Virus record (IMG/VR): IMGVR_UViG_3300027782_000025
Coordinates: 124,001-188,000 of that record
Source: a virus
Direction: 5' to 3' (one strand)
DNA: 64,000 nucleotides
Of this stretch, positions 1 through 64,000 are shown in pieces. The notes under the pieces are model-generated. The model worked only from the letters and a program-made list of their open reading frames with translations. It was not told the DNA's origin and ran no database searches. How positions within the stretch are numbered: position 1 is the stretch's first letter; every line of letters begins with the position of its first letter. Made by a program: the position numbers and the translations under genes.

Positions 1-640
1 CCTCGCCTTTAAGATGCTTGGGCGGTACCGGTGCCGCTTTAGGCGGTGTAAGAGACTGTATCGAACCTACGACAATAGTCTGACCATTCGGCTTATGCCC
101 AGCATAAAACATCCCTACTTCGTCCTTAATATCTCGTAACAATAAACGTGATCGCGCCTGTTCTACAACAATTGTCTGATCAGCCAGAATGACCGTAGGG
201 CAGTCGAAGATCTTGCAAATCGCACACGCCACTTCTGTCTTACCGGCGCCAGTTGGTAAAGCAATGATCCCACATTCATTGGTAATCGCTTCTTTTATCG
301 AAGTCAGCTGGTATTCTTCAAGGGTAATATCTGGTAACATGTCAGGCGTGACGATATCAACAGTCGGTACAGGGTATCTCCAAGCATCTCTTGCATCGGT
401 TATAGAAAGCGGTAAATTATGCTTCTTACACACTTCGATCACTAGAGCCAACAATGGCCTAGCGATTTTCTTTCTTGAACGATTATATTTTCTATAGACA
501 CCATCCCATTGCCCTCGCTGGTTAGGATCTATGTAGGTCCCAGGCCTTGAGACGCTGAAAGCCTCCCATAGAACATTATCTTCATGCTGGGTGATGTTTT
601 CAAAATAAACAAAATTATTGTCGCGTATGATTGCATTCAT
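1..640 (-). CDS. uvsW: UvsW-like SF2 helicase, N-terminal part
   Basis: Partial gene: the start (ATG at 640) and about 213 residues are visible and the rest lies beyond base 1. It encodes an ATP-dependent superfamily 2 helicase; in T4 the UvsW helicase processes branched recombination and replication intermediates. An N-terminal domain of about 110 residues (with a WDGVYRKY stretch) precedes the helicase core, a layout typical of UvsW. The core shows a Q-motif-like region (LEEYQLTSIKEAI), Walker A LPTGAGKTEVA and motif Ia-like VILADQTIVVEQA. The DEAH box is off the window. UvsW is the best fit because gp46/gp47 and other T4-type genes are nearby; another phage SF2 helicase cannot be excluded. 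Confidence 0.8.
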   Translation of the reverse strand, partial: MNAIIRDNNFVYFENITQHEDNVLWEAFSVSRPGTYIDPNQRGQWDGVYRKYNRSRKKIARPLLALVIEVCKKHNLPLSITDARDAWRYPVPTVDIVTPDMLPDITLEEYQLTSIKEAITNECGIIALPTGAGKTEVACAICKIFDCPTVILADQTIVVEQARSRLLLRDIKDEVGMFYAGHKPNGQTIVVGSIQSLTPPKAAPVPPKHLKGE

Positions 641-646
641 AGCTTA
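638..646. repeat. CATAGCTTA motif copy 1
   Basis: Nine-base motif found four times in the first 5 kb, each time at a gene boundary. This copy overlaps the start codon of the helicase gene. Its function is unknown; it may belong to a promoter or operator. Confidence 0.35.
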
Positions 647-661
647 ATAATACATCGATAA

Positions 662-919
662 TTATTTTCCGGTTATAGTTTTAATGTGTTCTTGGTGCTT
701 TTCTTCTGGCAGGTACCATGGTATCTTAGGCGTCGTTTTTTGTATAGGCTGGTCACTATTTATCCAGCCGTCCCTTATAGAGTATCGGCCAGAAAAGCAA
801 GCACACTCTATAGAACAAAAGCTTATCTCTTGGTTACTCTCAGATATGATCCTATCGCAGCACGCACAATGGGTATGGATATTGTCTATTCTACAACATT
901 TATCGTTTAGTGTTGACAT
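662..919 (-). CDS. Small Cys-rich protein, possible zinc finger
   Basis: An 85-residue protein that I do not recognise. Its N-terminal half is unusually rich in cysteine and histidine (pairs at CC, HCACCDR and CSIECACF, about residues 8-42), spaced as in a small treble-clef or zinc-ribbon fold, so metal binding is likely. The C-terminal half is polar and lysine-rich. It lies between the reductase and the UvsW-like helicase on the same strand, each separated by a short AT-rich gap holding the CATAGCTTA motif. Phages often carry such zinc proteins as transcription or host-takeover factors, but nothing here shows a specific job. Confidence 0.6.
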   Translation of the reverse strand: MSTLNDKCCRIDNIHTHCACCDRIISESNQEISFCSIECACFSGRYSIRDGWINSDQPIQKTTPKIPWYLPEEKHQEHIKTITGK

Positions 920-929
920 AATATCTATT

Positions 930-969
930 TAAGCTATGTCTGTGTATCGTCGTAACATAATAAGCTATG
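930..969. repeat. CATAGCTTA motif copies 2 and 3
   Basis: Two copies of the motif, both reading CATAGCTTA on the minus strand (930-938 and 961-969), lie in the gap between the reductase stop and the 85-residue zinc protein. An AT-rich run follows each copy in the direction of transcription. This may be a tandem regulatory site for the zinc protein gene. Confidence 0.4.
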
Positions 970-975
970 TTTGAT

Positions 976-3900
976 CTAGCTCAATTCGCAACTGTCACCG
1001 TCACAGAATTTACTACCAAGGGCCTCATTGATAAACTCGGAATAGTCGGCGTCTCTAATGCCCTTATTATATTCGTCGACTTCTTCTTTGGTACAAGGGA
1101 TATAGGGGGCCTGTGGATAATTATGGCCAGTATGTGGGAGGAAGCTAATGCCCTTGGTTTGGTCTTCGTAAACCTCGAGCACCTTACTGATCTCCTTCGC
1201 CTCATTTTGCTTAAACTTGATAGTGCAGCTAACCTGATTGTCTGCCCAATAACGCTGATAATCGGTAGCATTGGCCATCTGCTGCCAAATACCTGCCTCG
1301 TCAACTGCTTTCACCCTCTCGTCGGTAACACCGAAGTACACCACAACGGTCCTATCTTTATCAGTGATAGATGGCTCGATTCTGTAGCCGGCATCAGATA
1401 AGATTTTAACTAGCACACTATCTTTAGCCACCCTAACAGTACGCCAGTAAGTGCCAGCCTCAGGATAATGAATGCCTGGGGTCGCGCCAGCAAGCAAGGA
1501 TACCGATCCAGAAGGCTTGACACTTGTGACTTTGATAGACTTTTGAATACACAACCAATCAGCATATATCGAATCCCATCGCTTAATCTCTTGGAATCCG
1601 GCATCACAGAATTCAGTAAGCATCTTACGCCTGCCGAATTTAGCGAACGCTTGAACTATGCCTGACTGCGATAAACCAATACGCCTATTCCTAAGCATAA
1701 CATGATTGGTGCGGGCATTGTGGGTAGGAAGTAAAGTGACAGTCTTAGCATAAAGATATGCGAATTTTAAAGTCCTCATGTAATCATCGACATTATCGTG
1801 ATTGGCAGGAAAAGTCTCGCAGAGGCAACATAGTTCGTACGATTCTAACGACTGCTCACAGCATGGGTTAGTACCCATCACCCTACCGTCAATACCCGGC
1901 TGTCTGCCATCTATCATTCTACCATAATCCCTAATATTATCTAGCCAAATTAGGCCTGGCTCTCCATTGGCAGCTATCTGTTCGCCTATCTTATCATAAT
2001 TCATACCCACATGGGCGAAGACAGAATTATTCGAAGCCCATCTGTGATGGTTTAATGCATTCCATGTCTCTATAGCAGGTACAAGTCTTTCTTCTGGAAT
2101 GCCAGACCCATTAAAGTCTTCAAGAGTGGCTTCGCTACGCATCGAAGAATATATCTTCTGTGTGCATTCATAGAACTTGCCAACTTCATCTTTATCCAAG
2201 GTAGCGATCGGGTTTTTCATGCTGCTGTAGGCAAAATCATCGGCATTGCCAAAGGCAATTTCAGCAGTGTTGTGAACCAGTCGGCCTTCTGCCACGAATT
2301 CGCTACGGTCTGGAACCGAAAGATCAAAAGTCTCTACCATAATGCCTTCGTCAACGACTGATTCTACTTCAATAGGCACCAAGCAAGCAGTCTCTGCGTC
2401 GCACAGTAAAGCGCGATTGTAGGTCATTTGATCCTGCTGAGGAGACCAAGATCTGCCATAATTGACATTGTCGCGATTTATCCATGCTGCTGGATATCCA
2501 TAATCATGGCCGCTAGAATGGGCAGTTTCTCGCAGCGTCTTGACGGCATGCGGTTGTATTAAATCCCTAAACCGTGCAATGGCAAAATCACCTACAAGCG
2601 AAATATCCCACTTAGCTTGGCCCTTATTATCAGCTTCTTTGCGAAGTCTTAGCTTGGTCGGAATTCCAAGACTCGAATAAACGGCCTGAACCTGTCTTAA
2701 AAAATCTCGGTAAATGCTCGAAATCATAGTGGCTGGACGATTCTTAGTGGAACCATCAGAATCTAATAAACCAGCCAAATAAGCTGCCCTAATCTCTGGT
2801 AGACCAAGTCTGATGTATTCTGGCACATTCAAAGGGGTCTTTGCTTGTTTGAGATTAGTATGAAGATATTGGGCAAACCGTCTAGATGTTACTCTAATTT
2901 TACGACTATTGTCTTGAGAAGGCTGTTCTTTAGGTGTAAACCCAAAGGCAGCAAAACCTGCAATCGCCTTTTCAGTAATTAAATCATGGTATTCGTCGCG
3001 GTTGATCGGAATAGAGACTGATGCGCCATGATTCTTGCGGGCTTTATATTGTCTACCAAGATAAACGTAACCATCACCCTGAATCGCTCCTAGAAACCAA
3101 GCTACTTCTGCGGTAAGACCAGGCACTACTAAATTATTACCACGTGTCGACAAATCACTGTATCCAGGCATGACAGTTGACGTGCCGGGTATAATAGCAT
3201 CTACAAATACCATCCGATCGCCGGCTTTAAGCTGATGTGCTCGTTTCCACTCATAAACACCGACACCTGTCATAACAGCTATTCTGTGTCGATCGGTGCA
3301 GCGGAACGGCCCAGTTTGGCTATTAATAGTAATAACCCTTTGGATGCCTTGAGCTACATTCTCAGCAACGGGATAATAACCGTCAGCGGTGAGAACTAGA
3401 TCACCGACCTGCACTTGCTCGATAGGTACTAAACCGCGTTTAAGATGGACCAACGTACCCTTAGGTAAACATCGTCTTACATTGCCTGCCACTACGCATC
3501 TTCCGATATAATTCATGATATCAGTAATATCAACGCTAGACAAAGTGCTGCCAATTCGCCTAGTTAAGTGATTTCTAATAAGTTCATGCAGTTCTTGTAA
3601 TATCCCAGGGCCTGCGGCCTTACCGCCAAAGCCTTTTATCGGAGCGTTCACTGGTCTAATAAGGGAATAATCGAATTGTAACGACCCTTCATTATTAGTA
3701 GTAGTATAGCTATGAATCAATGACCTTACACTATCAACCCACCCCTCTCTCGAATCTGATATCAAGTATGGCTTAATAATATCACTTGGCCTATTAATCT
3801 TAACCTTGCCGGCTCCCTTAGTGTCAAACCCGATACCAACACCAAGAAGACTCATGTCCATTAAAAAGCAAAATGGTTCAGCAGGATCAGCTTCAACCTT

Positions 3901-4341
3901 GTCATCCGTAGAAACAAACCCACAATTGTTTAATGATGCTGATCCTTTTTCCCACATAAAATCAGTACCCATCATCCAGAGGCCTCGCCCTGGCGGTAAA
4001 AATTTAAAATCCCACATTCTCTGAAACATCTCTTGTGCTGATTTCTGTGCTTTATCTAGATCGAATGGGATATGAAACTTTTTACAATGTAATCTCTGGA
4101 TTTCATAACATCCCTCTATGACTCTTATAGCCATATCTAAAAACGTCTCCTTCGAGCCATCATTCTTGACTCTTGAATACGTCCTATAGAAGACAAATTC
4201 TCCCAAGCCATTAAATCCAAATTTTGGTTTAGTACCAGCATAACCCTTTAAAAAATCAGCACTTAATTTAAAATGGCCAACAGTATCATTCGCTGTGCCG
4301 TCATTAAGATAAGTTCTAAAGCCAGTTGTCAATTTGGTCAT
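976..4341 (-). CDS. nrdJ: Class II (B12-dependent) ribonucleotide reductase with intein
   Basis: Adenosylcobalamin-dependent ribonucleoside-triphosphate reductase, which makes dNTPs for replication. The 1121-residue precursor contains a 401-residue intein (residues 291-691); without it the enzyme is about 720 residues, close to the monomeric Lactobacillus-type class II enzyme. Visible signatures: FLPPGRGLWMMGT, redox Cys140 (LNNCGF), thiyl-radical Cys827 in NPCCEQ, its partner Cys838 eleven residues later, and a C-terminal CDGDSC redox pair two residues before the ELS end. The start is taken at ATG 4341 because it overlaps the upstream TGA as ATGA; an in-frame ATG at 4356 has AAGGA directly against it, which is a poor spacing. 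Being oxygen-independent, a class II enzyme would work under aerobic or anoxic conditions. Activity needs protein splicing and host cobalamin. Confidence 0.93.
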   Translation of the reverse strand: MTKLTTGFRTYLNDGTANDTVGHFKLSADFLKGYAGTKPKFGFNGLGEFVFYRTYSRVKNDGSKETFLDMAIRVIEGCYEIQRLHCKKFHIPFDLDKAQKSAQEMFQRMWDFKFLPPGRGLWMMGTDFMWEKGSASLNNCGFVSTDDKVEADPAEPFCFLMDMSLLGVGIGFDTKGAGKVKINRPSDIIKPYLISDSREGWVDSVRSLIHSYTTTNNEGSLQFDYSLIRPVNAPIKGFGGKAAGPGILQELHELIRNHLTRRIGSTLSSVDITDIMNYIGRCVVAGNVRRCLPKGTLVHLKRGLVPIEQVQVGDLVLTADGYYPVAENVAQGIQRVITINSQTGPFRCTDRHRIAVMTGVGVYEWKRAHQLKAGDRMVFVDAIIPGTSTVMPGYSDLSTRGNNLVVPGLTAEVAWFLGAIQGDGYVYLGRQYKARKNHGASVSIPINRDEYHDLITEKAIAGFAAFGFTPKEQPSQDNSRKIRVTSRRFAQYLHTNLKQAKTPLNVPEYIRLGLPEIRAAYLAGLLDSDGSTKNRPATMISSIYRDFLRQVQAVYSSLGIPTKLRLRKEADNKGQAKWDISLVGDFAIARFRDLIQPHAVKTLRETAHSSGHDYGYPAAWINRDNVNYGRSWSPQQDQMTYNRALLCDAETACLVPIEVESVVDEGIMVETFDLSVPDRSEFVAEGRLVHNTAEIAFGNADDFAYSSMKNPIATLDKDEVGKFYECTQKIYSSMRSEATLEDFNGSGIPEERLVPAIETWNALNHHRWASNNSVFAHVGMNYDKIGEQIAANGEPGLIWLDNIRDYGRMIDGRQPGIDGRVMGTNPCCEQSLESYELCCLCETFPANHDNVDDYMRTLKFAYLYAKTVTLLPTHNARTNHVMLRNRRIGLSQSGIVQAFAKFGRRKMLTEFCDAGFQEIKRWDSIYADWLCIQKSIKVTSVKPSGSVSLLAGATPGIHYPEAGTYWRTVRVAKDSVLVKILSDAGYRIEPSITDKDRTVVVYFGVTDERVKAVDEAGIWQQMANATDYQRYWADNQVSCTIKFKQNEAKEISKVLEVYEDQTKGISFLPHTGHNYPQAPYIPCTKEEVDEYNKGIRDADYSEFINEALGSKFCDGDSCELS
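2269..3471 (-). other. Intein with LAGLIDADG homing endonuclease domain
   Basis: In-frame protein insertion inside the reductase, between GNVRR and TAEIAFG, a motif that is normally continuous (GNVRRSAEIA) in reductases. It begins with Cys (CLPKGTLV, splicing block A) and ends with the canonical His-Asn (GRLVHN), followed by Thr as the +1 nucleophile. Block B is around TDRHRIAV. Two endonuclease motifs are visible, LGAIQGDGY and LAGLLDSDGS, each with an acidic residue in the expected place, so the homing endonuclease may be active. It removes itself from the host protein and may promote its own spread into intein-free reductase genes. Confidence 0.93.
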
Positions 4342-4988
4342 GTAAGTGAACCCCATTCCTTTATGGTTTGAAAATTAGTAAAATCAGCTTTGTTCGCAGA
4401 AAGATCTAAATTAACTTTATAGAGCTTTCCAAGAGTCGGTAAAAACATTGCATCTTGTAAATCTTTAGAAATCGCATCCATGGCAATTCTTCTACAAATA
4501 TTGTTAATTGCTAAAAACTCGATATTTATTTTACCGGCCTGAAAAAGATTAGTTAACAACATATTAGATCGTGGTCCATCACGCTTACTTAATACTAACG
4601 AAGCGCATTTACCTTCACATAATTTCTCTAGAAATTGATAAGACGATTGAGATGTCTTATCTATCTGAGATAAGGTATTGTTACTACTGATCAGCTGTTC
4701 ATAAGAAATCTGTAGAAGATTCTTTTGGTGTAAAGCAGATAACCCTTTATTAATCGTTTTATGCTTAAATGAATTCAGAATCGCAATTACTAAAAATCTT
4801 TTTACTTCATTAAAATCAAGTTCCCACTGCTTAAACTTATCGCAAATCGCGGTTAGGTAACGATATTGATAGGTCTTAGTAATATCCCGAGCTTTGGGAA
4901 ACTTAAGATTAATACCAAAGCTTTTGTAAATATCTTGGCAAATGCTGAATACTTGCATTGGGTCATGAGTGTTAAGATCTGTGTTCAT
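4338..4988 (-). CDS. Unknown, possibly gp59-like helicase loader
   Basis: A 216-residue, mostly helical, Lys- and Asn-rich protein without an obvious catalytic motif. Length and pattern resemble the T4 helicase loader gp59 (217 residues). Near the N-terminus a stretch pairing YLTAICDKFKQ with FLVIAIL recalls gp59 KYFFQKLSEKY and ALIFISNL, and near residues 143-160 SNMLLTNLFQAGKINIEFL recalls the gp59 C-terminal SYIFKLLQSNIISFETF. This is pattern matching by eye, not an alignment. The stop overlaps the reductase start (ATGA), so the two are translationally coupled. Its role should be treated as unknown until a profile search is done. Confidence 0.4.
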   Translation of the reverse strand: MNTDLNTHDPMQVFSICQDIYKSFGINLKFPKARDITKTYQYRYLTAICDKFKQWELDFNEVKRFLVIAILNSFKHKTINKGLSALHQKNLLQISYEQLISSNNTLSQIDKTSQSSYQFLEKLCEGKCASLVLSKRDGPRSNMLLTNLFQAGKINIEFLAINNICRRIAMDAISKDLQDAMFLPTLGKLYKVNLDLSANKADFTNFQTIKEWGSLT

Positions 4989-5000
4989 ACTGCGTTAATA

Positions 5001-5009
5001 CATAGCTTA
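5001..5009. repeat. CATAGCTTA motif copy 4
   Basis: Fourth copy, in the 38-base gap between divergent genes at 4988 and 5027. It runs directly into TATAAT (5008-5013), so it could be part of a promoter. A start about 7 bases downstream would leave a very short leader for the gene at 5027. Confidence 0.35.
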
Positions 5010-5026
5010 TAATTAAGGAAAATCAT

Positions 5027-5299
5027 ATGACGTTATCGAGCGAATCCGAACTCGACATGCCTTCCGAGGCACCACAAGGAATCTTTGACGAGAAATCGAA
5101 TCATGTAATTGAATCATTTGGTGCATCATTAGAACAGACTGGAATTAATAAAGCATTCTGTGTTCTCTTTGATGAAAACGATAAATTCAAGCCAAAAGTG
5201 TTTTTTCGAGGCGAATTGTTTGAGATAACTAAACACACATCTAGGATATTAAACCAGATGCGTTATAAGATCATAGAAGATTTAAACGGAAATTTTTAA
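5027..5299 (+). CDS. Hypothetical 90-residue protein
   Basis: Small acidic protein of unknown function, preceded by AAGGA nine bases before the ATG. It is a lone plus-strand gene between two minus-strand operons. The first 25 residues are Ser/Glu-rich; the rest (FCVLFDENDKFKPKVFFRGELF) looks like a compact beta-rich fold. Its stop TAA shares the four bases TTAA (5296-5299) with the stop of the convergent baseplate gene. Confidence 0.7.
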   Translation: MTLSSESELDMPSEAPQGIFDEKSNHVIESFGASLEQTGINKAFCVLFDENDKFKPKVFFRGELFEITKHTSRILNQMRYKIIEDLNGNF

Positions 5300-6915
5300 C
5301 TGATATTAGGAGTCGACACGAGCTTTTCATAATAGTAGCCAGTTATTCTTTTACCTTCGGCTATTACTTGATTAATCCCTATACCTTCTATACCGCCAGT
5401 AGAGTCATGACCAATCACTTGATTATTAGGTAGTATATTATTAACAGGGTTAAATAAATCAATATATGCTACACCATCAATGTTTTCAAGCACTTTGACT
5501 AAATTACTGATAAACAAAGATTGACCCATATCCCATTTATCTATATTAAAAAAATCGGTGATAAATGCTTCTACTTTCTCTTTGACCACTGAAGCATCTG
5601 CGCCACGACTGACTACTACATTTAGCTCAATATCGACTGTTTTTATGGCACCATCAGCGATTACTACTTCGTCTGTTAAAACATTAAATTGTTCCATATA
5701 TGATTTAAGAGCCAATTTTAACCCTAAGCTTGCCGTAACAGGCTTAGAACTCGCACCTTCAGCTAAAACATATAATCTAACTTGATTAGCATTAATGTTA
5801 GAATATAAAGCTGAAACGGCTTTTTTGATAGCACCATAAGTGGGGTGTTTAAAGGATAAAGCAGCTTGGGCATAATCTTCAGCTGTTACTATATTATTTC
5901 TAACAGCGTATTCTCTCGGCGCTCTTTTTTTGGCTTGATCTAAAGTCTCTCTATCGGTGCCCCCCGATGATGGCACGATGTTTCTGAATCTTACTACTGC
6001 TGTCGCAGCATATGCGTCACTAGAAATCGGCCGAAGCTGATCTATAATATTAGCACCTATTCTTCCTCTAATGCCACCACCTTTTCTATAGATAAATGTT
6101 AACGCACTCCCAGCGCTTGGCTGAAAACCATTAATATTATCGCCGAATCTTAAGACTACAGAGCTAGAATAGAATCTAACTTCGACCACCTTATCATTTG
6201 GACCATATGATTCGATAGGTTCGGTCGTGGTTTGGTAGTACTCCTCTATCGTTCCACTTTTAAGTATGACTTTTAAAGGCGACTCTAAAACATTAGAATC
6301 TATAATCGTATAGGTCTGGGATGCACCGCCAGTAGTAGTAATAGAATCATTAACAACCGTGGTGCCTTCGATACCAAATGCTATAATACCTTTCTTGCCA
6401 GAAGGAATGATGATATCGCCTAATAGGTCGTCAGGTGATCTATAGACCTCATATGATACCTGACCATTATCTGGTCCGGTTACATTAAAAATCTGTCCGG
6501 CAGGTACTCTTAGATCGAACCCCAATGATGCGCCTGTTAAAGTTAATTCAATATTGGTCGTAGAAGCCGTTTGCGGTAACATTCTTTGGTTAATTAACGC
6601 AAGATGGTTAATTAGAGCATCGATTGTTTTACATGTCGGCAAGGTTGCTTCATTGGATAACAAATCTGCTCGCAACGATAATTTAGAAATCGTTGAAGCT
6701 ATTATTTCCGTCAACATGATGACGCCATTGCTCGCTACAAAGTCATTAAAATCATTCGGGTAATATGTTCTTATATATTCAAGTATCGCTCTGCGAGCGG
6801 TGTTGAAATCCAACGAACTAAAATCTATATTACGTAAGTTAGCTGGAGTTAGCAGCACACCTATTTGTTGCGGTGAATTCGGTAAATCTATCGTTGTCTC
6901 GATCTTACTATCCAT
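5296..6915 (-). CDS. Baseplate wedge protein, gp6/J-like
   Basis: A 539-residue baseplate J-like protein, the counterpart of T4 gp6 that forms the inner ring of the tail baseplate wedge. Support: N-terminal gp6/J-type region (FNTARRAILEYIRTYYPNDFNDF), the central SGGTDRETLDQAKKRAP and VTAEDYAQAA stretch that is hallmark of J-family proteins, and position directly after a gp25-like gene, the usual order in contractile tails. ATG 6915 is preferred to the in-frame GTG at 6924 because GGTGG lies five bases upstream; it overlaps the gp25-like gene by a few bases. It is the last gene of the tail operon. Confidence 0.88.
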   Translation of the reverse strand: MDSKIETTIDLPNSPQQIGVLLTPANLRNIDFSSLDFNTARRAILEYIRTYYPNDFNDFVASNGVIMLTEIIASTISKLSLRADLLSNEATLPTCKTIDALINHLALINQRMLPQTASTTNIELTLTGASLGFDLRVPAGQIFNVTGPDNGQVSYEVYRSPDDLLGDIIIPSGKKGIIAFGIEGTTVVNDSITTTGGASQTYTIIDSNVLESPLKVILKSGTIEEYYQTTTEPIESYGPNDKVVEVRFYSSSVVLRFGDNINGFQPSAGSALTFIYRKGGGIRGRIGANIIDQLRPISSDAYAATAVVRFRNIVPSSGGTDRETLDQAKKRAPREYAVRNNIVTAEDYAQAALSFKHPTYGAIKKAVSALYSNINANQVRLYVLAEGASSKPVTASLGLKLALKSYMEQFNVLTDEVVIADGAIKTVDIELNVVVSRGADASVVKEKVEAFITDFFNIDKWDMGQSLFISNLVKVLENIDGVAYIDLFNPVNNILPNNQVIGHDSTGGIEGIGINQVIAEGKRITGYYYEKLVSTPNIS

Positions 6916-7312
6916 TTTGACCACCGTTGTTTATAAATGTGTCTAAATTTTGAATTAAAGCGGGCTCAGTTAGCATAACATATACTATTCTGATAGCTAA
7001 ACCATGTTGTTCATAATCAGGTCTAAAATAAATGCTTTTTACGCTTATCCTAGGCTCATATTGCGCTATAGCTTGAGACACGTCGCGCTTAAGCATTTCA
7101 ATAGTAGAGTCATCAAGCTGATCAAAAATAGTGGCTCTCAAGTCAGTGCCAAAATCAGGCATCATCACCCGCTCGCCAGGGAGCGTCAACAATAATTGCA
7201 ATAAATCATTTTTAACTAATTTATCATCTTCCTGTCTTGATAATATCCCAGAAGGCCCACCTATAAACGGAGGATTATATCCATAATAATTAATCTTGGG
7301 GTTAATAGCCAT
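6908..7312 (-). CDS. Baseplate wedge protein, gp25-like
   Basis: 134-residue GPW/gp25-family protein, which links the baseplate wedge to the sheath and helps trigger sheath polymerisation. The family core is visible: LLLTLPGERVMMPDFGTDL (about residues 40-58) followed by the conserved EPR triad at residues 86-88 (YEPRI), known from gp25 and type VI TssE proteins. Length matches the family (about 130 residues). It starts with a TAATG overlap on the upstream gene and runs into the gp6-like gene, so the three are co-translated. Confidence 0.93.
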   Translation of the reverse strand: MAINPKINYYGYNPPFIGGPSGILSRQEDDKLVKNDLLQLLLTLPGERVMMPDFGTDLRATIFDQLDDSTIEMLKRDVSQAIAQYEPRISVKSIYFRPDYEQHGLAIRIVYVMLTEPALIQNLDTFINNGGQNG

Positions 7313-8037
7313 TATTTAACCACCATAGCAAGGTTTCTTAATTCTTCAAGTATAGTGCCCATGTTTTTTCTATTCTCATCTCTAGCTAGAATCGTTTTTT
7401 CTTGGTCTTGTCGATTAGTGTCAAGGCTACTTATTAAACTATCCTTGGTTTTAATTAGTTCATCTCTGGCAAAACCAGTCGATAAATTATTGATCATAGT
7501 TTCGACAGCAGACAGCGTTTTTTCTGTCTCATTGATGGTCTTTTGATATCGGTTTATCTCAACATCTTGGGTGATCAATAAAGCTTTAAAGTCGTTAAAT
7601 TGATTATTTAACGTTAAATATATCTGCTTACTGTTAGCATTGATCGAATCAATCTCGGCTTTGTTTAGACCCATCTCCATATAGTCAAAAAGATTTAGAT
7701 TATGAACGCTAGAATAAATTGAATCGATCTCTGAAACATCGCTAGCAAATGGTATAGGCACACCTACTTCAATATATTCACCTATTTCGTATTGCAAGCG
7801 ATTGTCGTTAATCGTTTCTGAATTTGCAGTGCTTACAAAATAAACTGGTTGTGTGAGATAGTCTCTGGTGTTTAGCCCAGCTCTCTTTTTATAGAATAAA
7901 CCAGTTGGAATTTGAGGAAACAATAAACTAGCACGCGGCGGTTTACCACCACTAACTGTAAATGTAATGTTTCCGGGCTGCGCTAAATCAATTGGTAGTA
8001 CGTTAGAGTAAAACCCTGTTGGAAATCTTATAATCAT
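7312..8037 (-). CDS. Putative baseplate or tail structural protein
   Basis: 241-residue protein of unknown function. The N-terminal half looks beta-rich (SNVLPIDLAQPGNITFTVSGG), and roughly residues 120-235 form a long heptad-like coiled coil (repeats of N, E, K, I and L such as ETEKTLSAVETMINNL). ATG 8037 is chosen because it overlaps the stop of the preceding gene as ATGA. The gene sits between a gp5-like spike and gp25, so it probably belongs to the baseplate, perhaps as a wedge or spike-attachment component. No enzymatic motif is seen. Confidence 0.65.
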   Translation of the reverse strand: MIIRFPTGFYSNVLPIDLAQPGNITFTVSGGKPPRASLLFPQIPTGLFYKKRAGLNTRDYLTQPVYFVSTANSETINDNRLQYEIGEYIEVGVPIPFASDVSEIDSIYSSVHNLNLFDYMEMGLNKAEIDSINANSKQIYLTLNNQFNDFKALLITQDVEINRYQKTINETEKTLSAVETMINNLSTGFARDELIKTKDSLISSLDTNRQDQEKTILARDENRKNMGTILEELRNLAMVVK

Positions 8038-10232
8038 TTTGTGTAAGTGTGCTCCACTTCCTTTTTGGGGCACTCTTCAAACGGCCCATTGTAAGTTTTA
8101 CCGCGATCAGTCGGTGCGAATTTAGCAGGCATGGCAGCTCTAGCCTTAGGCTGTAGATCAGCCTTAACTTTAATTGCTTTATTGACATATATAAAACTAT
8201 CTGTGCCAGTGGCGCACAGATTTATACTACCAGCCGATGTAAGGTTAATATCACCATCAGAGATAATATTAACACTACCCTTAGCATAGACCTGAGTTAT
8301 ACCAGATGCTTGACCATTAAAAACTGCAACCACATTGTTTTTTTGATCGACGTACTGATACATTGGGGCGCCGAGGCTGGCTCTCAAAGCTGCTAGTTTG
8401 TTTTTATCTGATAACCATAGACCACGGTCAGTAGAATCGACAAGTTCTACCCAAGATCCATCGCCACCAGAATTACCGTCTCTGGCTTCAAAACCAGCAT
8501 TAAGTTTACCTGCAGACGCTGACCCTGAAGAATACATCGGGCCTTCGCCATTCCCAGCTCTAGTCTTAAGTCTAATATACTCATTCTCTAAATCTATTTT
8601 CAGATGGTGTGTGCGAAGCTCGGAATCACCCAAAACTATGGGCTTCCGATTAAATTCGTTTTCTTCCACACCACGATACTTCTCTTGAAAGTTTAAGCCT
8701 AGTGTCGAAGCCATCATGATATATTGATAGCGATCATTAATTTCCATAACTTGGCCGGCTGGGGATCCCCACATAGTTCTATTCAATAAATCATTTTCAT
8801 TAAATTCAAAATTGAAGCCGCGCTGGTTATCCTTCTCTGTCGTTTTGCCTTTAGCACCTGGTGTTCTTCTCCCCTTCACTAAAAACCCATTTCCTCTAGG
8901 CGATTCGACCTTATCAGCTTCAGTGTCGCTAGTACCACGATCATCGAGAACTATTTTAAAACCGTGCCTTGTAACAAGTCTCATCCATCTTGCGTCTCGA
9001 TCCCACCACCACAGATCCTCACGCTCTGTGCGATGCCCAGCTTCTTCTAATAACGGTCTCTTTACGAATTTATCATTTTCTGGATCATTTCCACGATCAT
9101 AAGCTTGAAATAACATGCCACCTTTCGTTCTGATTTTAATCCATCTAAAATCCCATGATTTACTGACTGACAAAAAGCGTCTATCTGATTCATTCTTCGA
9201 AAATTCACCGAGTCTTGATTTTGAAGACCTAGCGAATTTATGTTGTGCATCGAATTCACCAGGCTGAGCCCAACCAACATCGCGCATTTCTATCTTGTGA
9301 CCATATCTGGTTAACATTTCTATGCGCCTAGTGTCGCCAAAATCTGCGTTCCAGTCTACATTTTTGTCGCCCTTACCCCACGATACTGGTCTGTCTTCAT
9401 TTATTAGCTTCTGGTTATATAACCAGCGCTCTACTTCATACTTTCGATCGAGCTTAAAATCACCACTGAATTCTCCTGTGGCCCCTCTTGACACGTACGG
9501 CATTATCTTCTGATCATTATTCCACCAATAGCCCACATCACTCATTATTAACATATTGCCATATTTAGTAATATTAGCAACGAACTTTTTGTCCGGCTCA
9601 TTAACTAGTGGCATAGCATTTTGAGCATCAAATTTTCTTTGCTGAATCGGATCAAGACCTAAGGGAGCTGGATCTATAAAATGTTCAATAGGATAATAAC
9701 CGACAGAGCTGTCAATGTTTAAACTACCATATCTTGATTGAACACCTTGGGACATCGGGCGACCGTCTTTAGGCAGATATTTTATATCATAATCAATTAA
9801 GTCTGGGAGCTTATTGTCAGTATTTGGTTTTTTGTTAACGATATTCTCTACCAAATTAGCTGGCGGTGTCCGCTGGGCCACAAAAGGTATCGGGTAATAA
9901 TTTAATCGGGTCGGAGCTGCATAACCACGCCAGATAGGGGCATATGGGTTACTCTTTTCGAATTCTATCCAGACGAAATCGCCGATACAAGGGACTTCGA
10001 AATGCCCGCTAGACTTTCCACCTATAAAGTTGGCAGGTATAGCCCACGGTGCCTCTACTGGCAATAAAGTATAATCATGGATGTCTGGGCATTTGAACTT
10101 AATTCTTCCCATTGCCAAGGGGTCATCTGTATCGACTACTAAAGCACGATGAGGTCCGACAAAACGATGCTCTTGATCGATTTGATCTTCTTTCACGAAC
10201 TCCTGAGAAATTCTTTCGAAATAGGTCGTCAC
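8034..10232 (-). CDS. Baseplate spike/hub OB-fold protein, gp5-like
   Basis: 732-residue central-spike protein. The N-terminal region (GPHRALVVDTDDPLAMGRIKFKC, residues 27-49) matches the OB-fold of gp5/VgrG spikes, which typically read as a short beta strand followed by DPxxxGRV/I and a conserved PxxGDxVWIEFE segment (VPCIGDFVWIEFE here). The C-terminal part has regular beta-helix-like repeats (VNIISDGDINLTSAGSINL) as in the needle of gp5 and VgrG. No lysozyme domain of the T4 gp5 type is evident in the middle 500 residues, which are rich in Trp, Arg and Asp. The protein would tip the tail tube and pierce the envelope. Confidence 0.8.
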   Translation of the reverse strand: MTTYFERISQEFVKEDQIDQEHRFVGPHRALVVDTDDPLAMGRIKFKCPDIHDYTLLPVEAPWAIPANFIGGKSSGHFEVPCIGDFVWIEFEKSNPYAPIWRGYAAPTRLNYYPIPFVAQRTPPANLVENIVNKKPNTDNKLPDLIDYDIKYLPKDGRPMSQGVQSRYGSLNIDSSVGYYPIEHFIDPAPLGLDPIQQRKFDAQNAMPLVNEPDKKFVANITKYGNMLIMSDVGYWWNNDQKIMPYVSRGATGEFSGDFKLDRKYEVERWLYNQKLINEDRPVSWGKGDKNVDWNADFGDTRRIEMLTRYGHKIEMRDVGWAQPGEFDAQHKFARSSKSRLGEFSKNESDRRFLSVSKSWDFRWIKIRTKGGMLFQAYDRGNDPENDKFVKRPLLEEAGHRTEREDLWWWDRDARWMRLVTRHGFKIVLDDRGTSDTEADKVESPRGNGFLVKGRRTPGAKGKTTEKDNQRGFNFEFNENDLLNRTMWGSPAGQVMEINDRYQYIMMASTLGLNFQEKYRGVEENEFNRKPIVLGDSELRTHHLKIDLENEYIRLKTRAGNGEGPMYSSGSASAGKLNAGFEARDGNSGGDGSWVELVDSTDRGLWLSDKNKLAALRASLGAPMYQYVDQKNNVVAVFNGQASGITQVYAKGSVNIISDGDINLTSAGSINLCATGTDSFIYVNKAIKVKADLQPKARAAMPAKFAPTDRGKTYNGPFEECPKKEVEHTYTK

Positions 10233-10546
10233 AGGAGTTCCTTAAATACAGTTGATAAATTAGGGCATTCTATTACATCTAAAGGGCTTGGCCATCCAAA
10301 CACATTTCTAGCATTATTAAAAGCCACTAAGACCCACCCAAGATTAACATCATTATATACATCTAAGGCGACTAGATCTATCCTCCCTGCATAATTGGCA
10401 GGGACTTGGTACTTAGTTATTTGATCGGCCGGAGGCCTAGTCTTAAACACGGCCATCTCTACCCATCTTCCATATGTTTCTTTTCCATCGAAAGAAATTA
10501 ATGGTGTGTGAATATATCTCGAAGTTTGGCTTAAAGGAAATGCCAT
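10229..10546 (-). CDS. Baseplate wedge protein, gp53-like (LysM-type)
   Basis: 105-residue protein. The second half, YQVPANYAGRIDLVALDVYN followed by LGWVLVAFNNARNVFGWP, has the LysM-like layout of T4 gp53 (bond between neighbouring baseplate wedges): Tyr-x-Val-Pro, then a helix with Asp-Leu-Val-Ala, then Trp and Asn-x-Ala/Ile. Gene order beside the gp5-like spike supports this. It overlaps the gp5-like gene by four bases (ATGA). Confidence 0.7.
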   Translation of the reverse strand: MAFPLSQTSRYIHTPLISFDGKETYGRWVEMAVFKTRPPADQITKYQVPANYAGRIDLVALDVYNDVNLGWVLVAFNNARNVFGWPSPLDVIECPNLSTVFKELL

Positions 10547-10558
10547 CTTAACCCCTTT

Positions 10559-11257
10559 CTAAAACCAACCTTTAGTAGGATATTTTACCAATAATGGAAT
10601 ATTCGCAGCAACATCTGTAGCATCTCCAGTCAAATTATTTGTCCACTCGATAAGTGTCAAGCTAATGTCTGACCGTAGCGGGAATACTTTACTGGCATTG
10701 CCTTCATAGATCATCGGCCCAGAATGCTTAACATCAATAGCGGCACAATAAAAGGTGTAACAATCACCATTTGGGTTGCCGACGTAAGCTGCGTCCGTGT
10801 CACCAAATAACCCATATTTAAAATAAATTATGAAGTCTTCACTCTTGAGATCGGTGGTCGAAGCGCCAGCTGCGCCGATACCAACACCAGAGTTAATATA
10901 ACCTCTTATCTTCTTGACTTCACTCGCTACTTTATCAACATTCCACAAACCTTTACCCAACGCGTCAGTCACTATATATGTCCAAGTTAACGATATCTTT
11001 CTTGCATCTATGCTCTTAACATAAGCGATCGGCGGTAATGTCGCAACAGCCTTAGATTCCCAGTTCATAGACTTATTGTCAGAAGTAACCTGCGGTGGAA
11101 ATTGAAAATTTACGGCCGTCCCGCTGCATTTGCCGACGCGCTGCATATTGGCAGCCCTCTGCGCTTTCGCATCACCCACAAGTGTTCTCTTGCCGTAAAA
11201 TACCAAAGAGCACGATTCAGCTATTATTTGATCTGATTCCGTTAATTGAAATGCCAT
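10559..11257 (-). CDS. Tail-tube/baseplate protein, possibly gp54/gp48-like
   Basis: 232-residue structural protein. Regions such as DARKISLTWTYIVTD and DISLTLIEWTNN resemble the beta-sandwich of tail-tube-related proteins, which also serve as tube initiators on the hub (T4 gp48/gp54; Pvc7-like proteins). It starts inside the stop of the tape measure gene (TAATG) and precedes the gp53-like gene, where a tube-initiator is expected. The exact equivalent is uncertain. Confidence 0.6.
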   Translation of the reverse strand: MAFQLTESDQIIAESCSLVFYGKRTLVGDAKAQRAANMQRVGKCSGTAVNFQFPPQVTSDNKSMNWESKAVATLPPIAYVKSIDARKISLTWTYIVTDALGKGLWNVDKVASEVKKIRGYINSGVGIGAAGASTTDLKSEDFIIYFKYGLFGDTDAAYVGNPNGDCYTFYCAAIDVKHSGPMIYEGNASKVFPLRSDISLTLIEWTNNLTGDATDVAANIPLLVKYPTKGWF

Positions 11258-14200
11258 TATATTTCAAATCCTCTAGGTGAACCGAAGAGACTAAGACCGA
11301 AATTGGTAGCGTTTCTTTGGTCAGCTGGTTTTAATGCTTCGAGTATTTTATCTAAAGTATCTTTTGATTCGCCCAAAAGTTCATTAGTCTTTATAACTGG
11401 GTCTTCCTCGTTGTTTACAGCAGGATTAGTTAAAGTCGTTGGTTTTCCAGAAGTCAATTCGGAAGCTATCTTGGTCTCATCGCTAATAGCCTTAGAATAT
11501 TCCATGCCGATCTTTTCTAAAGCAAGAGATAGGCTTTTAACCTTTTCTAATGCTTCATCAGTCGGCGAAAACTTCTGAAACGATTCGATAATGGCGGCAA
11601 GTGGTAAAGCCGAAAGACCAGTCACTGCATCTTTTATTAGCATCATCGAAGCTGCCAAACTACTAAACGATGCTGAAAGTCTATCTAACGGATCTGCAAA
11701 ATCATTTAAAGTATTAGCGTATTCTGCTATCTTGTTAACAGCAACACCTAAAAACATAGAAGCGAAATAAATGCTCATAGCGCCTGAAAATAATATCGCG
11801 CCGGCAGCCAGCATCCCATATGCTATCCAAGTTATGATTGGCACCGTAACCCATAGCTGCAAAATCGCAGCCAGCAATAAAGGACCAGTTATAAGCAATA
11901 GAACAGCGGAATTTAACAACATGCTAGATGCAGCCAAAAGGGCTGTAGCCCCAATCAAAGCAGCTGTCCCAGCAAACATTAGAGCGGTCGAGAATATGAC
12001 CAATACAAATGATGCGGCAAGAAGAACGCCTGTGGATGCAGCGATCAGAGCAGAAGCGAAGATTAAGATAGGCGCTGTGCCAAGAAGAAGATAAGCACCA
12101 CGTAGTAAAGCATTAGCACCATACCATAAATTCATACCAGATGAAAGAATCTCGCCAGAAGCTTGAAGCAAAATGGGAGAGATACTGGCTAAAGCAGTAG
12201 TAGCAGCCGATAATGCATCTATTCCAGCAGTGACCACCATCACAGCATAGTTTAGAATCATAGCACCAATAAGCAAACCGAAAGCGCCAGTTACAAGCGG
12301 CTGCGAAGCCGTAGCTAAAATCTCGGCAACTTCTTTTAAACCTATAACAGCAGCTTTTGCTGTATCCAAGAAGGTTAAATCTAAACTCAAAAAAGTATCA
12401 CTAAGCGATTGTATTGCCTGCGAGAACGCATCTAATGGATCAGCTATTTCGCCAAGCTCAACTACCTTAGCTGTATCGATACTTGCCAGTGCATTAACGC
12501 CAGCAGCTATAGTGGTAGCTGTCGCTGCAAAAACAGCCAAAGCTGCCGGATCTATTCCAGCCATAGATGCCACCAAACCTGCTACCCCAGCGCCAAATTC
12601 TTGAAGCGGAATGGAAATCGTTGATAACAAGTCGATCGAAGCTGGATCGATCGCACCCATAGCTTTAAGTAAAGCTGATATTCCAGTAGCAACGCTTGTA
12701 AAATTAGTCGCAAAATCAGCCCCCGCACCACTAAGAGCCTGCGAAATAGCTGCAACACCCATAGAGAACATGACTAGAGGGCCGGCCAAGAGACTTAAAA
12801 TACTAATCGCTTTAGGGTCGATTGTAGACAATGAACTTATGCCTGCTGCTAGCGCTTTGAAGTTATCACCCATGTTGGCGCCGCCTAGAGCAAAAGCAGC
12901 GCCGATTATCATTACTCCCAACGCCAGCGGCAGCAAAGCAACGCCTATTGCTGCTAATCTTAAAGCACCTGTAAACCCGATCTCCCAAGCAAAAGCAGCT
13001 AGTCCAACGCCAAATTCCTGCATCTGAGCGGCGAGGCCTGGTTGCATCGCCGAAGCTATCATTGAAAGCCCGTAGGCCAATAAAATCGTGGCCGCAGCTA
13101 ATACTACGCAAGCCACGGCAAACACGAAAAACGCTGCTGATAGAGCGACGATCGCCACCCCAAACGGGATGGCGGCTGGTATAAATACTACCATCGCCGT
13201 AGCCAAAAGATACAAGGAAACTGCTAAAAGAGCAACACTAAGAGCTAAAGTCGGTGTCAACACAGAAGCCACCAGCAAAAACGCTTGTGCCATAATGTAA
13301 ATCCCAACAGCTGCCAATAAAGCAGCGACACCAAAAGCAAGAACTACCGCAGCGAAAGCAAGCAGCACAGGGGCGCCCACAGTTAATGCCGGAATCACAA
13401 AATAAAGGACAGCCCCCAAAACACCTAACATTAAAGCAAAGAATAAACCACCAGCCACGATCTTGCCATAATCTACACTTGCAACAACGACTAAAGCTTG
13501 AGCCATTACCCACATAGCTCCAGCTGTTATGAGCAAAGCGACGGATAAGATAAGAATCGGAACGGCTGTTGTTCTAGCGACACTAGCCAATTTATCAATG
13601 CCGCTTGAAACATACCCCATAAAAGTATTGAAGGCTTGGCCGACGCTAGTGGCCAAAGATGACAAGATAGAACCCATCGAACCAACCATGCTCTGAATAG
13701 CAGTCGTCAATCTAGTGACAGCCGCAGACACAGCATTGGTAAAGAAGTTAGTTACAGTAAAGGCCTGCCATAGCCAGATGACTATAGAAACGATAGGGCC
13801 TATTAAAGCCAGTAAAGTAGCACCTAAAATTATAAGGCCTACTACTAATACGCTTATTATATAAGCGCCCCACTGCAATCCCGAGACAAGCAGATTCCAG
13901 CCAGGTATAACACTTCCGAAATAATCAGACCATTTAGCAATCCATCCTCCAAATTCTATAATTTTATCTATAGCATAATTAAGCCACTCTACTAACCAAG
14001 TTACGAACTCGAAAAATGGTTTTATAAACATTATAACCAATGCACCGCCTCGACTAGCTAGTATGCTTAATTGACTAGACAAGGTTCCCATAGAGGCACT
14101 GAATTTGTCGCCAACCGATTTGGAATCTTCCATCCTTTTATTTAATAATTTTACAGCTTCGATTGAATTCGGGTCAATACCTCCTTTCTTCATTTCGTCG

Positions 14201-15936
14201 GCCATTTTCTTATAGATAGCTATTTGTTCTTCTGAAAAACCTTGGCTCTTATACTGTGCCATAAGAATAGAATTAGCCTGCAAATCATTGCCAATACTGT
14301 TAAATGCACTCGCCACTTTCGTTGCCATCGATATATGCGCTTTGCCTATATCTTCAGGCGTCCTGATAGCGATTCCAGATAAAGCTTCTAGCGTTATAAG
14401 GTCTTCAAAAGTCGTACTATTCATCTTTTTTACAGCGTCAGTGCTAACGCCTAAAGATTTGGCCATAGCTAATTGTGCAGCTGTGGTTTTATTAACAGCG
14501 TTTGTAACATCTTTACTCAATTTATCGCCTAGCAGAAGAAATCTCTGCTGCATCAGATCGACGATGACTTGGACGTCTTGCCCTTCAAGGCCAAACTTAG
14601 CCATCGAATCTGCAAGTCCGAGCATTGTTTCCTTGGTCTCTTTTACATTATAACCCATGTTTTTTAATGTTCTTGAAGCACCAGCCAAAGACTTACCCGA
14701 TAAACCCGTCATCTTTTCCAGCTGAACCATGGTGGTAGCCAACTCTACTAAATCCTTCTTTCCAGTCTTTACATTTATAAGCTCTTTGACCATCTTTGCA
14801 GACTCTTCTGCAGCTATACCGCTCGATAAAGATACTTGCGCTGATATATTTGCTAATTCATACATCGAACCCACTGAACGATAAGTCGATTCTCTAAAAT
14901 TGTCTGCTATACCATCTATCTTTTTGGCTTCGCTTACTACTTTCCCCCAGATGTATGCTAACATCTGTGTCGATGTTTTGTTCTCTTCGATCTCTTTGTT
15001 AAGTTCTTTTACTTGTCTTCTTAACTGTTTTACAAGCTCGCCCTCAGATTCAACCGCAGCAGCTTCTGCAGCATGTGATTCATTCTTTGTATCTATAGCA
15101 GTAGTAATTTGATTTACGATCTTTAAGTGGTCTTCTAAGAGACCCAACTCAGCCTCAGTATACTGTCCGGTTGCGCTTGTAGAATTTCTTATATTTAAAG
15201 ATTGTCTCTGTATAGCCGCCATTGCTATGGATATGAGCTTAAAAGAATCCGCAGAAGTCTTAGTAGCAAGTTCGATCTTTGTTACAGCTTCTTCATACAG
15301 TTTAAATTCTTTGTTATACTTATCGAATTTAATATAATATTCATCGAACCCTGTATACATCTTATCTGATTTTTCTTTTATAGAATCAATATTTTTTATA
15401 AAAGTATCGAAAGCTATATTTATGTCAGCTAAAACTTTACTTCCGACGATAGACGTATTCAACGCATCAGACAATAGAGCTACATTTTTACCTAGGTTTT
15501 GGGATTTTGATTCGATATTACCGAAATCCTCTGACAATTTTGTAGAAGATAAAAGCGCACTTCCTAATGACGACTTCATCGTTTCAGTTAATGAATTGAT
15601 CTCGCCAATGTTAGATGATATATCATTATATGCAGTATTGATGGTATCAAAAGTATCTGATAGCCCCTTATTACTATCGGCAGTGGTCGCCACAGCATCA
15701 GCGAAAGACTGAGCACTAGTGAATATGTCTTTAAAATCAGATTTTATAACGGCACTACTGCTACTGATCGCATCAAATACTGATTTGGTGCTATTTAAGG
15801 CCGCATTCAGCTTTTTGTCGATATCACCAGAAAGCTGGAGAACATCATTAGATAATGATCCTAAGGCCTTTTCTGCCAATACAGTATTCATCTGTAATTC
15901 TATGCTTAAACCTAGCACATTTGGATCTACAGCCAT
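11257..15936 (-). CDS. Tail tape measure protein
   Basis: 1559-residue protein, by far the longest in the tail operon, which sets tail length and is ejected ahead of the DNA. Residues 1-330 are Ser/Thr/Asp-rich and coiled-coil-like; residues about 330-640 are helical; from about 640 onward come many long hydrophobic Ala/Leu/Ile/Val-rich segments, such as GALVIMFIKPFFEFVTWL and LLALIGPIVSIVIWLW, typical of tape measures that insert into the host membrane. The start has GGAGG eight bases upstream of ATG 15936. Apparent plus-strand open frames opposite this gene arise from its alanine-rich codons and are not genes. Confidence 0.92.
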   Translation of the reverse strand: MAVDPNVLGLSIELQMNTVLAEKALGSLSNDVLQLSGDIDKKLNAALNSTKSVFDAISSSSAVIKSDFKDIFTSAQSFADAVATTADSNKGLSDTFDTINTAYNDISSNIGEINSLTETMKSSLGSALLSSTKLSEDFGNIESKSQNLGKNVALLSDALNTSIVGSKVLADINIAFDTFIKNIDSIKEKSDKMYTGFDEYYIKFDKYNKEFKLYEEAVTKIELATKTSADSFKLISIAMAAIQRQSLNIRNSTSATGQYTEAELGLLEDHLKIVNQITTAIDTKNESHAAEAAAVESEGELVKQLRRQVKELNKEIEENKTSTQMLAYIWGKVVSEAKKIDGIADNFRESTYRSVGSMYELANISAQVSLSSGIAAEESAKMVKELINVKTGKKDLVELATTMVQLEKMTGLSGKSLAGASRTLKNMGYNVKETKETMLGLADSMAKFGLEGQDVQVIVDLMQQRFLLLGDKLSKDVTNAVNKTTAAQLAMAKSLGVSTDAVKKMNSTTFEDLITLEALSGIAIRTPEDIGKAHISMATKVASAFNSIGNDLQANSILMAQYKSQGFSEEQIAIYKKMADEMKKGGIDPNSIEAVKLLNKRMEDSKSVGDKFSASMGTLSSQLSILASRGGALVIMFIKPFFEFVTWLVEWLNYAIDKIIEFGGWIAKWSDYFGSVIPGWNLLVSGLQWGAYIISVLVVGLIILGATLLALIGPIVSIVIWLWQAFTVTNFFTNAVSAAVTRLTTAIQSMVGSMGSILSSLATSVGQAFNTFMGYVSSGIDKLASVARTTAVPILILSVALLITAGAMWVMAQALVVVASVDYGKIVAGGLFFALMLGVLGAVLYFVIPALTVGAPVLLAFAAVVLAFGVAALLAAVGIYIMAQAFLLVASVLTPTLALSVALLAVSLYLLATAMVVFIPAAIPFGVAIVALSAAFFVFAVACVVLAAATILLAYGLSMIASAMQPGLAAQMQEFGVGLAAFAWEIGFTGALRLAAIGVALLPLALGVMIIGAAFALGGANMGDNFKALAAGISSLSTIDPKAISILSLLAGPLVMFSMGVAAISQALSGAGADFATNFTSVATGISALLKAMGAIDPASIDLLSTISIPLQEFGAGVAGLVASMAGIDPAALAVFAATATTIAAGVNALASIDTAKVVELGEIADPLDAFSQAIQSLSDTFLSLDLTFLDTAKAAVIGLKEVAEILATASQPLVTGAFGLLIGAMILNYAVMVVTAGIDALSAATTALASISPILLQASGEILSSGMNLWYGANALLRGAYLLLGTAPILIFASALIAASTGVLLAASFVLVIFSTALMFAGTAALIGATALLAASSMLLNSAVLLLITGPLLLAAILQLWVTVPIITWIAYGMLAAGAILFSGAMSIYFASMFLGVAVNKIAEYANTLNDFADPLDRLSASFSSLAASMMLIKDAVTGLSALPLAAIIESFQKFSPTDEALEKVKSLSLALEKIGMEYSKAISDETKIASELTSGKPTTLTNPAVNNEEDPVIKTNELLGESKDTLDKILEALKPADQRNATNFGLSLFGSPRGFEI

Positions 15937-15981
15937 TAATAACGCCTCCGGTCGGATGTATTATATATTCGATGGGGAATA

Positions 15982-17325
15982 TTATTCTTTAGCTGAGAAT
16001 CTAACTGAAGCCGTGTCTGTGGTGAATCGACAGACATCAAAGATAGTTCTCCACTCTTTGGTGTCGATATTCCAACGGTGCTCAAAACCCATTAGTGTCC
16101 AATTACCAGTCCAATTGTGGAATTGATCTGGACCGTCTGATTGATCTAAGACAAGGTCTGCTGGTACTACGCCAGCAGAATTTGCTGGCCTCACGTATTC
16201 TATGTAAACGGTATCAGTGCCAAGGCCGATAGTATTATCTATCAATCCTGCTCCGGGAAAATCAAATCTGGCGTGTATTAAATTATATGCACCGTTCAAG
16301 TAAAGATTTGTAGCTCTATTTCTTATATAATCCCTATACATAAAACCAGTCGAACCATCGTTATAAAGTTCTGGTGGTGTTCTGCTGGCTGAAGTACCCT
16401 TCAGAAATCCAACCGCATCATTTTGCTTGATTGGCCCATGCGGGGTGGGATAGCCGGCAGTTATTTTGGATGAAGTATTAATGTCTTTGACAATACAATA
16501 TAATTCCTTAGGATCACTCTTTATGTCTATGTATTCTCCAGTAGTAGTACTTATGCCACTACTTGCTAACTTATTAATCATCGCTATAAAATCTTCGTTA
16601 CCAATAGCATATATCTCAAAGATATCAGCGTTCTTATAAATTCCTAAAGGCTTTGGCTTAAATTCGCCTTGAGGACAGATATTGATTAGAGGTGGTATGC
16701 CTTCAACAGGCGCGTATTCTTTAACCCCATATACCATCTGAGTCTTGGACTTTGTAAACATCGTGCCCATCTCCATCAACTGCCTGATGAATCGGGTCGG
16801 GCGCTGTCGCATCATATACCAATAATTTTCATCGTTATCAAGCGTCGGTGTTACTTTGTATGGTATTGAAGTATTTTCTGCAATTACTTTTTCTATTGCT
16901 TTTGATATCTTTCCCTTATAAGCTTTCCCACTTGCGCCAGCATAAGCTAGTTGATAATCAGCAGTGGTTATCGCTTCAAAATCAATGATAATGCCGCCAA
17001 AACCACCTCGCGCTCTAACATTAGCTTTAGTCAATAATAATTGAATCTTCCTAGTCGAAGTTTCGGGATAAACACCCTTTGCATATGCTATTTTAAAATG
17101 GACTTTAATCTCTTCTTTTAGCTTTTTTGGATACCAAACATTTTTATAAAAAGCGTCCCAACGCTCTAGATTGGTATCATACATAGAAAATCGTAATTGC
17201 AGACCACCATTATATGCGCCGGAAAAAAATATTTCTGTAACTCCAGGACCTATATTTTCATTTACATAAGGTGGTATAGTCAAATCGAGGACTATAATAC
17301 CGGTCATCTTCGGTGTAAATGCCAT
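15982..17325 (-). CDS. Baseplate hub protein, gp27-like
   Basis: 447-residue structural protein. The middle segment YWYMMRQRPTRFIRQLMEMG and the beta-rich flanks resemble gp27-type hub proteins (also Pvc/VgrG-related), which form the torus between tube and spike. The C-terminus (WTLMGFEHRWNIDTKEWRTIF) is typical of this fold. It lies immediately upstream of the tape measure. It shares a TAATG with the primase stop, so the two are translationally coupled although functionally unrelated. Confidence 0.6.
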   Translation of the reverse strand: MAFTPKMTGIIVLDLTIPPYVNENIGPGVTEIFFSGAYNGGLQLRFSMYDTNLERWDAFYKNVWYPKKLKEEIKVHFKIAYAKGVYPETSTRKIQLLLTKANVRARGGFGGIIIDFEAITTADYQLAYAGASGKAYKGKISKAIEKVIAENTSIPYKVTPTLDNDENYWYMMRQRPTRFIRQLMEMGTMFTKSKTQMVYGVKEYAPVEGIPPLINICPQGEFKPKPLGIYKNADIFEIYAIGNEDFIAMINKLASSGISTTTGEYIDIKSDPKELYCIVKDINTSSKITAGYPTPHGPIKQNDAVGFLKGTSASRTPPELYNDGSTGFMYRDYIRNRATNLYLNGAYNLIHARFDFPGAGLIDNTIGLGTDTVYIEYVRPANSAGVVPADLVLDQSDGPDQFHNWTGNWTLMGFEHRWNIDTKEWRTIFDVCRFTTDTASVRFSAKE

Positions 17326-18368
17326 TATCGAGCCTTTATCTTTAGTCTAATCAATGCGTTTTCATCGATTTTCACTAAATTATTGTCAATATATTTTATA
17401 ATGTCTTCCCGCCCTAGACCGGCCTCTGTAATTAACTCGTTCCAGTCCTTAATATTTTTTCCATTACTATTCTTGGGCGGCACCACATAATATATATCAT
17501 TCACATATGGTCTTATTTTATTATAATTCTGAATTATGCTTTGCAAGCCAGCCTTGTCATTATCAGGCGTCAAGACTACTTCCTTGGACCCTGTTAACCT
17601 TAGCTTTTTGCATTGATTATCAGTCAATGCTGCCCCGCCGCTAGCAATAGCGCCAAGGCCGATACTATTTTTATCAAAAATCGATTCAGTGATAAAGCAT
17701 CGACCATTATGAGCCACATCATCAAAACCAAAAAGAAAATCACCCTTTGAAACATTATTAACGCCGACCAATTTTCCTTCTTTATAAATATTGCGGTCTG
17801 GGAAGCGAAATGTTTTATTTATAAAGGAACGTGATTGCCAATATACCATTTCGCCAAATTCGAAGTAAGGCCAAAGCACGTCGTTGCCGCAGTGGTGCAA
17901 TGCTTGATGCTCGACATCTTCTTGGTTATACCCTCTTCTAATCAGCCACATCAAGATAGATGTCATTAATGTAGAGCCGTGCTCATTTATAATCGATGAA
18001 CCGGTTGGTAATTGAATCTGGTCTTCTATTATTTCAGGACCAGAAGGTTCTACAACTGATAAGCCGGGCCTAATCCCAGCAATCAGCCGATATGCTTCTT
18101 CAAAACTGCAATGTCTTACAAGTCTTATAAAATTCAAAAAAGAAACGTTTCGTTTACCGCTTTTAGGATTAGCTTGGCCTGCCCAAGTTTCATCTCCACG
18201 CCAGTCATGACATATACCTTTTTTCGGATTTATGTTAAAATGAAATCCGATATCATCGTTCAGAGGATTGCATATTATATATTCTTCGCCTTCACGTCTT
18301 ACCTTATAGACGTGATTTTTTTTAATATATTCTATAATCTTTTCAGCTGGAAGGTCCCATTTTTTCAT
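17325..18368 (-). CDS. DnaG-type DNA primase (TOPRIM)
   Basis: 347-residue primase that makes RNA primers. The N-terminus has a CHC2-like zinc region (Cys33, then GICHDW with Cys53 and His54; not all usual ligands are obvious). The TOPRIM domain shows the catalytic Glu in TESIFDK (about residue 228) and the DxD-like pair in LTPDNDKAG (about 269-271). ATG 18368 follows GGGGTG; an in-frame GTG lies two codons earlier. The location is striking: the gene sits inside the tail operon between virion genes, with a stop/start overlap to the hub gene downstream. Confidence 0.82.
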   Translation of the reverse strand: MKKWDLPAEKIIEYIKKNHVYKVRREGEEYIICNPLNDDIGFHFNINPKKGICHDWRGDETWAGQANPKSGKRNVSFLNFIRLVRHCSFEEAYRLIAGIRPGLSVVEPSGPEIIEDQIQLPTGSSIINEHGSTLMTSILMWLIRRGYNQEDVEHQALHHCGNDVLWPYFEFGEMVYWQSRSFINKTFRFPDRNIYKEGKLVGVNNVSKGDFLFGFDDVAHNGRCFITESIFDKNSIGLGAIASGGAALTDNQCKKLRLTGSKEVVLTPDNDKAGLQSIIQNYNKIRPYVNDIYYVVPPKNSNGKNIKDWNELITEAGLGREDIIKYIDNNLVKIDENALIRLKIKAR

Positions 18369-18388
18369 ATTCACCCCGATAAATAATA

Positions 18389-19177
18389 CTAATTTATCAC
18401 TAGGATGAATTTTCTGCTCACTCTAGAGGAGCCATCGGGAAGATTTAAAGTGATTTGGTACTGATATGTGCCTTTTAGAAAGTCAGCAGTGTTCACGTCA
18501 TACTGGACGACATAAGGGTTAGAGCGATAGCTTCCCTGTCTTAAACCTATCCGGCAAGCCGCTTTGTCTACCAGAGTTTCACAAAATTGAGTCTGAATTG
18601 TTATTGTCGGACTCAAAAACGGCATTAAGGGATTTACAAGATTAAAGTTATAATCATATAACGGCAGAGGCATCAATCCGACTTCTAAAGTACGCAGTTC
18701 TGGCTGATAGAACTGTTGGTCTATGGGTTCAAATCCAAATCTTATCGTCTGTAACTTATCATTGCAGTACCATGCGTCAGGGAATACCCAGAATCTATGG
18801 CAGCAGCTCAGGTTCGATAATGGCATCGGATCTGTGCCAGCTGTGACAGATTCTCCTATTGGAGTATAATACCATACATCGAAATAAACATCTGGTGCGA
18901 TAAAATCTGCCGGTACCAAAAATGGATAATGGTATTCTCCAACAACATCGGTAGAAACACATAATGGAGCTGGATATTCGGTCGAATCTCTTGGGCTAAT
19001 ATCTATTGTTGCTGCTAGATTAGAAGTTAATACCTCTGATTTATAGATTTCTATTTTAGAAATCTGATATGGCTCAGTAGGCTGACCGGAGTTATAGAAC
19101 TGAACATTCAGGTCTAAGTATTGGCCAAGCCTTCCGGCTATTCTAGGAAACGCAGTTGATAGTGATGAGCAGCTCAT
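18389..19177 (-). CDS. Putative virion protein
   Basis: 262-residue protein, beta-rich, with many Tyr, Pro and Cys residues (SNLSCCHRFWVFPDAWYC). No known motif is seen. The sequence looks like one or two Ig-like or fibre-type domains (YFDVWYYTPIGESV; KGTYQYQITLNLPDGSSRV). It is flanked by the tail-chaperone pair and primase in the tail operon, so a structural role is likely. No clear ribosome-binding site precedes ATG 19177. Confidence 0.6.
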   Translation of the reverse strand: MSCSSLSTAFPRIAGRLGQYLDLNVQFYNSGQPTEPYQISKIEIYKSEVLTSNLAATIDISPRDSTEYPAPLCVSTDVVGEYHYPFLVPADFIAPDVYFDVWYYTPIGESVTAGTDPMPLSNLSCCHRFWVFPDAWYCNDKLQTIRFGFEPIDQQFYQPELRTLEVGLMPLPLYDYNFNLVNPLMPFLSPTITIQTQFCETLVDKAACRIGLRQGSYRSNPYVVQYDVNTADFLKGTYQYQITLNLPDGSSRVSRKFILVIN

Positions 19178-19194
19178 ATCATATATTTGATAGA

Positions 19195-19494
19195 TTAACG
19201 CCTTGGCATACTTGGCATTGAAGGCATAGATGGCATACTAGGCCGAGAAGCGCCAGAAGAAGACTTCTTCTCTGCTTCAGCTTGCTTTTCGTTTTCTTCT
19301 TGTATTCTTTTAAGCCACCAATGTCTATCTTCAGAAGACATAGCAGCCTGCTCGAACAGCGTTAGCTTCCCATATCTCTTAAGAATAAACTGCTGCTCCA
19401 TCAAGTTGCTATATTGTTTATCGTATTCCTCAGGCTTTAACTGGGCGAAAAAAGCTTTCAGATATCGGTAGTTCCGCTTTAAACTCGTGATCAC
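19195..19494 (-). CDS. Tail chaperone second frame (T-like), probable frameshift product
   Basis: Open frame of 99 residues overlapping the end of the preceding gene in a different frame. Independent initiation would need the GTG at 19494, which has no Shine-Dalgarno sequence, so it is probably reached by ribosomal frameshifting from the upstream frame. It contains a short helical segment around LTLFEQAAMSSEDRHWWLKRI, a pattern seen in the T part of tail assembly chaperones, and ends in a low-complexity tail with four SMP repeats. A fused product would be about 413 residues. Confidence 0.7.
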   Translation of the reverse strand: MITSLKRNYRYLKAFFAQLKPEEYDKQYSNLMEQQFILKRYGKLTLFEQAAMSSEDRHWWLKRIQEENEKQAEAEKKSSSGASRPSMPSMPSMPSMPRR

Positions 19495-20437
19495 AATGTG
19501 GACAAGTGATGATAACGGTAGTGTCTATACCGGGTGAATGCTCTCTTACCCATTCTCGTATGGTCGACGTGTCTGTAGAGTGAAGTTTTTGTACAAAAGA
19601 ACGAATTGCGATCTGATCTGTGATGCCCATCACACTAGTGATCATTTTTTCAAGATTTTCGGTTATAGAATCGTCAAGATTATTATTGTCTATCTTCTGT
19701 TTATTTCGCTGAGAAGGTAGAGTACCTCCGGATCTAACTGAATTACCAGGTTTAGTATATGCCTGCTTTCTGAATTTTCTTTGCGAAAGAATTTCATTCG
19801 CATCGGATGCCCTTAAAAACCTAACGCCGACGAATACTTCTCGGTTGGTTACTTTAGACATGTATGGTAATATTACCTTAAATGGCTCTCTGCCAACAGA
19901 AGCATCAGCCCAAGCGATCGTGTTGGCTAAATCATTCAAGTCATATTTATGCGTTGATGAAGCATCGCAACTAGGGCAACCGATCATAAATTCATACATA
20001 TTACCATGAGTGATACCTCTAAGGAAATAGAGAAGAAATACTCTATCACCAAGCAATAAATCAGCCGGATCGAAACCGTTCGGAAATTTACAGCATTCTC
20101 TAAAGAGGTAATCGATAGACTGGCCGCTCTGCGCTAAACGTTGCGTAGCCAACACTTTTTCGGCCGTCTGGCCCATGGCTTTAACCATCACGACGCCATC
20201 TGGCCAATTATAATAAATCCCTTTGCTGGGCAGTGTACATTCTTCCCAAGGTATTAACTTATCTTCTGGCAATGCGATTAATTGTCGTAAAAATTCTTCA
20301 TTGCTGCCGCCACCTAGTAGGTTTTGAAGATCTGGATTATGGGCTTCCATCCTTACATCTTGATCGCCTTCTTCTCTTTCAGGTTTTGGTTTACTTTTGG
20401 CGCTGCCGCTAAGTGGAATATCCTCTTCTTGTGCCAT
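19430..20437 (-). CDS. Tail/baseplate assembly chaperone (gp26-like), first frame
   Basis: 335-residue protein of the T4 gp26-like baseplate-assembly group. The typical N-terminal segment (ALPEDKLIPWEECTLPSKG) is followed by a helical body and two Cys pairs: GCPSCDAS (about residue 162) and TCPHCDHEF (about residue 312), spaced as a zinc site. The gene lies between the tube genes and the tape measure region, where tail assembly chaperones are found in contractile tails. The last 65 bases overlap another open frame through a run of six T (see frameshift site). AGGGA lies eight bases before the start codon. Confidence 0.7.
   Translation of the reverse strand: MAQEEDIPLSGSAKSKPKPEREEGDQDVRMEAHNPDLQNLLGGGSNEEFLRQLIALPEDKLIPWEECTLPSKGIYYNWPDGVVMVKAMGQTAEKVLATQRLAQSGQSIDYLFRECCKFPNGFDPADLLLGDRVFLLYFLRGITHGNMYEFMIGCPSCDASSTHKYDLNDLANTIAWADASVGREPFKVILPYMSKVTNREVFVGVRFLRASDANEILSQRKFRKQAYTKPGNSVRSGGTLPSQRNKQKIDNNNLDDSITENLEKMITSVMGITDQIAIRSFVQKLHSTDTSTIREWVREHSPGIDTTVIITCPHCDHEFKAELPISESFFRPVKA
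19448..19453 (-). other. Probable programmed frameshift site (T6 run)
   Basis: On the minus strand AGC TTT TTT CGC is read in the first frame; the second frame reads GCT TTT TTC. Moving between them is a +1 (or -2) shift on six consecutive T. The first frame ends six codons later at TGA 19430. No strong start signal opens the second frame, which supports frameshifting. Lambda, Mu and many other phages use this device to make G and G-T tail chaperones. Confidence 0.55.
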
Positions 20438-20502
20438 GTCGGTTTCCCTAAAATAAGATAGAACTATTTGTACTATTATATGTACAGTCTAGAATTGTCT
20501 CG

Positions 20503-21045
20503 TTAATCTTCAGCATAAAGAGCAAAATCGTAAGATATGGTAGCTTCTACTACTTTTATATCACTGCTAGTATATGATAGATCACCGAATTTTATAGATT
20601 TTGGCCAACTTTGGTTTAAAGTGTAAGTCTGGCGTGAAGAAACAGACGGCGTATAAACCAATATTTTACTTTCCTTCTTGTAAGAAGATGCCAAAGCCAT
20701 ACCATATTTAAATGTAAAGACTGAATTCATCCAGATTTTCATTATCTTTAATAGGCCGAAGTTATCATACCAAGTCATCGAAATATCGTCCCAATTTACT
20801 TTCTTGGCGAATTTATATTCGACACTAGAGCCTAAAACCTTTTCTTCTTCTACGGTAAACGTAGGTAGCTTGCAATCTTTAAGTGCCAATAAAGATTTAG
20901 GGCCTGGCTTGTTTTCTAATGTCTGATCCAATATTTTCGACACATCCCAAAAGAAATTTGTATAATACTCATCAGTAACAGTGTTTAAATTAAAGTTAAC
21001 AGGAGCTTTATTTTGCTTTGTGTCGCCGATAATAAATCCTGGCAA
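20503..21045 (-). CDS. Tail tube-like protein C
   Basis: 180-residue protein starting MPGF, like the two genes upstream. The middle (VNWDDISMTWYDNFGLLKIMKIWMNSV) resembles gp19-family tube proteins, where a W-D-D-I-x-x-x-W-Y-D stretch is conserved. It is the most divergent of the three MPGF proteins. It may form a special ring (initiator or terminator) or a minor tube. Confidence 0.7.
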   Translation of the reverse strand: MPGFIIGDTKQNKAPVNFNLNTVTDEYYTNFFWDVSKILDQTLENKPGPKSLLALKDCKLPTFTVEEEKVLGSSVEYKFAKKVNWDDISMTWYDNFGLLKIMKIWMNSVFTFKYGMALASSYKKESKILVYTPSVSSRQTYTLNQSWPKSIKFGDLSYTSSDIKVVEATISYDFALYAED

Positions 21046-21075
21046 TTTTACTACTCCTATGATAACATGCTTTAG

Positions 21076-21714
21076 CTAATCAAAACCTGTCATATTTGGA
21101 CTTTTGGTCTCTTTAACATCTAAATAGCGTAAAGTAACGGATACGCTACCTATAGAATCAGCTTCATAATCAAGATTTGATGGTGTCACATTTAAAGGAA
21201 AGCAGTGGAATAGCTCATAAATATGTATGTATCGCCCTTTACCGTCTAATAGCGCTAGTTTAGCATCAAATGAATAGTCTTTAAATTTAGAATAAATGCT
21301 TTGCTCTGACTTAAAGACTAATTTTCTCATCCATTCATATATTCTAACAGCAGGACCGTCAGTCCAAGATATTGGTCCCAATATTTCGTTAAATTCTAGT
21401 TTAATAGGGTTGTGTTTAAATTTACCAGGCCTATACATAGTACGAGGCCCATTATGGATTGAAATTTCTTCAAAATCCATCGTGGGCCTATCACACTTTT
21501 TTAAATAAATTAAGAGATTTCCTGGTGCATCAGAAGACAAAGCACCATTGAAAGCCCGAGCATCAAGAGCAGGTAATAACTCAAACAGCCAGCGATAAGT
21601 TCTGGCTGTTTCTAATAAGTGATTAGGCGTGTTGGTAACTGCATAATCAATACTTTTATTACTTTTATCAGCATTACACTTCGATTTTTCAATCGGAATA
21701 TAAAATCCTGGCAT
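21076..21714 (-). CDS. Tail tube-like protein B
   Basis: 212-residue MPGF-starting protein. The motif LLETARTYRWLFEL parallels NVMETRRTYRWYFET in the upstream gene, and NPIKLEFNEILGPISWTDGPAVRIYEWM parallels CTLTWYDVEQDPNISQGLYVW, so these are paralogues. The insert around residues 50-100 differs. A tube subunit or tube-end ring is likely. Confidence 0.72.
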   Translation of the reverse strand: MPGFYIPIEKSKCNADKSNKSIDYAVTNTPNHLLETARTYRWLFELLPALDARAFNGALSSDAPGNLLIYLKKCDRPTMDFEEISIHNGPRTMYRPGKFKHNPIKLEFNEILGPISWTDGPAVRIYEWMRKLVFKSEQSIYSKFKDYSFDAKLALLDGKGRYIHIYELFHCFPLNVTPSNLDYEADSIGSVSVTLRYLDVKETKSPNMTGFD

Positions 21715-21729
21715 AAAATATTACGCCTT

Positions 21730-22320
21730 TTAGCTAGGCTGTGAGCAATTCGAGCCCAAAGGACCAGGAATTTGAGGATTAGCGCACTTGCGGATAGCTC
21801 TATCGTATCGCATGGTCGCATCGCAAGTCAAGATAGCATCGCCGGTATAGTCTAGTTCTTGCCAATTAAAATTGGTTGGCCAAGTACCATACATATCCCA
21901 TTGCTCATTGGTATTACCCGCCCCATCAACCAATTTAAGGGTTGCTGTCTTTTTATAATTCTTAGGGTGGTTTACGCCAATAGTGTCCAAGCGACAAACT
22001 GACTCTAGCCAAACATACAAGCCCTGAGATATATTAGGATCTTGTTCTACATCATACCAAGTCAAAGTACATGCTTCCCATTCTTGCTTACCAGCGTAAT
22101 AAGCCTTTTCCTGTTGGTGCTGCATGTCTAGTTCAGAGAATTTAAATGTTGGTCTCTTGGCTTTTTGTAATACCAACAGCTCCTTGGGAGTCCAAGCTGA
22201 CCCGCCTCGGCCGATGGTTTCGAAGTACCATCGGTATGTCCTTCTAGTTTCCATGACGTTTGAAGGCGAATTTGCTCCAAACATCCCACCACCGATCTGT
22301 CCAATATTAAATCCTGGCAT
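21730..22320 (-). CDS. Tail tube protein, gp19-like
   Basis: 196-residue protein, directly downstream of the sheath gene, the standard place for the major tail tube subunit. It carries family features: RRTYRWYFET near residue 26, KRPTFKFSELDM (about residues 54-65) and CTLTWYDVE. The C-terminus ends CSQPS. It is the first of three related MPGF proteins. Confidence 0.82.
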   Translation of the reverse strand: MPGFNIGQIGGGMFGANSPSNVMETRRTYRWYFETIGRGGSAWTPKELLVLQKAKRPTFKFSELDMQHQQEKAYYAGKQEWEACTLTWYDVEQDPNISQGLYVWLESVCRLDTIGVNHPKNYKKTATLKLVDGAGNTNEQWDMYGTWPTNFNWQELDYTGDAILTCDATMRYDRAIRKCANPQIPGPLGSNCSQPS

Positions 22321-22343
22321 TATGAATCTCCTTTAGAATGTTT

Positions 22344-25235
22344 TTAGATAGTTACAAGGCCAGCAGCAGCCAAAGACTCTTCTGCTGCAAAAGAAGCACC
22401 AGTCTTCAATACAGCCATGTTTAGAACAATAAATTCGACGGACTTGGTAGGTTGTAAGAACACCGAAACCCACAGTTCATTCCTGTCAATCCTTTCAGGA
22501 GTATTGTTTGATGCATCAACGACCACTTTATAGCCAGTTAGACCCCTTCTTGAAGCAATCTCCGAAAGGAAAGGGTTTACTACACTAAAAACCTGCGCCC
22601 AAAGAGTGCGGTCATTAGGTTCGAAAATGAACTGTCGTAAAATGGAGGTCAAATTCTTCTTGATATAAATCATTAACATTCTAACATTAACTCTATCGAG
22701 AGCAGTTGGTGAACGTTGAAGTGTTCGCTGGCCCCAGACAACTATGCCATCCTGAGCGAAGCTAACAATTGGGTTAACACTATTACCAGATCCATATAAC
22801 AAATCCCTTTCGGACTGGGTGGGGTTGTATTCAACAGCAAGGGCTGTTTGAATCCTACCACGTCGTAGACCGGCTGGTGCAAACCAAACTTCAGTATTCT
22901 GGGCAGTCCTTGAGAAAATACCTGCGACATGGCCAGAAGGAGGTACCCAGCGTTCTTCAGCGCTGAATTGGTCAAAGATTCTTAGCCAACTCCAATACAA
23001 AGCACCATACGAACTATTAATTGCATGATCAAGGTCATCATAGAGAAGACCATTATGCCAATCAATAGCCTGCTGTGGTCTTAGTCCAATTGGAGGATCT
23101 ACTAAGAATAAAACATCGCCTCGATTTTCGCAAAGCTGCAGCGCAGATCCGATCACAGCACCAGAGCTAAACCCAGGAATAGCAAGTAACATAATATCAA
23201 AAGCTTCTGGGTTTTGGAAAGCATAAAGTCCAGAACTTGTGGCGGGATTTCCAATGACTGCAGCATCAAGGTATGTCGCTGAATCTGCTGGGTCGGTTGG
23301 AATACCATTAGCCATGCCTCTAAACTGTCTATTGCTAAAAGAGGCTGGTTGCCTGATCTCGCCGTCACCAACATAGGAAGGACGTTCGATCCAATTTATG
23401 GTCCCATTGCCATTATTACCACCTATCGATGAACCAGGGTTAATGATATTGGCGATATAACGAGCATCAGCAGGATCGAATGAAACATCAGATATGGAAT
23501 CGACAGCATAACCAGACGAATCTTTAACAGTAATAATATATTTCTGGCTTGTTGAAGCATTGTTAGTATTAACAAGCTGTACACCGACCGTAAAGCCAGA
23601 ATACGTGTCTCTAACTGCGTCATATTTTCCGACCCACGTTCCAGCAGAAGTACCGACAAACCAACCCACAATGCTCTGATAATACGCAGCATCTTGGGCA
23701 CATTCGTCAGAAGTAGGATCTGTTACACATGATAGAGGTACTGTAGGATCATCGCTTTCCACAGGCATTAGAACACGTTCGTCTGAAAATCCGCGGTATG
23801 CTCCACCATAAGGGTAAAGCAAACCGACTTCTTCAGTAAAGCGTAAAGATTTAATATTAGTATAATTAGCTAGTAAAAACAAAGAATCTAATTCGTTGTT
23901 CGGCGTAGTAGCGATTACAATTACCATACCGGAAGAGTTCGGTACATTAATAGCAAAGGATTCATAATAATCCAATCCAGCCACCGTACCAAAGACATTT
24001 AATTGGCCAGCAATATTATCGGCTGTCTGGGCTAAACCAGCTACCAGATTTGCGGTAATAGTAAAGCTCGAAGAAGGAGATACTATCTTTAAAACCAATT
24101 GGTTATTGTCGGTGGTTATGTCATAAGGATCAGTCTTGGTTGAAATCACTCGCGCTCGTGGTATATCATATTGATACAACGAGACTCCAAGCGTTAAAGA
24201 CCAAGCTTCGCCATTGACTATTTGAATCCTATCGCCGTTTGCTGTCGATCTTATCTGTGGCACCACTGCCCCCGATTCATCAACCGCTGCAACAAACACA
24301 AAGTCGTGGCCGCCAGTGGTACCTAGCACATTATTTAAAGCATCGACTAGATCAGCAGTATTATCATAAGTCCCAGCACCAATGACATCATCATATGAAT
24401 GTGCTATGCCTTCGACAGCGATCCTAAATTTTCTATTATTAGGAGTTAGTTCGAATTGGAACATATCACCAGCACTAATTCGACCAGCGCTAACTGTGAT
24501 GATACCTGAAAGTATAGCACCCTGCACCACAAAAGAGCTAGAAGTGCCGGTGTTCGAACCATCAACCAGAGTACCTTCGGCGACTAGATAGCTCGGATCT
24601 GAGCTGTCATAAGAAGTGTCAACAACACGATAGTCGGCACCGTTTATCTTATAATGTGAATTGGTCGCAGGGTTTATATCTGTGTTACTAGTAACTTCTA
24701 AAACATAAGTAGCTGACAAGACACCGGCATAAGTCCCAGAGACTGAAAGACTAGCTTCTGTTGTGGGAGAAGTAGACTCTGAGGTAGCATTTTGGAATAT
24801 TGGTGTCGATATGCTGGCATTATGAAATACAACGGGATCAGCAACTGTTGGCCTACGTAAGTTAATTCTACCGTAGTCGATTCCAGTGAAGACTGGAATT
24901 CGACCCCAGCCGTACGTTCGGTTAGGAGTGTTATCGATGCTAATGTCTATCAATCTTGTTGGTAAAGCGGTAGAATATTCTACACCAACTCTCATTATAT
25001 AACAAGAATCGCCATCTTCCATGTATGCAAGAACCGCATACATGAGATAACTTTCTACAAACGGTGTGCCGAAAGTATTGATTGCAGATTCAGCGCCAGA
25101 AATAAACGTGGGGGTATTTATTGGTCCTCGTTGAGCAGTACCGATGAAAGCGGGGCGAAGCGGCCCAGCGTTAGAAGCTACAAGCGAAAGGTCTATTTCA
25201 CGAGGATATACACCAGGTGATAGATATACTGCCAT
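22344..25235 (-). CDS. Tail sheath protein
   Basis: 963-residue contractile sheath protein. The N-terminus has LSPGVYPREIDLS and FIGTAQRGPINTPTFI, and the C-terminal domain has GYKVVVDASNNTPERIDRNE followed by VFLQPTKSVEFIVLNM, the signature of phage sheath proteins. The large size (T4 gp18 is 659 residues) comes from beta-rich insertions between about residues 130 and 560, which would decorate the outside of the tail. GAGGAG lies upstream of ATG 25235. The gene immediately precedes the tube genes. Confidence 0.95.
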   Translation of the reverse strand: MAVYLSPGVYPREIDLSLVASNAGPLRPAFIGTAQRGPINTPTFISGAESAINTFGTPFVESYLMYAVLAYMEDGDSCYIMRVGVEYSTALPTRLIDISIDNTPNRTYGWGRIPVFTGIDYGRINLRRPTVADPVVFHNASISTPIFQNATSESTSPTTEASLSVSGTYAGVLSATYVLEVTSNTDINPATNSHYKINGADYRVVDTSYDSSDPSYLVAEGTLVDGSNTGTSSSFVVQGAILSGIITVSAGRISAGDMFQFELTPNNRKFRIAVEGIAHSYDDVIGAGTYDNTADLVDALNNVLGTTGGHDFVFVAAVDESGAVVPQIRSTANGDRIQIVNGEAWSLTLGVSLYQYDIPRARVISTKTDPYDITTDNNQLVLKIVSPSSSFTITANLVAGLAQTADNIAGQLNVFGTVAGLDYYESFAINVPNSSGMVIVIATTPNNELDSLFLLANYTNIKSLRFTEEVGLLYPYGGAYRGFSDERVLMPVESDDPTVPLSCVTDPTSDECAQDAAYYQSIVGWFVGTSAGTWVGKYDAVRDTYSGFTVGVQLVNTNNASTSQKYIITVKDSSGYAVDSISDVSFDPADARYIANIINPGSSIGGNNGNGTINWIERPSYVGDGEIRQPASFSNRQFRGMANGIPTDPADSATYLDAAVIGNPATSSGLYAFQNPEAFDIMLLAIPGFSSGAVIGSALQLCENRGDVLFLVDPPIGLRPQQAIDWHNGLLYDDLDHAINSSYGALYWSWLRIFDQFSAEERWVPPSGHVAGIFSRTAQNTEVWFAPAGLRRGRIQTALAVEYNPTQSERDLLYGSGNSVNPIVSFAQDGIVVWGQRTLQRSPTALDRVNVRMLMIYIKKNLTSILRQFIFEPNDRTLWAQVFSVVNPFLSEIASRRGLTGYKVVVDASNNTPERIDRNELWVSVFLQPTKSVEFIVLNMAVLKTGASFAAEESLAAAGLVTI

Positions 25236-25273
25236 ATTTAACTCCTCTTTTTTTAATGCTGTTCCAACTTACA

Positions 25274-25588
25274 TTAATTTTGCTTAGAATTTTTCGAACC
25301 AGAATCATAGATTATCTTAATAAATCCCTTTTTTTGAAGATTTTCCATCTGGTCTTCTCTTAAATGGTCGAGGGGCAATAAAGCATGCTGTCCAGGATTT
25401 AGACGAATTTGTTGTTCATAACGATAAAAGCTCGTGCCGGGGGGGCGCATTTGAAGTGGAATCATCTGTTTGCAACTGTTAAAAACTCTAACCATTCTTG
25501 TAGATTTAACGTCCTCAATAACAGCGTCCTGTACAGAAGGACGTCTAACTATTTTATTAGATTTTTGTTTTTTCTTTCTGTCTTCCAT
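25274..25588 (-). CDS. Small basic protein, unknown
   Basis: 104-residue, Lys/Arg/Gln-rich protein (N-terminus RKKKQKSNKIVRRP) located between the tail-completion and sheath genes. No domain is recognised. Position and charge suggest a small virion or assembly protein. The 38-base gap to the sheath gene holds the sheath ribosome-binding site. Confidence 0.55.
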   Translation of the reverse strand: MEDRKKKQKSNKIVRRPSVQDAVIEDVKSTRMVRVFNSCKQMIPLQMRPPGTSFYRYEQQIRLNPGQHALLPLDHLREDQMENLQKKGFIKIIYDSGSKNSKQN

Positions 25589-25599
25589 TATTTATTCTC

Positions 25600-26376
25600 T
25601 TAAGTAGGTGTATAATATGCTGTTACTTGGCCGACAACGGTTGGTACCACCACTTGAGGCAATGGCAACCAAGCTTCCGCTGTAAAACTGAAATCATATT
25701 TAACCTTGGCCATAGAATCATTGCCTATTTCTTTATCACTATTATCAGCGGCACTGTTTAACTTCATCTGCACATTTCCGACAAGCTTCCCGTCGAACAT
25801 TCGCAGCTCTGCCAATGGATTAAAACGCGTCAAAACTTGATATAATATGTACTCTGCATCTCTCTTGTGTTCAGCCCAGACACCCATTTCATAGGTAACA
25901 TTGTAGGGAACTGGACGATAAAGCTTTGCCACCATAGAACCAGAGGTGTTTAAATACCTATTACCCATTGATAAATAAGTAGGACTAAATTTATCTTTAT
26001 TAAATTCGTGCGACGTCCGGCTAATAGCAGCGACAGGTAATTTGGTTCTACCGTCTTTTAAATCTCCTCGCCAGACTAAAATCGATTTGCTACCGCCAGC
26101 TATCCTAACCTTCATGAATCTGTAGGCATCTTTAGTAGGAACCCTTATACCGGTCCAATATTGCTTAACTGCTTCGTCAAGCGCCCTGAACCCAGGCGTA
26201 ATAAAATCCTCAACGTATTGAGGATAAGTTTTATATTCATCGCCCGTTAATGTCAGTCTGCCGCCCTGACTGTCGCTAAGCTGGCTCACTGCTGCATCCC
26301 TTGGAAGCCCGAAGGGAACATTTTGCAGCGTTTGCGGATTTATAGTGGTATCATGATTAAAATCATAGAGCGCCAT
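25600..26376 (-). CDS. Tail sheath stabiliser/completion protein, gp15-like
   Basis: 258-residue protein similar to T4 gp15, the ring on top of the tail that joins the neck. The clearest family segment is LYRPVPYNVTYEMGVWAEHKRDAEYILYQVLTRFNP (about residues 155-190), where PVPYN and the following D/Q/F-x-P positions match the group; LPVAAISR about residue 120 corresponds to its LPRxS element. It lies two genes upstream of the sheath. Start overlaps the previous stop by 14 bases. Confidence 0.7.
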   Translation of the reverse strand: MALYDFNHDTTINPQTLQNVPFGLPRDAAVSQLSDSQGGRLTLTGDEYKTYPQYVEDFITPGFRALDEAVKQYWTGIRVPTKDAYRFMKVRIAGGSKSILVWRGDLKDGRTKLPVAAISRTSHEFNKDKFSPTYLSMGNRYLNTSGSMVAKLYRPVPYNVTYEMGVWAEHKRDAEYILYQVLTRFNPLAELRMFDGKLVGNVQMKLNSAADNSDKEIGNDSMAKVKYDFSFTAEAWLPLPQVVVPTVVGQVTAYYTPT

Positions 26377-26671
26377 AGGTTTTTACCATTTCTGTGATTT
26401 TGGTGGCATCTAAATCTCTTATATAATGTTCAGTGTCGGTTTTTTGGGCTTTAAGCTCATCGACCGTCGGATATTCTTTTTTACCAACCAACACCTTTTC
26501 TACTATACCAGCATTATCTGTAGAATCCGAAATTTCTACTTGAATATCCATTTTGGATTTAAATTCGTCCTTTATACCTTCAGATACAGCTGGTATAATC
26601 TCTTTTATTTTAGCCATAGCCAATAATTTCATTTTCCTTATATCATCAGAGAGACTCACGGTAAGCTCCAT
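26363..26671 (-). CDS. Hypothetical small neck-region protein
   Basis: 102-residue Lys-, Glu- and Ile-rich protein without a recognised motif. It overlaps both neighbours (26 bases with the gene upstream, 14 bases downstream), so it is translated within the head-tail connection cluster. An alternative start at Met14 (ATG 26632) follows AAGG, at a spacing of only three bases. It may be a head-tail joining or completion protein. Confidence 0.5.
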   Translation of the reverse strand: MELTVSLSDDIRKMKLLAMAKIKEIIPAVSEGIKDEFKSKMDIQVEISDSTDNAGIVEKVLVGKKEYPTVDELKAQKTDTEHYIRDLDATKITEMVKTYGAL

Positions 26672-27272
26672 TGGTCTTAATTATTTCTATATCGCCCACT
26701 ATATCTTTTATAGGTCTTACAGTGATATCAGCAGTAATAGATTCTAACTTACACGAAAGATAAAGCCAATTATAGCGGAAATTGCCGGAAGGTGCAGCGT
26801 TGGTTACTCTAAAGAAACGAGGTGCTAAGTCTACTTGAGCGCTATTGTAAGGAATTCTAATCACATCACCAGCCCGCAACATCCTTTCGCGGCAGACCAT
26901 ATATATTTGTCTGTGGCTTAGAGATATTTCCATTTTATTTTCTACATCTACACCAGATTTTTTTAGTTCTAACTCTATCGGAGAAGGCTTAAAAAATGCT
27001 TTGATCTTAAATGGATTCCAATATGTAGGGTCGGCGTCTTCTTCCCACACTTCACTAACGTCATCATTATTTGTTCTTAAAAAAATGTTAACTTCTGCGC
27101 CGACTATATTTATGCTCTCATCGACTAATTTTCTTGCCATTTTTAAATCTGGCGCTTCATTGTCAAACAATGAAAGCGGTGAATTGGTTTGTTCTATATC
27201 ACTCCTAAAATCCTTGGCCGCCGTCATAAAGTCAGGGATATCATCTACGCTTGAAAATCTTTTTTGAGTCAT
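26646..27272 (-). CDS. Putative neck / head-closure protein
   Basis: 208-residue protein. ATG 27272 is chosen because AGGAGG lies five bases upstream; a longer form with 12 more residues is less likely. The sequence is a beta-barrel-like stretch with GDVIRIPYNSAQVDLAPRFFRV and SGNFRYNWLYLSCKLESI, the layout of head-closure (gp13/gp14-like or Hc1-type) proteins. It overlaps the next gene by 26 bases. Function is inferred from position before gp15-like and sheath genes. Confidence 0.55.
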   Translation of the reverse strand: MTQKRFSSVDDIPDFMTAAKDFRSDIEQTNSPLSLFDNEAPDLKMARKLVDESINIVGAEVNIFLRTNNDDVSEVWEEDADPTYWNPFKIKAFFKPSPIELELKKSGVDVENKMEISLSHRQIYMVCRERMLRAGDVIRIPYNSAQVDLAPRFFRVTNAAPSGNFRYNWLYLSCKLESITADITVRPIKDIVGDIEIIKTNGAYRESL

Positions 27273-27468
27273 TGGTGCCTCCTGCAGTATATTTATCTTT
27301 ATCATCATCTAGCAATAACCAGTGGTGGGCTGTTTTATCCTTAGCCACATCAATAGCCGCCTGCTCAGTATCCAATCTATGAATTATTATACCATCGCTG
27401 TTAAACTCAAAATAGTCTTTCCCATCCAGTGTCCAAACGGAGAAAGAAGCTTCGAAATTTTCAATCAT
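27241..27468 (-). CDS. Hypothetical 75-residue protein
   Basis: Small acidic protein. ATG 27468 is preferred because GGAG is eight bases upstream; the frame is open further 5' but that extension is hydrophobic, has no start signal and runs opposite a likely plus-strand gene. Motif TLDGKDYFEF and DTEQAAIDVAKDKTAHHW look like a small mixed alpha/beta fold. It overlaps the neck-like gene by 32 bases. Confidence 0.6.
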   Translation of the reverse strand: MIENFEASFSVWTLDGKDYFEFNSDGIIIHRLDTEQAAIDVAKDKTAHHWLLLDDDKDKYTAGGTNDSKKIFKRR

Positions 27469-27480
27469 CAAAAATACTCC

Positions 27481-27648
27481 ATGAAGATTAAAGAAATAAT
27501 CAATGAAATCCAATATAAATCCCCGACTACGTTCTTGGATCGGCAAAATCCTAGCGAGTACGATATTAGTAGTATTGGTGACCCATATGAATGGCATCGA
27601 AACGGAGGTAATAAAAAAACCAAGCCAAAACGCCCTAAAAAATCCTAA
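27481..27648 (+). CDS. Small basic 55-residue plus-strand protein
   Basis: Short open frame starting MKIKEIINEI and ending in a Lys/Pro-rich tail (KKTKPKRPKK). It fills exactly the otherwise empty 176-base gap between two minus-strand genes. Its stop TAA shares four bases (CTAA, 27645-27648) with the convergent TAG of the neighbour, the same arrangement as at 5296 and 32867, which supports it being real. No clear ribosome-binding site precedes it. Function unknown. Confidence 0.45.
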   Translation: MKIKEIINEIQYKSPTTFLDRQNPSEYDISSIGDPYEWHRNGGNKKTKPKRPKKS

Positions 27649-27971
27649 TCGCAATCAATTTCTTCATCTCTTGTCTTAAAAACAGAATTCTTTTTAGTGC
27701 TATGTAACTTCGCCAAATCATTCTCTGCTCTTATTCTTGGTGTAGCGACATTCCAAACATAATAATTTAATATATCGGTTTCAGTAGCATTACGTGGGCC
27801 GACATTTAGCATATGCCTAACGGTACGATCGCCGGTGCCAGGCACTTTCTCTATGATCTCTTGTATATTTTTGGGTTTTAGATTACAATATTGATTTAAT
27901 GTAAAATTGTTTGCTTCAAGTAGAGCATTGTAGGCCGGCTTTGCTATTTTATATGCGCCCCTCATTATCAT
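27645..27971 (-). CDS. Hypothetical 108-residue protein
   Basis: Protein of unknown function in a helical, polar sequence; the segment IIEKVPGTGDRTVRHML resembles a helix-hairpin-helix (GTGDRT), a non-specific DNA-backbone-binding element. It starts at ATG 27971, overlapping the dUTPase stop as ATGA, so it is translationally coupled to dUTPase. A small DNA-binding role is possible but only suggested by this one motif. Confidence 0.55.
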   Translation of the reverse strand: MIMRGAYKIAKPAYNALLEANNFTLNQYCNLKPKNIQEIIEKVPGTGDRTVRHMLNVGPRNATETDILNYYVWNVATPRIRAENDLAKLHSTKKNSVFKTRDEEIDCD

Positions 27972-28528
27972 TTTCTTCCGGTAGAGCCAAAACCACCATC
28001 ATTGCGCGCTGTGTGATCAACGACACCAGCAATGATCTCTGGTTTAACTATACATTCGAGCATTGCTTGGGCGATACGGTCACCGTGGTTTATAGTTTGG
28101 GCGATATCGGAATTGTTTTTTATAGAAATAAAGATCTCACCACGATAATCAGAATCAACGATCCCTACTTGGTTAGCTAGATTGAGACCATTTAAACCGA
28201 TAGAAGATCTGATATATAATTTTAACACTAAATCTGAAGCAAATGATGCTTTATATCCAGTCGGTATCAAAATGGTTTCGGTGGGATGAATATATAACCG
28301 AGACATTTCTGATTCTTCAGAAGTAATATCGTCTAGTGCTTCGATATACTTCCTTAAATTTGTAGCATATGCATTATATAAAAAATGCTTTTTTCTTCCA
28401 TTTAGTAAGCATTCAGACATCCGGCGTGTTAAACATGCTGATATGTCAAAACACGCTGAGCCGCTTGTCTCGAATTTCGGCAGCGGCAAATCGTTACCAT
28501 TTAGCCTTTCTAAAGTTATTTTATACAT
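27968..28528 (-). CDS. dut: dUTPase (trimeric type)
   Basis: 186-residue deoxyuridine triphosphatase, which removes dUTP and supplies dUMP for thymidylate synthesis. All five motifs are seen: ACFDIS (about residues 25-30), RSSIG (107-111), GIVDSDYRGE (122-131, with the catalytic Asp), GDRIAQ (149-154) and the C-terminal GGFGSTG (178-184). An insertion of about 40 residues between motifs 1 and 2 makes it longer than bacterial Dut (about 150). GAGGAG precedes the start. It is adjacent to thyX, which uses its product. Confidence 0.95.
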   Translation of the reverse strand: MYKITLERLNGNDLPLPKFETSGSACFDISACLTRRMSECLLNGRKKHFLYNAYATNLRKYIEALDDITSEESEMSRLYIHPTETILIPTGYKASFASDLVLKLYIRSSIGLNGLNLANQVGIVDSDYRGEIFISIKNNSDIAQTINHGDRIAQAMLECIVKPEIIAGVVDHTARNDGGFGSTGRK

Positions 28529-29318
28529 AAGGCTCCTCAGTAATCTCTACATATCCCTCATGTGGCCCTACATGTAAACCATGGAAAAAAGCGCCATATT
28601 TTGGCAGTAATAATTTATAAATCTTGTCAAAAACATACCGCATTTCCCATTCTGCATGGCGGGAAGTACGCATCAAAAGTATGTGTCTTAATTCTCGGAC
28701 ATTGACAGTAAAACCTATGTCATTAGCACACATATTAGGCAGGATTCGCCTGATAGAACTGGTTAATTTTTTCTTTTCGTCGAACCTTATAGTAGAATCG
28801 ATATCTAATTCATAATCTAATTCATCGTAACCGGCGCAGATATTCTCTAAGATAGCGTCGATCTTTTTTGAATGCTCTATATCTGGGCTAAGAACAACAC
28901 GTATAACATCCTCTCTGATGTAACGACCAGAATTTTGACTAAACGCAGTACCGACTCTGTGCCTAACAAGTTCATGGGTAAAAATCCTTGAACAGTCTCT
29001 AATAATAAAATTAAAGAATACATGTTCAAAGATACTACCATGCTTGACATCAAAACAGCCTTTAATATTATCCTTTATGGATCTTGTTCTAGTGATGTTT
29101 TTATTTGTCCCAACAACGAATGACTTGTAACATAACTTAGCATATACAGAACAAATAATCTCCATATCAGACACACCAGAAAATCTAGCTTCTTCGATCT
29201 CTCTAACAAATGGCTTGGCATCAGTATCTTCTAAATACTTTGTCAATTGATCTAAGTCCAATGTAGTTTGGCCTATAAGATAAGCGGTCGGAAACACGCG
29301 TTCGATTCGACTATTCAT
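28521..29318 (-). CDS. thyX: Flavin-dependent thymidylate synthase ThyX
   Basis: 265-residue ThyX that converts dUMP to dTMP with FAD and methylene-tetrahydrofolate. The signature RHR...S...RY is present as RHRVGTAFSQNSGRY (119-133), one residue longer than the classical RHRx7S form. The protein has the usual flavin- and nucleotide-binding regions (ITRTRSIKDNIKG around residues 74-86, ELRHILLMRTSRHAEWEMR near 209-227 with the substrate Arg). It overlaps dut by eight bases and follows the epimerase. Confidence 0.92.
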   Translation of the reverse strand: MNSRIERVFPTAYLIGQTTLDLDQLTKYLEDTDAKPFVREIEEARFSGVSDMEIICSVYAKLCYKSFVVGTNKNITRTRSIKDNIKGCFDVKHGSIFEHVFFNFIIRDCSRIFTHELVRHRVGTAFSQNSGRYIREDVIRVVLSPDIEHSKKIDAILENICAGYDELDYELDIDSTIRFDEKKKLTSSIRRILPNMCANDIGFTVNVRELRHILLMRTSRHAEWEMRYVFDKIYKLLLPKYGAFFHGLHVGPHEGYVEITEEPYV

Positions 29319-30335
29319 TTATTTTCTGTCTGCTCCAATAGATGTAATGTGGTTGATATACCAATCAATAGTTATCTTGAGACCTGAGTCAAAGTCAGTG
29401 GTCGCTTCGAAATTAAATTTTAGCGCCGCTTGGGTACTATCTAAGCTTCTTCGGGGCTGTCCGTTTGGCCTAGAAGTATCATATTTTATTAGACCTTCGT
29501 ACTCCATTAATTGTGCTATCTTGATCGTTAAATCTTTTATACTTATTTCTTTTCCTGACCCAAGATTTATCGGCTCTGGATCATCGTAAACCGCTGTGGC
29601 TTGGACTATGCCTTTTGCAGCATCATCCACATATAAAAATTCTCTGGTCGGTGAGCCATCGCCCCATACTACGACATGGTCTGCTTTGTTTATTTTAGCC
29701 TCATAAACCTTTTTGATAATTGCTGGAATAACATGCGACGTGCTATCATCGAAATTATCAAGTGGACCATATAGATTAGCTGGTAACAAATGTATTCCAT
29801 TAAAACCATACTCTTGGCGATAGGCTTGGCTTTGTACAAGCAAAGCCTTTTTTGCAATACCGTAAGCCGCATTTGTCTCTTCTGGATAGCCATTCCAAAT
29901 ATCTGATTCTTTAAATGGAGATGCTGTAAATTTAGGATAGGAGCAGACAGTGCCGACAGTAACGAATTTTCTAACATTATGTCTTCTAGCATACTCCTGC
30001 ATCAGTATGCCCATCATAGCATTTTTATAAAAAAAAGACCCAGGCGTTTTTTGATTTGCACCAATCCCGCCGACAGCTGCGGCAAGATGAATAACGACAG
30101 TCGGAGACAATCTGCTAAATAATTCAGAAACATGAGATTCAATCGTAAGATCAAATAATACTGAGCGATTAATGTAGACATTATTAGGTTTAGCTTTTTG
30201 TCCTCTAACGAACTCAGAGCCAAAGCCATTTTCCATGAAGCATTGGGCAACTTTATTGCCCAAAAAGCCGGCGCCACCGGTGATTAGAATCGATTCTCGC
30301 TTTAAATTATTCGCCAAGCTTTCTTTTATATTCAT
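29319..30335 (-). CDS. NAD(P)-dependent sugar epimerase (GDP-fucose synthase-like)
   Basis: 338-residue short-chain-type epimerase/reductase. It has the N-terminal dinucleotide-binding TGGAGFLG, a Tyr-x-x-x-Lys pair in AAYGIAKK and REFLYVDDAAKGI, and it is closest in feel to GDP-L-fucose synthase (VIHLAAAVGGIGANQ). It would make an activated deoxy or branched sugar for surface or DNA glycosylation. ATG 30335 is chosen over an upstream ATG at 30365 because AAGGAG lies eight bases before it. It overlaps the previous gene by 29 bases and shares a theme with the glycan island near 53-59 kb. Confidence 0.88.
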   Translation of the reverse strand: MNIKESLANNLKRESILITGGAGFLGNKVAQCFMENGFGSEFVRGQKAKPNNVYINRSVLFDLTIESHVSELFSRLSPTVVIHLAAAVGGIGANQKTPGSFFYKNAMMGILMQEYARRHNVRKFVTVGTVCSYPKFTASPFKESDIWNGYPEETNAAYGIAKKALLVQSQAYRQEYGFNGIHLLPANLYGPLDNFDDSTSHVIPAIIKKVYEAKINKADHVVVWGDGSPTREFLYVDDAAKGIVQATAVYDDPEPINLGSGKEISIKDLTIKIAQLMEYEGLIKYDTSRPNGQPRRSLDSTQAALKFNFEATTDFDSGLKITIDWYINHITSIGADRK

Positions 30336-30528
30336 CACGCTCTCTCCTTGTGGCTTCAAGATCAAACGACATATAATTCAAATCAGATACTAATGAATCC
30401 ACTTTTTCTTTAGCAAGTATCGCTAAACCTTTATGGCAAACGGCAATATCGCGCATAATTTTGCTAAAAACACTTCTAAGTTCGAGTGCTGTCTTAGAAG
30501 GCAATAAAGCAATCATTTCCTCTAACAT
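30307..30528 (-). CDS. Hypothetical coiled-coil protein
   Basis: At least 73 residues, helical and charged (ATRRERDEYKRKLGE). The only ATG start here (30528) has a poor ribosome-binding site. In the same frame, an ATT at 30591 follows AGGAG by six bases, and the reading from there (SEDELSEINKKYTAI) is clearly continuous, so the true protein may be 94 residues with a non-canonical start. It overlaps the epimerase gene. Function unknown. Confidence 0.6.
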   Translation of the reverse strand: MLEEMIALLPSKTALELRSVFSKIMRDIAVCHKGLAILAKEKVDSLVSDLNYMSFDLEATRRERDEYKRKLGE

Positions 30529-30600
30529 CTTTATGTCTTCAAGGATAGCAGTGTACTTCTTATTGATTTCTGATAATTCATCTTCAGAAATTGCGATCTC

Positions 30601-31257
30601 CTAGATAGAGCGCTCATAACCTGACTCTTTTAATCGATTTTCTTCAGCTTCGACACTGGCGATAATCGACCAAGGGCATTTTCCCTGAGGAGCGTCATTT
30701 TTATCAAAAGCTTCTAAAGGCAATGGTGGTGATTTTTTACCTAGAGAGCCATTATAGGTATTAAATTGTAATTTTCTTGGCTTATCCGAAAAATGCAGGA
30801 TTATAATAGATCTAGAATCGATGTTTGGATGATTAAATTTGTTCAATTTGCTCCAAACACGAAAATCAGGATACTTTTTAACATCTTCTATGTTGAAAAC
30901 ATTTTTATTCTTCAATTCCATTATCTTTCTACTCCTTAAAGCTAGACCATTGGAACCTAGGTTATGATAAGGATAATTACCACACCCACGTTCACATGAA
31001 AAATTGTCGCGGCCAAGAGCCTTCTTGCTAATCGTTAGACATTTGGGGCAAATTGCTAACTCAACACCGCCTGACACGATACACACCGCACTATCGACTT
31101 TATCTACTGGAATCATTCTATTTTTATGGACTAAGATCTCTTTGCTTTCACCAACCGACCGCAAAGTCGCCCTTTGGGTCGAAGTTTCCTCGATTAGATC
31201 ATATAGCTTTGAACTTATCGAACCATCAATGTTTAATATTCTGTATCTACCTTCCAT
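30601..31257 (-). CDS. Zinc-binding protein, unknown
   Basis: 218-residue protein with a zinc-ribbon-like region: CPKC, then CERGCG (about residues 69-92), so metal binding is likely. ATG 31257 is chosen because GGAGG lies four bases upstream; the long upstream extension is hydrophobic and lacks a start signal. The C-terminus has a polar lysine-rich segment. No enzymatic motif is recognised. It belongs to a small cluster of unknown phage genes next to a PD-(D/E)XK nuclease. Confidence 0.65.
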   Translation of the reverse strand: MEGRYRILNIDGSISSKLYDLIEETSTQRATLRSVGESKEILVHKNRMIPVDKVDSAVCIVSGGVELAICPKCLTISKKALGRDNFSCERGCGNYPYHNLGSNGLALRSRKIMELKNKNVFNIEDVKKYPDFRVWSKLNKFNHPNIDSRSIIILHFSDKPRKLQFNTYNGSLGKKSPPLPLEAFDKNDAPQGKCPWSIIASVEAEENRLKESGYERSI

Positions 31258-31315
31258 ATATCCTCCAGTAATTTTAATGCGTCTGATACTCCTGTAACAA
31301 ACTCTAATGGCTCTG

Positions 31316-31585
31316 TCAATACCCTTCTGAAACCATACGCAATCCATCTTGCAACAATACATCAAAACGATCATCAGAAACCACATCATAATCGACTAGG
31401 CCATTCCGGCCCATCAGCTGTTCTAGCTTGGCTTCAACCTGCTCACCGATCAATGCCTTAATGGTCTGTGTTAATTGCTTCTTGCTTAGCACTTCCAGCA
31501 CGAGCACAGTCCTAAAATTCCCATTTCTCTTCTTAACATTTTTAAAACTGGGGTTAAAACCGGGATATGGTGTTTTCTTATCCAT
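31316..31585 (-). CDS. Hypothetical 89-residue protein
   Basis: Small basic-to-neutral protein. A strong AAGGAG precedes ATG 31585. The N-terminus (PYPGFNPSFKNVKKRNGNFR) is Pro/Asn-rich and the rest is predicted helical (KKQLTQTIKALIGEQVEAKLEQL). No recognised family. Confidence 0.6.
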   Translation of the reverse strand: MDKKTPYPGFNPSFKNVKKRNGNFRTVLVLEVLSKKQLTQTIKALIGEQVEAKLEQLMGRNGLVDYDVVSDDRFDVLLQDGLRMVSEGY

Positions 31586-31633
31586 TTTGCACTCCTTTTA
31601 AGCGTAAAGTATATACCTAGAGGAGATAGACCA

Positions 31634-32014
31634 ATGAAAGAATATTACATAATATTCAGCTGTGGATTATTTGAAAAGTATCATAAAATTTTTTCATATG
31701 AGAAAGATTCGAAATATTATCTTCCGATTTATACAGACAGCGAAATGGCAAATGCTTTTCAGTCAGCGATTGAAGCTACTTACAAGGATGATTTAAGCAT
31801 CCATGCAAATCTCTGCACAAATAAAAAACACCTTATAGAAATGCTTCAAACAATAGCTAGTCTGCACCAAGAACTAATTTACGTAACAATAAATCCAAAC
31901 ATCGTTTCAGGCGACACAAAAGGTAATATTAATCTGATAGACGATGAACACGTAATAACGGATTATATAGAAAAATTAGAAAATGAGGTTACTTGTAATC
32001 AAGATCCTGTATAA
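31634..32014 (+). CDS. Hypothetical 126-residue protein
   Basis: Plus-strand gene of unknown function, with AGAGGAGA nine bases before the ATG. Residues look like a mixed alpha/beta domain. It is convergent with a short minus-strand gene that overlaps its last 26 bases. Confidence 0.65.
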   Translation: MKEYYIIFSCGLFEKYHKIFSYEKDSKYYLPIYTDSEMANAFQSAIEATYKDDLSIHANLCTNKKHLIEMLQTIASLHQELIYVTINPNIVSGDTKGNINLIDDEHVITDYIEKLENEVTCNQDPV

Positions 32015-32126
32015 ACCCGCCAGCATCTTCGTCAGCATCCTCATAATAAAGCGGTACCTCTTTGACCTTTTTGGCCTGCTTGGCCGGTTCGCTATCAGTA
32101 ATAGTTAGATCTATCTCTTCTTCCAT
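31989..32126 (-). CDS. Small acidic protein
   Basis: A 45-residue, highly acidic protein (EDADEDAGGF) beginning at ATG 32126. The frame is open further upstream but that part is hydrophobic and improbable. It is convergent with the gene at 31634 and divergent from the nuclease at 32154. No ribosome-binding site is obvious. Acidic peptides like this sometimes act as DNA mimics or inhibitors in phages; that idea is speculation here. Confidence 0.4.
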   Translation of the reverse strand: MEEEIDLTITDSEPAKQAKKVKEVPLYYEDADEDAGGFIQDLDYK

Positions 32127-32153
32127 ACAATATATACATAGAGCATCAAAATA

Positions 32154-32870
32154 ATGAAAGAAATATTCGAAACCACTAAATTCGACGAAATAACATATAT
32201 CGATGAGAATCATTCTTATTGGTTCGGCGACGAAAGACTTGTGTCAGTAACTCAATATCTATCTAAATACAAGCAACCTTTCGATACAGACAGATGGAGC
32301 AAGCATAGTGCAAAGAAAGAAGGCGTAAGCCAACAAACGATCATAGAGCGTTGGGATGCTAAAGGAAAAGTAAGCTTAGAAAAAGGAACTATAGTCCACA
32401 ATGCCGCCGAAATGATAATAAAAGGCGAAGATATAGACATCGCAGGTTTACCACATGAAGTTAAAGTAGCCAAAAAACTCTGGGACGATTTAAAACAGAA
32501 GTACAATGCTACTACTCTAAAAACCGAATGGGTTATCGGAGACACTACCGCAAAAGTTGCTGGCAGAATAGACGCTCTTATACAATTAGAATATAATGGC
32601 AAATTAGTAACTTCTTTATTAGACTGGAAGACCGGCACCGTAAAATTAGATAATAAATATGAAAAGATGAAGAGCCCATTCAACGGACTTGAAGACTGTT
32701 CATTAAACCATTATAGTATACAGTTAAGTTTATATAGACTAATATTGGAGCGCAATTTAAACATCAAATTGAGCCATGGTATATTGATAAATCTGCCTGG
32801 TTCAGGGTCTGCTAAAATAATTAAATCGAGGGATTATAGACCGATATTAGAAAAATTATTATTTCCCTAA
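32154..32870 (+). CDS. PD-(D/E)XK nuclease (RecB/Cas4-like)
   Basis: 238-residue nuclease. The RecB-type motifs are present: the N-terminal GTIVHNAAE (78-86), the catalytic Asp at VAGRIDAL (D140), the LLDWKTG motif with the catalytic Asp157 and Lys159, and QLSLY (190-194) matching QxxxY. This is a typical exonuclease fold of phage recombination or host DNA degradation. It shares its stop bases (CTAA, 32867-32870) with a convergent gene. No helicase or Cas partner is adjacent. Confidence 0.85.
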   Translation: MKEIFETTKFDEITYIDENHSYWFGDERLVSVTQYLSKYKQPFDTDRWSKHSAKKEGVSQQTIIERWDAKGKVSLEKGTIVHNAAEMIIKGEDIDIAGLPHEVKVAKKLWDDLKQKYNATTLKTEWVIGDTTAKVAGRIDALIQLEYNGKLVTSLLDWKTGTVKLDNKYEKMKSPFNGLEDCSLNHYSIQLSLYRLILERNLNIKLSHGILINLPGSGSAKIIKSRDYRPILEKLLFP

Positions 32871-33091
32871 AAGGTTACTTCGAATCTAATAGTACTTGGG
32901 CGGCCAAAGCCAGAGCCGGTTGTGGCGCCAGAACCGACCGAATTTAATTCATATATTTCAGATCCTGAAATATCAGATAACACCTGGCTGGTGGTAAAAG
33001 TGGTACGATCTTTTTCAAGGTTAGGTGGTACTTGGACAAAACCATTTACGATCTGATAATCGCGGTAAATCTTAATGCTTTCAAAAGACAT
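32867..33091 (-). CDS. Hypothetical virion-like small protein
   Basis: 74-residue protein. ATG 33091 is chosen because GGAGG is eight bases upstream; upstream ATG 33106 lies before that site. The start is 16 bases from the stop of the giant structural gene, so it is probably co-translated with it. The sequence (IYRDYQIVNGFVQVPPNL) and Ser/Gly-rich tail suggest a small tail protein. Confidence 0.55.
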   Translation of the reverse strand: MSFESIKIYRDYQIVNGFVQVPPNLEKDRTTFTTSQVLSDISGSEIYELNSVGSGATTGSGFGRPSTIRFEVTF

Positions 33092-33107
33092 ATCACTGTC
33101 CTCCATT

Positions 33108-36100
33108 TTATATATTGTAGTTTTTATCTGGCAATATATCTGGAAAATCCTGTCCGCCTTTATTCTTTTCAAAGGACAAAGCTCTACAATAATCAAGTTT
33201 AGGATAATTACTCTTGATGCGGTTTATTATCCTTATTTTAGGAACTTCGAGATCTACCTTTTTATTAATAATTACTATAATAGTGCGACTCTTGATTTCA
33301 TCGGTATAATTAGCCTCAACGAGATCTACGCAGGTGTTTGAAACCAAATAATATGGTTTATAAATGCTTTTCTTGAAATTTCTGGCGGCCATCAAAGATC
33401 CGACGGTAGCCAACTTGCCGTTAATCTGAAAACTTGGACTAAATAAATCGCGTTCGATCTTAAAAAATGTCGATTTATTCGCAGCAATAGAGATAGTCTC
33501 TGGGGTGCAACATAACTCACCAGCAAACGGGTCGCCTTCCTCTGGAGGAAATGGTACACAGACTAATCCATCTACACCATGTATTTTGGGTGTCAGAGTC
33601 GGACAATATGGTAATGGATATGGATAAGGCCCGTCTGGTACGATATAATATGAAATTGGACTACCAAATAATGTTGTCTCAAAAATAGCTGTTACTAAAA
33701 GAGCACTAATCCTCTTTTTAATAGTAAGCACGTATTCATACGACCCCACAACACCCATATCATTCTGAACAACTACAACATCATTGGGCGCAAATAAAGT
33801 CATGCTTTCGAGGACGCTCTGTATATCTGCGGCTGAAGCGTTATAATATATCCTATCTGAAAAGTAAATGGTTTTATCGACAGATTCGAATTTTAATATA
33901 TAAAACCCTGCAGTAGCATTACTATACGACCATCTAATCTTTTGCGGCTTACCTCCACCTATTTGAATTCTAACTACCGTGACTTCATCGCCAACTAGAT
34001 CGACCGACTGTATGCCCAACTGCTTTATAGGCTGAGCTGTCATTTTACCCTTATATTCCAAAGTCCAATCATAAACATTGCCGTTTTGGACTAATGTTAA
34101 TCCTATATCTTCAGCAGCATAAAAATCACAATTATCAATAATACTTTTCACTATGTCACTATTCGTAGCTGCTGCTTCGATAGGTGCTGTAGTACAAAAA
34201 GCACCGGCTGGGCTGTATAATGAAAGAGTATACCTGCCTGAGTTCGCTTTATAACTAAATTTTTGTACTTCGTTAACGCCGATTCCGCCGATCCAATCGA
34301 CATAAACCACATAATCCTTATTGGAAGTCGATAGCCTTGATACATTTTTTCCAGCCATAGAACCAACGAAATCTATGTGCCAAGGTCCAGTATATGGTCC
34401 ATCATAATTCGTAGTCTGGCCCGAAACAGTTACATTTCCAATACCTATGGACGGTAAGGCAAATAAGGCAGCTCTAACAGTATTAAGACTAGCATCATAA
34501 GGAATAGTAACTGTTTGCTCGCCATCAAAAAAAATCGTAAAAGCTCTATTAGAAGCAGAAACATTGCTTATAGTTTGTCTTTCATTCTTTGTACCGACCA
34601 CAGAACGATTTGTAAAAGCAAAGTAAGTTCCAATAAGCCCTTTGCTAACCGATTTCATGATAGGAATAGCCATACCCTTCAATGACCCGACGAACTCGAT
34701 TCTAAAACTTCTAGTTTCGACTGCTGTTACCAGAACATTGTTTGGTCCGATAAGCGTATTAGATTCTAATATAGTTTTTAAGGCTGCAGCAGTTGCATTA
34801 TAAGGAACAGTCACAGTCTGCGTCACGCCGCTTTTCGCAAACGTAAGTTTATAAGTACCACCATCCGCCAGCGGGACAGTTATATACTGCACTTCATTAG
34901 TAATTGAAGTCTCTGATATGTCAGCTATAACAAAATTTGGTTTTACCTTCTTAGCAAAAAGACTAATAGCTCCTATTTTTGGGTTAGGGATATCGCAGCC
35001 AGAAGGACGATCAGAAGTTAACGATGTACCATTATATATTAATTGGCTAGAAATCGGCGCGGAGCATTGATCAGCACCTGTTCCCGACGTATTATCTAAT
35101 ATTTCCTTGAAGGATAGCCATACGCCTACTTGCCCGTTTATCGCATTACCGATTGGCGGCCCCAAAGCAGTGCCGTTTGCGCTTGGTGGCCTAATATAGT
35201 CCCATCTACTGCTAGGAAATATTCTACTAAGATCTTGCGGTACTTCTAATATAGAACCTATATTAATGGTTCGAGTTAATCTCTTTGTATCTTTATTACA
35301 ATTGGTATAGTCAAGATGAACAACGATATCAGTAGCAGGATCTGGTTTGCAATTTGATTTATTATCAACACAACTTGGTGGTGTGTTGTTACGATCAATT
35401 ATCTTGTTCATTAAAAAGAAATATTCTATCGATTCTACAATCATGTCTGTTTTAAAATCACCAAAGAAAATCGAATAGGTATCTGCGATGTCCGTTGGAA
35501 CGTATTTCCCTGTAGCTTGGTCATATCTGCTAGAACCTGCAGGTATACACCAAATACAATTGTTATATAATGTAACGTCGGTTACTTTGAAATTGGTGAT
35601 AGCTTCCATCTGCGAATCACTTTGCCTTATTTGGTTTAGCACATATTGAGAAGGAGTGCCGCCATTACCGTTCTGCTTCCAATAATTGCATGTATCACTA
35701 TAATCGCAGTCAATTGGAACATTACTTCCAGCATAGGGCGATGACCTCCCATCAGTAATAACTTGACGATAAGCCATCTTCTTAACATTAGGCCTGCCGT
35801 AATCTCTATAAGTTACTTTAACAAAAGCTGAAAAAATATTCACTTCTTGGCGCGGGATACCGGTGACAGAAATGTTTAATTTTACATCTTTAATACCGTC
35901 TAGAATCACGGTCTGATCCAACAGCTTACATAACTTAATGCCATAAACGCCAACACCCTTAGGTATAAATTTAGAGCCATCAAATTCAGAAGTAATCGCC
36001 CCAGGTTTTAAATTATTCTTAAGCGTAATATTAAATGCTGCTGGCATGTCAAACAAGTAGGTCAATGACCCTGCAGTGGTAATTGCTGTCGGATTAACGC

Positions 36101-39056
36101 CTTGGAATGGGACCGATTGCACTTTTAGTTTTTCTAATGGTGTCGAGTCGAGTCGCGCCGGCAAATAATGAAACCTACTACCACCAGAAGTAATAATGTC
36201 GACCAAACCAGTAAGATTTTGCCCAGCATCGTCAGCACCTGTGCGATAATCAGATGTGGTTATGGTTAAAAAATATTTTCCTGCTTCAAGATTATAGTTC
36301 TTGCTGACAGATTCGCCATATCTAAGAACCAATTCATTACCAACAAAAGAATCAGAAACAGTAGCAACAGAACTGTTATTAAGATCCCAACAATTCATAT
36401 TTTTTGGCCCAAAATCATGCCTCTCAACACCCTTGACACCGACTGAACATTCTAAAGAGTCCCTAAAGAAAATACTGCTCACATTACCGCTTACCTCATA
36501 ACTATTTAATAAAACAGCTATAGAAGGAAAAAACTCGATACCTTTATTATCGACACCAGCGGATGGTACGGGCACATAATAATAATCAAGCATTATTTTG
36601 GTTGGCGAAGTGTCAAGCGATGCCCAAATAACAGAACCGCCAAAATCATCTATCGCTACCCAGTCTGCACGATTGGTGACAGGATAATATGCTGGTATAA
36701 TAAAAGTATCTAGCATATTATATTGTATCCCTGCCTGACTCGCAAACACTTTATTTAGAATCAAAGGGTTTATAGAGATACATCGGCCTGACTCTGGCGT
36801 AATTAAATTCTGATTAGTGTCTAAAATATCGTAGCACAACAAAAGCCCTGGCAATTTTTGGTTAGCGACAAATTCTGAAATTGGGGTAGCAGGCAAGTTC
36901 TTTATAAGATAGTTAAATATCGGCGCACACATAAAGCTAAAGCTACGCAGATTTGCCATCCCAGCCATAGGTAAATCAAGACTGACTATAGGAGTAATTT
37001 TAGTCACAATGCCTGTTTTATTGAAGATCGACACATCATAAACATAAGATCTTAGGATACTATAGCGTTTAATGTCTTGGGAGCCTGACGCATTAAACCC
37101 TACGAATAGAGCGCGATGGCCGGCAAATTCCGTAACGCCATTATAATCATAAGACGGCACATATCCTATACCAATACCAGTAATAGAAGGATATCTCCGT
37201 TCTGTCCTAGGTACTATATCTATACTATTAACTTCTATTTCTGATGATTTTCCTGTAATCACATCCACAGAATAAAGATGTCCAGAACCCGTGCCTATAA
37301 ACAATAACCTCATCCCAGGATCATACGCCTGAGCAGAAGGAGCATTATTGTCGAATCCTATGACATTATCAAATAAAAAAGGTAAAAAAGCAATTGCAGA
37401 ACGCTCTCGCGTTTTCATATTCATAGCAAAAAGCCTATAAGAAGCGTCATCAGACCGCTCTATATAAAAAACTCTATCAAACACTGAATCATAACTTATC
37501 AGAGATTCATTGTTTGCTAAAATCTCTGGTGCACGTGAGGATGTGTCTGGTAATGTGTAACTGCTGTTTATCTTAAAATGGGTCAGCGATTTTAAATTCG
37601 AACCTTTAAACAGAGACCCACCTTGCCATAATTCTTTAACTGAACCAAAGGCAGATACGCCTGGTGTCGTATTAGCGCCCACATAACCACATAAAGTATT
37701 AATAGAACTAGATATTTGGTCAAAATATTCACCGCCGGTTGCGGTTTGGCTATCTATAAGCACAACCGCTGCACTAGCGATACCAACCGATGCCACGAAA
37801 TTATAATAGTCTTGAGACGCGCTAATTGTCTCATCATTTAATATAAACAAAAATTTATGCCCACATTGTATGGCTTGCCGAAATGCTTCGAATTGATCAG
37901 AGCCACCCACAGCAGAGTCGACATAATTAAAATCATCGTCTAACGACAATCCGGTAGAACGATGGTCGACATAAATGCAAAAAATCTTCGTCGCTAAAGA
38001 TCTAAATCTAAGATAATCAGCTGGTTCTACTTTCTTGAGGTCAGCGCCGTTTAAAGAAAAATCATTATCAGCCATACCTGATAAATTCTTGGTCGAATCG
38101 ATTAATATCTGATAATTTAAAGGACCAGTATGACCACTAGTTCGAAACATCTGGTTAAGCATTAGACCACTAGCTGGTACTAAATCAAACCGCCAACTTC
38201 CATCTAAAGCCTTGCCGGAGCTTGTTAGAGCTAATTCCATCCTAAACCCGACAGATCTAACTATAGATGAAACTGCTATATTGCTAAGACTGCCATATGA
38301 TTGATTATTAAACCCATAAGTAAACGCATTCGCAGTCGAAACACCGATAATGTTAACAGTCGAAGAATTGACAGGCTCTGAAATCATGGCCGCATATTTA
38401 TCAACCATTATCCTATCGTTTTCGCAAGAATTATCCCAAAATCCCTTTAAAGTATTCAGTGAAAGCTTATAATATTGTTTACCAGCAAAGAACCCAATAT
38501 ATTCGGGCGTACCCCTGACTTTCGATATTGCTAACCTATAATCGTACCCACCACTAAGTAAAGCTTTGTTGGTTTGTAGCAAAGCCCTTCCTGGAGCGAC
38601 TCCTGTGTTTAAACTAGATGCATCTATGAAATGTAAGTCGATAGAACACTTATCACTATTCTTTCTACAAGAAACCGACGTACCGAATTTTTGAAAATTT
38701 ATTGTAGGTAGGTTCGGGATAGTCGATGTGTTAGTTGGTATACTTGCTGTTGTGTCTAAATTAATATCCTGCCCTAAGAAACTCACTGCATTAAACGATG
38801 CCAAAATCACATTCGGTCGTCTTATTAATTCCCTTAAAGAACCTGGGATTTTCTCTACATTAGTTATAAACTTGTTGGTGGGCGGTGCTGTAGCAGCGGG
38901 CGTGTCGCAGGCTTGATAATCGATACCATTTAGAATCCTAGGTAAACTGCTTTCAACAGTTTTATACTTATCATTACAAACCATTAGTAATGAATCGACA
39001 TCTACAGAGATTAATTCGACATAATTGGATCTCGATATATCTGATTGATCTGCCAT
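33108..39056 (-). CDS. Giant 1982-residue virion/adhesion protein
   Basis: Very long, beta-rich, Asn/Ser/Thr-rich protein with about 40 Cys residues, probably an exposed tail or fibre protein involved in adsorption. Residues about 350-440 (KIFCIYVDHRSTGLSLDDDF and later FRQAIQCGHKFLFILNDE) resemble a vWA-like or Rossmann-type domain. Residues about 1390-1740 carry three to four tandem repeats of about 105 residues with the pattern YxLxFDGxxTVTIPYNASA then ALESLxxIGxxNVxVxG and FVGSLxGxxV. No membrane segment or signal peptide is seen. It lies next to a C39-type peptidase, which could process it or its partner. Confidence 0.75.
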   Translation of the reverse strand: MADQSDISRSNYVELISVDVDSLLMVCNDKYKTVESSLPRILNGIDYQACDTPAATAPPTNKFITNVEKIPGSLRELIRRPNVILASFNAVSFLGQDINLDTTASIPTNTSTIPNLPTINFQKFGTSVSCRKNSDKCSIDLHFIDASSLNTGVAPGRALLQTNKALLSGGYDYRLAISKVRGTPEYIGFFAGKQYYKLSLNTLKGFWDNSCENDRIMVDKYAAMISEPVNSSTVNIIGVSTANAFTYGFNNQSYGSLSNIAVSSIVRSVGFRMELALTSSGKALDGSWRFDLVPASGLMLNQMFRTSGHTGPLNYQILIDSTKNLSGMADNDFSLNGADLKKVEPADYLRFRSLATKIFCIYVDHRSTGLSLDDDFNYVDSAVGGSDQFEAFRQAIQCGHKFLFILNDETISASQDYYNFVASVGIASAAVVLIDSQTATGGEYFDQISSSINTLCGYVGANTTPGVSAFGSVKELWQGGSLFKGSNLKSLTHFKINSSYTLPDTSSRAPEILANNESLISYDSVFDRVFYIERSDDASYRLFAMNMKTRERSAIAFLPFLFDNVIGFDNNAPSAQAYDPGMRLLFIGTGSGHLYSVDVITGKSSEIEVNSIDIVPRTERRYPSITGIGIGYVPSYDYNGVTEFAGHRALFVGFNASGSQDIKRYSILRSYVYDVSIFNKTGIVTKITPIVSLDLPMAGMANLRSFSFMCAPIFNYLIKNLPATPISEFVANQKLPGLLLCYDILDTNQNLITPESGRCISINPLILNKVFASQAGIQYNMLDTFIIPAYYPVTNRADWVAIDDFGGSVIWASLDTSPTKIMLDYYYVPVPSAGVDNKGIEFFPSIAVLLNSYEVSGNVSSIFFRDSLECSVGVKGVERHDFGPKNMNCWDLNNSSVATVSDSFVGNELVLRYGESVSKNYNLEAGKYFLTITTSDYRTGADDAGQNLTGLVDIITSGGSRFHYLPARLDSTPLEKLKVQSVPFQGVNPTAITTAGSLTYLFDMPAAFNITLKNNLKPGAITSEFDGSKFIPKGVGVYGIKLCKLLDQTVILDGIKDVKLNISVTGIPRQEVNIFSAFVKVTYRDYGRPNVKKMAYRQVITDGRSSPYAGSNVPIDCDYSDTCNYWKQNGNGGTPSQYVLNQIRQSDSQMEAITNFKVTDVTLYNNCIWCIPAGSSRYDQATGKYVPTDIADTYSIFFGDFKTDMIVESIEYFFLMNKIIDRNNTPPSCVDNKSNCKPDPATDIVVHLDYTNCNKDTKRLTRTINIGSILEVPQDLSRIFPSSRWDYIRPPSANGTALGPPIGNAINGQVGVWLSFKEILDNTSGTGADQCSAPISSQLIYNGTSLTSDRPSGCDIPNPKIGAISLFAKKVKPNFVIADISETSITNEVQYITVPLADGGTYKLTFAKSGVTQTVTVPYNATAAALKTILESNTLIGPNNVLVTAVETRSFRIEFVGSLKGMAIPIMKSVSKGLIGTYFAFTNRSVVGTKNERQTISNVSASNRAFTIFFDGEQTVTIPYDASLNTVRAALFALPSIGIGNVTVSGQTTNYDGPYTGPWHIDFVGSMAGKNVSRLSTSNKDYVVYVDWIGGIGVNEVQKFSYKANSGRYTLSLYSPAGAFCTTAPIEAAATNSDIVKSIIDNCDFYAAEDIGLTLVQNGNVYDWTLEYKGKMTAQPIKQLGIQSVDLVGDEVTVVRIQIGGGKPQKIRWSYSNATAGFYILKFESVDKTIYFSDRIYYNASAADIQSVLESMTLFAPNDVVVVQNDMGVVGSYEYVLTIKKRISALLVTAIFETTLFGSPISYYIVPDGPYPYPLPYCPTLTPKIHGVDGLVCVPFPPEEGDPFAGELCCTPETISIAANKSTFFKIERDLFSPSFQINGKLATVGSLMAARNFKKSIYKPYYLVSNTCVDLVEANYTDEIKSRTIIVIINKKVDLEVPKIRIINRIKSNYPKLDYCRALSFEKNKGGQDFPDILPDKNYNI
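33840..34900 (-). repeat. Tandem ~105-residue repeats in the giant protein
   Basis: Within the giant protein at least three diverged copies follow each other, each built as strand, VTVPYNATAA-like helix start, ALESN-like helix, GPNNVLV-like turn, EFVGSLKGM-like strand. Copies near residues 1390, 1490 and 1600 are easiest to see; a fourth copy near 1700 is weaker. Boundaries are approximate. Such repeats occur in many bacterial and phage surface proteins. Confidence 0.6.
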
Positions 39057-39057
39057 A

Positions 39058-39585
39058 TTAATTTCCTAGAATCTTATAGGCTGTAATTTTCTTATCCGAT
39101 TTCGGACGCGTTACTTTAAAAATCAATCCAAATCGTTTTAAATCGCTATGATTATCGCCATCTGTCCATCTTTTGAAAAATTCTTTTTTCGGCAAATAAC
39201 CATTATTTTTTTTCTTTTTGAATGGGTCTTCAAAAAAGATATTATCTTCGTCGCACCCCATAGCCACTACAAAGTGACCATGATCATTTGATCTTATCAG
39301 GCAAAGTATCGGATTTCCGATTTTAATTTCCTTTTGAAGTCTAGAAAGAGACATGCCGTGGTATTCTTGAAAATTAAGACCTAGTAATTTACAAGCACTA
39401 ACTAATTCTTGTGTGCTTGTGCCTTTGCCTTTGGTACTACCCAATAACCTGGTGTATTTTGATAAGTCGTTTTTATCTTCGGGATGTTCGTATTCATAGA
39501 TCGACTTCAGAGCTGCCGCCCCGCAGTCATAGTCGTGCTTTTGAGCAACCCTTGGCAATGATATATTAACCTTCGTAGTCTTCAT
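39058..39585 (-). CDS. Peptidase C39-like cysteine protease
   Basis: 175-residue protein with the C39 bacteriocin-processing peptidase layout: Gln15 (VAQKHDYDCG), catalytic Cys21 followed by GAAAL, the His in GHFVVAMG (about residue 104) and Asp120 in FFEDP. These are the four residues expected in the active site. C39 peptidases remove leader peptides at Gly-Gly sites and are normally fused to ABC transporters; here it stands alone. It begins two bases upstream of the giant protein gene, hinting at a role in virion maturation or in cutting a host target. Cysteine proteases of the related papain class are also possible. Confidence 0.75.
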   Translation of the reverse strand: MKTTKVNISLPRVAQKHDYDCGAAALKSIYEYEHPEDKNDLSKYTRLLGSTKGKGTSTQELVSACKLLGLNFQEYHGMSLSRLQKEIKIGNPILCLIRSNDHGHFVVAMGCDEDNIFFEDPFKKKKNNGYLPKKEFFKRWTDGDNHSDLKRFGLIFKVTRPKSDKKITAYKILGN

Positions 39586-39594
39586 ATAATATAT

Positions 39595-40038
39595 TTAATC
39601 GCCACGATTGTACGATGCCCAATCATCAACCAACGATAATATCCGTTTTTTCTCGTTGAGTGCTTTACGCTCTGTTGTGAATAGTATTGATTCTGGGTGC
39701 CAATCTCCGCTACCATCGAAATAATAGAATTCGCCGGTATTAGCGCAGCGTTTGATAGCCGACACTTCGAAACATATTATATTGAATTGGCCGACAAGAA
39801 GTGATGATAATATGCTGAAAACCGCGCTAGGTAGTCTAGGACATATATATTTTGATTTTGTATTGTATTTATATATCTTTTTAACGAAGAATATCTTTGG
39901 ATGGCAAGCTAACATCCAATTTAGTTCGCTTGGTACTAGATCCTTATCGGAATTAGTGTATAAATCTATAAAATATAATTTATTTCCTATTTTATATTTA
40001 GATAATTCGATTACAGATTTGATTTTTTTCTTGATCAT
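39595..40038 (-). CDS. Hypothetical 147-residue protein
   Basis: Protein of unknown function, Lys- and Tyr-rich with hydrophobic stretches (AVFSILSSLLVGQFNIICFEV). The start ATG 40038 shares the TAATG with the preceding gene's stop; the longer frame to 40122 has no start signal. It sits between the C39 peptidase and a small conserved-looking protein. The YFDGSGDWHPE segment suggests a small enzyme-like or binding fold, but no family is recognised. Confidence 0.55.
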   Translation of the reverse strand: MIKKKIKSVIELSKYKIGNKLYFIDLYTNSDKDLVPSELNWMLACHPKIFFVKKIYKYNTKSKYICPRLPSAVFSILSSLLVGQFNIICFEVSAIKRCANTGEFYYFDGSGDWHPESILFTTERKALNEKKRILSLVDDWASYNRGD

Positions 40039-40250
40039 TAACCAAGGATAACCTTGTTTATAGCTTGATTTACTATGTCTTCCGCCATTTTCTTTTTTAC
40101 GCCAGAAACGATAGATTCCCAACTGGCTCCGGTTTTGATCTCGATCTGGTGGTCACCATTATTAATCGGTTGTCCAGCCATAGGCACTATTCTAACGTTG
40201 CTTGCGCCGATAGACTTTATTTTCTGGATTGCTTCATTGACATTGAGCAT
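40038..40250 (-). CDS. Small conserved-looking protein, unknown
   Basis: A 70-residue protein with SIGASNVRIVPMAG and a lysine-rich helical C-terminus. AGGAG precedes the start by nine bases. Its stop forms TAATG with the next gene. It looks like a small structural or regulatory phage protein; I do not recognise the family. Confidence 0.5.
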   Translation of the reverse strand: MLNVNEAIQKIKSIGASNVRIVPMAGQPINNGDHQIEIKTGASWESIVSGVKKKMAEDIVNQAINKVILG

Positions 40251-41042
40251 CTAAATACTCCTAAATAAATTATTAAACACTTCTAAAGCCAATTTAAACG
40301 TTTCTTTCTTTCCAATCGTACTGCCGAAACGCCTTCCAAGCGACGGTCTAAATATAGCATATTTACCACCATTCAAAATATGTTCATCTATAGCCTTAAT
40401 AATATTTGTAGCGCCTTGACCGACAGGATAAAAACCGGAACCAGTTTTAAAATCCCTAGCAATTATGCTATAAACACAAGTTTTAAGAGGCTCAAACCAA
40501 CGATCGTGAGGATTCTTATTGCTTTTCTCCATAAAACGGCAAGGATCATATGATAATTTAAACCTTTTGTGTGACGATAAAAACTTCTGAAGACTTTCTG
40601 TGTTATCTAGTAACATCGTATCAGTCATTTCTAACACCGGTACAAGCGACATCGACACAGCAAATGACGATAGTTTACTAATGAAATCATTGAAACTTGT
40701 CATATCGATAAATGATGATTTTTCGATTCCGATCTGAATAGCTTTGGCTTTAAAATATGATGCGATCGAAAGTTCTCTATCTATATCCTTTTGTACTATT
40801 GTTTTTCCATGTCCCAATTCTATCCTTACGATATTGATAGGCATATCTGCCAATTTTTTCTTAATTCTTTCTATGGTAATGTCCGGCAAAGAAGTTAGTG
40901 ATAATCCATTTATATTAAGTATAGATGCTGATTTGAATCCGCTGTCTCTGATAAGATCTATAGATTCATCGATGTTATCATGATGTTCGTCGATGCAGGC
41001 CGAGACTTCTAAATTATTACGATAGGTCAATGACGTGGTCAT
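40251..41042 (-). CDS. Sugar-isomerase/AP-endonuclease-like TIM barrel
   Basis: 263-residue protein with the xylose-isomerase-like TIM-barrel pattern: SACIDEHHDNIDESIDLIRD at the N-terminus, VRIELGHGKT, an E/D-rich strand (PVLEMTDTM about residue 140) and KLSYDPCRF in a position where metal-binding residues usually lie. The family includes sugar epimerases and endonuclease IV; without a full metal set I cannot say which. It overlaps the PurZ-like gene by 26 bases and is expressed with it. Confidence 0.6.
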   Translation of the reverse strand: MTTSLTYRNNLEVSACIDEHHDNIDESIDLIRDSGFKSASILNINGLSLTSLPDITIERIKKKLADMPINIVRIELGHGKTIVQKDIDRELSIASYFKAKAIQIGIEKSSFIDMTSFNDFISKLSSFAVSMSLVPVLEMTDTMLLDNTESLQKFLSSHKRFKLSYDPCRFMEKSNKNPHDRWFEPLKTCVYSIIARDFKTGSGFYPVGQGATNIIKAIDEHILNGGKYAIFRPSLGRRFGSTIGKKETFKLALEVFNNLFRSI

Positions 41043-42216
41043 ATTGTGGGCCAGTTCCAACAAGCGTTACAGGTATTCCGGCAACATCCTCAAGCATCTT
41101 TATGAAATCAAGGATCTTCGGGGTAAGTTTGTCTCTTGATGATGAAGCAAAGCAAGTCCAGTCGATGTAATTAGCAAAATTAAGAGCTAATTTGGTAGCG
41201 CCATTAACCATCACAGCCTCACGCAGTTGTCTTTTAGAAAAAGAAAATACTCTTCTGACCCTCTTTGTAACTGTCGTTTTCTCTTTTTCTCTTAAGATAG
41301 TTGCATATTCTAATGGCATCTCTGATTTTCTAGCTATTTCTTCCCAATCAATTTCGACCTGATCGTCATACCCTCCGCCAGAATATCCCTTCTGAACGCC
41401 TTCTTCAATCACATTACCGACTCTGATTGGATAAGGCCGAAGTACAAGGTAAACATCACCAAGGTACTTTGGAGAAATCCCCATATCGGCTAAGTTTTGA
41501 ACTGCAGAAGTGCCACGGCTAGTGCAAGTGGGGTATGAATGACCGTGGTTGATGTCAAGTGAGAATCCTTGTGCGCCTTCATGTAAAAATGTGAACGTAG
41601 CTCTAAGCACACAGTCAATATATTCGTGAAGAGCTTCACAATGGTGTTTACACATTACATTAAATGGATCAAAAAGCGACATGTCCTCTAATATGGCAGA
41701 AGGTCGTGTCCACGTTTTGCAAAATACAAATCTGCTTAACTCTTCATAATCCACTGCTAGCTTCGTCCCCGGCAGCCTTTGTATCTTGTCTGCTATGGCA
41801 GCACCACAACCTTGCATTGTGCTCGCTAGATGCTTAGTGCTGTCTTTGCCTTCATTTTCCCTTGCTCTGTGCTCTTCCGTGATTACCATAGCTCTTTGGT
41901 GAATAATAAGCCTATCTATACTTCCTGTTAATTCTACTTCTTTCATCAGCTGTAGTAAAGTAAATGCAGAAGAAGAACCCATGATTATCCAAGGATTGTA
42001 ATTTGGTAGCCATTTCCTCAAGATCGCAGCCGATGGCATCGCTTTTGCAATATATGCAGTACCGTCTACGTTAACAGCTGTATGACCAGCATTAGCCATG
42101 TTTGTATTTGATAAAAATTCGGGTCTGTATTTTTGTGCGAGATAAGAAGTTATCAGACCTTTACCAGTGCTGCCGAACTGACCATCAGTAACCACATTGA
42201 ACTTACCGCGTTGCAT
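41017..42216 (-). CDS. purZ: PurZ-like (2-aminodeoxy)adenylosuccinate synthetase
   Basis: 399-residue homologue of adenylosuccinate synthetase. PurA adds Asp to IMP; PurZ uses dGMP to make the precursor of 2-aminoadenine (base Z). Its P-loop reads GQFGSTGKG (residues 12-20): the PurA consensus WGDEGKG has a catalytic Asp, replaced here by Ser16, and Trp by Phe, as in PurZ enzymes of S-2L-type phages. Other family elements are kept: NAGHT with His45, HEGAQGFSLDINHG, GCGAAIADKIQ, an Arg-rich TTVTKRVRR segment that holds Asp, and VGTGPQYD at the end. It starts at ATG 42216, inside the preceding gene, and ends overlapping the TIM-barrel gene. Partners DatZ and MazZ are not in this window. Confidence 0.82.
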   Translation of the reverse strand: MQRGKFNVVTDGQFGSTGKGLITSYLAQKYRPEFLSNTNMANAGHTAVNVDGTAYIAKAMPSAAILRKWLPNYNPWIIMGSSSAFTLLQLMKEVELTGSIDRLIIHQRAMVITEEHRARENEGKDSTKHLASTMQGCGAAIADKIQRLPGTKLAVDYEELSRFVFCKTWTRPSAILEDMSLFDPFNVMCKHHCEALHEYIDCVLRATFTFLHEGAQGFSLDINHGHSYPTCTSRGTSAVQNLADMGISPKYLGDVYLVLRPYPIRVGNVIEEGVQKGYSGGGYDDQVEIDWEEIARKSEMPLEYATILREKEKTTVTKRVRRVFSFSKRQLREAVMVNGATKLALNFANYIDWTCFASSSRDKLTPKILDFIKMLEDVAGIPVTLVGTGPQYDHVIDLS

Positions 42217-42499
42217 CTTGAGCCTCCGCCGAAGAATTATTCAGATAAGATTTTATCAGTTCAAGCATAAGATTCTCTTTACCATGAAAGCCTTCATCGT
42301 AAGCATGCCTTAAAGCCCCGATGTCTATATTATTTAATACCTTTTTTAAATTTATAGCATTGTCAATTGCTTTTAATCTGTTTAGTATATCAGAAGCTTC
42401 AGCTGACATACGCGATTTTTCAGAATGTAACCATTGTTCGGTCTTAAATAAAAGACCGATATCATCATCAAGCTGGTCTAATATTTCAATAATGTTCAT
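42203..42499 (-). CDS. Hypothetical helical protein
   Basis: 98-residue, all-helical, charged protein (LDDDIGLLFKTEQWLHSEKSR). It overlaps PurZ-like by 14 bases and the DeoC-like gene by four bases (ATGA), so it is expressed with both. No known family. Confidence 0.55.
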   Translation of the reverse strand: MNIIEILDQLDDDIGLLFKTEQWLHSEKSRMSAEASDILNRLKAIDNAINLKKVLNNIDIGALRHAYDEGFHGKENLMLELIKSYLNNSSAEAQDATR

Positions 42500-43173
42500 T
42501 TTTTCACCGTATTAATGCTTCTAATTATGCCCTTGGTCTGCTGAAGACTGGCACCGAACCTTTTTGCAGGTTCGCAAGCCAGTAAATCTTCAATACAGTC
42601 GAGATTACCACTCACTTTTATCGGGCACTTTAAGAATTGCGACATGTTGGTGATAAAAGCGCTGTGTATAGCTGGATTGGCTTTATAATTCTGAGTCTTT
42701 AAGGTGATATCATCTCGAATTAAAGTCGGCGTCTTTAGATCACGAAAGGCTTCATAGGCACTGGCTAGATCTGCTTCATCCTTAGTCCTCGTGCCTATAA
42801 CGAATCTTATCTCGCAAAGCTCACCGATAAACTTCTTTAAAAACTCAGTGCACGAAATAATTTCTTTTCTAATATCACCCTTTTGCTTTTTTGGCGATAT
42901 GTATATTTCAAAACCATCTGTTTCTAAAGAATCTAAGCTTAAGCCCTTGAACTTGTCTGTAGAAAAGACTTCACCCTTAGGCCAATCTACTGGCGTAATG
43001 ATCTTATACTTCCCTTTCGATCTGCCTCTGCAAACCAAAGCATCAGAGCTTAATGAAGGATGTACTATAATCGCAGGCAAACGATACTTGTGAGCTAATT
43101 CGAAAGATTCTAAGATCTCATTGCCTTGGAAAACATCTATTTCGATTCTCGTGAGCAGTTCGCCATTAGTCAT
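42496..43173 (-). CDS. DeoC/aldolase-like TIM barrel, Lys site unclear
   Basis: 225-residue protein with a deoxyribose-phosphate-aldolase-like fold: LPAIIVHPSL near the N-terminus, then CEIRFVIGTRTKDEADLASAYEA and IKVSGNLDCIEDLLACEPAKRFGAS, which matches the DeoC ending (ASGGIRT...GADRIG). The Schiff-base Lys region of DeoC (FVKTSTG) has no clear counterpart here (TLIRDDITLKTQ), so activity as an aldolase is doubtful. ATG 43173 overlaps the preceding stop by eight bases. It lies beside a deoxyribosyltransferase-like gene and PurZ, which suggests a role in deoxynucleoside metabolism. Confidence 0.55.
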   Translation of the reverse strand: MTNGELLTRIEIDVFQGNEILESFELAHKYRLPAIIVHPSLSSDALVCRGRSKGKYKIITPVDWPKGEVFSTDKFKGLSLDSLETDGFEIYISPKKQKGDIRKEIISCTEFLKKFIGELCEIRFVIGTRTKDEADLASAYEAFRDLKTPTLIRDDITLKTQNYKANPAIHSAFITNMSQFLKCPIKVSGNLDCIEDLLACEPAKRFGASLQQTKGIIRSINTVKK

Positions 43174-43555
43174 TTTCTTGTTCCGTGATTTTATCAAGTG
43201 CGCCTTTTAGAGCATCAATATCTCTGATAATATTTACATGGTCTAAGAAATAAAATGATTTCTTCTCGAAATCTTCACCGTTAGTAATAATCACGACCGG
43301 TTTACAAAGCGCTAAAGCTATACCAAGCTCGACATGCGAACCAAGCCTCGCTGGCATTAACATAACCAAAACATCGCAATCGACGACACCTTGATATTCT
43401 TTAAGTCCGATCTCCTTAAGCGAAACCTCATCGTTTACACCACCATGGGTGGTCCAATCATAAGTAATAGTGCATTGCAAATATGCAAGATACTTAAATA
43501 AAGCTTTAACATTGGTTTTATTATATAAACTAGAAGCAACGTAAATCTTAGTCAT
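43166..43555 (-). CDS. Nucleoside 2-deoxyribosyltransferase-like protein
   Basis: 129-residue protein with the layout of the nucleoside deoxyribosyltransferase/DNPH1 superfamily: N-terminal KIYVASSLY, GVVDCDVLVMLMP and the family motif GSHVELGIALA (72-82), whose Glu76 is the expected nucleophile. Members move or hydrolyse deoxyribosyl bases. The position next to DeoC-like and PurZ-like genes supports a role in deoxynucleotide or base-salvage metabolism. Exact substrate is unknown. Confidence 0.68.
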   Translation of the reverse strand: MTKIYVASSLYNKTNVKALFKYLAYLQCTITYDWTTHGGVNDEVSLKEIGLKEYQGVVDCDVLVMLMPARLGSHVELGIALALCKPVVIITNGEDFEKKSFYFLDHVNIIRDIDALKGALDKITEQEND

Positions 43556-43562
43556 TAACCTT

Positions 43563-44552
43563 CTACTCCTTGGGTTTTAAATAATCACGCAAAATTTCAG
43601 ACGCAGCCATCTTATGATCAAGTTTGTTGAACATAGACATAAAAGGCCATGGGTTGACAGAGCTACAGAAGGTGAATTTATCTCTTTCCTTCTCAGACAT
43701 CGATTCAAAAGCCGTAACATAATATTCTGCTTCCTTCTCGAATCTTTTCGCCCTGTTTTCTGGCAATACATCAGGATTTGTTCCATAAAAATGTAATTTC
43801 TTTAAATCCGTCGATGGATTCATATCAACGCCAAAGATGTAAATCTTATCGAAATTCATCCAAAGCGCAATCTGCATGCTGGCGAATACGCTACTTCTGC
43901 CTATGCATAAACCATCAACTAAATCCTTGCTAAAAGATTTAACGCCAATGTTTCTAAACTGAATAGTGCCCGTCTTTCGTCTTTGTATGGACGATGAATT
44001 AAAAATTGTCCCATTAAATTCATCCCAAAGAGCAGCGTGCCTTTGTATCTGGGAAGAATCAAAAAAAGCCCAGTAATCAGTAGGCCATAGCCTAGGGTCA
44101 GGATAGTTTACAGATAAAAATTCTATTCCTGGCCTGTGCTTGAGGCTTCTCAAATCGACTTCATTCAGCGTTGGGCCATTGCCTATGATGATAAGCGTTT
44201 TCCCTCGGCCGGTGTCTTTCAAAGATCTAGTCTTTTCTAAATAAATCGGGTCTACAGTACGTGAAATATAAGTAACACGTGGTTCCCGCTTTTTCTTTAT
44301 ATCCTGTCTTTGCATCGCCTGCTGCTGGCGAACTTCAACCGCCCCTGCCTTCTTGGGCGCAACTCTGGCACTATCTTGAATTTTCGTCGGTGGTTTTTCG
44401 GGCTTAGGTGGTAGAGGCGCAGAACGCTGCTGGTGACGCACGCCTGGTTGAGGACCATTTACTATCGATACTTTAACTGCCTGAGCTTTTAGTCTAGTCA
44501 GTAGATGGGAACTGTGTACAGCATTAGGCGAAATAGCCCTATTGTATCTCAT
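43563..44552 (-). CDS. DUF115/MptE-like protein with Pro/Gln-rich N-terminus
   Basis: 329-residue protein. The C-terminal part shows TLIIIGNGPTLNEVDLRSL (118-136) and GLCIGRSSVFASMQIA, hallmarks of the DUF115/MptE-like group that includes archaeal pterin pyrophosphokinase and bacterial motility-accessory or sialic-acid-transfer proteins. The first 90 residues are Pro/Gln/Lys-rich and disordered-looking. Family members often take part in glycan transfer, which fits the glycan genes of this phage, but the substrate is unknown. Confidence 0.6.
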   Translation of the reverse strand: MRYNRAISPNAVHSSHLLTRLKAQAVKVSIVNGPQPGVRHQQRSAPLPPKPEKPPTKIQDSARVAPKKAGAVEVRQQQAMQRQDIKKKREPRVTYISRTVDPIYLEKTRSLKDTGRGKTLIIIGNGPTLNEVDLRSLKHRPGIEFLSVNYPDPRLWPTDYWAFFDSSQIQRHAALWDEFNGTIFNSSSIQRRKTGTIQFRNIGVKSFSKDLVDGLCIGRSSVFASMQIALWMNFDKIYIFGVDMNPSTDLKKLHFYGTNPDVLPENRAKRFEKEAEYYVTAFESMSEKERDKFTFCSSVNPWPFMSMFNKLDHKMAASEILRDYLKPKE

Positions 44553-44553
44553 G

Positions 44554-45324
44554 TCATTTTCTCGGGTTATGTGTCAGGGTCTTAAGACTCCTATTAATTT
44601 TTGGTATGAGATTGTATTGGGAATCTGACAATAATTTGTTTAAACCAGCTTTCTGACTATTTTTCTTATTAAGTAAACTAAACATGCAACGATGTATGGT
44701 AGTGGTAAGCAAATTAAATACCGGTGCTCTTCCGGGAGTATATACCAACCTATTATTAACCAATTTATTTATTACTTGCAATAGTGCATCATTAGAAAGA
44801 TCACTATATTCGTCATCATTCAAGAGATTAAAACGCATACTAATCCCTGTGCACATCTTACCAATATCAGCAAGAAGGTCATGCCATGATGCCGAAGTAG
44901 GTTGTTCTTTGATATACCCTTCTTCTAAAAGCTTAGGGATCACTTCTAACCTCTGCTTAAACATGTTGTTTTTGAGCGCATTTCCCATAAACATATTATC
45001 CATAGTGAACAAACGTCTATCTAGTGTGAAAGGAGTTTTAGAAGAGATATTGCAAAGACGATATCGACCTGTTACAATGTTATTACGGGATTTGAAAAAA
45101 ACGGGGATAGGAAGGGCTAAACAATGTATTTTATACTCAGATCTAGGATCAAGCAATTCCTTCCCATGTTTTTTAAGAATTCTCCCGTCAACCATTGCCG
45201 GCGAGCAGGGTTTTGTATACAATAAATTGTAGGCCCTGTATTGTTCAAGATCTGGGTGTGACGAACCCAGTATCCAAAGGTACCAGGTTTTCTCCAAAAC
45301 GGCGCTATCACAATAGTTTGCCAT
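44554..45324 (-). CDS. gp55-like late sigma factor
   Basis: 256-residue protein. The segment SMRFNLLNDDEYSDLSNDALLQVINKLVN followed by FNLLTTTIHRCMFSLLNKK resembles the gp55 core (SKRFNFSGY... then ...AYITQACFNAFVQRI), the T4 sigma-like factor that recognises TATAAATA late promoters. This is recognition by eye. A strong AGGAG precedes the start by eight bases. It is divergent from a zinc/HTH protein gene 46 bases away. A few TATAAATA sites are found in the window (e.g. 54228, 62981), as this factor would require. Confidence 0.55.
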   Translation of the reverse strand: MANYCDSAVLEKTWYLWILGSSHPDLEQYRAYNLLYTKPCSPAMVDGRILKKHGKELLDPRSEYKIHCLALPIPVFFKSRNNIVTGRYRLCNISSKTPFTLDRRLFTMDNMFMGNALKNNMFKQRLEVIPKLLEEGYIKEQPTSASWHDLLADIGKMCTGISMRFNLLNDDEYSDLSNDALLQVINKLVNNRLVYTPGRAPVFNLLTTTIHRCMFSLLNKKNSQKAGLNKLLSDSQYNLIPKINRSLKTLTHNPRK

Positions 45325-45370
45325 AGAGAGGACTCCTAAAAAAGTTTGTCAAAATGAAAGGAATTTACAA

Positions 45371-46717
45371 ATGAGTTATGAACGCCAACTGTCAAAGCTT
45401 TACCTACGAGGTTCTTTAGTGAACGTATCGATGAAAGAAATCGACCCACAGGAAAAGCAATTAGTCGAATTAACATTTTCTAATCTCATCAACGAACCAG
45501 AATTAGAACGCTCAAAAACCAAATTTATAAAAAGGTTTAATAGAACAATACGTGCTGACTATAAAGACGATGTCACTACATCAGAGCAAGATTACTTAGT
45601 GGCATTATGGAGAGCATTAGTAGATCTACTGGTAAGTCGCAAAATCAATGGCTTCACATGCCAGAACTGTAAAGCAACCAGCTACCAAAATAAAATAGGT
45701 CTGACTATACAATTTAATCAATGCTACCACATTTCGCCATGCTGCAATAGAATCTTGGTAGGCCAAGAATTTAAAAATCCTGACGACTGCGAATTGAAGA
45801 CTATAGAATCATCTAGGTCTCCAATATTCGCTAACAAGGGCGAAAGGAAGTATAGCGACGAGATACTAGCCGACCGCCAAAGCCTTATAAAGTTTGTCAG
45901 TAAGCACATATCGAACTATCAGCAGCAAGTAATCAAAGAGAATCAACAACAGAAGTATCTTACCGAAAAGACTGTACAAGTTCCAGCTACACTTAGTATA
46001 ATTAGCGCTTTCGCTGCGGTCTTGATGAAATCAGGCACTAATTTCGAAGTCAAGTATAAAGCACCAAACGGCCAGCTGATATCGACTAACCTATTCCATG
46101 ATGTTGATAATAAGGAAGATATCTTAAACAGGATAATGAGAGATATCAGCCAAGATTATAATGAATATCATATAGTGTTTGATACATTCTATTGTGGGAC
46201 TGACGATATTATCTCTATCATGCTAATATTGCAAAACCACGCGGATTGTGGTATAATACACGAATTGCATGATGACAAGATAGTCATAATCAGTAGAGAA
46301 AACCAAAGTGTCAGTATGAAAAAGACATTTAAAGAGAAAATCAAATTCACTACCGGTAGAACAGGTGTGAACTCAAACGGCGATGATTCTGAAGGATTGG
46401 ACAACTTAGTTCAGGGAGGATTGGCTATGCTTGGATTTGGTGATGATCACGAGACTCAAGTGGAAATAAAAGAGATAATCCACAAGGTCGCGGATAACTT
46501 AAATGATTTAAGTAGGATAGTATGGATTTTGCAGGTGCAGAGTTCAGGCTTTATGATCGACGGCGAAATCGACCGTTTTCACGAATATACTTCTAAATAT
46601 CCAGGCGCAAAGCTTAACAATACCGATCTTGCCGATTATCTTGGCGTAAGCACAAGAATAGTTAAGAGATGCAAAGAAGAAATCGAAACGCAATGTTTCT
46701 TCCATGGTTTAGGTTAG
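45371..46717 (+). CDS. Zinc-finger and HTH protein, probable transcription factor
   Basis: 448-residue protein that I do not recognise. It has a Cys cluster C97, C100, C118, C124 and C125 (TCQNCK... NQCYHISPCCNR), a zinc-binding domain, and a C-terminal helix-turn-helix-like region (LNNTDLADYLGVSTRIVKRCKEEI). The region TSEQDYLVALWRALVDLL about residues 70-88 resembles sigma region 2 in pattern. Together with its divergent neighbour (gp55-like) it may belong to phage transcription control. Start follows AAGGAATTTACAA, a usable ribosome-binding site. Confidence 0.6.
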   Translation: MSYERQLSKLYLRGSLVNVSMKEIDPQEKQLVELTFSNLINEPELERSKTKFIKRFNRTIRADYKDDVTTSEQDYLVALWRALVDLLVSRKINGFTCQNCKATSYQNKIGLTIQFNQCYHISPCCNRILVGQEFKNPDDCELKTIESSRSPIFANKGERKYSDEILADRQSLIKFVSKHISNYQQQVIKENQQQKYLTEKTVQVPATLSIISAFAAVLMKSGTNFEVKYKAPNGQLISTNLFHDVDNKEDILNRIMRDISQDYNEYHIVFDTFYCGTDDIISIMLILQNHADCGIIHELHDDKIVIISRENQSVSMKKTFKEKIKFTTGRTGVNSNGDDSEGLDNLVQGGLAMLGFGDDHETQVEIKEIIHKVADNLNDLSRIVWILQVQSSGFMIDGEIDRFHEYTSKYPGAKLNNTDLADYLGVSTRIVKRCKEEIETQCFFHGLG

Positions 46718-47098
46718 GATCTTTGGGCGGTTTAAGACTTTATCAAAAAACGCAATTGCGTCTGCTTTTGCGTTAGGATTATAACTACGCCAATTAAGCA
46801 AATGGCCGAAAGTCCAATGGCAATGACTAGCAGATTCGCATAGTGTAATAAGATTATTCGGATCTAATTCTAGCTCAGGGGCTAGATGGTAAGGCATGAG
46901 GTGGTGAACTTCAAGCGAAACTCTACCACCACACGCCAAACACATTCCATTTAATTCAAGATGAACCGCTCTAGCTTTTTTCCACTTAGAAGATCTAGGC
47001 TTAGAGGCAAAATCTGGTTTCGCAAATAAAAGCCTTGGTTTATTTAAATAATTAAACCTAAAATTACCTTTATCGCTACTCTTAAGATTTTTCCCCAT
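46709..47098 (-). CDS. HNH endonuclease
   Basis: 129-residue HNH-family nuclease: CLACGG (Cys53, Cys56), VHHLMPYHL (His65, His66), NNLITLCES with Asn82, and HCHWTFGH. Free-standing HNH enzymes are common mobile elements in T4-like phages. The N-terminus is Lys/Ser-rich and disordered. It overlaps the stop of the zinc/HTH gene by nine bases and the start region of the downstream membrane protein. Confidence 0.88.
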   Translation of the reverse strand: MGKNLKSSDKGNFRFNYLNKPRLLFAKPDFASKPRSSKWKKARAVHLELNGMCLACGGRVSLEVHHLMPYHLAPELELDPNNLITLCESASHCHWTFGHLLNWRSYNPNAKADAIAFFDKVLNRPKILT

Positions 47099-47373
47099 GG
47101 TAATTTACCAACTTCCTCTCCATCGCCTTTAGGTAAAAGCGATTCTAAACTAGCAATTGCTTCTTCATTAGAAAAAGCCAGTTCTTCTAATTTTACGTCA
47201 GACAAAGCCATCGCTTTAGGTGTAATTGGAACTACCTGCTGGAGTGAATATCCAGCTAAATTCCAAGCAGCTAAAATAAGATCATTGTTCTGCACTTCGC
47301 TACCACGCAATTTATCGATGATAATCATAATTGCTTCAGTTGGTAAACCTACAGGGAACGGGGTCATTGCCAT
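47044..47373 (-). CDS. Small protein with C-terminal membrane segment
   Basis: 109-residue protein with a C-terminal hydrophobic segment (LPWGKILRVAIKVILGLII), likely a single membrane anchor. AAGGAGAAATAAA lies just before ATG 47373. Part of a small membrane cluster with the next gene, so it may be a lysis accessory or phage membrane protein. It overlaps the HNH gene by 55 bases. Confidence 0.6.
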   Translation of the reverse strand: MAMTPFPVGLPTEAIMIIIDKLRGSEVQNNDLILAAWNLAGYSLQQVVPITPKAMALSDVKLEELAFSNEEAIASLESLLPKGDGEEVGKLPWGKILRVAIKVILGLII

Positions 47374-47374
47374 T

Positions 47375-47788
47375 TTATTTCTCCTTGATTGTGTCAGATT
47401 GTAAACTATTAACAATCTTACTATCATATTTACCATTTTGTGCCATAGTCTGAATGATTAGACCTTCTACTTTCTCTCTTAAAATACCGCTGTCCTTTGC
47501 AAGAGCAGAAGTTTTTCGTTCGACTCTGTCAATGTCTGCTCTAATGGAAGACGTATCGCCGAATATCTTCGTTTGCAAGTCTGTTATCTTGTCTAAGCAA
47601 TGTTCCATGTTATCCAAGAAGCTCATGTGCCTATCCTTCATTGGCAGCACTACATTACAACCAAACCACCTTATGCCTTGCGCGACGAAATACGCAAAAG
47701 CTGCTAGAATACCCATTGGAATGCCAAATTTCTCTATAATACTAACCCAATCTGTATCGACCATGGAGAAAACCGAAGTGATATCCAT
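47375..47788 (-). CDS. Holin-like single-span membrane protein
   Basis: 137-residue protein. The N-terminus holds one transmembrane segment (FGIPMGILAAFAYFVAQGIRWF, about residues 20-41), followed by a coiled-coil C-terminal half (LDKITDLQTKIFGDTSSIRADIDRVERKTS). This layout resembles small holin or XhlA-type proteins of phages. It is adjacent to another small membrane protein. GAGGAT lies before the ATG. Holin function is only an inference. Confidence 0.5.
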   Translation of the reverse strand: MDITSVFSMVDTDWVSIIEKFGIPMGILAAFAYFVAQGIRWFGCNVVLPMKDRHMSFLDNMEHCLDKITDLQTKIFGDTSSIRADIDRVERKTSALAKDSGILREKVEGLIIQTMAQNGKYDSKIVNSLQSDTIKEK

Positions 47789-47854
47789 TGATATATCCTC
47801 TTAGGGCCTATTTAAGTAAATTTGAATAGACTAAAAAAGGATAATAAAATAGTA

Positions 47855-48793
47855 TTAGATAGGCTCTAATTTAAGATGAGTAGCCAATTGGGTAATGCCT
47901 TTATAAGATTTTATAATATCAGCCTCTAATTTTTTATCGCCTCCAGCCAAAGCATTGGCGTCAGCTTTCCCAAACTTTTTATTCTTTTGAAGAGTGGGTA
48001 ATATATAATCACTATATATTTTATACAGTGCTGGAATATCCTTTTCTTCGAGGTCTACAGCACCTAAAATAGAATTAATTATCTTGTCATAAATCTGCAC
48101 AGCACCATCGATAGCTAATTTGGCAACTAAATCATTCTTACTTCGGCCGAACTTGCCAGAAGGACCTGCATCCATATAATCTTTTACGCCTTTAGCTTTA
48201 TCCTTTGCCCAGCCTGCCCAAGATCTCTTTGGTTTTTGGTCCGCTTCATCTTCATCTACGTCTTCATCCACATCTGTGGCTTCATTGATTGATTCTTTAA
48301 TGCTCTTGCTATTGTTTGCAGCATATTGTATGATCCATTTCTGGTTGTTTGGCTGAGTAATACCAACTGTCTTGAAGAAGGCCTGCCACCACTGGCTATT
48401 AAGAGAAGCTGAAGAATGCACAGTCGTGGTACCAGGAGCCAAATCCTCTTGCGATTGGCTAGCGTTAGAGATAAGGGCCTTAATTTGTGGTCCTAAATTC
48501 TTATTGAACTTCATTGACAAAATGCAGACTAGTTTTTCCGACTTATCCTCTGTCGTAAAGTGTGACAAAGCATTTGCTAGTATTCCAAATATGTTCAGGT
48601 TTCCACCAAAAGAATTATTAGTCGCACCGGTCGGTAAAAAATTATTTCCCTTTTTGGAAAATTTCGTAAAGAATTCGTCAAAATGAGTTTGGCAAAGAGC
48701 TAATTTAAACCCATATTTTCTTTCGAAGTCTTTTGGAGTGGTAGTTGGACTTTCGTAACAATTAGCGGCAGCACATACGCCTGAACTAGCCAT
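47855..48793 (-). CDS. Hypothetical 312-residue protein
   Basis: Protein of unknown function, with an acidic low-complexity segment (ATDVDEDVDEDEADQK, about residue 172) and a Lys-rich segment (WAGWAKDKAKGVKDY) between a globular N-terminal region with several Cys and a helical C-terminus. It may be a structural or DNA-packaging protein. AAGG precedes the start. No known family. Confidence 0.55.
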   Translation of the reverse strand: MASSGVCAAANCYESPTTTPKDFERKYGFKLALCQTHFDEFFTKFSKKGNNFLPTGATNNSFGGNLNIFGILANALSHFTTEDKSEKLVCILSMKFNKNLGPQIKALISNASQSQEDLAPGTTTVHSSASLNSQWWQAFFKTVGITQPNNQKWIIQYAANNSKSIKESINEATDVDEDVDEDEADQKPKRSWAGWAKDKAKGVKDYMDAGPSGKFGRSKNDLVAKLAIDGAVQIYDKIINSILGAVDLEEKDIPALYKIYSDYILPTLQKNKKFGKADANALAGGDKKLEADIIKSYKGITQLATHLKLEPI

Positions 48794-48804
48794 ATTTTTA
48801 TACC

Positions 48805-48999
48805 TTATTTAAACCAATGATCATCATGGCCATCAGGGATGATTATATTATCATCACCGATGAATCTGCGTTCGTCTCTGGCTGATAACTCGGTGTGGTC
48901 TCTTTTTTTCCTGCACTGTTTACAATATCTAACGCCAGGGTCATTACTGACGAGTGTCCCGTTACACCATCCTAAACATTTTACTTTTTTGCCTTTCAT
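48805..48999 (-). CDS. Small zinc-ribbon protein
   Basis: 64-residue protein with Cys pairs CLGWC and CKQC (about residues 8-32), a compact zinc-ribbon, followed by an acidic C-terminus. ATG 48999 is preferred over TTG 49026, which overlaps the NucS stop. A small metal-binding regulator or nucleic-acid-binding protein is likely. Confidence 0.55.
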   Translation of the reverse strand: MKGKKVKCLGWCNGTLVSNDPGVRYCKQCRKKRDHTELSARDERRFIGDDNIIIPDGHDDHWFK

Positions 49000-49015
49000 G
49001 ACTTCACCGTGTTCT

Positions 49016-49630
49016 TCAGAAGTCAATTATCTTGACTATTATATGTTTACTTTCGGCGTATTCCAAAGCATTCTCAGTAATACTTGGAGCCACTATATAT
49101 CCTACACATTTCTTATTTATAGCTGATAAATATTCAACGTATCTAATAGCTTGTGATACATTAGCTATAGAAGCTTTTTTTCTTTTAACCTCATAAGAAT
49201 GATAAATTGCAGAAGCGTCGATCCTTACAAGATCTATTAACCCCAAAGATTTTGTGTCATATTCTTCGATATACTCATCGTCTGGAAAATCAGCCTTTAA
49301 CTCACAAATCAGCTTTTGAACTAATTCGGCCTCAGTCCTAAGCATTAGTATTTTATTATCATGCCACTCAGCAGGGCTAAAAGAATGAATCATTTCACAT
49401 ATCGTTATCTTGATGGTTTCAGATCGATTTCTTGCAATTATGTTATTACTATCGAACTCTATCCTAGATCCTGCAGACATATAGTTGATCGGTTTAATAA
49501 GCCTAGAAGTATGAATCTGTAACGATGCATCGGACTTTATTATTATTAGATAAACACCGTTCGATAATTTGCTCAAACCCCTACCATCATACTCGACTGA
49601 ACAATTCGCTAAAATAATATGGCTTATCAA
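49016..49630 (-). CDS. nucS: NucS/EndoMS-like mismatch endonuclease
   Basis: 204-residue homologue of NucS/EndoMS, the endonuclease that cuts DNA at mismatches in Actinobacteria and archaea. The N-terminal dimer domain is plain (VEYDGRGLSKLSNGVYLIIIKSDAS and PINYMSAGSRIE); the C-terminal nuclease domain keeps the catalytic triad as LIDL (Asp133), EVKR (Glu147, Lys149) and SQAIRYVEYL. The gene has a TTG start with GAGG seven bases upstream; no ATG is available at the 5' end. It is single, not in an obvious operon, and next to a hairpin. NucS is unusual in a phage and could police phage or host mismatches, or cut host DNA. Confidence 0.85.
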   Translation of the reverse strand: MISHIILANCSVEYDGRGLSKLSNGVYLIIIKSDASLQIHTSRLIKPINYMSAGSRIEFDSNNIIARNRSETIKITICEMIHSFSPAEWHDNKILMLRTEAELVQKLICELKADFPDDEYIEEYDTKSLGLIDLVRIDASAIYHSYEVKRKKASIANVSQAIRYVEYLSAINKKCVGYIVAPSITENALEYAESKHIIVKIIDF

Positions 49631-49641
49631 ATAAAAACCTC

Positions 49642-49661
49642 GGTAAATAAGAGTATTTACC
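49642..49661. repeat. Perfect hairpin between divergent genes
   Basis: GGTAAATA (49642-49649) and TATTTACC (49654-49661) form a perfect 8-base stem with an AGAG loop. It lies between the NucS start and the gene at 49680, 18 bases before the plus-strand start. It may be an operator or a shared bidirectional control site. Confidence 0.45.
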
Positions 49662-49679
49662 TCTAACTAGGAGATCGCG

Positions 49680-50045
49680 ATGGACAAGGCTTTAATGCAA
49701 AAAATGTTTATAAAACTTTTCTCTACTAGGCAAATAGCACACGTCGAACATCTAAAAACGGACATGTTCTCGGCGCATATCGCACTTAACGAATTGTATG
49801 ATGAATTATTAGGGTTAACAGATGAGTTAATAGAAACGTACCAAGGGCAATTTGGCCTGATTGAACCTATCGATAAATTATTCTTAGAATATGTTGACAT
49901 TATCGAGTATCTTGAATCATTTGCCTCAGAAGTAGCGAGAATTTCAGAAAAAATGCCGGAAGGATGCGGTCATCTTGGAAACATTATGCAAGAGATAGGC
50001 TCTTTAATGTATAAGACGATTTATAAACTAAAATATTTAAAGTAA
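49680..50045 (+). CDS. DUF5856/Dps-like helical protein
   Basis: 121-residue helical protein with FSAHIALNELYDELLGLTDELIETYQG (about residues 30-56), which resembles the DUF5856 family seen in marine phages and ferritin-like four-helix bundles. A strong AGGAGA precedes the ATG. Possible iron or oxygen binding, or a structural role; the carboxylate metal set is not complete by eye. Confidence 0.55.
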   Translation: MDKALMQKMFIKLFSTRQIAHVEHLKTDMFSAHIALNELYDELLGLTDELIETYQGQFGLIEPIDKLFLEYVDIIEYLESFASEVARISEKMPEGCGHLGNIMQEIGSLMYKTIYKLKYLK

Positions 50046-50597
50046 TTAAATACCCATTGCCGTGCGGCCAAAGAACTGATTTGGCATACCCATCATGGTC
50101 TGTCGTGCGGCATATGGCTCACCAGGTTGCTTTGGCATCCTATTTGGTGCTCCTAACACGACGTAGCCTGATTCATGCGCTGCGAGAACATCCGTTATGA
50201 ATTTAATTATTTTAAATACCGTCGTTTGACGCCTAGCACCAGACATGCCATTTGCTGATTTCGTGATAATACCAGATTTAATTTGCCTAGCTAAATCATT
50301 TAAATTATTATGAAATGTCTCACCTAAAAACATTCTCTTATTGCCAAGAACAAATAAATTCCAGCCAATGATAGCTCTGCCTAATGATGTATCAATCTCA
50401 GAGGCGTATGGCACCACCTCGACTTTATTTATTAGGCAAATGTCAGGATCAAAGGGTAAATCCTGTAAAAGAGGAGGATATACTAATCTATCAAACGAAT
50501 CGACAAATCCTTTCCCGATAAAATAGCGAATCAGTTTTCGCCTCACCGTTTCGGTGTTTGCAAAGTGCTTGATCAGATCTATGTCTTGTGTGTCCAT
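50046..50597 (-). CDS. Hypothetical 183-residue protein
   Basis: Unknown helical protein with a Gly/Met/Gln-rich C-terminus (RMPKQPGEPYAARQTMMGMP). It overlaps nothing and abuts the stop of the DUF5856-like gene. An AT-rich TATAAATA lies just ahead of the ATG, at a position where transcription would start inside the gene, so it is not a convincing promoter. Confidence 0.5.
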   Translation of the reverse strand: MDTQDIDLIKHFANTETVRRKLIRYFIGKGFVDSFDRLVYPPLLQDLPFDPDICLINKVEVVPYASEIDTSLGRAIIGWNLFVLGNKRMFLGETFHNNLNDLARQIKSGIITKSANGMSGARRQTTVFKIIKFITDVLAAHESGYVVLGAPNRMPKQPGEPYAARQTMMGMPNQFFGRTAMGI

Positions 50598-50607
50598 ATA
50601 TTTATAT

Positions 50608-52422
50608 TTAATTCCCAGATAGTATAGAAAATCTGTTAATTCTTTTTACCTTCAATTCCCTATCAAAAACATCAAACATTTGGTTACGGTGTGAAATAAT
50701 TAATATATTGTCGATCCTAGATGACAAATCATTTCTAATAATGCTAATAAGGCCTTCGATACCATCTTCATCCATCCTGCCATCGACCTCATCTAGTACC
50801 ATCAGATTACACTGTCTACCATACATTACTTCATAAAAATCATAAGATGCAAGCATGAAAGCAAGATCAGTTCTTTTCCTTTCGCCGCCTGACTGATATT
50901 CATAACCCCACATATTACTTGTTATCCTAAGGTCATTTTCGATCTTTATCTTAATGTCTAGACCAAGTATACCCAAATAATGTTCTAATCTTGAATTAAT
51001 ATATGGCAAGTGTTCTTCGCACATAAAGCTTTTAACCTTATTCCTATCATTATATGATTTGTATAAATAGGTATAATGCTTGTCTAAAACTGTAATGTCT
51101 TCTAAATCACTACTATGCTTTACAATATTGGCTAGAATGTCTTTAAGTCTACCATCCAACCGCTCAATGATGGTTTGATTTGGGTCGCAATCCGTTTCTG
51201 CTTCTGTCCTTAATAATGTTAACCTTTTAATCTCAGCTTTATAATTTAGAACTATTGTCGAAAGATTATTAGCTTCCATGATCGTTATGTTAGGAATTTT
51301 TGTGGCCAGCATCGCCTCATATTTTTTGATAACCTTGTTGCTTTCTTCTCTGGCAGCCGAAGCATCTAGCAGCTGTGTGTTAAATATCGATAATTCTTTT
51401 TCTATCTTATCTAAATTGTTAGTTATCATACTTGAAGGTATAGACTGTTGGCAAGCAACGCAACTCTTACCCTGTAGCTTATTAACCTCATCACGCCGCT
51501 TTTTTAAAACAGATAGATTAGATTCTATCGTGGCAATCGTCCTAAAGTGCCCAGCATCTTCAGACTTCAATCTGTCTATCTCGGCTTTAATCTTTTCTAT
51601 CAATCTCCATTTTTCAGTTAATTTGTCGATGTCAGGAATAGTTATACTACCGATTTTTCCATTTATAGTTTCGATCATGGAATCAATATCAGAAATCCTT
51701 TTAGCTCTTTTGATCTCATAAGCGCCACTTTCTTCACGATAAGACTCGATATCACTTATCGTTCTATCTCTATTGGCTTCAAGGTCTGTGATTTTAGATT
51801 TAATATTTGTGAATAGGAATTGGGCATTATCGGATTTAGCTTTTGCTATCTTGGCGTAAAAACTAAACCTATCGACTCTTAGTATTTTTTCAAGAGCTTT
51901 TTTCCTAGCCACCTCGCTCATTTCCATCCAAGACCGACCATATTGATTAAAGAAAACACTGCCACAAAATATGTCATAATCGAGGTTAAAAGTCTTATTC
52001 AACTGCGATTGCATAGCTTTAGATGTAGAAACAGTGTCGGCGGATATCCTTGTCTCGTCGCCATCTCTACTAAATAACACTTCTGTAGTGCCACCTTTTT
52101 GTCTTCGCCTTATAATCTGATCACCATTTTTAAAATCGATAATCACTTCACAGGTCTTGCCGGTAAAGTGATTAATTATAGAATCACCAGCCGATGAAGC
52201 GTGCATAGTTCGACCAAACAGTCCCCACAGCACGACATTTGGAATTGAGCTCTTACCTGAACCATTTGATTTGCGAATGTCTTCTGAACCGACTTGAGTC
52301 GAATTCCCAGTATCTATTTCACCTGTAATCAGACAACTCCCAGGGTCTTCAAGCGATAGCACCGATTCATAATCACCATAAGATAAAAAATTGCGCCACT
52401 TTACCGATTTGATTTCCAACAT
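50608..52422 (-). CDS. Recombination exonuclease subunit, gp46-like
   Basis: 604-residue SMC-like ATPase of the Rad50/SbcC group; with gp47 it forms the T4 recombination exonuclease. Walker A is NGSGKSS (residues 53-59), the zinc hook is CVAC (321-324) in a long coiled coil, the ABC signature is SGGERKRTDLAF and Walker B is VLDEVDGRMDEDG. The N-terminus (MLEIKSVKWRNFLSYG) is the usual Rad50-type strand. The gp47-like partner is on the opposite strand about 9.4 kb away, unlike T4 where the genes adjoin. The coding region abuts the glycosyltransferase gene without a gap. Confidence 0.92.
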   Translation of the reverse strand: MLEIKSVKWRNFLSYGDYESVLSLEDPGSCLITGEIDTGNSTQVGSEDIRKSNGSGKSSIPNVVLWGLFGRTMHASSAGDSIINHFTGKTCEVIIDFKNGDQIIRRRQKGGTTEVLFSRDGDETRISADTVSTSKAMQSQLNKTFNLDYDIFCGSVFFNQYGRSWMEMSEVARKKALEKILRVDRFSFYAKIAKAKSDNAQFLFTNIKSKITDLEANRDRTISDIESYREESGAYEIKRAKRISDIDSMIETINGKIGSITIPDIDKLTEKWRLIEKIKAEIDRLKSEDAGHFRTIATIESNLSVLKKRRDEVNKLQGKSCVACQQSIPSSMITNNLDKIEKELSIFNTQLLDASAAREESNKVIKKYEAMLATKIPNITIMEANNLSTIVLNYKAEIKRLTLLRTEAETDCDPNQTIIERLDGRLKDILANIVKHSSDLEDITVLDKHYTYLYKSYNDRNKVKSFMCEEHLPYINSRLEHYLGILGLDIKIKIENDLRITSNMWGYEYQSGGERKRTDLAFMLASYDFYEVMYGRQCNLMVLDEVDGRMDEDGIEGLISIIRNDLSSRIDNILIISHRNQMFDVFDRELKVKRINRFSILSGN

Positions 52423-53175
52423 TTATACAAGTTCTTTCATAAAATTCGGATGTGATTTAATATAATCAGGTAGAGTATTCTTGTCTATAGCTTCAGCATT
52501 CCAAATACCATTTGCTACTGGATGAAGATTTTGTATCTGATTTTCTGGCGTCCAACCATAATACACATCTTTTAACCAATTCGTACGTAATTCGTCCTTA
52601 TGACCATGACAAAGATATTTGTATTCCATCACTTCTTTACGCTGACAAGTGCCAAAATGATATATCTTAGTCGGCAAGCCATGTCCTTGGCCACCTGATC
52701 TTCTAAGATTAAACATCCTAATGGGGCTGAAACCATCTTTAACAACGTGGTTAAATGATCTCCAAAAATTGATATAATTGGATGTCCCATAAAGTCTATG
52801 TGGACCATCATAAGCCATTTTGACACCTTCCATAAAGGTTTCTTTATCTATGACTTCATCAGAATCAGCAGTAACGATCATATCGTAACCGGCCACATGA
52901 TTATAAACAGAGTGTCTATGAGATGCTTCCCTAGGATAAGAATCTGCTTCTTCCCATATCAGTTTATCACCAAGATTCTTGTGTGCTATATTAAAAATAG
53001 AGTCTCTTGAGTCTGGACATTGTACCAATTTACCATTAAAAAGTGGAATGTGACCGTGTGATGCCTTCTTTGAATATGATACATAAACCTTATCACAGAA
53101 AGGTTTTAAAGAATCTAAACATAAGTCTAAATATTCTGCGCCATAGTGAAGTGGTACAAAGCCGAGTATTTTCAT
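52423..53175 (-). CDS. Glycosyltransferase (GT-A, GT2-like)
   Basis: 250-residue protein with an N-terminal LGFVPLHYGAEYLDLCLDSL and a DxD-like metal site in MIVTADSDEV (about residues 98-107), as in family 2 transferases. C-terminal part is rich in Tyr/Trp. AAGGA precedes the start. First member of a glycan island (about 52.4-60 kb). Confidence 0.75.
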   Translation of the reverse strand: MKILGFVPLHYGAEYLDLCLDSLKPFCDKVYVSYSKKASHGHIPLFNGKLVQCPDSRDSIFNIAHKNLGDKLIWEEADSYPREASHRHSVYNHVAGYDMIVTADSDEVIDKETFMEGVKMAYDGPHRLYGTSNYINFWRSFNHVVKDGFSPIRMFNLRRSGGQGHGLPTKIYHFGTCQRKEVMEYKYLCHGHKDELRTNWLKDVYYGWTPENQIQNLHPVANGIWNAEAIDKNTLPDYIKSHPNFMKELV

Positions 53176-53183
53176 GATGATCC

Positions 53184-53212
53184 TTGACGTGAGGAAAAAA
53201 CTAACTTATAAT
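53184..53212 (+). promoter_or_regulatory. Strong sigma70-type promoter
   Basis: TTGACG (53184-53189), spacer of exactly 17 bases, TATAAT (53207-53212). Five of six -35 bases and all six -10 bases match consensus. It drives the plus-strand glycan genes from 53443 and leaves a leader of about 220 bases. Overlapping it, TATAAT also reads on the minus strand (53211-53216), which may serve the divergent glycosyltransferase. Confidence 0.6.
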
Positions 53213-53262
53213 TATAATACACCAGTGTTTATTCTACAATAGCGTTAACTATCGCAGGCATA

Positions 53263-53274
53263 TGGTAATTACCA
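53263..53274. promoter_or_regulatory. 12-base palindrome, operator-like
   Basis: TGGTAATTACCA is a perfect palindrome in the gap between the divergent glycan genes (53176-53442), about 50 bases downstream of the promoter. It could bind a regulator. No other copy was noticed in the window. Confidence 0.3.
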
Positions 53275-53442
53275 CTCGATTTTCAATAAGTTATCGTCTA
53301 CAAGAATGAAACCGCTCTAGGAAATCTCAGAGATCATAGCCGTAAATACATCTCTTGGTTCGTAAATATATTACTTTGTTTTTTGATGCTGATTACAGGC
53401 AAAGCTGCCACCATTAGATCTTTTAGTAGGAAAGCATTTATA

Positions 53443-54189
53443 ATGAAAAAGTTTAATACGGCCTTAGTATGCACAGCCAAGAATGAAGATAATTATATAC
53501 AAGAATGGGTTGAATACTATATTAAACTTGGATTCGATAAAATATTCATATACCAAAATGATTGGAGATGTAGTTATGAGCATCCGGATGTTATAAAATA
53601 TGAATTAGACGGCTACGGTAAACAATTTGAAGTTTATAATACATTTATACAAAAACATCATGATGAATTCGAATGGGCCGCTTTCTTTGATGTCGATGAG
53701 TTTTTAGTCTTAAAAAGACATTCTAATATTAATGAATTTCTGGAAGAGTATAAACAATACCCAGCGATAGGCATAAGCTGGTATTTTTTTGGCGCAAACG
53801 GCCATGAAGTCATAGTAAACGATAATTACAGCGTTATTGATAGATTCACTAAGAGGAATGAAAGTCTTGATCTATATTTTAAATCAATAGTTAAATTAGA
53901 CAAAGATATGATTATGACTGCTCATAACAGAGTGGGTACGACATACTTTACAAATGGAATAGAAATAATAGACAAAGGTAGTGCTGAAGGTGGTACAGCT
54001 GAAGCCGCTCAATTAAACCACTATTTCGTTAAGACCATAGGAGAATTCGAGAAGAAGGTCGCAAGAGGGATGCCAAACCTAACACCAGACCACCCAGAAT
54101 ATATAAGGCCGATGAGTTATTTTAACCATCATAATAACAACGAGACTGAAGACCTCTTAGCATATAATTTTAAGCATGATATAAAATGA
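53443..54189 (+). CDS. Glycosyltransferase (GT92/GT2-like)
   Basis: 248-residue protein. LVCTAKNEDNYIQEWVEYYIKLG at the N-terminus and AAFFDVDEFLVL (a DxD with DEF) are typical of the family-92/PF13704 group of transferases. The start ATG 53443 follows AGGA by 14 bases; upstream in-frame ATG codons lack a signal. The C-terminus ends in an Asn/His-rich stretch. Part of the plus-strand glycan cluster. Confidence 0.75.
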   Translation: MKKFNTALVCTAKNEDNYIQEWVEYYIKLGFDKIFIYQNDWRCSYEHPDVIKYELDGYGKQFEVYNTFIQKHHDEFEWAAFFDVDEFLVLKRHSNINEFLEEYKQYPAIGISWYFFGANGHEVIVNDNYSVIDRFTKRNESLDLYFKSIVKLDKDMIMTAHNRVGTTYFTNGIEIIDKGSAEGGTAEAAQLNHYFVKTIGEFEKKVARGMPNLTPDHPEYIRPMSYFNHHNNNETEDLLAYNFKHDIK

Positions 54190-54227
54190 CTATGATTTTT
54201 TTTTAAATATACAAAGCGAACATTATT

Positions 54228-54235
54228 TATAAATA
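54228..54235 (+). promoter_or_regulatory. T4-late-type promoter box TATAAATA
   Basis: Exact TATAAATA, 15 bases before the start of the FkbM-like gene. T4 late promoters consist mainly of this -10 box. The expected start point leaves a leader of about 9 bases, with GAGAG as a weak Shine-Dalgarno. In an AT-rich genome chance matches are possible. Confidence 0.35.
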
Positions 54236-54250
54236 AACAGAGAGATCACT

Positions 54251-54832
54251 ATGAATCTTGTGCAAATTGGCGCAAACCGCGGTAACGACCATGTTACGGT
54301 ATTAATAAAAAACCATGAAATGCCATTCGATAAAATAATATTAGTCGAACCTATCATATATGTTTTAGAAAGACTAGCAAACTGCTATAAAGACTTAAAT
54401 AATGTTTTTATCGAAAACTGCATAATAAGTAACTCGCTAAAAAAGACCGAAACCATATACTTTCATCACGGCTATGATTATGAAACTAGCACACTAAACA
54501 GTAAGCATTTAATCGATCACGGATGTCCGGAAGATAGAATAGTGTCAAATGAAGTATCAAATATGACTTTAACAGACTTATTATCTAAACATAATATCAA
54601 ATTCATAAATTATCTATTCATCGATGCTGAGGGACAAGACATCGATATTCTTATGAGTCTAGATCTTGCTATAACACCTGTTGATTATATCCACTTCGAA
54701 ATTGCACATTCAGACGGTGTTTTTAAGCGTGGGCCTAAATTTGATGGTGTCTGTGCATATTTAAAAAACTTAGGCTATGAGCTTGCAATAACCGATACCG
54801 ATCTAACAGCAAAAAAGGCAATCACATGTTAG
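54251..54832 (+). CDS. FkbM-family methyltransferase
   Basis: 193-residue protein: LVQIGANRGND (SAM-binding), VEPIIYVLERLANCY and LFIDAEGQDIDIL are the FkbM pattern. FkbM enzymes O-methylate sugars or polyketides. It lies in the glycan cluster and overlaps the next gene by seven bases. Confidence 0.85.
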   Translation: MNLVQIGANRGNDHVTVLIKNHEMPFDKIILVEPIIYVLERLANCYKDLNNVFIENCIISNSLKKTETIYFHHGYDYETSTLNSKHLIDHGCPEDRIVSNEVSNMTLTDLLSKHNIKFINYLFIDAEGQDIDILMSLDLAITPVDYIHFEIAHSDGVFKRGPKFDGVCAYLKNLGYELAITDTDLTAKKAITC

Positions 54833-55632
54833 CATGTAATATCTATGTCGACAACCAACAAGTTATAGAATACCCTGTATCATATATTATGCGTAATCTA
54901 ACTTTTGTAGACCAATTCATGGTATATGGTGGTGACGATATCAGTTACAATATTCTAAAAGATACTCTAAGTAATACGCCTAAAGTGCAAATTATAAACA
55001 TCGATAAAAAGATTAAGAATCCTCAAGACATAGCAGCAGCCCAGAATAAATGTCTGGAAAATACTTTTAATATGCTCAAACCAGATTTCATACTATCATT
55101 ACAGGCCGACATCTTGTTTAGTATTGAAGGTATTAGACAGATCCATGAATATATTTCTAATCCAACGGCGAGCAGCCTCTGTTTTAAAATCCAACACGTT
55201 AAACTATATATTAAATGCGGCATTTCCCACTTTGGTGCTGTTTTGCTAAATAGGGATTGTAAAGAAAGGTTTGTGCAGGATGGTGCCTATTTGTCTGCAG
55301 ACCCCCATAACAACGAGAATTATAAACACCATGACAATATCGCGTGCCATGATATAGGCTATTTATCGCCACAGATATGGGCAAAGAAATTAAAGCAGCA
55401 TGCTAAAACGTGGGGGTCGCCAAGCGCACTGGCAGACGCAATAAAATATGACGATAGTAATAAACTTGAATTCATCCTTAAATATAGCAAATACGTAAAA
55501 AAATTAGTCGGCTGCTTTGGGTTATTAAATAAAGAAGTCGATGCCGAATGGTATACGGTGATTGAAGATTTCGGTTTAGTCGAAGACTGGAAAGCGACAG
55601 TCGATATATTGAAAGAAGATTTTTGCAAGTAA
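54826..55632 (+). CDS. Putative glycosyltransferase
   Basis: 268-residue protein with a GT-A-like organisation: VDQFMVYGGDD, FILSLQADILFS (possible QAD metal site) and a C-terminal helical part. No well-known signature beyond this. It sits between the FkbM-like and acetyltransferase genes, so a sugar transfer role is the best guess. Confidence 0.55.
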   Translation: MLACNIYVDNQQVIEYPVSYIMRNLTFVDQFMVYGGDDISYNILKDTLSNTPKVQIINIDKKIKNPQDIAAAQNKCLENTFNMLKPDFILSLQADILFSIEGIRQIHEYISNPTASSLCFKIQHVKLYIKCGISHFGAVLLNRDCKERFVQDGAYLSADPHNNENYKHHDNIACHDIGYLSPQIWAKKLKQHAKTWGSPSALADAIKYDDSNKLEFILKYSKYVKKLVGCFGLLNKEVDAEWYTVIEDFGLVEDWKATVDILKEDFCK

Positions 55633-55662
55633 TTATCTTTATCATAAATATAGGGAAAAGAA

Positions 55663-56169
55663 GTGGGCGATTTAAAAATAGGGCAAGGATCATATGAAAG
55701 CATTATTAGACGTGGGACCCTTAATAGCATAACGATAGGAAATTATAGCTCTATAGCCGATGGCTGTATCTGCGATGGTGGTTTTGGCCATAACACTAAG
55801 TTTATCACGACTTATCCATTAAATGAAAAGCTAAAGAATTGTGCTCATCTAGCCGGTCACCCAGTATGTAGAGGAGATATACACATCGGAAACGATGTGT
55901 GGATAGGCGAAGGATGCATGATAATGAGCGGTGTTACAATAGGCGATGGTGCCGTGGTCGGGGCTAGATCTATAGTAACAAAAGATATTCAGCCATATAG
56001 CATAGTTGTCGGATCGCCGGCCAATATAACGAGGAAAAGATTTACAGACGAACAGATAAATAGACTATTAGATATTAAATGGTGGAATTGGAATGAACAA
56101 AAGATAATCGACAATGCTCATCTGCTGATGAGTGAAGATATTAACAGTTTTATAACAGCACACTCATAA
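55663..56169 (+). CDS. Left-handed beta-helix acetyltransferase
   Basis: 168-residue hexapeptide-repeat enzyme, probably an acetyltransferase of sugars or antibiotics (CatB/WbbJ-like). Repeats such as ITIGNYSSIADGC and IHIGNDVWIGEGCMI, SGVTIGDGAVVGA, then VVGSPANITRKRF are clear. GTG 55663 is the start, with AGGGA upstream. The catalytic His is probably in KFITTYPL... AHLAGHPV. Confidence 0.85.
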   Translation: MGDLKIGQGSYESIIRRGTLNSITIGNYSSIADGCICDGGFGHNTKFITTYPLNEKLKNCAHLAGHPVCRGDIHIGNDVWIGEGCMIMSGVTIGDGAVVGARSIVTKDIQPYSIVVGSPANITRKRFTDEQINRLLDIKWWNWNEQKIIDNAHLLMSEDINSFITAHS

Positions 56170-56178
56170 GGGAATGAA

Positions 56179-56739
56179 ATGAAGCAAATCGTAAAGAATC
56201 TATTAGCGATGACTAAGAGTGCAATGTCTGATACCGACATCTCTAGAGATCTAGATAAAATCGACGGTTCATTCACTGCGGTGTATCAAGCACCAGCAGG
56301 GGTAGAACATTATAGATTATTATCATATATTAGTAGGCAAGTCAGCGGCAGCCAAATATTAGATGTAGGAACATATCGAGGGTATTCAGCGATAGCACTA
56401 AGCAATAACCTAAATAATAAAATTATTTCTTACGACATCCAGAAGCACCATACACAAGAAAATACAAGTAACACCGAATATAGAATCGGCGAAGCAACAA
56501 AATTCGAAGATTTCAAGAATACCTCAATTATTCTATTAGACACGTTTCATGATGGAGTCTACGAAGAATTATTCATAAACCATCTAAGGTCAATCAAGTG
56601 GGCAGGTTTACTAATAATGGATGATATTACTGAATTCCCTGAACTAAGAATTTTATTCAATAAATTGCCAGAAGAGAAGTATGACATATCTCATATAGGC
56701 CATTGGTCTGGGACTGGACTCGTGGTATTCGATAACTAA
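56179..56739 (+). CDS. Class I SAM methyltransferase
   Basis: 186-residue methyltransferase: ILDVGTYRGYSAIAL (motif I), IISYDIQ (motif II), SIILLDTFHDGVY and LLIMDDITEF. It resembles the small methyltransferase_24 group that is common in phage and capsule gene clusters. It is the last plus-strand gene, 17 bases from a convergent methyltransferase. Confidence 0.78.
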   Translation: MKQIVKNLLAMTKSAMSDTDISRDLDKIDGSFTAVYQAPAGVEHYRLLSYISRQVSGSQILDVGTYRGYSAIALSNNLNNKIISYDIQKHHTQENTSNTEYRIGEATKFEDFKNTSIILLDTFHDGVYEELFINHLRSIKWAGLLIMDDITEFPELRILFNKLPEEKYDISHIGHWSGTGLVVFDN

Positions 56740-56756
56740 AACCTAAAGCGAGTTAA

Positions 56757-57365
56757 TTAATCATTGTTAAATAATGCGATTATCTTTTCTTTAAATTCAG
56801 AATAATAATCACACTTGTTTATCAGATTGTCAGAAGCAGCCATATATTCCTTATAAGATCCGACGCTAGCGTGGTACTTATTTATGCTAGGTTTTTTTCT
56901 TATTACAGCTACCCCGAAATCGCCAGTATAAGTTACAATCCCAATATTTGCTATATGTCTAATGTGCCATATCGACCTAAACACTGTTCCACACCTATAA
57001 GATACAGCAAAATCCTCGCTAGGCGGATAGGCATCGTGGAGAACTATTGCGCCATTTGGGTTTATATATTTCAAGGAATTTAAGATATCTTTTGTGACTT
57101 GCGCTTCATCATGGTCACCATCTATAAAAATCAAATCGAAATTCTGACCATTCTGATCAAAGAATTGATCACTATTCATCGACTTGATCCTATCATCGAA
57201 CATTTCCCCGACCGGCTCGACACCTACTTTATCTGCGCATACGATTTTATCCCAGCATACTTTACCTTGAACACCTATCTCTAAATAAGATTTAAAATTA
57301 TATGCTCTGATCAGATGGTTTATAATATCAACGTGAGTTATATCTTCTTTGAAATTAGGCTCCAT
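56757..57365 (-). CDS. Class I SAM methyltransferase (methyltransf_24)
   Basis: 202-residue enzyme: SYLEIGVQGKVCWDKI at the SAM site, FDLIFIDGDHDEAQV (the IDGDH motif of this family), and GAIVLHDAYPP. It overlaps the preceding glycosyltransferase gene by 28 bases (GGAGG upstream of ATG 57365). Confidence 0.82.
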   Translation of the reverse strand: MEPNFKEDITHVDIINHLIRAYNFKSYLEIGVQGKVCWDKIVCADKVGVEPVGEMFDDRIKSMNSDQFFDQNGQNFDLIFIDGDHDEAQVTKDILNSLKYINPNGAIVLHDAYPPSEDFAVSYRCGTVFRSIWHIRHIANIGIVTYTGDFGVAVIRKKPSINKYHASVGSYKEYMAASDNLINKCDYYSEFKEKIIALFNND

Positions 57366-57979
57366 GCTTTTTTATCCTCCTCTATTATTGTGTTTGCTTC
57401 AGGTAGCAGACCTATACTACGACTCCAGTCCATGATGGCTTGAAGGTCGCTATAAACGGTCATTTTATAATCTAACAATTTAAGTTTATCAAATATCCAA
57501 TTATCGCCGAACCATAACTTTATCTCCCCAGGTATCGGATAAACTAACTCAACCATCTTGCGAGACAAGCAGATGAAGACGCCAGGGACGCCATCCTGCA
57601 CTACTTGTGTTGTCGGGTTGGGAGAATCGGAAAAGGCACTAACGCCAGTCACAAGCGGAATTACCTTCTGAGTATCAAGATCTATTAATTTTATCTTAGC
57701 ACAAACGTCATTTTTAAGATAAATATCGCTATTTAGGATAATTAAGGTATCGAACTCTGGATGTGCTAAGAAATACTCCATTAATTGATTCCAAGCTGGA
57801 TTAACATAAACATTCTTAGCATTAATTATTTTATTGTAAGGCTCTATTAATTTTTTTATGTCAGGTGTGGCATTATTGTCGATTATAAGGATACCGTCGG
57901 CACCAATAACATGGGCTAAGCATCTCTTAACACAAGCCACGTCATAAATTACAGGTATACCGACTAATAATTTTCTCAT
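57338..57979 (-). CDS. Glycosyltransferase (GT2-like)
   Basis: 213-residue protein. KLLVGIPVIYDVACVKRCLAHV, ILIIDNNATPD and LIILNSDIYL (a SD metal site) match family 2 transferases; the C-terminal part (GDNWIFDKL) matches as well. Follows the DUF5672 gene. Confidence 0.78.
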   Translation of the reverse strand: MRKLLVGIPVIYDVACVKRCLAHVIGADGILIIDNNATPDIKKLIEPYNKIINAKNVYVNPAWNQLMEYFLAHPEFDTLIILNSDIYLKNDVCAKIKLIDLDTQKVIPLVTGVSAFSDSPNPTTQVVQDGVPGVFICLSRKMVELVYPIPGEIKLWFGDNWIFDKLKLLDYKMTVYSDLQAIMDWSRSIGLLPEANTIIEEDKKAWSLISKKI

Positions 57980-57988
57980 ACTGTATTT

Positions 57989-58639
57989 TTATTTAAGATC
58001 AAACCCATAAGCTGCATTCACAGCCTCATATTGGCGCGGCCCATGAAACCCAAAGCGCTTTTTAATATCATGATCATATTCAGGTATGTGTGATTCTATC
58101 GAAAACCACGTTGCTACATCTAAAGGCGCAAACACTATACCGTGTGATTCAAATAATGGCTTATTGACAAGGCAAATTTGCCAATCCTCATTATCCCAGG
58201 TACCGCCGTAATGCTTTTTACAAACATCTAAAAGCTTTTTACTACGCAGGCTAAACCCTCCATTACCTACTCGGCAGTTGGGTCTTTTGGTAGCTTCCAA
58301 AAGCCACGGTGCGCCTATATAATCATAATTTAAAAAATCAGGATTCCAATTAGCAGTGTTAAGAATAAAACCATCATGTTGAACAACAAGAACAAATTTA
58401 GTATTGATGTGGTCAGTAAGACTACCACTGATTAATTTACTATACTCACCGATAACCATTGGCTTTATTTTTTTATAGCCGACACCTGTGATATCTGAAT
58501 CGTAAGCCGATTGAAATATCACTTCACCAAAATCGACTTTATCAATGCATTGCCTAACAGCAAAAAGCGAGCTTTCAAAAGATTTTTTATCCGTGCGCCC
58601 ATCAGCCATAAACAATGTAACATTTTTTAATCGGAGCAT
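57989..58639 (-). CDS. DUF5672-family glycan-related protein
   Basis: 216-residue protein. The family pattern is clear: VVQHDGFIL, FLNYDYIGAPW, VGNGGFSLRSKKLL and DNEDWQICLV, with a DxD-like HDG position. DUF5672 proteins are thought to be glycosyltransferases. Located within the glycan island. Confidence 0.78.
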   Translation of the reverse strand: MLRLKNVTLFMADGRTDKKSFESSLFAVRQCIDKVDFGEVIFQSAYDSDITGVGYKKIKPMVIGEYSKLISGSLTDHINTKFVLVVQHDGFILNTANWNPDFLNYDYIGAPWLLEATKRPNCRVGNGGFSLRSKKLLDVCKKHYGGTWDNEDWQICLVNKPLFESHGIVFAPLDVATWFSIESHIPEYDHDIKKRFGFHGPRQYEAVNAAYGFDLK

Positions 58640-58671
58640 AATGATACCTAAATGAATGGAATAAATTATAA

Positions 58672-59295
58672 TTACTGATTATTTTTGAGGTTACTATTGC
58701 TGAATTTAGTTAACCAAGTATATGCAGCGTTCTTATCATCTGGCGTTTTAATCTTAAAAGAATCAAAACGCAAAAACGGCTTAGGTAAGGATCTTGATAA
58801 AGTTTCATGAATGGATAAGGTGTTCCAATCGTGTTTACTAGGGTTAGTACAGAAAATATTTGCAGAGTCTTGCTCGGACTCTTTCGTACCAACATAAACA
58901 TGCTTTTTATCGGCTTTAGTGTCGGCCTGATTATGGTAGATCGGGGCACTTATACCTATAAATTCATGATTAAACAAAGGAATTTCGTCATTAATTATAA
59001 TATCGCCATCTAAAATTAGAGCCAATTCGTTTATTTCCTTAGAAATCAGCCGCATAGTGTGCATTATGCCTAGGTCAGGATCATTGTTTAATATAAATTT
59101 AATATTATCTAGCTTTTTTAAATGAGCTATTATGAGATTAGATCTGAATCCAACTACCACATATATTTCTTCATAATTCTTTAGGGCTTTAATTTGGTAA
59201 TCTATAATTCTTTTGCCATTCACCATGGCCATTGCTTTTGGAATATTTTGCTTTAATCTAGCCCCAAAGCCTGCGGCACATATCACGGCTTTCAT
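58672..59295 (-). CDS. Sugar nucleotidyltransferase (MobA-like)
   Basis: 207-residue protein. CAAGFGARLKQNIPKAMAMVNGK is the classic nucleotidyltransferase GxGxR-type motif (AAGFGARL, PKAM), with ALILDGDIII as the metal-binding DGD. It would activate a sugar or choline-like phosphate (NDP-linked). No ribosome-binding site beyond AAAGGA. It fits the glycan island by supplying substrates. Confidence 0.85.
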   Translation of the reverse strand: MKAVICAAGFGARLKQNIPKAMAMVNGKRIIDYQIKALKNYEEIYVVVGFRSNLIIAHLKKLDNIKFILNNDPDLGIMHTMRLISKEINELALILDGDIIINDEIPLFNHEFIGISAPIYHNQADTKADKKHVYVGTKESEQDSANIFCTNPSKHDWNTLSIHETLSRSLPKPFLRFDSFKIKTPDDKNAAYTWLTKFSNSNLKNNQ

Positions 59296-59379
59296 TATTA
59301 TCCTTTATAGTTAGACACGATATCTACATAACTATAAAAAATAATCAGATAACCGCGAATTAACACAAGAAATGCAGTG

Positions 59380-59982
59380 TTAAAGTTTTATGAAAGAGCC
59401 CCATAAAACACTTAAAAAATCTAGATATTTATACTTTTCAAGACCTACTGAATCTATGCTAGATTGAACCATGTTTAAAGAAGACTCGTGCACTTCGAAC
59501 CCAATACCATCCCAAAGTCCAGTCGATAATAATCTTGATTTAACTGCTGAATAATTTTCAGATTCATTAGGCGAATCAGCGAAGTCGTGTAACATAATAA
59601 CATCGCCTATCTTAAGAAATTTCGAAAATATATCGAATTCTTTAGTCTTTGCTCCACCATCACATAATATCAAAGTTTTATCTCTCGAAGCAATTAAAGA
59701 TGAAATAGAATCGATAATATCAGGAGAAAAGCAATCACAATATCTGATATTATCATTTACTTCATGGTTTTTAGGGATTTTGACATGCGAAGGTTCTAGT
59801 TCATAGGTAAGAAATAAAGCCTCAGGCCGCTTATTTTTATAAAGCCATACAGAAAATCCGCCGTTATCAGTTCCGATCTCTATAATAAGATCGAAATCTT
59901 TAATAACCACCGAGAATACTAAATCAGTACCAGGCATTTGCGCAGCGCCAACACCAACAAGATCGTTAAAATAATTAGTCAT
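59380..59982 (-). CDS. Methyltransferase (cephalosporin-hydroxylase-like)
   Basis: 200-residue SAM-dependent enzyme: FDLIIEIGTDNGGFSVWLY (SAM site), LFLTYELEP, TLILCDGGAKTKEF and VIMLHDFAD. It is closest in style to the cephalosporin hydroxylase / rhamnosyl O-methyltransferase group. ATG 59982 is preferred because GAGG lies six bases upstream; ATG 59994 has no such site. Confidence 0.65.
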   Translation of the reverse strand: MTNYFNDLVGVGAAQMPGTDLVFSVVIKDFDLIIEIGTDNGGFSVWLYKNKRPEALFLTYELEPSHVKIPKNHEVNDNIRYCDCFSPDIIDSISSLIASRDKTLILCDGGAKTKEFDIFSKFLKIGDVIMLHDFADSPNESENYSAVKSRLLSTGLWDGIGFEVHESSLNMVQSSIDSVGLEKYKYLDFLSVLWGSFIKL

Positions 59983-60007
59983 AGTAAACCTCATAAGATA
60001 AAGTATA

Positions 60008-61741
60008 TTATATATTTAAAGGTTGGTGTAAATGAACCTGCCTCAAACTAGAAATATCGACCACCGCTTCTTTAAACCACGCCGGAAACATCGCCTTGGC
60101 TTTTTTAAATAATCTCTCGAAAGACCCATCTATAATAAATGTGTCGGCATGATCTGCGTGAGACCTAACACTTCTACCAACGGATTGCACAAGCCTTAAA
60201 ACAGTAATCCAGTCATAATATTTATCATCTAATTTCATCCTCGCCGCCAACTGCTTATCATCATAGAAATTAGCAAAAGGCATCTTGCAAACGATCTGAA
60301 AACGGCTCAAATCATCCTTAAGATCAACGCCCTCATAAAGAGAAGGAGAAATAATGATGCTATCATGGGATAAAGCATGAGAGTCTAAAAGGTCAGACCT
60401 ATTAGGATAATCCTTAGAAGATCTAAAACGCTTCGAAACACTAGATTCACAATTCAGGCTAAGATACTCCATAATAGCGTTATTATGAGTATGAATAATT
60501 CCCCTTTGGTGGCCAAATTTATTAACGATAGCTTCGACTGACCTAACCAAAGGTGGACCCCAATCGACCATCTTATCCTTACCACCGGTCATTTGAGCAG
60601 CCGGCCAATAGTAAATCGGCCTATTCTCGACAGGAAAGCGATTCTTCATCCTAAGAGCAGCAACGTCAGACCTATCGACACCAACGGTGTTACAAAAAGT
60701 GTCGACATCAAGAATAGTAGCACTCATCAGAAGCACCTTGTTACCATGCCTAAAAATGAAACGCTCGGCAAAATCACCAACGATAACTGGTCTCAAGTTA
60801 AGCACACGGTATTCACCGACAGAAGGAGAAAACTTAATTTCGTGATCCATAACCCATTCGCAATCATCGAAATCATTATCCACAAACATTTCGATCTTGC
60901 CGGCAACACCCAGAAAGTCTCTAGCGGCTATATGGTCCTCATCTGCAATTGCGATATCCTCAAGCTCCTTAAAAACACCAATAATATTCTCATTTAAAAA
61001 CCATTGCTTATACTGATTAGGACTATCGAAAACCGGAAGGGCATAGCCACGTTCTTTTAAATCGATATCGCTAATCGTAACGTTAACAAAAGAAAGTATT
61101 TCTTGACCAAGATTATGTGCCTCATCGGTAATAAGTAGACTGCGGGGATCAACGAAACGATCTTTGGTAAAAGTGGTCTGATAGAGGAAAGAGCTAAAAT
61201 TCATACACAGAAATCTAGAATTGATCGCCTTATGAAGTTGCTCATAATAGGCACAGGCGCTGAAAGTGCGTCCAGGGGGCAAGAAAATATTCTCCTCTGC
61301 GTTCTCGAAGCAAAAGCGGCACTTAACGCCAGAGCCAAGCAAATTGGTCTTACAGACACCAACGGAGCAATTCCTAAAACCATTGTCGAGCTTGTTAATA
61401 TCCGAAGCGGCAAGGGTAAGACTCCATTTCTTTTTGCCTTTCATTCTTTCCCAGACGTCGCATTCATAAGCATTCCTGCCTTTAAGCTCCGTCACGATAG
61501 AGCCGTATTCAGATACTAACTGGTCTTGCAGTTGCTTAGTAGCAGTTAGCCAATACATATTATCGAAAAATTTAGCAACCGTCATCCCGATGGCAGTCTT
61601 ACCAGAGCCAGTGGGAGCTTCGATTATAACGATCTTTTTACCAGAATTAAAAGAATCAAGCACGAACTTGATAGCTTCCCTCTGTCCATCGCGGTAAGCA
61701 GATTTAACAAAGAATTTATCTATATCATCCGTATTATACAT
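60008..61741 (-). CDS. DinG/XPD-like SF2 DNA helicase
   Basis: 577-residue DNA helicase. APTGSGKTAI (residues 42-51) is Walker A, LLITDEAHN the DEAH box, SATILDV motif III and QSVGRSVRSHADH motif VI. Cysteines around residues 94-165 (AYECDVW, FRNCSVGVCK, VKCRFC) would hold an iron-sulphur cluster as in XPD and DinG. It unwinds 5'-to-3' in family members, for recombination or replication. GGTGATAA precedes ATG 61741, which is divergent from gp47. Confidence 0.9.
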   Translation of the reverse strand: MYNTDDIDKFFVKSAYRDGQREAIKFVLDSFNSGKKIVIIEAPTGSGKTAIGMTVAKFFDNMYWLTATKQLQDQLVSEYGSIVTELKGRNAYECDVWERMKGKKKWSLTLAASDINKLDNGFRNCSVGVCKTNLLGSGVKCRFCFENAEENIFLPPGRTFSACAYYEQLHKAINSRFLCMNFSSFLYQTTFTKDRFVDPRSLLITDEAHNLGQEILSFVNVTISDIDLKERGYALPVFDSPNQYKQWFLNENIIGVFKELEDIAIADEDHIAARDFLGVAGKIEMFVDNDFDDCEWVMDHEIKFSPSVGEYRVLNLRPVIVGDFAERFIFRHGNKVLLMSATILDVDTFCNTVGVDRSDVAALRMKNRFPVENRPIYYWPAAQMTGGKDKMVDWGPPLVRSVEAIVNKFGHQRGIIHTHNNAIMEYLSLNCESSVSKRFRSSKDYPNRSDLLDSHALSHDSIIISPSLYEGVDLKDDLSRFQIVCKMPFANFYDDKQLAARMKLDDKYYDWITVLRLVQSVGRSVRSHADHADTFIIDGSFERLFKKAKAMFPAWFKEAVVDISSLRQVHLHQPLNI

Positions 61742-61764
61742 TTATCACCATTAAGGAACAAAAT

Positions 61765-62853
61765 ATGGCAAACATCGCAATAACGGCAGACATTCATTTA
61801 GGACTCACGGGCAGATTAAATGATACCATTTATGCACTAAAAACAATACGTTCATATTGTCAAGTAGCTAACATCGACATCGTCCTGATCCTCGGCGACC
61901 TCTTCCATGATAGAAAATATCTAGAGATAGATGTTTTAAACAAAGCGACAGAATTCTTTAACGAATGCAGAGAGCTAAAGCAGACATGGATCGTATTTCC
62001 TGGCAACCACGACATGTATCTCAGGCACAGCTGGAAATGTAATAGTTTAGATCCGATAAATGATAAATTAGTGGTTATTAACGATATAAAAGATCTTGTA
62101 ATAGAAGGAAGACATTTCCATATCTTGCCGTATATGACCAAAGAAAGCACATATCGCAAAGTCTTAGAATTACTTTCACAAAAAGCTGATGCCGAAACTA
62201 TACTTCTAACGCACATTGGTGTAAATGGCGCCACCTATAACACCTGCTTTACCCAAGCTTCGAATTCTTCTATAACATTTAACGACACACCATATAGGAA
62301 GATCTTCACTGGGCATTATCACAATAGGCAATCGATAGGGGATAGGGTATATTATCCAGGGTCCCCAATACCTTTCAAACACGATGAAGGCGGTATTCCC
62401 CATGGATTCTTGGTATTAGATACTGACACTTTAGAACAGAAGTTCGTTAACATCCAGAAAGCTGGTCAGAAGTTCTTCCCGACTGAAGCTCCACCACCGA
62501 ATTTTTATACCATCATTCACACAGATGTTAATTCGACATCTGAAGAAGTAATTAAGAATAACCACATTCGTGTCGTGTTGGGTGAAACCATCGCGGAGAA
62601 TGAGAAAGAATCGATTAGACTACTACTAGAAAACTACAATCCTAAAAGCATAAAGTTCATCACCCCGGTCGAAAAGATAACTGCTGGCAGAAAAGAAATA
62701 AAAACTTACGGCATCAGCGATTACTTCGACAGATGGATTAAAAAAGATAAAAATTTTAAAGAGCTTGATGATAAACTGATATTAAAACTAAATCAGGAAA
62801 TCATACAACTCGGCGATGAACAATACCTATCAGAATCCCAAGAAATAGAATAA
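61765..62853 (+). CDS. Recombination exonuclease subunit, gp47-like
   Basis: 362-residue Mre11/SbcD-type metallophosphatase. Motifs: ADIHLG (Asp9, His11), LGDLFHDR (Asp45), PGNHDM (80-83) and GHYHNR near residue 187. Together with the gp46-like protein it processes DNA ends in recombination-dependent replication. AAGGA lies eight bases upstream. The gene is on the plus strand, divergent from the DinG-like helicase. Confidence 0.92.
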   Translation: MANIAITADIHLGLTGRLNDTIYALKTIRSYCQVANIDIVLILGDLFHDRKYLEIDVLNKATEFFNECRELKQTWIVFPGNHDMYLRHSWKCNSLDPINDKLVVINDIKDLVIEGRHFHILPYMTKESTYRKVLELLSQKADAETILLTHIGVNGATYNTCFTQASNSSITFNDTPYRKIFTGHYHNRQSIGDRVYYPGSPIPFKHDEGGIPHGFLVLDTDTLEQKFVNIQKAGQKFFPTEAPPPNFYTIIHTDVNSTSEEVIKNNHIRVVLGETIAENEKESIRLLLENYNPKSIKFITPVEKITAGRKEIKTYGISDYFDRWIKKDKNFKELDDKLILKLNQEIIQLGDEQYLSESQEIE

Positions 62854-62868
62854 GTGTATTATCACACA

Positions 62869-62888
62869 GTCAACAGTCTAGTGTTGAC
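62869..62888 (+). repeat. 7-base inverted repeat
   Basis: GTCAACA and TGTTGAC with a six-base loop (GTCTAG), 15 bases after the gp47 stop. It could be part of the 3' end of that mRNA or a protein-binding site. Confidence 0.4.
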
Positions 62889-62894
62889 AACATA

Positions 62895-62920
62895 GCGACC
62901 ACGTTTGTCGTAGGTTTTTT
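62895..62920 (+). terminator. Weak intrinsic terminator after gp47
   Basis: CGAC (62896-62899) pairs with GTCG (62907-62910), extended by one wobble pair, and is followed by AGG and six T (62915-62920). The stem is short, so termination may be partial. Confidence 0.35.
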
Positions 62921-62980
62921 AAGCAGTTGGGAAACCAGATTCGGTCTTTTCAGGCAAGTTATCTCCATTGATCTGGTTTG

Positions 62981-62988
62981 TATAAATA
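62981..62988 (+). promoter_or_regulatory. TATAAATA box in noncoding region
   Basis: Exact T4-late-like TATAAATA followed by AATGCC. If used, transcription would begin near 62994 in a 450-base noncoding tract and stop at the terminator at 63310. Matches the gp55-like factor found at 44554. Confidence 0.35.
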
Positions 62989-62993
62989 AATGC

Positions 62994-63310
62994 CTGTAAC
63001 TCCCCAACCCGGCGATGAGCTATATCACTAGAGAAGGCGTGGCTTAACAGAGGACGGCATGTCTGCGAGCCATCAGTTGCCCCATATATAGTTCCTAACT
63101 CAAAGATCTGAGACACCAAACCTGATAGAGTGTACGGGTGACTGAACCTCACCGACGGCGGCAGATCCCATTATTATTGTTGACTATCGGCTAGCTCTAA
63201 ACCCCGCAAACCATAAGCGACTTGGTGAGCTGGACTGGTAGTGTTAAATAGTAAAACCGAGGCATTAGTAACATTTTGCACCTCTGGCCATTCTTTTGGT
63301 CTTTTTTTTT
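62994..63310 (+). ncRNA. Possible structured noncoding RNA
   Basis: About 320 bases, less AT-rich than the surroundings, without a convincing open frame, bounded by a TATAAATA box and a poly-T terminator. Local pairing is visible: GTGGCT (63039-63044) with AGCCAT (63068-63073), and GGTGA with TCACC (around 63136-63152). Length and place do not identify a family. A long untranslated leader or regulatory tract is the alternative. Confidence 0.35.
63286..63310 (+). terminator. Intrinsic terminator
   Basis: GGCCA (63286-63290), loop TTCTTT, TGGTC (63297-63301) with one G-U pair, then nine T (63302-63310). This is a standard rho-independent arrangement on the plus strand. It closes any transcript of the noncoding region, before the final gene. 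Confidence 0.6.
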
Positions 63311-63320
63311 AAAGACTTTT

Positions 63321-63338
63321 AGGGCGGGCGGGGAGGAG
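63321..63338 (+). other. G-rich tract upstream of last gene
   Basis: AGGGCGGGCGGGGAGGAG stands out in an AT-rich genome. Three runs of three or four G separated by single bases, then a GG, could form a small G-quadruplex or bind a protein. It lies 10 bases after the terminator and 70 bases before the start of the final gene. Confidence 0.3.
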
Positions 63339-63407
63339 CTTGGTATATAATAAATGTGCCATTTAAAATAAAAATTAAAAGATAAAGGTCCACCGACAGG
63401 AAAACAA

Positions 63408-64000
63408 ATGGCAAAATTTACACCTCGTTTCCCTAGAAACGCTACTGACGGTCAAGAAGTTGCAGATAAGTATGGAAATGTTTGGAGATATTATTCTTCC
63501 ACTGACACCTGGGTATCAATCGGTTATCTTCAGCCTCCAATTATTGTCGATGAAAAGAATGATGGCTTTGTCTCCCCCGAAATTTATAAAAGAATACAAT
63601 ATTATAAAAACTTTAAAGAAGCTCTTAATCAAGCGCCCTTAAAGATATTGCCAGGTAGGGGAGCATACTATTATTACTTTAGATCTAATAATCGACTGAT
63701 TAAATTTAAGGCTGAATCTAAAAGCCAACTGCGTATAGAAGTCAATATGCAGCGGCTTTATCGTTTATTATATAATGAGAGATGCAAAGGCCCGACCGGT
63801 CAACGTGGACTAATTGGTGCGGCTGGAGTCGATGGTCTAGCAGCCCCCGCTGAACTCTCATTTAATCCAACATTTGACAATAATATAATGTCTTTTGCGG
63901 TCTACACCCCTCAGCCTTTAGAGGCTGGTGGAAAGATTTTTCTTCCGAATGGCCACGTACCAGATATAAGTGTTAGATTGGATGAGCTTGACCCCTCCTT
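63408..64000 (+). CDS. Structural protein with collagen-like start, partial
   Basis: Open frame of at least 197 residues that runs off the window. ACAGGAAAACAA precedes the ATG. Residues about 1-120 are a globular domain (FTPRFPRNATDGQEVADKYGNVWRYY; the DGQ-x-x-DKYGNVWRY pattern is common in phage virion proteins), followed by a short collagen-like stretch (GPTGQRGLIGAAGVDGLAAP) and a beta-rich tail. A tail fibre or other virion protein is likely. Confidence 0.7.
   Translation, partial: MAKFTPRFPRNATDGQEVADKYGNVWRYYSSTDTWVSIGYLQPPIIVDEKNDGFVSPEIYKRIQYYKNFKEALNQAPLKILPGRGAYYYYFRSNNRLIKFKAESKSQLRIEVNMQRLYRLLYNERCKGPTGQRGLIGAAGVDGLAAPAELSFNPTFDNNIMSFAVYTPQPLEAGGKIFLPNGHVPDISVRLDELDPS

What the first reader, a model, noticed from the sequence alone, without database searches (positions are those of the whole stretch)
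41017..42216. PurZ-type synthetase: genome may use 2-aminoadenine (base Z)
The P-loop GQFGSTGKG has Ser where PurA has its catalytic Asp, and Phe where PurA has Trp; the rest of the synthetase scaffold (NAGHT, EGAQG, Arg-rich loop) is kept. This Ser-for-Asp change is the known mark of PurZ, which uses dGMP for base-Z synthesis. The DatZ and MazZ partners are not in the window. If they are elsewhere, this would be a T4-like contractile phage with Z-DNA; if not, the enzyme has another role.
Basis: partly seen in the sequence, partly recalled or inferred. Interest (0 to 1): 0.85.

Follow-up and report, generated by a model that had tools for sequence, protein, structure and literature searches.

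The report
PurZ operon in T4-like jumbo phage
A very large T4-like virus of bacteria carries a true member of the enzyme family that makes the rare DNA letter 'Z' (2-aminoadenine), in a conserved gene cluster whose partner genes and DNA polymerase differ from those of all known Z-DNA phages, so Z-DNA may extend to a new group of giant phages, although nobody has yet measured the base.

Summary
ORF 41017-42216(-), 399 aa, is an adenylosuccinate-synthetase-fold protein with GQFGSTGKG: Ser16 in place of the PurA Asp. It is PurZ, not PurA. It matches PurZ at 10 of 11 columns that separate four PurZ proteins from four PurA proteins and matches PurA at none. Its ATP/dATP pocket is of the phiVC8/S-2L type. 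In a tree it lies inside PurZ, bracketed by PurZ0 and canonical PurZ. The whole 274,625-base record is a T4-like jumbo phage (Gp23, T4 portal, sheath) with no DatZ (HD_3), MazG/MazZ, DUF5664 or full DpoZ. The replicase is a split Pol III alpha. Directly upstream of purZ lie an NDT/DNPH1-superfamily gene and a novel DERA-fold gene. The DERA-fold gene is tied to purZ across about 30 viral contigs: 16 of 16 loci found with it alone have purZ just downstream. In a sister clade another NDT-like gene sits at the same place (11 of 11). Z-DNA is therefore likely, but made with a different nucleotide-pool kit and copied by another polymerase type. dGMP activity and dZ in virions are untested. The DERA-like protein has Arg where the Schiff-base Lys is expected, so its chemistry is uncertain.

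The parts
41017..42216 (-). purZ, 399 aa: PurZ-type 2-amino-adenylosuccinate synthetase (Ser16 for the PurA Asp)
42203..42499 (-). small coiled conserved protein (98 aa) between the DERA-like gene and purZ; ortholog in almost all clade A operons; function unknown
42496..43197 (-). DERA-fold (deoxyribose-5-phosphate-aldolase-like) TIM-barrel protein, 233 aa; most constant partner of purZ; Arg161 at the predicted Schiff-base position
   Evidence: AF2 pLDDT 81.7; the best Foldseek hits are DERA or DERA-type aldolases; no Pfam or PDB sequence match; synteny
43166..43555 (-). NDT/DNPH1-superfamily protein, 129 aa (nucleoside or dNMP N-glycosidase/transferase fold); Tyr5 and Glu76 invariant in the family
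   Evidence: AF2 pLDDT 92.8; Foldseek BcmB/MilB/DNPH1/NDT
43563..44552 (-). MptE/DUF115-like protein, 329 aa, conserved upstream member of the operon
44554..45324 (-). conserved operon member, 256 aa, no Pfam match
40251..41063 (-). AP_endonuc_2 / xylose-isomerase-like TIM barrel, 270 aa, directly downstream of purZ (overlaps it)
   Evidence: 8 of 9 family members match PF01261
39595..40122 (-). conserved operon member downstream, 175 aa, function unknown
28521..29318 (-). ThyX thymidylate synthase (nucleotide metabolism context, not part of the operon)
27968..28528 (-). dUTPase-family protein with insertion, motif III of canonical type; one of two in the record (the other at record 82053-82487, outside the window)

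Best explanation
This is a functional PurZ. It condenses dGMP with aspartate, using ATP or dATP, to N6-succino-2-amino-dAMP (dSMP), which host PurB and kinases turn into dZTP (inferred from family membership and the residue map). The phage DNA then probably carries 2-aminoadenine, polymerised by the phage's own Pol III alpha-type replicase (inferred). In place of DatZ/MazZ the operon carries an NDT/DNPH1-superfamily enzyme and a DERA-fold protein. The most likely division of labour is that the NDT-like enzyme splits a purine dNMP (probably dAMP) into base and deoxyribose-5-phosphate, or moves deoxyribose-5-phosphate onto Z. The DERA-fold protein then handles that sugar phosphate and pulls the reaction forward. 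PurZ itself may burn dATP as the energy donor. The fold assignments and genetic linkage are shown; every catalytic step is inferred.
For: PurZ identity: PurA split from PurZ0+PurZ+jumbo PurZ, SH-aLRT 98; dGMP- and Asp-contacting residues of S-2L PurZ kept except Y203, here Thr, and G130, here Ala; N346 F347 N349 G389 P390 donor pocket as in phiVC8; 10/11 PurZ-type, 0/11 PurA-type columns. S-2L PurZ accepts dATP as donor (PMC8342488). Partners: NDT fold, DERA fold. Linkage: the DERA-like gene used as query gives 16/16 loci with purZ just downstream; in clade B 11/11 loci have an NDT-like gene directly before the DERA-like gene, 9 of them with purZ within the flank. Precedent: the NDT-fold DmtZ of PurZ0 phages hydrolyses dAMP and transfers dR5P to Z (PMC12884076). 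Pol III-type replication does not exclude Z: the S-2L Z-cluster put Z into E. coli chromosomal DNA (PMC8342488). Inteins at conserved purZ positions in two relatives suggest purZ is a kept, conserved gene.
Against: No DatZ, MazG/MazZ, DUF5664 or full DpoZ in the record. The NDT lacks the DmtZ Asp12 that fits dAMP and is only weakly similar to DmtZ, and NDT genes of this family also occur in phages with no purZ nearby. The DERA-fold protein has Arg where DERA has its Schiff-base Lys. No cultured phage of this clade exists in the collection searched, so no measurement of dZ exists. The record may be incomplete.
Confidence: 0.62

Rival explanations
1. The enzyme makes dZMP but Z replaces A only partly: with no dATP-specific phosphohydrolase and an unselective Pol III-type replicase, virion DNA is a mixture of A and Z.
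For: No DatZ/MazZ/DUF5664/DpoZ found. In E. coli carrying the S-2L Z-cluster only part of A was replaced (about one plasmid adenine in four; PMC8342488).
Against: The operon carries other candidate dNMP-handling genes conserved with purZ, and PurZ itself can use dATP in S-2L.
Confidence: 0.2
2. dSMP or dZMP is an intermediate for another product (a further modified purine, a free-base or sugar-modified nucleotide, or a signalling or anti-defence nucleotide) made with the NDT, DERA-fold and xylose-isomerase-like proteins; bulk DNA is not Z-DNA.
For: The neighbours fit cleavage of a glycosidic bond and handling of the sugar phosphate, not simple pool depletion; the DERA-fold protein lacks the usual Schiff-base Lys; a further TIM barrel and a DUF115-like gene are co-conserved.
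Against: PurZ is bracketed by families whose known members serve Z-DNA synthesis (PMC12884076); an NDT enzyme already has a demonstrated Z-nucleotide activity in PurZ0 phages.
Confidence: 0.13
3. An ordinary PurA-like auxiliary metabolic gene that boosts AMP synthesis during infection.
For: Same fold and Pfam family.
Against: Catalytic Asp is Ser; 0 of 11 PurA-type columns; PurZ donor pocket; tree placement.
Confidence: 0.03
4. A decayed or fragmentary purZ without function.
For: None beyond the unusual context.
Against: Full-length ORF, catalytic residues intact, about 50-56% identity with full-length orthologs in independent jumbo phages, operon kept.
Confidence: 0.02

Closest known systems
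PurZ of Vibrio phage phiVC8 (PDB 6FM1) and cyanophage S-2L (PDB 7ODX)
   Same: Fold, Ser for Asp, nearly all dGMP-pocket residues, PIRV and TTVT loops, ATP/dATP-type donor pocket
   Different: About 36-40% identical in the multiple alignment; an internal insert before the EGAQG motif; genome has no datZ/mazZ and no DpoZ; T4-like jumbo phage instead of sipho- or podovirus
PurZ0 phages Wayne and Ghobes with DutZ/DmtZ (PMC12884076)
   Same: purZ-family gene near an NDT-fold gene; dUTPase-family genes present in the genome
   Different: PurZ0 has a PurA-like donor pocket (Asp); here it is PurZ-type. The NDT is not a DmtZ ortholog (no Asp12), no dUTPase is in the operon, a DERA-fold gene is added, and the replicase is Pol III alpha instead of DpoZ-1
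Deoxyribose-5-phosphate aldolase (DERA/DeoC)
   Same: Predicted fold; best Foldseek hits are DERA or DERA-type aldolases; P.G motif on strand 3 and PIKVSGN on strand 7
   Different: No detectable sequence similarity to E. coli DeoC; Arg at the predicted Schiff-base Lys
DNPH1/MilB/BcmB and nucleoside 2'-deoxyribosyltransferases
   Same: Fold, invariant Tyr and Glu, Asp in 7 of 8
   Different: Short (129 aa), DWTxHG motif, substrate unknown
Bacillus phage vB_BpsS-140 purA (closest cultured hit, 36.7%)
   Same: Ser in the P-loop, genome with a dUTPase and adenylate kinase
   Different: Branches separately, small genome, no NDT/DERA-like genes annotated in the stretch next to it

Membership tests
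PurZ (2-amino-adenylosuccinate synthetase) | Ser replaces the catalytic Asp of PurA in the P-loop | tested here: met
   Ser16
PurZ (2-amino-adenylosuccinate synthetase) | Other PurZ-specific residues and dGMP-pocket residues | tested here: met
   10/11 diagnostic columns PurZ-type, 0 PurA-type; S-2L contact residues kept except Y203 and G130
PurZ (2-amino-adenylosuccinate synthetase) | Falls on the PurZ side of a PurA/PurZ tree | tested here: met
   SH-aLRT 98, quick tree
PurZ (2-amino-adenylosuccinate synthetase) | Converts dGMP + Asp + ATP/dATP to dSMP | not testable with these tools
   needs enzyme assay
Z-DNA phage | dZ replaces dA in virion DNA | not testable with these tools
   metagenomic record, no isolate
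Z-DNA phage | dATP/dGTP-clearing partners DatZ, MazZ, DUF5664 | tested here: not met
   phmmer with known proteins, PF03819, PF13023, PF18909
Z-DNA phage | DutZ/DmtZ partners | tested here: inconclusive
   NDT-superfamily gene in the operon but no DmtZ Asp12; two dUTPases not assignable to DutZ
Z-DNA phage | DpoZ (Pol I with 3'-5' exonuclease) or S-2L PrimPol | tested here: not met
   399-aa PolA-like protein aligns only over the polymerase part, phmmer with DpoZ/PrimPol found nothing; Pol III alpha present
PurA | Catalytic Asp in GDEGKG | tested here: not met
   Ser
NDT/DNPH1 superfamily (43166-43555) | Fold with catalytic Tyr and Glu | tested here: met
DmtZ | Asp12 (dAMP-fitting) and clear homology to Ghobes/Wayne DmtZ | tested here: not met
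   no Asp at that position in our NDT; hhalign probability 21%
DERA (42496-43197) | TIM-barrel fold closest to DERA | tested here: met
DERA (42496-43197) | Schiff-base Lys on strand 6 | tested here: not met
   Arg in nearly all homologs; position assigned from the predicted strands, so an inference

The most novel reading that the evidence does not exclude
A whole clade of T4-like jumbo phages has Z-DNA genomes made by a third, independently assembled Z-cassette (PurZ + NDT-type N-glycosidase/transferase + a new DERA-fold enzyme, no DatZ/MazZ/DutZ) and replicated by a Pol III alpha-type polymerase instead of DpoZ. It would be the first Z-myoviruses and the first Z-genomes copied by a C-family replicase.
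Probability: 0.45. Interest if true: 0.88.

Novelty: new variant of a known kind. Interest (0 to 1): 0.72.

Why it matters
Known Z-DNA phages are small sipho- or podoviruses with DatZ/MazZ or DutZ/DmtZ and a Pol I (DpoZ) or PrimPol (PMC12884076, PMC8599892, PMC8342488). A PurZ operon conserved across T4-like jumbo phages with another nucleotide-pool kit and a Pol III-type replicase would extend Z-DNA to large contractile phages. It gives a third solution to the problem of keeping A out, and names two testable new enzymes. It also makes an open question directly testable: whether Z-DNA needs a Z-selective polymerase at all.

Tried and rejected
PurA auxiliary gene: rejected by residues and tree. 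Phe-for-Trp as a PurZ mark: not diagnostic. T4-type Pol B replicase: absent. The 399-aa PolA-like gene as DpoZ: rejected, it aligns only over the polymerase part; its HDS motif C, shared with DpoZ, is not specific to DpoZ according to PMC8599892. dUTPase at record 82053-82487 as DutZ because of a short hairpin before motif III: dropped, since eukaryotic/viral dUTPases are nearly as short and the best phage hits are not known Z phages. DERA assignment by sequence (Pfam, PDB profile, hhalign to E. coli DeoC): no signal; it rests on predicted structure only. NDT as a PurZ-specific marker: rejected, 9 of 27 loci with this NDT have no purZ operon nearby. DnaB scan for purZ-negative relatives gave only short or already known contigs. 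Lake Baikal adenylosuccinate synthetase transcripts belong to a pithovirus-like protein, not relevant.

Full report
1. The observation. The ORF lies exactly at 41017-42216 on the minus strand and encodes 399 aa. It matches Pfam Adenylsucc_synt at 2e-33 and PHROG 1211 (PurZ) at 2e-63. The closest solved structures are phiVC8 PurZ (6FM1, 1e-43) and S-2L PurZ (7ODX); E. coli PurA follows far behind at about 1e-17. The P-loop is GQFGSTGKG, with Ser16 where E. coli PurA and the archaeal-type PurA 5K7X have Asp. The Phe is not informative, since PurZ relatives have F, W, Y, H or A there.

2. PurZ or PurA. Two tests were made. First, columns in which four canonical PurZ proteins agree and four PurA proteins agree on another letter: 11 columns; the window protein is PurZ-type in 10 and PurA-type in none. 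Mapped on the residues that contact dGMP, aspartate and the nucleotide donor in S-2L PurZ (PMC8342488), it keeps S16, N42, A43, G44, H45, S132, T133, R147, Q216, C231, T232, R265, V266, the TTVT loop 314-317 and R321; G130 and Y203 of S-2L are Ala and Thr here. The donor pocket N346 F347 N349 G389 P390 is of the ATP/dATP type of phiVC8, whereas PurA and PurZ0 have Asp. Second, a maximum-likelihood tree of 104 proteins (quick search, SH-aLRT) puts PurA on one side (98) and PurZ0, canonical PurZ and the jumbo-phage proteins on the other (98). PurZ0 branches first; the window protein lies in a jumbo-phage clade (16 rows, 98; the wider set of 38 rows, 87) that groups nearer canonical PurZ than PurZ0. 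The enzyme is thus bracketed by families whose known members serve Z-DNA synthesis. One row (L062) had intein letters in the tree and its long branch should be ignored.

3. The phage. The window is bases 124001-188000 of a 274,625-base viral record. It is T4-like: Gp23 capsid, T4 portal, T4-type terminase, contractile sheath, gp25 wedge, plus a gp32-like protein, RecA and ThyX. It has no family-B polymerase. The replicase candidate is a Pol III alpha split into two ORFs (record 212351-213751 and 215018-217741). The split is seen at the same place in several relatives. A 399-aa PolA-like protein aligns only over the polymerase part.

4. The known Z partners are missing. Searches with known DatZ, MazZ, DpoZ, PrimPol and other Z-phage proteins found only the two dUTPases. 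MazG, HD_3, the DatZ-type HD domain, and DUF5664 are absent from the record. PurB is also absent; in known Z phages the host usually supplies it. The record may be a fragment, so absence is not proof.

5. What is there instead. Directly upstream, in overlapping or abutting genes on the same strand, are an NDT-superfamily protein (43166-43555) and a 233-aa protein without any sequence match (42496-43197). The NDT family matches PF05014 in all 8 orthologs; its AlphaFold model (pLDDT 92.8) resembles BcmB, MilB, DNPH1 and nucleoside deoxyribosyltransferases, with Tyr5 and Glu76 invariant. The 233-aa protein folds as an eight-strand barrel (pLDDT 81.7), and its best Foldseek matches are deoxyribose-5-phosphate aldolases (TM about 0.7-0.75). 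It keeps a DERA-like P.G motif on strand 3 and PIKVSGN on strand 7, but has Arg where the strand-6 Schiff-base Lys should be. That position was inferred from the predicted strands and motifs, not from a superposition. Downstream is a xylose-isomerase-like TIM barrel.

6. Genetic linkage. The operon order (256-aa protein, DUF115/MptE-like, NDT, DERA-like, small coiled protein, purZ, TIM barrel, 175-aa protein) is kept in independent jumbo phages, with the enzyme genes at roughly 40-55% protein identity. Scanning viral contigs with the DERA-like family alone gave 16 loci, and all 16 have purZ just downstream; four of these are near-copies of this phage. Scanning with the DUF115-like gene gave 26 loci, of which 25 have the DERA-like gene and 23 have purZ within the flank. 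Two of the other three contigs carry purZ elsewhere (loci L025, L041); for one (L221) this is unknown. In the sister clade the NDT ortholog is replaced by another NDT-like protein (PF15891/PF05014) at the same position, in 11 of 11 loci. The NDT alone is not specific to purZ (9 of 27 loci lack purZ and the DERA-like gene); the DERA-like gene nearly is.

7. Mechanism. In PurZ0 phages the NDT-fold enzyme DmtZ hydrolyses dAMP to adenine and deoxyribose-5-phosphate and can transfer that sugar phosphate to base Z, and DutZ clears dATP and dGTP (PMC12884076). By analogy, the NDT here most likely acts on a purine dNMP, and the DERA-fold protein takes up the deoxyribose-5-phosphate. PurZ, with its ATP/dATP-type pocket, may also consume dATP, as S-2L PurZ can. 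These steps are inferred. Our NDT lacks the Asp12 that suits dAMP in DmtZ, so its substrate could differ. A Pol III-type replicase is no obstacle in principle: the S-2L Z-cluster put Z into E. coli chromosomal DNA.

8. Novelty. An open-access literature search found no report of PurZ in jumbo phages. The 2026 survey of 53,887 viral genomes found PurZ in seven phage groups. The closest cultured relative of this protein in 50,697 phage records is 37% identical, and the DERA-like gene has no match there. Subscription papers could not be searched. I call it a new variant of a known kind: PurZ is known; the phage type, partner genes and replicase are new for it. Whether virion DNA contains Z is the open and decisive question.

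Noticed in passing
L053:8642-11104 and L062:6869-10507: purZ genes of two jumbo phages are interrupted by in-frame intein-like inserts, one after NAGH (both phages, same site) and a second before CTSR in L062, i.e. at conserved substrate-binding motifs.
   Followed up: partly
L123-L141, L143, L144, L147, L148, L150-L154, L156, L158 (bacterial MAG contigs); NUDIX domain shown in L127, similar N-terminal extension in L123, L139, L140, L158: Ser-type PurZ-like genes occur on Bacillota/Mycoplasmatota MAG contigs; in L127 PurZ is fused to an N-terminal NUDIX domain, which could supply dGMP from dGTP. Cellular or prophage origin not settled.
   Followed up: partly
records behind L047, L048, L050 (436, 427 and 363 kb): Another giant-phage clade has PurZ with a full PolA and an HD_3 (DatZ-type) domain, two of three also with a Lyase_1 (PurB-type) gene: candidate complete Z sets in 360-440 kb phages.
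   Followed up: partly
L036 (Flavobacterium phage MaF61, 167,814 bases): A cultured T4-sized phage encodes a divergent Ser-type purZ-like gene and an annotated adenylosuccinate lyase; it could be tested directly for dZ.
   Followed up: no
record 212351-213751 and 215018-217741 (L010): Pol III alpha is split into two ORFs with three small genes between them; the same split (profile position 98/99) recurs in several relatives; no room for a split intein at the N-part's end.
   Followed up: partly
L008:2637-5147 (record 116637-119147): The T4-type portal protein carries an intein splicing domain.
   Followed up: no
L027:9574-9984 and L040:11095-11415: DUF6378 proteins sit next to purZ in two other phages; possible further nucleotide-clearing partner.
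   Followed up: no
record 82053-82487 and window 27968-28528: Two different dUTPase-family genes, one next to thymidylate kinase and one next to ThyX; the first has IDATF instead of IDSDY in motif III.
   Followed up: partly
record 1-30000: G+C is 47-49% in the first 30 kb against about 39% elsewhere; early region or foreign segment.
   Followed up: no
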